Virus record (IMG/VR): IMGVR_UViG_3300025096_000142
Location: 1-22,850 of that record
Reading direction: 5' to 3' (one strand)
Source: a virus
DNA length: 22,850 bases
Shown: one piece after another, positions 1 through 22,850 of the stretch
How the letters are laid out: each line of letters opens with the position of its first letter
How positions within the stretch are numbered: position 1 is the stretch's first letter
Notes under the pieces: model-generated
Seen by the model: the letters and a program-made list of their open reading frames with translations, nothing else
What the model was told of the DNA's origin: nothing
Database searches by the model: none
Position numbers and translations under genes: made by a program

Positions 1-7
1 GATACAT

Positions 8-22
8 TATAATCTATATAAT
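8..22 (+). promoter_or_regulatory. Two overlapping -10-like boxes upstream of the first microprotein
   Basis: TATAAT occurs at 8-13 and again at 17-22. Either could be a -10 box for the small gene at 50. Any -35 box for the first copy lies left of the window, so the call cannot be completed. Confidence 0.3.
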
Positions 23-49
23 TCAGATACTACTCAAAGAGGAGAAATT

Positions 50-157
50 GTGGAACTATTAATTCTTGCTGCAGCTATTGGAGGTGCCGCATTCGGTGCC
101 TTAAGACTTACTCCTAGAGATAAAGATGCAGAGACAAAAATAGATTACCCACTCTAG
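50..157 (+). CDS. Single-membrane-span microprotein, 35 aa, unknown function
   Basis: This is a short ORF with a GTG start preceded by a strong ribosome binding site (GGAGA at 41-45, about 5 nt spacing). Residues 2-18 are a small hydrophobic Ala/Gly/Leu segment (ELLILAAAIGGAAFGALRL), followed by a charged tail ending in DYPL. It looks like a one-pass inner- or thylakoid-membrane peptide. I do not recognise the family; it is not an obvious high-light-inducible protein or a PsbN match. Support is the good binding site, the coherent hydrophobic-then-charged layout, and the lack of any competing gene. The non-ATG start and short length limit confidence. Confidence 0.5.
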   Translation: MELLILAAAIGGAAFGALRLTPRDKDAETKIDYPL

Positions 158-161
158 GTTA

Positions 162-290
162 ATGAAGATCAAACCTTTATCTTATATGAGATTGTCTCAA
201 CTGAAATTTTTCTACTGGGACCCTAAAGATGATCCAAGAGAACCAGAATATTGGGACTCCCGTAATGGGGGTCCTTTTTTATGTGCTTGA
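162..290 (+). CDS. Small hypothetical protein, 42 aa, ending in a terminator hairpin
   Basis: The ORF starts with ATG four bases after the preceding microprotein's stop. The predicted peptide is rich in aromatic and acidic residues, with the segment FFYWDPKDDPREPEYWD, which does not look like random AT-rich translation. The ribosome binding site is weak (TAGG at 155-158), so translation may be coupled to the gene before it. The last codons (DSRNGGPF) are encoded by an intrinsic terminator hairpin at 254-280, an economical arrangement if both are real. I do not recognise a function. Confidence 0.4.
   Translation: MKIKPLSYMRLSQLKFFYWDPKDDPREPEYWDSRNGGPFLCA
254..280 (+). terminator. Rho-independent terminator
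   Basis: Left arm GGACTCCC (254-261), loop GTAAT, right arm GGGGGTCC (267-274) with one G-T wobble, then six T (275-280). It closes the transcription unit entering from the left and overlaps the 3' end of the 42-aa ORF. Confidence 0.85.
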
Positions 291-326
291 TTAAAAATCA
301 AATATTTGTTAGGATATGTCTTAACA

Positions 327-333
327 CTAAATA
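327..333 (+). promoter_or_regulatory. Putative T4-type late promoter motif CTAAATA
   Basis: CTAAATAAAA lies right after a terminator and about 21 nt before the ATG at 355. The same string at nearly the same distance precedes the starts at 5086 and 12339, and a minus-strand copy precedes gp48. It resembles the T4 late element TATAAATA. Confidence 0.45.
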
Positions 334-354
334 AAATCTGTTAAAGGAAAGCAT

Positions 355-567
355 ATGCACGGCGATTTAGAACCTGAAGAGAATCATTGGCCTACTAAGG
401 AGCACATCAATGATCTGTGGGAAGACATGGATAGATTGAATGCTCTCTATGAGGAAATGATGTGGCCTCATGATGATATCATAGAGTTCATTCCAGACCA
501 TGCAAAGAGTAGGATAGTTATTAGAAACAAATCTATGGAAGAAAGGAGGAAAATTGGTGAGCAATAA
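355..567 (+). CDS. Conserved-type cyanophage hypothetical protein, 70 aa
   Basis: This is a soluble acidic small protein. Its central segment (LNALYEEMMWPHDDIIEF) looks like a hypothetical I associate with T4-like cyanophages; no function is known to me. The start is supported by AAAGGA at 344-349. The end overlaps the glutaredoxin start, and its last codons carry the AGGAGG site that serves glutaredoxin, so the two are probably co-translated. It is the first gene after the 254-280 terminator and the CTAAATA motif. Confidence 0.75.
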   Translation: MHGDLEPEENHWPTKEHINDLWEDMDRLNALYEEMMWPHDDIIEFIPDHAKSRIVIRNKSMEERRKIGEQ

Positions 568-799
568 CTTTACAGTTTATTCAAAAGAAGGCTGCCCCTA
601 TTGCGTAAAAGTGGTGGAGGTGTTAAAGTTAGCAAAGTTGAATCATGTTATTTACAAACTAGGAGAAAATTTTGAGAGGGAAGCATTCTATGGTCAGTTT
701 GGTCGTGGGTCTACCTTTCCTCAGGTTTCAGTTGATGGGCATACTATTGGAGGATGCACAGAAACAGTTCAGTATTTGAAGGAGAAAAAATTAGTCTGA
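557..799 (+). CDS. nrdC: Glutaredoxin (NrdC-like)
   Basis: A thioredoxin-fold thiol-disulfide oxidoreductase of 80 aa, the usual glutaredoxin length. The active site CPYC is at residues 13-16. TFPQV at about 53-57 carries the cis-proline, and GG.TE at about 65-69 is the glutathione-side motif. In T4-like phages glutaredoxin/NrdC reduces the phage ribonucleotide reductase for dNTP supply, which fits the nearby thymidylate synthase and PurN. I chose the GTG at 557 because AGGAGG at 544-549 sits 7 nt upstream; a TTG at 554 in the same frame is the alternative. Confidence 0.9.
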   Translation: MSNNFTVYSKEGCPYCVKVVEVLKLAKLNHVIYKLGENFEREAFYGQFGRGSTFPQVSVDGHTIGGCTETVQYLKEKKLV

Positions 800-1158
800 T
801 GAAAGAAGATTTTGAAACTGTTTATGATATGCTTGAACATGCTATTGAGTATGCTTTTGAGGGTAAAATGACTCTTAAGTTTTATGATTTCTTAAAGTAT
901 CGTAAAACTAAGAAGGCAGAAATAGATTCTTTCCTTCAAAGTTCTACTGTGAAAGAAATATCTGATCAGGTACTAGAACTTGAGGAATATATTAAAGGAG
1001 GTAAGGATAATAATCATCAACAATTACGTGAGGCATATGGTCACATACCTAAGCCTCAAGCAAGAAAAATAAAAACATATTTTATTAAAATCATTGAAGA
1101 TGCAGTGAGGTATCAACATGAGCGAAGACCAGGAAGACGAAAAAAAGTCTCTAAATAA
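799..1158 (+). CDS. Hypothetical protein, 119 aa, helical and basic at the C-terminus
   Basis: The start at 799 overlaps the glutaredoxin stop (TGATG), which implies translational coupling. An upstream in-frame ATG at 754 lies inside glutaredoxin with GGAGG directly abutting it, so it is less likely. The protein is predicted helical and rich in Lys/Glu, with a basic tail (RRPGRRKK) that could touch nucleic acid. I do not recognise a family. Its end overlaps the next gene's start by 41 nt. Confidence 0.7.
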   Translation: MKEDFETVYDMLEHAIEYAFEGKMTLKFYDFLKYRKTKKAEIDSFLQSSTVKEISDQVLELEEYIKGGKDNNHQQLREAYGHIPKPQARKIKTYFIKIIEDAVRYQHERRPGRRKKVSK

Positions 1159-1321
1159 TGACAAACCCCAAATCAATAGGGGTGTAGAACTACTCTTACG
1201 AAATAGGAGGAAACCAGAAAAACCTAAGACCTTTCAAGTAAAGTTTGGAAATTTAATTGCTCTATGGAATAGAGAGATTATCTTTCACTTTAATTTTTAC
1301 TTGGACATTAGAAAAAAATAA
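1118..1321 (+). CDS. Hypothetical protein, 67 aa
   Basis: The ATG has GAGG about 8 nt upstream, inside the preceding gene. The first ~18 residues are highly charged; the remainder (INRGVELLLRNRR, then FQVKFGNLIALWNREIIFHFNFYLDIRKK in two parts) has alternating hydrophobics suggesting beta strands. It resembles a small hypothetical I associate with T4-like cyanophages. Function unknown. The overlap with the previous gene is in a different frame. Confidence 0.65.
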   Translation: MSEDQEDEKKSLNNDKPQINRGVELLLRNRRKPEKPKTFQVKFGNLIALWNREIIFHFNFYLDIRKK

Positions 1322-1338
1322 CTCTCTGGAGGAGTGCC

Positions 1339-1587
1339 ATGTCAGAAACATTAGCAGTAACCTTGACACTTATGACTCTAGTGTCTATACTTGCAATTAT
1401 TGTAGGAGGTATGATAGGATGGATGGCAAGACAACATTCATATGAGACAACACCTCAAGTAGTGTATGCTCATCCAGAGATGTTTGATGCCAATGGACAA
1501 CTAGTTCCTGATGAAATTTTAGCCCTAAGAATTGAGAACAATTATGACACGGAAATCGACGATGATGACGACGGAGAACACTCTTGA
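1339..1587 (+). CDS. Single-pass membrane protein, 82 aa, acidic tail
   Basis: A strong ribosome binding site (GGAGGAG at 1328-1334) precedes the ATG. Residues 6-30 form a clear transmembrane helix (LAVTLTLMTLVSILAIIVGG), followed by a soluble acidic tail ending in DDDDDGEHS. This type of N-terminally anchored protein is common in cyanophages, but its role is unknown to me. A consensus-like promoter (1363-1391) is embedded in the membrane-helix coding sequence. The 3' end overlaps the start of the next gene. Confidence 0.75.
   Translation: MSETLAVTLTLMTLVSILAIIVGGMIGWMARQHSYETTPQVVYAHPEMFDANGQLVPDEILALRIENNYDTEIDDDDDGEHS
1363..1391 (+). promoter_or_regulatory. Intragenic sigma70-type promoter
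   Basis: TTGACA (1363-1368), exactly 17 nt, then TATACT (1386-1391). It lies inside the membrane-protein gene and would drive the genes from 1562 onward. It has the same -35, spacer length and -10 as the promoter before gp32. Confidence 0.55.
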
Positions 1588-2101
1588 GAATCCTGAACCA
1601 CCTAAGACAGTTAGGAAGCCAAGGAGACCTCGTAAAAAAGCATCACCATCAGCTAAGAAGCTTCCTAACAATCCCTTTATGAATGAGATATTAGATCTTG
1701 TATCAGAACAAAAGACGGATGCTAAGAAGGTTGCTGTACTTAAAGAGTATGAGTGCGACATTATAAAGAGTCTTTTTATATGGAATTTTGATGACTCAAT
1801 TATTTCTCTTCTTCCTGAAGGAAAGGTTCCTTATAAGCCAAATGAGAATCCATTAGGTACAGACCACTCTTCATTACGTAGAGAGCAGAGAAACCTTTAT
1901 ATGTTTGTTAAGGGTGGTAATGATCAGTTGTCTACTATTAGAAGAGAGACTATCTTTATTCAGATGTTAGAAGGTTTACATCCTAAGGAAGCTGATATCA
2001 TTGTTGCTGTAAAGGATGGAGACTTAGAAGAGATGTATGACGTTTCTTATGAAGTAGTGGAAGAAGCATTCCCAGATATTGAATGGGGAGGGAGAAGTTG
2101 A
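1562..2101 (+). CDS. Cyanophage hypothetical protein (DUF6433-like), ~179 aa
   Basis: The N-terminus is a Pro/Lys/Arg-rich low-complexity stretch (TVRKPRRPRKKASPSAKK), followed by a compact domain from about residue 40 (NPFMNEILDLVSEQKTDAKK). It ends acidic (EEAFPDIEW). The pattern matches the family annotated DUF6433 in T4-like cyanophages, as I recall it; its function is unknown. The domain has a resemblance in size and layout to small phage clamp-loader-side or structural proteins, but I cannot assign it. Possible starts are 1532, 1544, 1562 and 1565; I prefer 1562 because GGAA at 1551-1554 is 7 nt upstream and the overlap with the previous gene stays short. Confidence 0.65.
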   Translation: MMTTENTLENPEPPKTVRKPRRPRKKASPSAKKLPNNPFMNEILDLVSEQKTDAKKVAVLKEYECDIIKSLFIWNFDDSIISLLPEGKVPYKPNENPLGTDHSSLRREQRNLYMFVKGGNDQLSTIRRETIFIQMLEGLHPKEADIIVAVKDGDLEEMYDVSYEVVEEAFPDIEWGGRS

Positions 2102-2373
2102 CAGTGAATATTATTCATGAAAATTGTGAGAAGAAAGCCTCTGAAGATAAGAAGCTCCCTAGAAGTTCTTATCTTGTATCTTATGTTGCCAAAGAGAAAT
2201 TATCGTATGATATTGTGATGGCTGATAATAAAGTGGAGATATTTGATACTTATTGGGATAAGTATAAGGAAGGATTACAGGACATAGGTTGGACTTCTGG
2301 TAGTAGTAATCCCAGAACCTGGAATTATAATAAGAAGCAGGAGGAGAAGAAGGTAAGGAGGAAAAGAAAATGA
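2098..2373 (+). CDS. Hypothetical protein, 91 aa
   Basis: The probable start is TTG at 2098, whose last two bases begin the TGA stop of the preceding gene, with GGAGGGAG at 2087-2094 as binding site. An in-frame ATG at 2083 lies too far into the upstream gene and before this site. The core (YDIVMADNKVEIFDTYWDKY) and the segment GWTSGSSNPRTWN match a small hypothetical typical of T4-like cyanophages. The tail is very basic (KKVRRKRK). Function unknown. Confidence 0.7.
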   Translation: MTVNIIHENCEKKASEDKKLPRSSYLVSYVAKEKLSYDIVMADNKVEIFDTYWDKYKEGLQDIGWTSGSSNPRTWNYNKKQEEKKVRRKRK

Positions 2374-2648
2374 AAGATAACGATTTAGAATCCCAAATTA
2401 ACGACATCATTGAAGGTGAAATTCAGAACGGTATTAATGATTACATAGAACAACAGCAAGAGGGAGAGGAAACTGGATTAGGTTTTGTTAAGAGTGAAGA
2501 TGAAGCAAAAGAGTTGAAAGTTAATGTGCGTCAAGATGAAGTTGATAAGATTATTAAAGAGTATAAAAGGATTAAGAAATTTAAGAAGTCTAATTTAGGT
2601 CAGGTTAAGAAACTTGGTTTAGTTGATAAGAATGGGAGGCCATTATGA
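2370..2648 (+). CDS. Hypothetical protein, 92 aa, charged and helical
   Basis: ATGA overlap with the previous gene, with AAGGAGG at 2352-2358 upstream. The protein is almost entirely predicted helix with very high Glu/Lys/Asp content; the N-terminal half is acidic and the C-terminal half (IIKEYKRIKKFKKSNLGQ) basic. It has no recognisable domain. It is in a tightly coupled string of small genes leading to purN. Confidence 0.7.
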   Translation: MKDNDLESQINDIIEGEIQNGINDYIEQQQEGEETGLGFVKSEDEAKELKVNVRQDEVDKIIKEYKRIKKFKKSNLGQVKKLGLVDKNGRPL

Positions 2649-2902
2649 GTAAGATTGATACTCAGGGAATGAGTGCTCCCATGACCCCTGATGAAACAAA
2701 GAAAGCAAGGAATCAAACATATAAACCTGCTGTTGTTACTCCTCGTAGGATTATAGAACCTACCCTTGTTAAGGAGTTAAAGATACTTATTAATGAAGTA
2801 TTGAATGAGAGAAATGGTTTTAGAGGTAAATCATATTTTGATACAGAAAACTTTAAGCATTATGTGGGAGAAGAAGAACCATCTTATGAGGATTGGAAAT
2901 GA
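2645..2902 (+). CDS. Hypothetical protein, 85 aa
   Basis: ATGA overlap with the previous gene (TGA at 2646-2648). The N-terminus is disordered and Pro/Thr-rich (MSAPMTPDETKKARNQTY), followed by a helical stretch (LVKELKILINEVLNERNGF) and an acidic end. I do not recognise it. Its stop overlaps the purN ATG, so it is probably translated with purN. Confidence 0.7.
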   Translation: MSKIDTQGMSAPMTPDETKKARNQTYKPAVVTPRRIIEPTLVKELKILINEVLNERNGFRGKSYFDTENFKHYVGEEEPSYEDWK

Positions 2903-3441
2903 GACTTGGAGTTATGTGTTCAGGTAATGGGACAAACTTCGAAAATATAGTGCGCAGTTGTAGATATGATGAAGTTGTATTAATGTTATACAACAAGAAA
3001 GAATGTGGAGCAAGAAGGAGAGCAGCAAAATTAGGTATACAACATTGTTATGTAAATCATAAACATGAAAAGGAGATGTCTCAGTTGTTTGAATCTTGGA
3101 GAGTAGATCTCATAGTGCTTGCAGGATATATGAGAGTGATTAAAAATCCTGCTGCTTTCCCTGCTCCTATCATCAATGTGCATCCATCATTACTACCTAA
3201 GTATAAAGGATTAAGTGCAGTTGAACAGGCAATGGATGCAGGTGAGGAGGTCACTGGATGTTCAGTTCATTATGTTAATGAAGAATTAGATGGAGGTGAA
3301 GTAATAATGCAAAGAGAAGTTCCTATTTTATCTAAAGATACAGTAGAATCATTAACAAAAGCTATACAAAGAATGGAGTATGCTATCTTACCGGCGGCAA
3401 TAGAAAATGTTAAGCAACAACTATTACAACAAGTTAGTTGA
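2899..3441 (+). CDS. purN: Phosphoribosylglycinamide formyltransferase (GAR transformylase)
   Basis: This enzyme transfers a formyl group from 10-formyl-tetrahydrofolate to glycinamide ribonucleotide, the third step of purine synthesis. The nucleotide-binding N-terminus (GVMCSGNGTNFENI) is at residues 4-17. The catalytic motif INVHPSLLPKYKG is at about 92-104, giving Asn93, His95 and Ser97, and the catalytic Asp131 lies in EELDGGEV. Length (180 aa) is close to bacterial PurN. I chose ATG 2899, which overlaps the preceding stop (ATGA) and has GAGG 7 nt upstream, over an in-frame TTG at 2893. It is a known cyanophage auxiliary metabolic gene, here next to nrdC and thyX as part of nucleotide supply. 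Confidence 0.95.
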   Translation: MRLGVMCSGNGTNFENIVRSCRYDEVVLMLYNKKECGARRRAAKLGIQHCYVNHKHEKEMSQLFESWRVDLIVLAGYMRVIKNPAAFPAPIINVHPSLLPKYKGLSAVEQAMDAGEEVTGCSVHYVNEELDGGEVIMQREVPILSKDTVESLTKAIQRMEYAILPAAIENVKQQLLQQVS

Positions 3442-3565
3442 TATCTGCTGTAGAGTGGTGTCAACTGATGGAGAAGTGAGTCTTGATGAAAGGATATGGA
3501 TGACCAAGTTAAAAGAGAATAACAGACATGCAGAAAATGTAGTTAAGGGATTTGGTATCACGTGA
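3407..3565 (+). CDS. Small hypothetical protein, 52 aa, overlapping purN
   Basis: A short ORF begins at the ATG inside the last 35 nt of purN, in another frame, and ends inside the palindrome at 3555-3568. The peptide has a coherent core: KLVDICCRVVSTDGEVSLDE (residues 9-28), then RIWMTKLKENNRHAENV. The TDGEVSxxER pattern resembles small cyanophage proteins and loosely the acidic loop of TerB-like helical proteins. It has no good ribosome binding site and may depend on coupling to purN. Function unknown. Confidence 0.6.
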   Translation: MLSNNYYNKLVDICCRVVSTDGEVSLDERIWMTKLKENNRHAENVVKGFGIT

Positions 3566-3595
3566 TACAATTCTACTTGACTATATAATTATGGT
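3555..3595 (+). promoter_or_regulatory. NtcA-type nitrogen-responsive promoter
   Basis: GTATCACGTGATAC (3555-3568) is a perfect 14-bp palindrome and an exact GTA-N8-TAC site. It is followed after 21 nt by TATGGT (3590-3595), a TAN3T -10 box; the canonical NtcA-activated layout is GTAN8TAC-N20-24-TAN3T. A transcript would start near 3602, about 10 nt before the first riboswitch-like element. A second possible -10, TATAAT at 3584-3589, also exists, with TTGACT at 3577-3582 as an alternative -35 for later boxes. Confidence 0.7.
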
Positions 3596-3612
3596 ATGGT
3601 AACATACTATTA

Positions 3613-3650
3613 CGTTCAACCCAGAAGGGTCGCAAGTAAGTCACGGAACG
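3613..3650 (+). promoter_or_regulatory. Glutamine-II/Downstream-peptide riboswitch-like element, copy 1
   Basis: CGTTC (3613-3617) pairs with GAACG (3646-3650). Inside, ACCC-AGAA-GGGT (3619-3630) forms a hairpin, followed by CGCAAGTAAG. This matches my memory of the glutamine-sensing glnA/Downstream-peptide RNA consensus: a CGUUCA strand, an internal hairpin, CGCAAGU and a closing GAACG. These RNAs are known from marine picocyanobacteria and their phages, upstream of short ORFs. Confidence 0.75.
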
Positions 3651-3653
3651 GAG

Positions 3654-3694
3654 CGTTCATCCTCCTTTGGAGGACGCAAATGACTAAAGGAACG
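3654..3694 (+). promoter_or_regulatory. Glutamine-II/Downstream-peptide riboswitch-like element, copy 2
   Basis: A second element follows copy 1 after 3 nt. CGTTC (3654-3658) pairs with GAACG (3690-3694), the internal hairpin is TCCTCC-TTT-GGAGGA (3660-3674), then CGCAAATGAC. CTCCT at 3662-3666 is complementary to the AGGAG binding site (3717-3721) of the next gene. A switch between the internal hairpin and binding-site pairing is therefore possible (inference). Confidence 0.75.
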
Positions 3695-3728
3695 GGGCTA
3701 AAAATCCAACTACTTTAGGAGTAACAAG

Positions 3729-3857
3729 ATGGCACAAGTCACTTACCGTGGTGTCAAGTATGACACTGATACACAAAAAGCAACTGAAGCACGTAAGGTC
3801 CAAGAAACCTATCGTGGTATCAAGTTCCTTAAGGAAAAGGAACTAGTAACTGCTTAA
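3729..3857 (+). CDS. DUF4278-type small protein, 42 aa, riboswitch-controlled
   Basis: The peptide has two YRG motifs in similar contexts, VTYRGVKYD (residues 4-12) and ETYRGIKF (27-34), the hallmark of the DUF4278 family found in cyanobacteria and their phages. A strong binding site, AGGAG (3717-3721), lies 7 nt before the ATG. It is the only gene between the NtcA-type promoter/tandem riboswitch-like leader and the terminator at 3863-3888, so it is a single-gene nitrogen-responsive unit and probably the 'downstream peptide' of the riboswitch class. By analogy with cyanobacterial glutamine-riboswitch targets such as the glutamine synthetase inhibitor IF17, a role in tuning host nitrogen metabolism is possible, but sequence alone does not show it. 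Confidence 0.8.
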   Translation: MAQVTYRGVKYDTDTQKATEARKVQETYRGIKFLKEKELVTA

Positions 3858-3862
3858 GAATC

Positions 3863-3888
3863 AAGGGGGTTTACATACCCCCTTTTTT
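3863..3888 (+). terminator. Rho-independent terminator after the DUF4278 gene
   Basis: AAGGGGGT (3863-3870), loop TTACAT, ACCCCCTT (3877-3884), inside a run of six T (3883-3888). It ends the riboswitch-controlled unit. Its loop region contains the -35 box of the next promoter. Confidence 0.85.
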
Positions 3889-3898
3889 AATATATAAT
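3870..3898 (+). promoter_or_regulatory. Sigma70-type promoter nested in the terminator loop
   Basis: TTTACA (3870-3875), 17 nt, TATAAT (3893-3898). The -35 lies in the terminator loop. Transcription would begin near 3905, directly before the AAAGGA binding site of the gene at 3918. Confidence 0.65.
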
Positions 3899-3917
3899 TA
3901 TAGTTAAAGGAAATTGT

Positions 3918-4136
3918 ATGGCCCTTCACATGAGAGATACCCTATTAAAAGCAGTCTTAGCCCATGCTAATGGAGAAATTCAAAAGCATAAAGCAAACGT
4001 GGAAGTATATCTTGAACACCCTGCTGGTATTGGAGAGCATTCTGATATCACAGAAGCAATTCAAATAGAATTGAATAAGATAGCAGTCTATCATGATCAA
4101 GTAGAAGTCATTAACAAATACTTTATTCATGGATAA
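3918..4136 (+). CDS. Conserved-type cyanophage hypothetical protein, 72 aa
   Basis: The sequence (MALHMRDTLLKAVLAHANGE at the start, then a GIGEHSDITEAI motif) matches a small helical protein I recall from many T4-like cyanophages; function unknown. AAAGGA at 3906-3911 lies 6 nt before the ATG. It is the first gene after the nested promoter at 3870-3898. Its last 8 nt overlap the next ORF (ATGGATAA). Confidence 0.8.
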   Translation: MALHMRDTLLKAVLAHANGEIQKHKANVEVYLEHPAGIGEHSDITEAIQIELNKIAVYHDQVEVINKYFIHG

Positions 4137-4293
4137 AGAAAGACTAAAATTAATAGTTCAAAACCTTAAGTTGCTAGTAGATTCCTTAGAGTCTGAAGTG
4201 TATTCTGATGTGAAAGCATATAAATACGAAAGCACACCCCATATCACAGACTACGACGAAGTATTTGATGACGATGATGGGCATCCAGACTAG
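4129..4293 (+). CDS. Small acidic cyanophage hypothetical protein, 54 aa
   Basis: The start overlaps the previous stop. Residues 4-25 are a helix (RLKLIVQNLKLLVDSLESEV), then YSDVKAYKY, and the C-terminus is strongly acidic (DYDEVFDDDDGHPD). I recall near-identical small proteins from T4-like cyanophages, which supports a real gene. Function unknown. A TATAAATA late-promoter string (4219-4226) lies inside it. Confidence 0.75.
   Translation: MDKERLKLIVQNLKLLVDSLESEVYSDVKAYKYESTPHITDYDEVFDDDDGHPD
4219..4226 (+). promoter_or_regulatory. TATAAATA late-promoter string inside a coding sequence
   Basis: Exact match to the T4 late -10 element, about 73 nt before the next start at 4299. It encodes part of AYKY, so coincidence is possible. 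Confidence 0.3.
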
Positions 4294-4298
4294 AATGA

Positions 4299-4574
4299 AT
4301 GAAGGACAAGAAGGCAGCAAAGAAGCTTCTTAAATTAGCAAAGGAACATCCAGATTGGTATAGTAAAAAAGATATTTTCTATGCTAAGATGATAAGAAAA
4401 CGTATTAAAGATAACAAGAAACATCATGAGCGTGAAGTTGTTAACAGTAACACCAAAGGCAGAAGAGCTGATGGGTTACGTGGCAAGGGTGAGCAACCCA
4501 AAGAACCAAGACAATCCAAAGGTAGCTGGTTTACTAGGTTACTGCATCAAGCACGGTCATTGGTCGGTCTTTGA
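4299..4574 (+). CDS. Small basic protein, up to 91 aa, long overlap with thyX
   Basis: The N-terminal ~45 residues (KDKKAAKKLLKLAKEHPDWY, then SKKDIFYAKMIRKRIKDNKKH) look like a genuine small basic helical protein of a kind seen in cyanophages. From about residue 46 the ORF runs in another frame through 149 nt of thyX, and there the sequence is low-complexity and basic (KGRRADGLRGKGEQPKEPRQ), as expected of an alternative reading of a conserved gene. The native gene may once have stopped near the thyX start. Function unknown; no clear ribosome binding site. Confidence 0.55.
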   Translation: MKDKKAAKKLLKLAKEHPDWYSKKDIFYAKMIRKRIKDNKKHHEREVVNSNTKGRRADGLRGKGEQPKEPRQSKGSWFTRLLHQARSLVGL

Positions 4575-5061
4575 GCAAGCACATATGACTCTGGAGATTA
4601 ATACTACCAGGGGATTAGCAGCACAGATACTAAGGCATAGGTCATTTACATATCAAGAGTTTTCTCAAAGGTATGCTGATAGTAGTATGCTTGGTGATCA
4701 TATTCCTATACCAGAATTGAGAAGGCAGGATGATAAGAATAGACAGAACTCTATTGATGACTTAGATAGATTTGTAGTGCAAGATTTTGAACGTGAAATG
4801 CAGAAACATTTTGAAGAAGGAATGAATTTATATAAGAAGATGTTGGATGCTGGAGTAGCAAAGGAGTGTGCTCGTTTTGTTCTCCCCTTAGCAACCCCCA
4901 CAAGACTCTACATGACTGGTTCAGTAAGGTCTTGGATACATTATATCAATTTGCGTTCCGCTCATGGCACACAGAAGGAACACATGGATATAGCAGAGGA
5001 ATGTAGAAGCATATTCTCTGAGCAGTTTCCAAGTGTCTCTCAAGCCCTTGAATGGGTCTAA
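4426..5061 (+). CDS. thyX: Flavin-dependent thymidylate synthase ThyX
   Basis: ThyX makes dTMP from dUMP with FAD, NADPH and methylene-tetrahydrofolate, for phage DNA synthesis. The signature is RHRSFTYQEFSQRY at residues 70-83, matching the RHR-x7/8-R flavin/dUMP motif. Other family blocks are CIKHGHWSVFEQAHMTLEI (about 40-58), ARFVLPLATPTRLYMTGSVR (about 149-168) and LRSAHGTQKEH. Length (211 aa) is normal. The start overlaps the preceding ORF by 149 nt. The binding site is weak; the ATG is supported by the normal N-terminus (VKLLTVTPKAEELM). It acts with PurN and glutaredoxin in nucleotide supply. Confidence 0.95.
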   Translation: MSVKLLTVTPKAEELMGYVARVSNPKNQDNPKVAGLLGYCIKHGHWSVFEQAHMTLEINTTRGLAAQILRHRSFTYQEFSQRYADSSMLGDHIPIPELRRQDDKNRQNSIDDLDRFVVQDFEREMQKHFEEGMNLYKKMLDAGVAKECARFVLPLATPTRLYMTGSVRSWIHYINLRSAHGTQKEHMDIAEECRSIFSEQFPSVSQALEWV

Positions 5062-5064
5062 ATA
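5058..5064 (+). promoter_or_regulatory. Putative late promoter motif CTAAATA
   Basis: CTAAATAAAA overlaps the thyX stop and lies 21 nt before the ATG at 5086, the same spacing as the copy at 327-333. Confidence 0.4.
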
Positions 5065-5085
5065 AAATTACTCTATACCTTACCT

Positions 5086-5334
5086 ATGCCTACCTACCCT
5101 TTGAAAAATTTAAAGACAGGAGAGACACAAACACTCTGTATGTCTATGACGTCATATGAAAAATGGAGAGAAGAAAATCCTGACTGGGATAAAGATTGGA
5201 GTCAGGGGTGTGCCGGCGTAGGAGAAGTTGGAGAGTGGCAAGAGAAACTGGTGAAGAAAAATCCAGGTTGGAATGACGTATTACGGAAGGCATCCAAGAT
5301 GCCTGGTGCTACTGTCAAACCTTTCTCTACTTAA
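5086..5334 (+). CDS. Hypothetical protein, 82 aa, FmdB-like N-terminus without cysteines
   Basis: It begins MPTYPLKNLKTGETQT, the pattern of a conserved T4-like cyanophage protein distantly like the FmdB zinc-ribbon start (MPtY.f....cg). The zinc-binding CxxC pairs are absent here; the two cysteines at about residues 18 and 42 do not form a ribbon. The middle is Trp-rich (WREENPDWDKDWSQG), and the tail (NPGWNDVLRKASKMPGATVK) is also seen in related phage proteins. No ribosome binding site is obvious. Function unknown. It is immediately followed by phoH (3-nt gap). Confidence 0.7.
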   Translation: MPTYPLKNLKTGETQTLCMSMTSYEKWREENPDWDKDWSQGCAGVGEVGEWQEKLVKKNPGWNDVLRKASKMPGATVKPFST

Positions 5335-5337
5335 ATT

Positions 5338-6093
5338 ATGACAAGAAAGAAAAAGAATGGGGATCAACCTATTGGGGTTGGTTTAACCGCTAAGCAAATG
5401 AAAAGAAAGAAACCAATTAATACTGATATGTTAAGGGACGTAGAAGCCCTTACTGATAATCAGAAAGCTTTGTTTGCATCATATGGTAAGGATAAAAACA
5501 TAGTTGCTTATGGTGCAGCAGGGACAGGTAAAACATTCATCACTCTCTATAAAGCATTGGGTGATGTTTTAAATACTTCTACTCCATATGATAAGATCTA
5601 TATTGTAAGGTCATTAGTTGCTACTAGGGAGATTGGTTTCTTACCAGGAGACCATGAGGATAAGTCTTACCTATACCAGATACCATACAAGAATATGGTT
5701 AAGTATATGTTTGAGATGCCTAGTGAGGCAGACTTTGAGATGTTGTATGGTAACTTGAAAGCACAGGAGACTATTGGATTCTGGAGCACATCATTTATCA
5801 GGGGTACAACATTAGACAGGGCAATTGTTATAGTTGATGAATTTCAAAACTTGAATTTTCATGAATTAGATAGTATAATAACGAGGATAGGAACCGACTC
5901 CAAGATTATGTTCTGTGGAGACGCTACTCAGACTGACTTGATTAAACAGAATGAAAGGAATGGTATTCATGACTTCATGAATGTCCTAAGAGTTATGCCA
6001 TCAGTAGATATTATTGAATTTGGTATAGAAGATATAGTAAGGTCAGGTTTGTGTAAAGAATATCTATTAGCTAAAACGGAATTGAATTTATGA
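5338..6093 (+). CDS. phoH: PhoH-like P-loop ATPase
   Basis: An ATPase of the PhoH family, one of the commonest genes in marine cyanophages. Walker A GAAGTGKT is at residues 59-66. A family block VRSLVATREIGFLPGDHEDK follows at about 90-109. Walker B AIVIVDEFQN is at about 162-171, and FCGDATQTD (sensor-like) follows. Length is 251 aa; the first ~35 residues are basic. The biochemical role in phage is not settled; roles in phosphate stress or RNA metabolism have been proposed for the family. It overlaps the next gene by 4 nt (ATGA), so both are in one operon. Confidence 0.93.
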   Translation: MTRKKKNGDQPIGVGLTAKQMKRKKPINTDMLRDVEALTDNQKALFASYGKDKNIVAYGAAGTGKTFITLYKALGDVLNTSTPYDKIYIVRSLVATREIGFLPGDHEDKSYLYQIPYKNMVKYMFEMPSEADFEMLYGNLKAQETIGFWSTSFIRGTTLDRAIVIVDEFQNLNFHELDSIITRIGTDSKIMFCGDATQTDLIKQNERNGIHDFMNVLRVMPSVDIIEFGIEDIVRSGLCKEYLLAKTELNL

Positions 6094-6776
6094 GCTTTAC
6101 TCATTGTAATTTTTTAGGTGATCTTGAATTAGATAAAAGAGAAACTCCTGGGTGTAGGTTGTACCAACTACCAAGTGGTAAGTGGGTTCCATCTATTACA
6201 TCAGTAACATCTTTTTATAACAGGCAAGTCTTTATCAACTGGCGTAAGAGAGTTGGTATGGAGGAAGCAAATAAAATAACCAAGAAAGCTACTGCTCGTG
6301 GTACTGACTATCATGAGGCAGCACAAAGGTATCTGGAGAATGGAGAACTGAATTGGGATAATTATACTCCTATTACTCAGTTTATGTTCCAGCATAGTAA
6401 ACCCTATCTGGATAAGATAAATAACATACATGCTATAGAAAGAACACTTTACTCAGAGTACCTTGGTCTTGCTGGTAGAGTTGATTGTATAGCAGAGTAT
6501 GAAGGAGAGTTGGCGGTAATAGATTTTAAAACTTCAACCAAGATGAAACCTGAGAAGTGGTTAGAGAACTACTTTGTACAGGAAATGTTTTATGCTTCTG
6601 CATACTATGAGTTAACAGATATACCTGTTACTAAACTCATCACCATTATGGTAACTCCTGAGGGTGAGGTAAAAGTATTTGACAAAAGAAACAAAGGGGA
6701 TTATATTAAATTATTAGTAAGATATATTAAAGAGTTTGTATCTAACCACACTAGGAATGAAACTAATGGACAATGA
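6090..6776 (+). CDS. PD-(D/E)XK exonuclease (RecB/Cas4/MGME1-like)
   Basis: A predicted DNA exonuclease in the phage recombination or degradation machinery. Visible motifs are ARGTDYHEAA with His75; Glu117 (AIER); GRVDCIAEY with Asp132; AVIDFKTST with Asp145 and Lys147, the PD-(D/E)XK core; and QEMFYASAY, the QxxxY motif, at 164-172. The 228-aa length fits the single-domain cyanophage exonuclease. ATGA overlap with phoH. A promoter-like sequence for gp33 is embedded near its 3' end (6679-6707). Confidence 0.9.
   Translation: MSFTHCNFLGDLELDKRETPGCRLYQLPSGKWVPSITSVTSFYNRQVFINWRKRVGMEEANKITKKATARGTDYHEAAQRYLENGELNWDNYTPITQFMFQHSKPYLDKINNIHAIERTLYSEYLGLAGRVDCIAEYEGELAVIDFKTSTKMKPEKWLENYFVQEMFYASAYYELTDIPVTKLITIMVTPEGEVKVFDKRNKGDYIKLLVRYIKEFVSNHTRNETNGQ
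6679..6707 (+). promoter_or_regulatory. Sigma70-type promoter inside the exonuclease gene
   Basis: TTGACA (6679-6684), 17 nt, TATATT (6702-6707). It lies about 59 nt before the gp33 start and would serve gp33 and gp59. Confidence 0.6.
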
Positions 6777-7023
6777 ATTAGAGAAAGTATTAGAGAAGAA
6801 ATTCTTTTGTCCTACTAGGTTTGCTCAGTCTATAGAGCAGATGGTATTAGATAATCCTCAGATGAATTATATTGATGCTATAGTTCATTTCTGTGAACAG
6901 AATAGTATAGATTTAGAGTCAGTGCCTAAGCTTATTCCTAAACCATTGAAGGAAAAGATTAAGTATCAAGCACAAGAACTTAACTTTTTAAAGAGAACAT
7001 CTATGGCTAAGTTAGTTTTCTAG
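6766..7023 (+). CDS. 33: Late-transcription co-activator gp33-like
   Basis: T4 gp33 links the host RNA polymerase beta flap to the sliding clamp to activate late promoters. The 85-aa protein has the cyanophage gp33 pattern: KFFCPTRFAQSIEQMVLDNP, MNYIDAIVHFCEQNSIDLES, then PKPLKEKIKYQAQELNFLKR. The position directly before gp59 and gp32 is the T4 order 33-59-32. I chose the ATG at 6766 (AGGA at 6753-6756) over upstream in-frame ATGs at 6736 and 6757; it overlaps the exonuclease by 11 nt. Presence of gp33 fits the late-promoter motifs found in this window. Confidence 0.85.
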   Translation: MDNELEKVLEKKFFCPTRFAQSIEQMVLDNPQMNYIDAIVHFCEQNSIDLESVPKLIPKPLKEKIKYQAQELNFLKRTSMAKLVF

Positions 7024-7025
7024 TG

Positions 7026-7625
7026 ATGCCCTTTGATTGTTATAAAACATACCTTGCGATGAAGAACCACTTCACCAAGGAAAAATTTGACTACCAAAAA
7101 TTCGGAAACAAACTCAGTAGGATATCTGTAAAGTCTTTTTATAATAGGAAGGATAGGTTTTACTTTGAGAAGATGTCAAGGATGTATCCTGATAAGGATA
7201 TAGAAAACTTTTTTGTATCTAATTTTGTAGGGAGAGACGACCCTCAAGTAGTATACATGGCTACCATTCTTAAGAAAGGAGAGCATACTTATAGGGATTG
7301 GCAGAAGAGAATCCAATCATTATCATATGTGTTTAAGAATGAGACAGAAGAGTTGTTTGATGGTAGGAAGATTGATGATGTATTCAATTGCTCTAAGGGA
7401 CACCCTCCTATTTTGAAGAGTCATCTAGGTGGGAAGACATCTATAGAGACTATGATTATATGTGATAAGATACTAGGATATAAAAATAATTTTGATAAGA
7501 AGTTAGATGATGTAGTGTGGAAGAGTGTGAGTATGAAAATGAAAAAGTATTCTCCCTTCCTACATATAGATGTATTCCACTACAAAAAAATCCTTAAGGA
7601 TTTAGTACTTGACACTGCAAGGTGA
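7026..7625 (+). CDS. 59: gp59-like helicase loader
   Basis: gp59 loads the gp41 replicative helicase onto gp32-coated forked DNA. The 199-aa length matches T4 gp59 (217 aa). Recognisable blocks are an N-terminal CYKTYLAMKNHFTKEKFDY, then SFYNRKDRFYFEKMSRMYPD, FFVSNFVGRDDPQ, and a helical C-terminal half. It lies between gp33 and gp32 as in T4. The ATG at 7026 directly follows the gp33 stop; a GTG at 7023 is in the same frame. The promoter for gp32 lies in its last codons. Confidence 0.88.
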   Translation: MPFDCYKTYLAMKNHFTKEKFDYQKFGNKLSRISVKSFYNRKDRFYFEKMSRMYPDKDIENFFVSNFVGRDDPQVVYMATILKKGEHTYRDWQKRIQSLSYVFKNETEELFDGRKIDDVFNCSKGHPPILKSHLGGKTSIETMIICDKILGYKNNFDKKLDDVVWKSVSMKMKKYSPFLHIDVFHYKKILKDLVLDTAR

Positions 7626-7637
7626 CTCGAGTATACT
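7609..7637 (+). promoter_or_regulatory. Sigma70-type promoter for gp32
   Basis: TTGACA (7609-7614), 17 nt, TATACT (7632-7637). The -35 is inside the gp59 3' end. Transcription from about 7644 gives a ~37-nt leader before gp32. Confidence 0.75.
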
Positions 7638-7680
7638 GGATACACACAAGCCAAATCTCAACAAATACGAGGTAATCTAA

Positions 7681-8550
7681 ATGTCTTTTGATTCTCTAAG
7701 GAAACAATCCAAGTTAGGATCACTAACTGATAAGTTAGTTAAAGAAGTAGAGAAGATGAACTCTTCTCCAGGAAGTACAGATGACAGGTATTGGAAAGCA
7801 GAACTGGATAAGACTGGCGTAGGGTCAGCAACTGTCCGTTTTCTCCCAGCTCCTGACGGTGAAGAACTTCCTTGGGTTAAAGTTTATTCTCATGCTTTCC
7901 AAGGTCCAGGTGGATGGTACATTGAGAATTCCTTAACCACATCAGGTGGCAAGGACCCTGTTTCAGACTACAACCGTACACTATGGAACAGTGGTAATGA
8001 ATCAGATAAGGATACAGTTCGTAAGCAGAAGCGTAAGCTCTCTTACTACTCCAACATTTATGTTGTAAAAGATCCTCTTCATCCTGAGAATGAAGGGAGA
8101 GTATTCTTGTTTAAGTATGGTAAGAAAATATTTGATAAGATTCTGGAAGCAATGCAACCAGAGTTTGACGATGAAACTCCAATCAATCCTTTCGATTTCT
8201 GGCAGGGTGCAAACTTTAAGCTAAAGATTGTTAAAAAGGATGGGTTCTGGAACTATGATAAGTCAGAGTTTGATAAGGTAGTACCTTTATTAGATGATGA
8301 CGATGCATTAGAAGCACTATGGAAGAAAGAGTATTCTCTATCTGCTATTACTGCACCAGACCAATTTAAATCTTATGAAGATTTGGAGAGACGTTTAAAG
8401 ACTGTCTTGGGACAGAATCGTGCCCAAGCTCCTAGACTAGACCAGGAAGTTGCTGCTGAGTCAGTAGACCCAACACCAGCACCTGTAGCATCATCTTCTA
8501 ATGAAGAGGATGAAGCACTTAGTTACTTTCAAAAGTTAGCTGATAGTTAA
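7681..8550 (+). CDS. 32: Single-stranded DNA-binding protein gp32
   Basis: gp32 coats single-stranded DNA at the replication fork and in recombination. The basic N-terminal cooperativity arm (SLRKQSKLGSLTDKL) is at residues 4-18, the OB-fold core at about 35-225 (ATVRFLPAPDGEELPW, GGWYIENSL, NIYVVKDPLHPENEGRV), and an acidic C-terminal tail (SNEEDEALSYFQKLADS) recruits partners. Length 289 aa versus 301 in T4. No cysteine is visible in the whole protein, so the T4 zinc site (His/Cys3) is missing. GAGG (7669-7672) lies 8 nt before the ATG. It has its own promoter (7609-7637) and a terminator just past the stop inside gp53. Confidence 0.96.
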   Translation: MSFDSLRKQSKLGSLTDKLVKEVEKMNSSPGSTDDRYWKAELDKTGVGSATVRFLPAPDGEELPWVKVYSHAFQGPGGWYIENSLTTSGGKDPVSDYNRTLWNSGNESDKDTVRKQKRKLSYYSNIYVVKDPLHPENEGRVFLFKYGKKIFDKILEAMQPEFDDETPINPFDFWQGANFKLKIVKKDGFWNYDKSEFDKVVPLLDDDDALEALWKKEYSLSAITAPDQFKSYEDLERRLKTVLGQNRAQAPRLDQEVAAESVDPTPAPVASSSNEEDEALSYFQKLADS

Positions 8551-9540
8551 TTATTGATAGAGTCTAATATTTTCTCCTTTCTTTAAGGTGCTGCTCACAT
8601 ACTGAGCTGCACCTTTTTTATATGGCATGATTTCATCCATATCATTATAGACTATGTTTAGATATGATGGTTTTAAAATATAGATATTTCTTTTAGCATC
8701 TTCTTTTTTCATTTCATATTCATAGTTGGTAACTGCTTGAGTCATTTTAGCAGCAGGAATAGTATGATAGGTATTGTCAAAGTATTCAAAGTAGTATGCA
8801 TTTCCAGTTCCAACGTCTCCTTCTACAGTAAAGGTAACTTCTTCATTTCCTGTCATTTCAGGAGATTTGACAGCAGGAATGTCTGATAGATTATATTTAA
8901 ATCTAATTACAACATCTCCTACAGAAAGTATTTCAGTAACTGCAAACCTTCCATTATAAGTATCTTCAGATACTCCTTGAATATAAACTTCAGAACCTAC
9001 TACTAAGTTTTTAATACCTTGGTACATAGTAACAGTTGCTACTTTAGATTCAGTACCTGAGATTTGATTTACTTTAGTATTAATTGCTTGAATATAATTT
9101 CCATTAGTCCTCCATGTATTAGGAGTTTCTAATCCTTTTTCTAATATAATTCCTCCTTTAGAGTCTTTAATTTCTACAGTTTCATAGTGGTGAATTTCTG
9201 AATATAATTTATCATAAGTACCGTATTTCTCAAGGAGGACTTCATCTAAAGATGATTGAGGTAGAGGCCATTCTGTTTGAAGGTTTATTATATTATTAGA
9301 TAAAAGAATTACCCAATCTAATTTAGAATCACCATACTCTTGATTAGCTATGTTATCAGGTCTTTCGTCTCCAATTATTTTATACTTAGTAAAATAATTT
9401 ACGTTACCAAATATATCAGAGCGAAGTTTCCCTCTTTTAAATAAATTTTTGACACTAATATAGTCAGAAATATCGGTAGTTCCTTTATTTCTATTGACAT
9501 ATTCAAAGTTTGGTATTTGTTTGAAGTAAGATTGTGGCAT
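8551..9540 (-). CDS. 53: Baseplate wedge protein gp53, with an inserted beta domain
   Basis: gp53 is a wedge component that closes the T4 baseplate ring. The N-terminal ~130 residues match the family: KNLFKRGKLRSDIFGNVNYF, YKIIGDERPDNIANQEYGD, LDWVILLSNNIINLQTEWPL. At 329 aa it is much longer than T4 gp53 (196 aa). Residues ~165-245 form a beta-rich insert with EVYIQGVSEDTYNGRFAVTE, similar to small beta-sandwich modules in phage structural proteins. The stop is directly adjacent to the gp32 stop on the other strand. The gp32 terminator hairpin is encoded in its last ~22 codons. It begins 2 nt after the gp48 stop. Confidence 0.88.
   Translation of the reverse strand: MPQSYFKQIPNFEYVNRNKGTTDISDYISVKNLFKRGKLRSDIFGNVNYFTKYKIIGDERPDNIANQEYGDSKLDWVILLSNNIINLQTEWPLPQSSLDEVLLEKYGTYDKLYSEIHHYETVEIKDSKGGIILEKGLETPNTWRTNGNYIQAINTKVNQISGTESKVATVTMYQGIKNLVVGSEVYIQGVSEDTYNGRFAVTEILSVGDVVIRFKYNLSDIPAVKSPEMTGNEEVTFTVEGDVGTGNAYYFEYFDNTYHTIPAAKMTQAVTNYEYEMKKEDAKRNIYILKPSYLNIVYNDMDEIMPYKKGAAQYVSSTLKKGENIRLYQ
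8585..8619 (+). terminator. gp32 rho-independent terminator inside the gp53 gene
   Basis: AGGTGCTGCTCA (8586-8597), loop CATAC, TGAGCTGCACCT (8603-8614): 12 paired positions with one mismatch, followed by TTTTT (8615-8619). In the minus direction no T run follows, so it acts only on rightward gp32 transcripts. Confidence 0.88.
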
Positions 9541-9542
9541 GT

Positions 9543-10811
9543 TTAGAATCCCATATCGTCAGTTCCACCCTTTTCCCAGTCTCTACTATATATTGGATTC
9601 AGTTCATTGAAGGCTAGTGATAAACCGTAAGAAGTCATAGATCCATCATCATATGTCATGTATGATCCATCAGGATTATATTGAACACTGCAACTAGTAA
9701 GAGCACACATTTTAATTTTATTTAAGAATGGATGTTCTCCTCCACTTTTAAATACGTATTTTAATTTGAATACATTGGGAGTCATTAAGAATAATTTACT
9801 ATCATCTGTCTGAACAGCCATATTTTTTTTAAAGAATCTAATAATCTTTCTTACGAGATTTGCTTCTCTTTTTTCTCTAGGTGTAAATTGAAAAGTATAA
9901 TTAAATTTTCTTAATGAAGGACCTGTGAATAGAAGTTCTAGGTTAGGGTTTAATATCTTACCAGTTCCACGAGTGAAGAGAGTGGGGTTTCCTATTGCTT
10001 GTCCTGCAAAGAAAGATGCAATATCATTAGTTTCTATACCACCTGCAAGATTTTTTAATTCCCCAATGCCTTGGGACATCATATTTTTAGCAGCATTCGC
10101 AAAATCTGCTCCACTTTTACCTTTTCCAAACTCAGTAATAGCTCCTTGTGCTGTTTTAAATCCTGCAACATCTAATACATCTGCTTTCCCTTCACCCCAA
10201 TCAACACCAGAAGTCTCTGATATTCCTTGTTGCATTGGTAGAAATACTGTTCCTACTTTGTTACCCATTCTTTCATCTGCATCTGCAAATCCAGCTCCCG
10301 CATCACCAAATGTATTAGGTTCATGTTCATATGCACTTACCTGCATATAATCATACTTTAATCTAGGATTTTCATTTAAAGGATATCTTAATGTGGATCT
10401 GCTTCTAGGTCTTCCTGAAGTAGTAGATCTTCCATTAGCATCTTGATTCTGCTCAGTTACTGCCCATCCTTGATTCTCTCCTTTTATACTAGTATTGTTT
10501 ATATTAGGGGATGTTTCTCCTGTTGCTTTCTTAAATGTTTTCTTAAATGTTGGATTACTTATTGCTTGAGCCATCCATGCATCACTACTTCCTCCTTTAG
10601 CGATATAGTTTGGACCAAAAGCTAGGTCTTGTATCTGTGCATATTCTATTTCATCCTTTTCAGCATCATAATATTTACCAGCTACATCTTTTTCTGTCTG
10701 AGTAATAACTTTACCCACGCCAGTTCTTATTACCTTAGACGAATCTCCTACAGTTTTAGTGTAGAAAGATTTATTATCTAGGAGAAAGTAAGAGCTTATA
10801 GTGGCGGCCAT
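9543..10811 (-). CDS. 48: Baseplate tail-tube cap gp48
   Basis: gp48 sits on the hub and starts the tail tube. The C-terminal half carries the tube-fold pattern: SLRKFNYTFQFTPREKREAN, LVRKIIRFFKKNMAVQ, PNVFKLKYVFKSGGEHPFLN and MTSYGLSLAFNELNPIY. The N-terminal ~200 residues are less conserved and rich in Gly/Ser/Asn. Length 422 aa versus 364 in T4. A CTAAATA late-type motif lies 15 nt before its ATG on the minus strand (10833-10827), overlapping the upstream gene's stop. It is co-directional with gp53, the unknown gene and gp4. Confidence 0.85.
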   Translation of the reverse strand: MAATISSYFLLDNKSFYTKTVGDSSKVIRTGVGKVITQTEKDVAGKYYDAEKDEIEYAQIQDLAFGPNYIAKGGSSDAWMAQAISNPTFKKTFKKATGETSPNINNTSIKGENQGWAVTEQNQDANGRSTTSGRPRSRSTLRYPLNENPRLKYDYMQVSAYEHEPNTFGDAGAGFADADERMGNKVGTVFLPMQQGISETSGVDWGEGKADVLDVAGFKTAQGAITEFGKGKSGADFANAAKNMMSQGIGELKNLAGGIETNDIASFFAGQAIGNPTLFTRGTGKILNPNLELLFTGPSLRKFNYTFQFTPREKREANLVRKIIRFFKKNMAVQTDDSKLFLMTPNVFKLKYVFKSGGEHPFLNKIKMCALTSCSVQYNPDGSYMTYDDGSMTSYGLSLAFNELNPIYSRDWEKGGTDDMGF

Positions 10812-10825
10812 TAATATCTTTTTAG

Positions 10826-11170
10826 TTATTTAGTCTTAAAGTTTGCATAAGATAATGAGCGTAGGTAATCTATCTCATCATTCTGTATAACATGTAAGGT
10901 TCCTACAATTTCATTCCACGTATAATTCCTTGATGTACCCCAGTGGAAGTTAAGTCCTTGGAACCCCCACCTATCTACAAAAGTAACAGCAACTAGAGGG
11001 AACTCATCATATACACCAGGAGTCTTAGCATTATATACAAAGGTATAATAGTTTCCTGGGTCTGGTACTAGGTCAGTCTGACTAAACACCTCCATGATGT
11101 TCATCATAATATCATCAGGATCATTTAGTCCTTCAATTTGTTCTTGAAGTTCTTGTGTTCTTTCTGACAT
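10826..11170 (-). CDS. Conserved-type cyanophage hypothetical protein, 114 aa
   Basis: It lies between gp4 and gp48 in the leftward tail block. Features are a helical acidic N-terminus (ELQEQIEGLNDPDDIMMNIM), an aromatic core (PDPGNYYTFVYNAKTPGVYD), and WGFQGLNFHWGTSRNYTWNE. I recall similar proteins at this place in T4-like cyanophages, always unnamed. The start overlaps the gp4 stop by one base. A structural or tail-assembly role is likely from context only. Confidence 0.75.
   Translation of the reverse strand: MSERTQELQEQIEGLNDPDDIMMNIMEVFSQTDLVPDPGNYYTFVYNAKTPGVYDEFPLVAVTFVDRWGFQGLNFHWGTSRNYTWNEIVGTLHVIQNDEIDYLRSLSYANFKTK
10827..10833 (-). promoter_or_regulatory. Putative late promoter motif CTAAATA before gp48
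   Basis: On the minus strand CTAAATA ends 15 nt before the gp48 ATG. It includes the TAA stop of the preceding gene, so part of the match could be chance. Confidence 0.4.
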
Positions 11171-11613
11171 TACTTAATACCTAGTTCATCTTCTGTGATT
11201 AGTTTGAATTCAATTCTCCTATCTAAACAATATTCTTGTGCTGCTTTCCACTTTGCTTGGTTAACAGCATAGGTAGTAAGCTCATAGAGATATGATTTAG
11301 TTACTCTAGATTTTTTCTTAGGAGGTTTGGTTTGCTTCTTAGGTTTCACCTCAACCACATAGGTTTTAATGCTACCATTACTTTCTCTCACCTTCATTAG
11401 AAAGTCTGGGTAGTATTTGTGAGGTCTTTTATCTACAGGAGACATGTATGGGATACTTATCTCTTCAGAAGCCCATGCTATAATATTATTATTCAGGTCA
11501 CAGTATCTACAGAACTTACGCTCCCAACTACTACGACATATTATATTCTTATGATTGCCTTGATACTTTTGAGGATACTTTGGTTTGTACCTACTCTTAA
11601 TACTTTCAGCCAT
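11170..11613 (-). CDS. 4: Head completion protein gp4, nuclease-like fold
   Basis: In T4, gp4 (also gp50/65 in some maps) completes the filled head before tail joining. The 147-aa length equals T4 gp4 (150 aa). It starts with a basic arm (IKSRYKPKYPQKYQGN) and contains SSWERKFCRYCDL, then YYPDFLMKV with Asp70, and TYVVEVKPK with Glu88 and Lys90. This D...ExK arrangement resembles an endonuclease (PD-(D/E)XK-type) core. It is the first gene of the leftward block, under the TATAAATA motif at 11648-11641. Confidence 0.88.
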   Translation of the reverse strand: MAESIKSRYKPKYPQKYQGNHKNIICRSSWERKFCRYCDLNNNIIAWASEEISIPYMSPVDKRPHKYYPDFLMKVRESNGSIKTYVVEVKPKKQTKPPKKKSRVTKSYLYELTTYAVNQAKWKAAQEYCLDRRIEFKLITEDELGIK

Positions 11614-11628
11614 CTCTTATACATAATA

Positions 11629-11634
11629 TATAAT
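11629..11634 (+). promoter_or_regulatory. -10-like box for the rightward tail operon
   Basis: TATAAT lies 15 nt before the ATG at 11650. Transcription from about 11641 would leave under 10 nt of leader, and no Shine-Dalgarno is present. CTAAAATA at 11635-11642 is another late-like candidate. Confidence 0.35.
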
Positions 11635-11640
11635 CTAAAA

Positions 11641-11648
11641 TATTTATA
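11641..11648 (-). promoter_or_regulatory. T4-type late promoter TATAAATA for gp4 and the leftward block
   Basis: The exact TATAAATA consensus reads on the minus strand, 27 nt upstream of the gp4 ATG, in the 36-bp divergent intergenic region. Confidence 0.65.
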
Positions 11649-11649
11649 G

Positions 11650-12303
11650 ATGGCTAATGCCTTAAGAAGTATAAGTCTGTCCCAAATAAAGTCTAGGTTG
11701 CTGAATGTATCCCAGACTTCCTTATATGAATTAACTTTAGGTATTCCTGAAGCAGTAAGAAGACGTTTACCTTTAACTGGATTTGATTATGATAGTATTA
11801 ATTTGATGTGTGCAGAAGCATCCCTTCCAGGTTCTAGTTTAGCTACTCATGCAGTAGAAAATGATTATCATGGGGTCAGTGAGCAGATGGCCTATAGGAG
11901 AATATATGATGAGACTATTGGATTAACTTTTTATGTAGATAGAAATTATAAGATAATAGAATTGTTGGAAGGATGGATGGATTATATTAGTGGAGTGGAT
12001 AATACTAGGGATTTTAAGAGTCCTTATGCAGGGTATAGGATGGCATATCCAAATACTTATAAGCAAGATATTTTCTTAACTAAGTTTGAGAAAGATCATT
12101 TTTCTTATCAGTCTAATCTTTCTAGAACTACTTTACATTATACTTTTGTTAATGCATTTCCTAAATCTTTAACAGCTATGCCTGTATCATATGAAGGTAG
12201 TCAGATTTTGAGGTGTAGTGTTTCATTTAATTTCATTAGGTATGTTACTGAGAGGAAAACTAGTGTCCCTGCTAAGTTTGGCGGATTAGTTAACACAGGT
12301 TAA
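11650..12303 (+). CDS. 54: Tail-tube-fold baseplate protein, gp54-like tube initiator
   Basis: The protein has the phage tail-tube pattern: a strand pair at the start (YELTLGIPEAVRRRLP), the loop ASLPGSSLATHAVENDYHGV, ETIGLTFYVDRNYKIIELLE, GWMDYISG, and late strands FVNAFPKSL and LRCSVSFNFIRYV. These match gp19/gp48/gp54-type tube domains. The place beside gp48/gp53 and before gp26 favours gp54, the tube initiator, though it is shorter than T4 gp54 (320 aa); a gp19-like tube protein is the alternative. No ribosome binding site is visible, and the ATG is very close to the putative promoters. Confidence 0.7.
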   Translation: MANALRSISLSQIKSRLLNVSQTSLYELTLGIPEAVRRRLPLTGFDYDSINLMCAEASLPGSSLATHAVENDYHGVSEQMAYRRIYDETIGLTFYVDRNYKIIELLEGWMDYISGVDNTRDFKSPYAGYRMAYPNTYKQDIFLTKFEKDHFSYQSNLSRTTLHYTFVNAFPKSLTAMPVSYEGSQILRCSVSFNFIRYVTERKTSVPAKFGGLVNTG

Positions 12304-12312
12304 TATACTAAC

Positions 12313-12319
12313 CTAAATA
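12313..12319 (+). promoter_or_regulatory. Putative late promoter motif CTAAATA before gp26
   Basis: CTAAATAAAA lies between gene 11650-12303 and the ATG at 12339, 19 nt upstream of it. It is the only copy of this motif that overlaps no coding sequence besides 327-333. Confidence 0.5.
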
Positions 12320-12338
12320 AAACACTGAAAGAATTATT

Positions 12339-13058
12339 ATGCCTTTACCAACCATTGCAACGCCAACATATGAACTTGAGTTGCCATCTACAGGAAAGAA
12401 AATAAAATACAGACCTTTCCTTGTTAAAGAAGAGAAGTTATTAGTACTAGCATTAGAGTCAGAAGATACTAAACAAATTTCTACAGCAATTAAAGCAGTA
12501 TTAAAAAATTGTATTCAGACTAGAGGAGTTAAGGTAGATAACCTTCCTACTTTTGATATAGAATATTTGTTCCTTAACATCAGAGGGAAGTCTGTTGGAG
12601 AAGAGATTGAAGTTAATCTAATAGCACCTGATGATAAAGTAACATCTGTACCAGTGACTATTAATATAGATGACATTAAAATAAGTAAGAAGGAAAGTCA
12701 TACTAATAAAATTAAATTGGATGAGACTTTGATGATGCAGATGAAGTATCCTTCATTGAATGAGTTTGTTAAAAATAATTTTGACTTTAATGGTGAAGTA
12801 GATATGGATCAGTCCTTTGATTTGATTGCATCTTGTATTGATAAAATCTATAGTGAAGATGAGGTATGGTCTACTGCTGATTGTACTAAGAAAGAAGTTA
12901 AAGATTTCTTAGAGCAGATGAATAGTTTACAGTTCAAGGAGATTGAAATTTTCTTTGATAGTATGCCTAAGTTAGCTCATACTGTAACCTTTACTAATCC
13001 TAATACAAAGGTTGAAAGTACTGTAGTATTGGAGGGACTCTCGTCTTTTTTCGCTTAG
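12339..13058 (+). CDS. 26: gp26-like baseplate hub/tail assembly protein, frameshift donor
   Basis: The 239-aa protein matches the T4 gp26 (T4_baseplate) family: an N-terminal beta segment (TYELELPSTGKKIKYRPFLV), KEEKLLVLALESEDTKQIST, ILKNCIQ-type helix (VLKNCIQTRGVKVDNLPTFD) and EYLFLNIRGKSVGEEIE. The C-terminus ends abruptly (LEGLSSFFA) just after a T-TTT-TTC slippery site at 13046-13052. A -1 shift there would extend the protein by 61 residues through the gp51-like ORF, to about 299 aa. In T4, gp26 takes part in hub assembly; the family and location before the tape-measure gene fit a tail-assembly chaperone. Confidence 0.85.
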   Translation: MPLPTIATPTYELELPSTGKKIKYRPFLVKEEKLLVLALESEDTKQISTAIKAVLKNCIQTRGVKVDNLPTFDIEYLFLNIRGKSVGEEIEVNLIAPDDKVTSVPVTINIDDIKISKKESHTNKIKLDETLMMQMKYPSLNEFVKNNFDFNGEVDMDQSFDLIASCIDKIYSEDEVWSTADCTKKEVKDFLEQMNSLQFKEIEIFFDSMPKLAHTVTFTNPNTKVESTVVLEGLSSFFA

Positions 13059-13076
13059 GGATGGTTCATATGGACC
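13031..13076 (+). other. Candidate programmed -1 ribosomal frameshift site
   Basis: GGAGGG (13031-13036) is an internal Shine-Dalgarno-like element. The heptamer T-TTT-TTC (13046-13052) is in the correct gp26 frame (codons TCT TTT TTC). The gp26 stop TAG follows at 13056. A small hairpin, GGTTC-ATAT-GGACC (13063-13076), lies 10 nt after the heptamer. The -1 frame is open from the slip site through the gp51-like ORF to 13237. Confidence 0.65.
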
Positions 13077-13237
13077 TTGAAAATTATTATAAGATTAATT
13101 TCGCTCTGTTACAGTATCATAAATATTCATTAACTGAGATTGAGAACTTAATCCCTTGGGAGAGAGATATATATGTTGGGTTGCTTCAGCAACATCTTGA
13201 GGATGAGAAATTAAAGCAACAACAAGCAAGTAACTGA
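13061..13237 (+). CDS. 51: gp51-like/tail chaperone C-terminal domain, 58 aa
   Basis: If translated alone the ORF starts at ATG 13061, but no proper ribosome binding site precedes it. If reached by -1 frameshift, residues RLG join it to gp26. The sequence NFALLQYHKYSLTEIENLIP then WERDIYVGLLQQH is the pattern of the C-terminal part of GT-type tail-assembly chaperones, and also matches the short protein called gp51 (hub assembly catalyst) in cyanophages. It is far shorter than T4 gp51 (249 aa). TGATG overlap with the next gene, a tape-measure-like protein. Confidence 0.75.
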   Translation: MVHMDLENYYKINFALLQYHKYSLTEIENLIPWERDIYVGLLQQHLEDEKLKQQQASN

Positions 13238-15063
13238 TGCAAAAGAAAAAGACTGCATATGTTTCACCTAATATAGCAGGGGTACTTTCACTATTTGATC
13301 CCGCTTTAGATTGGAGCGCAGACTTGTCTGGTGATGAATATGCAACTGCTCTTAAAGAATTTTTAGTAGTTCATCAAGAGGGTAGTAAAGACCCTAGAAA
13401 AGATGATGAAATTGAAAGTGATGTAATAATGGGTATAAGAAAAGAATTTCTTAAAGTAAAAAAGAATAAAGATTTAGAATATTCGGTTAAGAAGACTAAA
13501 ATTAAAGGTAATAAATTTTTTGATAAGGATCAAGGTAAGGGTAAAACAACTGATAAATCTCAAAATCCAGATATTAGTCAGATTTTTAATAATGAAAGTA
13601 TAAAACCTGCTGATACGGATCCTGAAAGTAAAACAGATCAGTCCTCTGCATTAATACCAAAGAGATTAGATGGTATTGCAGACTCAGTAGAATCTATTGC
13701 TACATTATTAAGAAGACAATTAGGTCTTCAAGAGAAACAACAACGTGATGCTAGAGTAGAACAGGATAAAATTAATAAACAAGATAGGGAAGATAAGATA
13801 GAAAAGAAACCAGATGATAAGAAGACTGGTGGGCTTCCTAAGGCTATATCAAAACCAGCTCTTGGTTTCTTTGAGAGAATAAAGAAATTCTTTTTGAATA
13901 TTGTTATTGGTGCTGCAGCAATAAAATTAATGGATTGGTTAAAAGATCCTGCTAATGCAGAAAAGATTACTCAGTTTAAAGATTTTTTAATTAATAATGC
14001 TGGAGTGATTCTTGGTAGTTTAGCAGCACTTGCAATGCTTCCTGTAATACTTACTGTTGTTTCTGTAGTAAAAGGTATACTAGCTGGGTTAGCATTGTTA
14101 GGACCATTGTTACCTTTATTACCTTGGATTCTAGGTGGTCTTCTTATTGGTGCGGTTGCATGGTGGATATCAAAGAAATTATTCGGTGATGACAGGGAAG
14201 ATGCAATAGGTAGAGAAGCTATTGGTAGAGAGAGACATAAAAATTTAGAAAGACTTAGAGCAGCTGGAATAGTTGATGCTGGAGAAAATTCATTAACTCT
14301 AGATGAGGGATTTCATGAAGATGGTAAACTATCTTACAAACGCCTTAAGGCTCCTCTATATGGTAAAGATTCTATCACTGGACGTGAATGGAGACGAGGA
14401 GATCCTGTAGGAAAAGATCATCAAGTAACTGTTGATCTTATGAATGAAGATCATGCAAAATGGTATATTAAAAAATATGGACAAGAAGAATATGATAAGA
14501 AAGTATCTGCTCATACTTCATTTAGGGAGACTAAGGCTGCTCTTATTGATCATAGTAAAGATATGAGAGCTGAGATAGAAGAACTGTGGGGTGATAAAAA
14601 GAAGGAACATTTTAAATTAGCAAGAGAAGAACAGGAAACATTAAAGGAATCAGGTGCTAGTGCAAAAGAATTAAATGCAGCATGGACGAAGCAAACTGAA
14701 GACTGGAACGTCAAGAGGGATAAATTAAGGGAACAAGAAAAGGAAATAAAAACTAAGTATGGAGAAGAAGCAATACAAATTAGAAAGGGAGAAGAGATAT
14801 CTGATGTATCTACTCAACAAACATCAGCAAATATTGATAATAATCAAACAGAATCTACTGATATATCCAAGCTTGAACCTAATAAGAAGAATCAAAATGT
14901 AGTAATATCTGGTGGAGGTAATACTGGTGGTGGAGGTAATACTGGCGGAGGAGGTGGAGGTGGTTCTGAATCATCTAGTGTCTCTAGTTTTTCTTCTGTA
15001 GATTCTCAGAATAATCAAACTATAGCTACTCAAGCTCAGTATAATAAAGCGAAGGTGGATTAA
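13237..15063 (+). CDS. Tape-measure-like tail/hub protein (gp29 position), 608 aa
   Basis: Located directly after the tail-assembly chaperone genes, the usual place of the tape-measure gene. N-terminal residues 1-190 are highly charged, with coiled-coil-like segments (LDGIADSVESIATLLRRQLG). Residues ~211-231 (FFERIKKFFLNIVIGAAAIK) and ~255-311 are strongly hydrophobic, as in tape-measure proteins that enter the host membrane. A helical charged region follows, and a Gly-rich repeat lies at about 558-575. Size equals T4 gp29 (590 aa). Similarity of this layout to the next gene suggests paralogy. The gp29 link is by position and architecture, not by sequence identity. Confidence 0.6.
   Translation: MQKKKTAYVSPNIAGVLSLFDPALDWSADLSGDEYATALKEFLVVHQEGSKDPRKDDEIESDVIMGIRKEFLKVKKNKDLEYSVKKTKIKGNKFFDKDQGKGKTTDKSQNPDISQIFNNESIKPADTDPESKTDQSSALIPKRLDGIADSVESIATLLRRQLGLQEKQQRDARVEQDKINKQDREDKIEKKPDDKKTGGLPKAISKPALGFFERIKKFFLNIVIGAAAIKLMDWLKDPANAEKITQFKDFLINNAGVILGSLAALAMLPVILTVVSVVKGILAGLALLGPLLPLLPWILGGLLIGAVAWWISKKLFGDDREDAIGREAIGRERHKNLERLRAAGIVDAGENSLTLDEGFHEDGKLSYKRLKAPLYGKDSITGREWRRGDPVGKDHQVTVDLMNEDHAKWYIKKYGQEEYDKKVSAHTSFRETKAALIDHSKDMRAEIEELWGDKKKEHFKLAREEQETLKESGASAKELNAAWTKQTEDWNVKRDKLREQEKEIKTKYGEEAIQIRKGEEISDVSTQQTSANIDNNQTESTDISKLEPNKKNQNVVISGGGNTGGGGNTGGGGGGGSESSSVSSFSSVDSQNNQTIATQAQYNKAKVD
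14913..14948 (+). repeat. Tandem 18-bp direct repeat in a Gly-rich linker
   Basis: TGGAGGTAATACTGGTGG (14913-14930) repeats at 14931-14948 with one T-to-C change, encoding GGGNTG twice, and leads into a poly-Gly run. It probably arose by replication slippage and makes a flexible linker. Confidence 0.85.
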
Positions 15064-15066
15064 GAT

Positions 15067-16635
15067 ATGGCTTGGGGAGCACTTATAAAATCTGTTGCTA
15101 AAGGGGCCATTAAAAAGAAGGCTAAGAAGAAAGGCGCAGAGATGGCGAAGAATATTGTTAATAAAAAAGAGAAAGATAACTCTAGTGCTATAGTAGTACG
15201 AGAAAAATCTGCTTCTATTGTACAATCACCTGGAGGAGCTCTTGTTAAGCAAGATCAAGATTCTCCTATTACAAAACCTAAGAGTGGTTCATCCCCATTA
15301 GATAGAATTGATAGTGCTCTTTTAGATATTATTAATACTCTTAAGAGTAGAAGGAAGTTGATGTTGGCTCAGTCTAGAAGAGATAGAGTGCAATCTAATA
15401 AAGAAAAGAAAGCTAAGAGAGAAGGTCTTCTAGAAAAGATGAAGGCTGGTGGTAAGAAGATGTTGGGTAATGTTAAAGCAGCAGCAACTGGGTGGTGGGA
15501 AAGACTACAAAGATTTTTGTTGATGACTATGCTTGGGTCATTGGTGCTTGCTATTAAGAACAACTGGGAATCAATCCAAGAAAAGATTGAGAAGGTTGTC
15601 AAGTTTGTTCAAGACTTCTGGAAGTTTATGGAACCAGTAGTATCACCTTTAATTGAAGGGTTGAAATGGGTGGTTACGCAGTGGACTGAGATGGGTCCTG
15701 AGTTGATGAAGTCGAGTAAGGATAATAAAGAGATAGGCAAAGAAACCGATCAGTTATCAAAAGATTTGAAAGACTTAGAAAAAACTAAGAAGGATGTTGA
15801 TGGAAATTTTAAAGAGGCAGAGAAAGGTGTTAAAGATAAAAGAAACGAAAAATTTGATGACTTAGCAAAGGAAACTGGTTTAGATAGTGGAGTTTCTCCT
15901 GATAATAAGGAACTACCTGAAACAAGTAGAGAACAGGTAGAACAAGATGTAGAACAAAAATTAGATGATAGTGGTATACAATCTAAACTGGATGGATTTA
16001 AGGGTCAGCTAGAAGAAGTAACTGTTGAACCAGTAGAAGTAGATACTTCCCAGATGAAGAAGTATGAGACTGGAGCATCTCCAGTTCCAGAAACTGGACC
16101 AGCTATAGTTCATAAAGGTGAGGTTATTATTCCTGCTCCTATAGTTAAACAGGTTGGTGGTCCTATGAAGATAGAAAATATTCTAAACATGATGCAGTCA
16201 TCCACTACAAATATAAAACAAAATCCTCTTAATGTTATAAGTATAATGCAAGGAATGTCTAAAGAGCTTGCTCCTATAGGAGAGCAGTTACCTGGAATTA
16301 TAAATGAAAAGATTGTGGAATCTGAATTTGAAAATTTATCTACTAAAATAATGGAGAAGATGGAAAAGACTTCTTCTATTTTTAATGATCAAGAAATAGT
16401 GGAGAAAACTTTTTCTAATAATACTATTGCAGAAGGAATGAAAAATGTTATTAATACTATTAATGAACAAACTGATTATGAAAATCCTTCATCAAATACT
16501 ATTATAGTTCCTTTACCTTCACCTCCTCAACCTTCTTCAGGTGGTGGATCTGGAGGAGAAACTAAGGTAATTTCTATACAAGGAGATTCCTTAAATAGAT
16601 ATATGGAAACACTTATTCAAGGAGCTCTGTATTAA
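15067..16635 (+). CDS. Second tape-measure-like structural protein, 522 aa
   Basis: N-terminus is very basic (IKKKAKKKGAEMAKNIVNKK). Residues ~77-130 are helical and charged, and then comes TGWWERLQRFLLMTMLGSLV at about 141-160, a hydrophobic segment like the FFERIKKFFLNIVIG block of the preceding gene. Residues ~170-330 are helical coiled-coil. A motif PAIVHKGEVIIPAPIVKQ at about 348-365 is typical of the C-terminal part of tail tape-measure proteins. A Pro/Ser/Gly-rich linker (LPSPPQPSSGGGSGGE) precedes the end. A role in tail length or hub is inferred; cyanophage annotations usually call such genes 'structural protein'. Confidence 0.6.
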   Translation: MAWGALIKSVAKGAIKKKAKKKGAEMAKNIVNKKEKDNSSAIVVREKSASIVQSPGGALVKQDQDSPITKPKSGSSPLDRIDSALLDIINTLKSRRKLMLAQSRRDRVQSNKEKKAKREGLLEKMKAGGKKMLGNVKAAATGWWERLQRFLLMTMLGSLVLAIKNNWESIQEKIEKVVKFVQDFWKFMEPVVSPLIEGLKWVVTQWTEMGPELMKSSKDNKEIGKETDQLSKDLKDLEKTKKDVDGNFKEAEKGVKDKRNEKFDDLAKETGLDSGVSPDNKELPETSREQVEQDVEQKLDDSGIQSKLDGFKGQLEEVTVEPVEVDTSQMKKYETGASPVPETGPAIVHKGEVIIPAPIVKQVGGPMKIENILNMMQSSTTNIKQNPLNVISIMQGMSKELAPIGEQLPGIINEKIVESEFENLSTKIMEKMEKTSSIFNDQEIVEKTFSNNTIAEGMKNVINTINEQTDYENPSSNTIIVPLPSPPQPSSGGGSGGETKVISIQGDSLNRYMETLIQGALY

Positions 16636-16643
16636 ATACTATA

Positions 16644-18020
16644 ATGTCACAAAATAAACAATCCACCAGAACAGGAAATATAAGAGAGTTTAAAATCTTT
16701 GAGGCTAAACAAGGAGGTAAATATATTGATGCGGCTGCTGCTATTGTAGATATAAAATACTATGAAAATATATTATCTAATACTATATCTTTGAATGTAA
16801 ATGTTGTTGAGACTGGAGAGAGTAATGGTTCAATAGGTAATAAAGGTATGTTAGATGCACTTCCTATTAGGGGAGGTAATAAAGCTTATATTGTTATTGA
16901 GGATCATGAGGGTGCGACATTAGAGTTTAAAGGAGACACTGGATTGTATGTGAATAGAATAAGGAATGTTCTTCCTGGTACGCAGAAAGATGTTTATGCT
17001 TTAGACTTTGCTCCTAGAGAATTGTTTGCTAACGAACAATGTAGAGTAGTTAAAAGATATGATGGTAAGATATCTGATAGTATTAATACAATTCTTACTG
17101 ACAATCTTACTGATGATGTAGGGATAAAGACTAAGAAGAAAGTGGATGCAGATGAGACTTTAATTAATTATAATTTTATAGGTAATGAAAGAAAACCTTT
17201 TCATGTTTGCACTTGGTTAGCATCCAAATCTGTTCCATCTGATAAGGGAGGGACAGCAGGTTATCTTTTCTTTGAAACTCATGATGGATTTAAATTTAAA
17301 TCTATTGATGGATTGTTTGATGAGAAAAAGAATGAACCTAAAGGTAATTATATTTTTACTAATACCGCAGACAATCCTAAAGGGTATGATGGTAAGATAT
17401 TAAATTATAGTATTGAAAGAGATATGGATCTTCAAAGTAATTTATCTATAGGTATGTATGCTAATAGAACTATTTTCTTTGATTTTTATGCAATGCACTT
17501 TAAAACAAGAGACTATAGTGTTGATGAATCTGGACCACCAGAAGAAGATAAAGGAGCAGGTAGTAAGGGTAAGCAAACCCACGGAGGAGCTGATGATATA
17601 GATGCTGTTGCTGATGAATTTAGATTGCCAGTTTCTAGAATAATGAATAAGGTTCTTGACGTAGGAACTCTTCCTCCTGGAAAGGATATAGATGAGCAGT
17701 TAGAACAATGGAAGAATAGTCCCTTTGATCCTACTTACGATGCTGCTAAAACTATGGTACAATCAGTGATGAGATACAATCAATTGTTCTCAATCAAAAT
17801 AAATATGACTATACCAGGAAACTTTAACCTTCGTGCTGGCGACTTACTTCAATGTGAGTTCCCTGAATTAACCACTGATCCTAACACAGATGTTAATCAA
17901 CAAAGTGGAGGTATATATATGATATCCAGTCTATGTCATAATCTCACACCAAGAGAAACTGTTACTAGTTTAACTCTTGTTAGAGATACTTTTGGAAGAA
18001 CATCATTTAAAACAGGATAA
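16644..18020 (+). CDS. 27: gp27-like baseplate hub protein
   Basis: gp27 forms the trimeric collar that joins the gp5 spike to the tail tube. The 458-aa sequence has hub-protein features: paired beta segments in the N-terminal half (AAAAIVDIKYYENILSNTIS, LDALPIRGGNKAYIVIEDHE), YNFIGNERKPFHVCTWLASK, then GYLFFETHDGFKFKSIDGLF, a motif common in gp27/D-type hub proteins. Length is near T4 gp27 (391 aa). It is next to the gp5-like gene. Assignment is by motif and order; no ribosome binding site is seen before the ATG, 8 nt after the previous stop. Confidence 0.68.
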   Translation: MSQNKQSTRTGNIREFKIFEAKQGGKYIDAAAAIVDIKYYENILSNTISLNVNVVETGESNGSIGNKGMLDALPIRGGNKAYIVIEDHEGATLEFKGDTGLYVNRIRNVLPGTQKDVYALDFAPRELFANEQCRVVKRYDGKISDSINTILTDNLTDDVGIKTKKKVDADETLINYNFIGNERKPFHVCTWLASKSVPSDKGGTAGYLFFETHDGFKFKSIDGLFDEKKNEPKGNYIFTNTADNPKGYDGKILNYSIERDMDLQSNLSIGMYANRTIFFDFYAMHFKTRDYSVDESGPPEEDKGAGSKGKQTHGGADDIDAVADEFRLPVSRIMNKVLDVGTLPPGKDIDEQLEQWKNSPFDPTYDAAKTMVQSVMRYNQLFSIKINMTIPGNFNLRAGDLLQCEFPELTTDPNTDVNQQSGGIYMISSLCHNLTPRETVTSLTLVRDTFGRTSFKTG

Positions 18021-18023
18021 ATT

Positions 18024-18293
18024 ATGACAACAAAAACTCCAGACCACGATTTAAACCATGAAGTTTACATTGATCCAAAGGATCATAAGGAACATGTCAA
18101 TCATGGTATGATTGAATACAGTGAGTCTGATTTAGAGATGCATAATGATGCATTCCATGCCCACTCAGAGGAGGAAGTGAATAAGAATGAAGGTAAGATT
18201 AATGACTGGCACACAAGACATGAGGATCAACACCTTGAAGTTTATTGTGACAATCATCCCGACTCATTAGAGTGTAGAGTATATGACGACTAA
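18024..18293 (+). CDS. His-rich acidic small protein, 89 aa, between hub and spike genes
   Basis: Twelve of 89 residues are His, interspersed with many Asp/Glu (DHDLNHEVYID, DHKEHVNHG, FHAHSEEEVN, WHTRHEDQHLEV). Two cysteines lie near the end (YCDNHPDSLECR). I recall near-identical proteins in T4-like cyanophages, so it is a real and apparently conserved gene. Its composition suggests metal binding. Its place between gp27-like and gp5-like genes suggests a role in hub or spike assembly (inference). It overlaps the next gene by one base (TAATG). Confidence 0.78.
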   Translation: MTTKTPDHDLNHEVYIDPKDHKEHVNHGMIEYSESDLEMHNDAFHAHSEEEVNKNEGKINDWHTRHEDQHLEVYCDNHPDSLECRVYDD

Positions 18294-20593
18294 TGATTGA
18301 ACAAGGACTTGTAAAAAGACATTACTTAGGAAGGGATGGATTCATTTGGTGGATTGGTCAGGTAGTAGACCAGACTCAATGGATAGGTAATTTTCCAGAA
18401 GCTCCTACCAGAACCACAAAAGAACAGAAGGGTTTTGACTTTAGATATAAAGTTAGGATCATGGGGTATCATACTGCATGTCCTACTGAACTTCCTGATG
18501 AGGATCTTCCTTGGGCTTCAGTAATGCTTCCAGTTACTGCTGGAACATCTGGAGGAGCAGTTAGTACGCCTAATTTAAGGCGAGGTAATTTTGTTTATGG
18601 TTTCTTTATTGATGGAGAGGATGCACAACAACCTGTAATCATGGGGGTGATTGGATATAATCAATACACTGCTATCCTAAAAGAACCTCCAGAGAAAGAA
18701 GAGTGTGGTATTTTTAAACCTTTTAGTGGCTATACTGTTGATGATACTGTCCCTAAGAATGCTCAGACTGTTGAGAAAGAAGAAGGAGTAGGAGAAGAAC
18801 CTGGTGCTGGTTCTCCAAAGAAAGGAACATCTAATAAGAATGGGGTTGCTGAATCTTCTGTTTCTGTGCAGGGAAGAGATGATGGAGCTAGTTTAGAGCA
18901 GAAGAATGCTGAGTCTAAAGAAAGAGTAATAAGTTCTACTAACAAATGTAAGCCTGCTCCTATAGGACCTATACAAACTAACATTAGAAATTTTCTTGCA
19001 GATGTAGAAGAGGTGAAAAAGAGTGTAACTGATTGGGAAACAACAGTATCTACTAGTGTTGATAATGTAGATAGAGAAATTGGTAAGCTTAAAGCTAATG
19101 TTATTATGGATATTTCAGGGCATGTTAAGTTGATGCTTACTGAAGTTGAAAAGAATGTTGTACAAAAAGTTAATGATTCTGCAAGTGAGACTTTTGGAGA
19201 GTTATTCCCTACAGAATTACCTCAGGTAAAGGAAGAGATGATGAAAGTTAATGATGAATTGGCATGTCTTTTTAAAAATATAATGAAAAATCTTACTAGT
19301 ATGATAGGAGGATTTTTAGATCAAATATTAGATAGGTTTGTTACTACACCTTTATGTGCTGTTGAGAATTTTTTAGGGTCATTACTTGGAAAGATTTCTG
19401 GTATAATAGATTCAGCTTTAGGTGCAATAATGCAACCTTTAAAATCTTTACTTGCTGGTATGGGTGCTGCTACTGATGCTTTGGATGATGTAATGGGGTT
19501 TGCTAGTGATGCTCTTTCATTACTTACTTGTGATGTAGATCCCAATTGTTCTCAGACAGAGACATGGAATCCACTTGATGGAGCTAAGCCTGGTGCTACT
19601 TTAGATTTGGATAGTATATTCAGTAAAGCAAAGTCAGCAGCAGATTCTGTTAAAGGTGCTCTTGATGGTGTTGCTAATATTGGTGATGCTATTTCTAATA
19701 TAGCAGAGAGTGCTGATTTTTCTGATGTCTTTCAAGATACATGTAATGTTGGACCAGTATTTTGTGGACCTCCTATGGTAGAATTTATAGGAGGTGGTGG
19801 ATCAGGTGCTACAGGTAATGTTATAGTCAGTGCTATTACTACTGTCTTAGGGGTAGATATTATTACTCCTGGAGGAGGGTATATAGGACCACCTAGAGTT
19901 AGATTTATAGATTCATGTGATAAGGGACGTGGAGCTAATGCTAGAGCAATAATATCAGGGGGTCAGGTGGTTCAAGTTGTAATGGATGATAGTGGAATAG
20001 GTTATCTTCCTGCTCCTGATGGAAGTCAGGGGGGAGATGGAAGAACATGGGCAGATCCTAATGATACTGTTGTAGTAAGAGATGATGGTACTTATGATTA
20101 TCCTCCTTATAAACCAGGAATAGTTATTAAACTTAATCCTGGAGATACATATACTTCTCCTGGAGGAAGTCCTGTTACTGTTACAGAACCAGAAACTATT
20201 ACCACTCAACCTCGAACTGATGATACTACTAAAGGAAAAGATCCTTCAACTAATACAGGAAAATATCCAGTGGTTCTTGAGATGGAGGATATTAATATTA
20301 TTGAACCTGGATTTGGATATGATTGTTCTAAGGATAAGGTGGTGATGGAACCTGCTAATGGATGTGAGTTTAGATTGAAGTGTGATCCTGTAGGTTCTAT
20401 TACTAAAGTGGATGTTGTGAAGGGGTGTGTAGGATTCACCGAAGATCCTAAGATTTACATTAAGAGTGATTCAGGTTATAATTGTAAGTTGATGCCTGTC
20501 TTTAAGGTAAATAGAATAGGAAAAGATACATCTCCTAAATTAATTTCGGCAGGTGGAACTATTCAAGTAATAGATTGTGTAGGTAAATTTTAA
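18293..20593 (+). CDS. 5: gp5-like hub protein: OB fold plus beta repeats, no lysozyme domain
   Basis: Residues 1-125 are the gp5 OB fold: FIWWIGQVVDQTQW, YKVRIMGYHT, LPDEDLPWASVMLPVT, and NFVYGFFIDGEDAQQPVIMG. Residues ~125-215 are a Glu/Lys/Ser-rich linker. Residues ~215-430 are helical with an amphipathic part (FLGSLLGKISGIIDSALGAI). From ~480 a beta repeat occurs: PPMVEFIGGGGSGATGN, then GGGYIGPPRVRFIDSCDKGRGAN, with weaker copies (PGFGYDCS) to the end. No T4 lysozyme-like catalytic block is recognisable, although T4 gp5 (575 aa) carries one. TAATG overlap with the next gene, a separate spike-like protein. Confidence 0.82.
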   Translation: MIEQGLVKRHYLGRDGFIWWIGQVVDQTQWIGNFPEAPTRTTKEQKGFDFRYKVRIMGYHTACPTELPDEDLPWASVMLPVTAGTSGGAVSTPNLRRGNFVYGFFIDGEDAQQPVIMGVIGYNQYTAILKEPPEKEECGIFKPFSGYTVDDTVPKNAQTVEKEEGVGEEPGAGSPKKGTSNKNGVAESSVSVQGRDDGASLEQKNAESKERVISSTNKCKPAPIGPIQTNIRNFLADVEEVKKSVTDWETTVSTSVDNVDREIGKLKANVIMDISGHVKLMLTEVEKNVVQKVNDSASETFGELFPTELPQVKEEMMKVNDELACLFKNIMKNLTSMIGGFLDQILDRFVTTPLCAVENFLGSLLGKISGIIDSALGAIMQPLKSLLAGMGAATDALDDVMGFASDALSLLTCDVDPNCSQTETWNPLDGAKPGATLDLDSIFSKAKSAADSVKGALDGVANIGDAISNIAESADFSDVFQDTCNVGPVFCGPPMVEFIGGGGSGATGNVIVSAITTVLGVDIITPGGGYIGPPRVRFIDSCDKGRGANARAIISGGQVVQVVMDDSGIGYLPAPDGSQGGDGRTWADPNDTVVVRDDGTYDYPPYKPGIVIKLNPGDTYTSPGGSPVTVTEPETITTQPRTDDTTKGKDPSTNTGKYPVVLEMEDINIIEPGFGYDCSKDKVVMEPANGCEFRLKCDPVGSITKVDVVKGCVGFTEDPKIYIKSDSGYNCKLMPVFKVNRIGKDTSPKLISAGGTIQVIDCVGKF

Positions 20594-21216
20594 TGTCTAA
20601 AAAAGAAAATAAACATCCTTATATTACTGGAACTGAGCATGGCAATTTAAGTTTCGGTAAAGTTAATACCCGAACCAATGAGATTTCTGCTTGTATGTTA
20701 CAGAATGGTCCTGATGGTGGGCGACATTATATTAAGATGGAAGAGACTGGTAATAAGGAAGAGGGTACTAAAGGATCTACTAAAATATTTTGTCCAGGAG
20801 CTCTTACTGCTATAGCAGGTAAAGATATTGTTAATTATGGTGAAGGAGATGATACACCTAGAGATATTCCTGCTATATTTTATCAAGCAGAGAATGGAGA
20901 TATTATATTATCAGCACCTCATGGTAAGATTAAATTGCAAGCAGAGACTATTGAACTTATTGCAGAGGGGTCTGATAATAAAAAGGGGATCATCTCCTTG
21001 ACTTCTGATGAGAAAGTGATAATAGATTCTCAAATTGTAGATATACAATCTAAAGTTTCTACTAAAATATTTTCTGAAAAAACTGTAGATATGATTGGCA
21101 GGGGTCTGTTAAATATCTATGGTGGTCTTTGTGATTTTGCAGACAGATCCACTAAAAATTTACCATCTAAAACATGTGGTGAAGAATTATCTAGTAATGA
21201 GGGTATTAATCGATGA
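20593..21216 (+). CDS. Beta-helix spike-like protein, 207 aa
   Basis: Residues ~90-180 show the alternating pattern of a triple-stranded beta-helix as in the gp5 C-terminal domain or VgrG spikes: NGDIILSAPHGKIKLQAETI, ELIAEG, GIISLTSDEKVIID, SQIVDIQSKVSTKIFSEKTV. The N-terminal part (HGNLSFGKVNTRTNEISACM) may dock on the hub. The gene directly follows the OB-fold gp5-like gene with TAATG coupling. Together they look like a T4 gp5 split into two polypeptides. Alternatively it is an accessory baseplate protein. Confidence 0.65.
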   Translation: MSKKENKHPYITGTEHGNLSFGKVNTRTNEISACMLQNGPDGGRHYIKMEETGNKEEGTKGSTKIFCPGALTAIAGKDIVNYGEGDDTPRDIPAIFYQAENGDIILSAPHGKIKLQAETIELIAEGSDNKKGIISLTSDEKVIIDSQIVDIQSKVSTKIFSEKTVDMIGRGLLNIYGGLCDFADRSTKNLPSKTCGEELSSNEGINR

Positions 21217-22061
21217 AATTTGGCAACATTTTTGTAGGAAAAAGATTGTTTGTTGGTTGTGGTAAACCAGAAGCATTAGGTAAAGGTGAAAATGAGATAC
21301 GAGGCTCTGCTTATGTTGAAGGTCCTTTGCAAGTAGGAGCTGATGCTCAATACGAAAGTGTTGAAGCTACAGTAATGATTGGTGAAGAATATAATCCTGA
21401 TACTCAGGAACCTCCTGATTTATCTTTAAAAGTTAAAGGTAACGTACATATTGAAGGGGATGCTAAGACTGGAGAGACTTTAAAAATTAATAGTGAAGCA
21501 GGGAATGCTGTTAATATTAATGATGGAACTGTCTGGATAAATGATTCAGGTGAGGCAATGTTCAAGACAGGAACAGGTGGTAAGACTTTATCTGCTAGAT
21601 TTGGAGATGCTGATGATAGACCAAAACCTTTTGATCTAAAACATCCATCGAAAGAAGGATGGAGATTGAGACATGCTTGTATTGAGGGTCCAGAAGTTGG
21701 AGTATATTATAGAGGAAGGGTAAGAAATAGACATAATGTAATTGATTTACCTTATTATTGGAAAGATTTGGTTAATGTTGATAGTATTTCAGTTCAACTT
21801 ACTCCTATAGGTGCTCATCAAAGTGTTATAGTAAAGAGATGGGATGAGGATAGAATATATTTACAAGCTCAAGGTGGTATGCCTGTTGATTGTTTCTTTC
21901 ACGTATACGCAGAAAGAAAAGATATCAATCCATTGATAGTTGAGTATGAGGGTGAGAGTTGTAATGATTATCCCGATCCTAATCATCACACAATACCTGA
22001 TGTTGATAGAAATTATAATGATCCACTATATAGAGGAGATAAAAATACTATAACTGGATGA
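21213..22061 (+). CDS. Fibre-like structural protein, 282 aa
   Basis: The N-terminal half is beta-repeat-rich (GSAYVEGPLQVG, VKGNVHIEGDAKTGETLKIN, NAVNINDGTVWIND), like a trimeric fibre shaft. From about 138 comes KPFDLKHPSKEGWRLRHACI then EGPEVGVYYRGRV, a motif recurrent in cyanophage tail-fibre and virion proteins, often near intramolecular-chaperone-type ends. Next is LPYYWKDLVNVDSISVQLTP. It overlaps both neighbours by 4 nt (ATGA). The precise place in the virion is not shown. Confidence 0.7.
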   Translation: MKFGNIFVGKRLFVGCGKPEALGKGENEIRGSAYVEGPLQVGADAQYESVEATVMIGEEYNPDTQEPPDLSLKVKGNVHIEGDAKTGETLKINSEAGNAVNINDGTVWINDSGEAMFKTGTGGKTLSARFGDADDRPKPFDLKHPSKEGWRLRHACIEGPEVGVYYRGRVRNRHNVIDLPYYWKDLVNVDSISVQLTPIGAHQSVIVKRWDEDRIYLQAQGGMPVDCFFHVYAERKDINPLIVEYEGESCNDYPDPNHHTIPDVDRNYNDPLYRGDKNTITG

Positions 22062-22660
22062 AGAAACTTCTTTATGTTGAGGAGAATTTTATAACTCCTG
22101 ATGAATGTAGAACATTCATAGATTATGCTAATGCCAATAAGAAAGAGATGCCTTATGGTAGTGAGAATAGGGGTGGAGATACTTTTCTTAGTTCTATAAC
22201 AACCGAAGGACATCAGGTTGTTCATGATGTCACAGGACCTGTTGCTTCTCCTCAAGATGATGGTCATGCTGCATATCAAGGTGGAGATGCAGATTTCATA
22301 AACATGAAAGAGGAGAAGGCAGATTTCTTTACACATGTAGTTGATAAAGTTACTACTATGTGTAAATCTTTTGATGATCGTGCTAATTTAGATTATGTTG
22401 GTGTAGTAAGATGGCCGATAGGAACCTTTATGAATCCTCATTATGATAATTCTAATAAGGATGATATCTATGATATATTTGCAGCAATGTTATATTTGAA
22501 TGATGATTTTAATGGAGGTCATACTGGATTTGAAAATTTTGAAATAGTTCCTAAAGCAGGTCAGATATGTGTCTTTTCTAATTCTCAATATAAGCATCAT
22601 GTTACCAAAGTAGAGGATTCAGAGAGATTTGTTCTTTCCTTCTGGTATAATAATGCTTGA
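22058..22660 (+). CDS. 2-oxoglutarate/Fe(II)-dependent oxygenase (prolyl-4-hydroxylase-like)
   Basis: A 200-aa double-stranded beta-helix oxygenase. Iron ligands are His128 and Asp130 in FMNPHYDNSN and a His at 180-181 in YKHHVTKVED. Arg190 in SERFVLSFWYN is the 2-oxoglutarate-binding residue. YLNDDFNGGHTGFEN is the usual strand-turn before it. The family hydroxylates proline or other side chains, or modifies nucleic acids; the substrate here is unknown. It is the last gene of the tail operon, and a hydroxylated virion protein is one possibility. Such genes are frequent in cyanophages. The stop overlaps a promoter. Confidence 0.9.
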   Translation: MKKLLYVEENFITPDECRTFIDYANANKKEMPYGSENRGGDTFLSSITTEGHQVVHDVTGPVASPQDDGHAAYQGGDADFINMKEEKADFFTHVVDKVTTMCKSFDDRANLDYVGVVRWPIGTFMNPHYDNSNKDDIYDIFAAMLYLNDDFNGGHTGFENFEIVPKAGQICVFSNSQYKHHVTKVEDSERFVLSFWYNNA

Positions 22661-22685
22661 CAATCTTATATGATTGTGATATAAT
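22657..22685 (+). promoter_or_regulatory. Perfect sigma70-consensus promoter
   Basis: TTGACA (22657-22662), 17 nt, TATAAT (22680-22685): full consensus. It overlaps the oxygenase stop codon and would start transcription near 22692 for the gene at 22709. Confidence 0.85.
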
Positions 22686-22708
22686 TAATTATTATTGCTG
22701 GAAGTCTA

Positions 22709-22850
22709 ATGAGTGACGACCTATTATCTAAGTGTGTCATAGACACCAGTAAAAGGACAGTGTATTTGTATTCAGATGGTGGAGATAAGAAGACTGTTAA
22801 ATGTGATACAGTTGATGAGTTTATGAACGTGCTTAACTTTGTACGTGATA
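22709..22850 (+). CDS. Hypothetical protein, N-terminal part, cut by the window edge
   Basis: Forty-seven codons are visible: MSDDLLSKCVIDTSKRTVYL, YSDGGDKKTVKCDTVDEFMN and VLNFVRD. This looks like a small cyanophage protein of unknown function that I have seen in T4-like cyanophages. The weak binding site GGAA (22700-22703) is 5 nt upstream. It is the first gene after the consensus promoter, so probably an early gene separate from the tail operon. The rest lies outside the window. Confidence 0.7.
   Translation, partial: MSDDLLSKCVIDTSKRTVYLYSDGGDKKTVKCDTVDEFMNVLNFVRD

Follow-up and report, generated by a model that had tools for sequence, protein, structure and literature searches.

A 22,850-bp stretch of viral DNA (the window), which constitutes one complete IMG/VR virus record and has the gene content of a T4-like cyanophage fragment, probably contains a cyanophage nitrogen-response cassette, in which an NtcA-type box and a promoter precede a two-core composite glutamine riboswitch and a DUF4278 gene (Table 1). 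The association of an NtcA-type DNA box and a glutamine-riboswitch RNA with a single DUF4278 gene is strongly supported by sequence conservation and, as read from covariation and predicted folding, the two cores stand back to back on one common P3 helix, so that the riboswitch is a single composite RNA.

A preliminary description of this DNA had considered the combination of an NtcA site, a glutamine riboswitch and a DUF4278 gene to be new and the RNA class to be rare in phages. The combination is not new on its own, as an NtcA motif, a glutamine riboswitch and DUF4278 occur together at PMM1846 of the host Prochlorococcus (PMC6316151). Likewise, rarity in phages is contradicted by 311 GenBank phage records with DNA similar to the leader region, all from cyanophages or marine viruses, and by a report of glutamine riboswitches in T4-like cyanophages (PMC9964418). 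In the literature searched, where an earlier mention may exist, neither the composite fold nor the open reading frames (ORFs) nested in its P2 loops (see below) were found described.

Table 1. Elements of the cassette, numbered by position in the window
Feature	Position	Strand	Basis
Upstream NtcA-type box, GTATCACGTGATAC (GTA-N8-TAC); centred near -50 relative to the inferred transcript start	3555-3568	+	
-35 hexamer TTGACT, 8 bp past the box	3577-3582	+	Logo of 190 relatives, consensus scan
Dyad around the -10 hexamer, also GTA-N8-TAC, GTATGGTAACATAC	3594-3607	+	
-10 hexamer TAACAT, 17 bp past the -35 hexamer	3600-3605	+	Logo, consensus scan
Predicted composite two-core glutamine riboswitch aptamer	3613-3695	+	RF01739, covariation, minimum-energy fold
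Core 1 P1 5' strand (A1), CGUUC; partner 3690-3694	3613-3617	+	
Core 1 P2 hairpin, short loop; ORF here in other phages	3619-3630	+	
C of core 1 long-range pair; partner G3695	3633	+	Covariation
Shared P3 helix, 5' strand AGUCA	3639-3643	+	
Core 2 P1 strand B1, GAACG; partner 3654-3658	3646-3650	+	
G of core 2 long-range pair; partner C3677	3651	+	Covariation
Core 2 P1 strand A2, CGUUC	3654-3658	+	
Core 2 P2' hairpin, short loop; most often an ORF instead in relatives	3660-3674	+	
Shared P3 helix, 3' strand UGACU	3681-3685	+	
Core 1 P1 3' strand (B2), GAACG	3690-3694	+	
Shine-Dalgarno sequence AGGAG	3717-3721	+	Sequence
42-aa DUF4278 protein, two YRG repeats, phrog_5049	3729-3857	+	Pfam
Intrinsic-terminator-like hairpin (3863-3884) and T run	3863-3890	+	

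Relatives of the cassette

The search of other cyanophages for the same layout, proposed in the preliminary description, was productive: three pattern scans of IMG/VR yielded at least 219 distinct loci arranged as in the window. Counts out of 219 or 217 refer throughout to the matches listed, and locus totals are lower bounds. The composite is present in seven cultured phages, and S-PM2 and S-CREM1 have the form with two short P2 loops that is seen in the window. A further viral scan with the pattern TTGACTATATAN{14,22}CGTTCA, in which the spacer was off, gave no useful matches.

The loci were retrieved by CGUUCA/GGAACG patterns, and P1 itself is therefore not testable by covariation. The search expression also restricted the third base of CGS to C or G. 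P3a, the 5' strand of P3, was mostly fixed in two of the three scans, while its partner P3b was fixed in none, and the base following GAACG was absent from every search pattern.

Architecture of the glutamine riboswitch

Two CGUUCA...GGAACG units (3613-3650 and 3654-3694) lie in the leader. The preliminary description had recognized both but had read them as consecutive elements, while the covariation described below points to one interlocked two-site RNA. Unit 1 consists of CGUUCA-P2-CGCAAGUA and lacks GAAG ahead of GGAACG; unit 2 has CGCAAA in place of CGCAAGUA and contains (G/A)AAGGAACG. The first CGUUC and the last GAACG, together with P2 and P3, make up core 1, a three-way junction of the glutamine-I type that has its P1-P2-P3 junction and both joining strands, CGSAAGUA and GAAGG (AAAGG in the window). 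The first GAACG and the second CGUUC, together with P2', make up core 2, the same junction in circularly permuted form, situated within the loop of P3.

A default Rfam scan of the whole window gave no match, so that default annotation would miss the riboswitch. Scored over 3611-3698 as one element, the glutamine-I model RF01739 reached 36.9 bits, above its gathering cut-off of 35, and the top match spanned the two units as a single aptamer whose P3 contained a 40-nt insert, which was the first hint against a tandem. The two units alone gave 28.4 and 21.3 bits. The glutamine-II model RF01704 scored 28.9 bits in a focused scan, under its gathering cut-off of 33. The minimum-energy fold of the window sequence was exactly the composite (-22.5 kcal/mol, as compared to -16.7 kcal/mol for the tandem fold), and the composite had the lower energy in 49 of 49 short-loop loci folded.

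Covariation of the shared helix and of the long-range pairs

P3a, which follows CGSAAGUA in unit 1, is complementary to P3b, which precedes (G/A)AAGGAACG in unit 2. The strands read AGUCA/UGACU in the window and AGUCG/CGACU, GGACGG/CCGCCC or AGCCGACN/NGCCGACU elsewhere. None of 5000 permutations matched the in-register pairing observed in the first 94 loci, although permutation values are not strict probabilities and the counts not independent events, since the loci are related. When register was ignored, the best complementary run between the joining segments (mean 3.97 vs 3.72) did not differ significantly. Strand lengths were equal in 212 of the 219 loci listed (8/8, 5/5 or 6/6), and the far P3 pair was G-C in 118 of them, U-A in 75, A-U in 24, and U-G and U.U in one each. 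The 8-bp form of P3 retains two mismatches, C.A at pair 3 (93/99 distinct loci) and A.C at pair 6 (81/99), which suggests a tertiary role for them.

In the crystal structure of glutamine-II, the third base of CGC and the base that follows GAACG form a long-range pair that adjoins the ligand; an equivalent pair is present in glutamine-I, and the pocket in the crystal structures consists of this pair and the CGUUC/GAACG helix (PMC6698751). In core 1, the corresponding pair, whose partner base directly follows the last GAACG, was Watson-Crick in 219 of the 219 loci (C-G in 189, G-C in 30). In core 2, where the partner base follows the first GAACG, the pair was Watson-Crick in 217/219, two loci having changed on both sides. 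If the pairs were instead assigned as in a tandem, only 188/219 were Watson-Crick for each unit. The cores are thus cross-paired between the units, both on one P3.

Glutamine doublets are usually read in the literature as two ordinary aptamers in tandem, independently folded and pseudo-cooperative, and 157 such doublets have been counted (PMC9481103). This reading accommodates the presence of CGUUCA and GGAACG in each unit and the matches of each unit to RF01739 alone. Moreover, genuine tandems of glutamine-I aptamers do occur in viruses, as at L069 and L095. There, each unit has its own P3 hairpin, whereas the phage-type units lack one and have a P3 common to both. As the inter-unit P3 covaries in sequence and in length, and in view of the long-range-pair counts and the folding energies given above, we reject independent tandem aptamers for the phage-type loci and regard them as very improbable.

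A second alternative is that glutamine is bound by core 1 alone and that core 2 is a structural cap or a hairpin that carries or controls nested ORFs. Indeed, neither the AAGUA strand nor the GAAG joining strand of glutamine-I is present in core 2, and an ORF takes the place of its P2' loop in most relatives. On the other hand, the long-range pair of core 2 is maintained with compensatory changes, the CG preceding that pair and both P1 strands are retained, and glutamine-II binds its ligand in the same pocket although the surrounding architecture differs (PMC6698751). We consider a purely non-binding core 2 unlikely, while its shorter joining strand, CGCAAA as compared to CGCAAGUA, means that it might be a weak binder or structural only.

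ORFs nested in the P2 loops

While the window has none, 167 of the 219 relatives listed contain small ORFs inside their P2 loops. P2 and P2' loops measure either 11-47 nt or 138-234 nt, and the 219 loci listed fall into short-long (111), short-short (52, the type of the window), long-long (39) and long-short (17) combinations. Every long loop has an ORF, of 59-75 aa in core 1 and of at least 49 aa in core 2. Nearly all of these ORFs have an ATG that begins 3-6 nt inside the P2 arm, and 141 of 150 core 2 ORFs end at a stop codon 10 or 13 nt inside the aptamer core. The stem persists in ORF-bearing core 2 elements, in which P2' pairs 4 and 5 were paired in 135 and 124 of 136, as compared to 88 and 77 in shuffles.

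The third codon position takes most of the substitutions in the nested ORFs, and in seven of seven length classes synonymous single changes outnumbered nonsynonymous ones. The conserved products, 49-75 aa long and with two cysteines (L007, L016, L021, L029, L037, L463, L464 and about 160 more loci), match phrog_504, phrog_6471 and phrog_13397, all three of unknown function. One of them was found in 312 phage records and is called 'hypothetical protein' among the matches listed. The modelled product of a core 2 ORF has two helices with two invariant cysteines near its ends (pLDDT 78). In Syn10 (L463), the pair of nested ORFs and the DUF4278 gene are CPUG_00199/198/197; in P-HM2 (L464), they are PHM2_179/180/181. 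A text search of the literature revealed no report of an ORF inside an aptamer; here, too, an earlier mention may exist.

The DUF4278 gene and its putative terminator

The remaining gene-level elements of the preliminary description were borne out: a strong ribosome-binding site ahead of ATG 3729, a 42-aa DUF4278 peptide and a terminator-like hairpin. The peptide matched DUF4278 (PF14105) with 26.2 bits at a Pfam cut-off of 25.3, and a DUF4278-like YRG-repeat protein is encoded by the first ORF after the composite in 206 of 207 readable loci. DUF4278 is the N-terminal part of IF17 (PMC6316151). A glutamine synthetase inactivating factor of this kind (IF17/gifB) is further defined by a C-terminal IF domain. 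The 42-aa protein consists of this part only; it matched no other Pfam family, no relative was found in the PDB by sequence, and its predicted structure has low confidence (pLDDT 60). From this resemblance to the N-terminus of IF17, an inhibitor of glutamine synthetase, we propose that the protein may act on that enzyme or on its regulation. The terminator is overlapped by a strong promoter match at 3870-3898 (TTTACA-17-TATAAT, 11/12), which stands ahead of the next small gene, at 3918.

Promoter and NtcA-type boxes

The perfect palindrome noted in the preliminary description is present, and TATGGT, a TAN3T sequence (3590-3595), follows 21 nt later. GTA-N8-TAC occurred within 110 nt upstream in 153 of the 217 distinct loci listed, as compared to 13.3 expected from dinucleotide shuffles (30 runs, maximum 22 loci). 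Enrichment was restricted to the N8 spacer, other spacers between N4 and N13 being found in 2-13 loci each. The upstream box stands mostly 57-62 nt ahead of the first CGUUC, lies at -63 to -52 in 131 loci, with the consensus TGTATCA....TACA, and is separated by 8 bp from a TTGACN-like hexamer in 93 loci; 64 of the 217 loci lack a perfect upstream box. The palindrome could have arisen by chance or could belong to a different regulator, given that cyanophages could encode regulators of their own. This is improbable in view of the enrichment at N8 only, of flanks that extend the box to TGTA-N8-TACA, and of its match to the published marine NtcA model, GTA-N8-TAC (PMC3037559). In that study, NtcA sites were predicted in 16 of 16 cyanomyoviruses (PMC3037559).

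The promoter logo of the relatives reads TTGACTAAATA, 17 bp, TAnnAT, and the transcript would start near 3612, approximately where the aptamer begins. The TAN3T sequence would correspond to the -10 element of a class II NtcA promoter, in which TAN3T lies about 22 bp after a box at -41.5 and a -35 hexamer is absent. While the sequence itself is there, it was rejected as the -10 element, as the conserved -10 hexamer in the logo is that at 3600-3605, 31 bp after the box. The class II geometry is not the conserved one either, as a TTGAC -35 hexamer is present and the conserved box stands upstream of it, near -50. TATAAT at 3584-3589, 16 nt after GTGATA, was scored by the consensus scan and rejected as well, its position not being conserved.

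A second GTA-N8-TAC, missed in the preliminary description, overlaps the -10 hexamer (3594-3607). Inverted repeats around the -10 hexamer with arms of at least 6 nt were found in 129/217 loci, as compared to 52/651 shuffles, and the arms vary together between phages (GGTCTA/TAGACC, TGTGTTA/TAACACA, GGTATG/CATACC). We know of no regulator that would account for an operator that is variable in sequence yet still symmetric.

NtcA activation from the box near -50, upstream of the -35 hexamer, is plausible. NtcA might nevertheless act with the opposite sign, as a further box of the window stands at the position where hosts have a site that would repress. If NtcA repressed here, as it does at the host gif genes, with the -10 dyad as its operator, both signals would turn the gene on at nitrogen plenty. 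We regard this as a possibility to be kept in mind, though not as the probable reading: NtcA is a repressor of gifA and gifB (PMC6316151), and the second box of the window stands at the same place as the host site, but a GTA-N8-TAC lies within the -10 dyad of only 20 phage loci, a minority, and the upstream box of 131 loci keeps a mostly constant spacing to the -35 hexamer, a place that would be typical of an activator.

Comparison with host loci and known riboswitches

Matches to RF01704 were present in 42 of 61 host-family genomes searched. Among 28 host loci parsed, 27 had GTA-N8-TAC, mostly as GTAGCAAnnGCTAC, 18-20 nt ahead of the aptamer and over the start site, and a short YRG-repeat protein followed in all 28. 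Many host DUF4278 promoters (L411-L440) also share a motif TTGTATC-N4/5-TGAACTACA, about 60 nt ahead of the aptamer and upstream of the start-site NtcA-type box. Of 400 host-family genomes, two carried the composite pattern (G391:C3:117861-117889 and G001:C36; L461 and L462), a count obtained with a corrected pattern, as the pattern AAGTARGNCRNCGGAACGG could match only the 6/6 type of P3. Both are probably phage contigs within the assemblies.

The host DUF4278 loci with glutamine-II (Downstream-peptide, RF01704) thus resemble the phage cassette in having an NtcA-type box, a riboswitch leader, a YRG protein and CGCA. They differ in that the host RNA is a single pseudoknot aptamer while the phage RNA is composite, and in that the host box lies over the start site while the main phage box lies near -50. 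Glutamine-I (RF01739) shares with core 1 the P1 strands CGUUC/GAACG, the P2 hairpin, CGSAAGUA, P3, GAAGGAACG and the long-range pair. The P3 of the composite, by contrast, is closed by a second, permuted core instead of a simple loop, which amounts to a 40-nt insert in the window and to up to about 200 nt more where P2' has a nested ORF. Tandem glutamine doublets likewise have two CGUUCA...GGAACG units per leader.

The glycine and guanidine-II riboswitches offer an analogy, as they, too, have two structurally coupled sites for the same ligand (PMC9481103, PMC6698751). Their coupling takes the form of a tertiary or loop-loop contact, while that of the composite is one common helix, and there is no sequence relation. 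In S-CREM1, the same short-short element has been annotated as one 99-nt glnA riboswitch; the accessible part of that paper does not describe the composite fold (PMC9964418).

Proposed mechanism and implications

In the mechanism that we propose, transcription would be driven by a promoter of the sigma-70 type, with an NtcA-type box some 50 bp ahead of the start, and the resulting mRNA would begin at the riboswitch. NtcA would act from the upstream box, probably as an activator. Each core would bind glutamine, the common P3 would couple the cores and give a sharper response than a single core, and glutamine binding would lead to more DUF4278 translation. The last step is proposed by analogy with the host, in which both the glutamine-I and the glutamine-II riboswitches of IF17/DUF4278 genes act as ON switches (PMC6316151). 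We take the ON direction from the host because folding with and without P1 left the predicted exposure of the Shine-Dalgarno sequence unchanged and gave no clear expression platform.

A two-output switch is a tentative extension of this mechanism, in which high glutamine would open DUF4278 through the cooperative two-site RNA, while the P2-loop proteins would be made at low glutamine. As the nested ORFs start in the P2 stem and that of core 2 has its stop codon at the P3 strand, folding of the RNA would shut them, and translating ribosomes would unfold the switch, the window representing a stripped form without nested ORFs.

If the composite fold is correct, the glutamine doublets of a major marine phage group are two-site RNAs with a common helix, not tandems, and provide a simple test case of real cooperativity in a natural RNA. 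The nested ORFs would then represent protein-coding genes that run through the interior of a metabolite aptamer. If both regulatory inputs operate, the nitrogen state of the host, conveyed by 2-oxoglutarate via NtcA and by glutamine via the RNA, would be linked to phage expression, a link accessible in the cultured pairs P-HM2/Prochlorococcus MED4 and S-PM2/Synechococcus WH7803.

Neighbouring genes in the window encode a phosphoribosylglycinamide formyltransferase (2893-3441), a ThyX-type thymidylate synthase (4426-5061) and PhoH (5338-6093); in other phages, the cassette is located near td, talC or nrdB.
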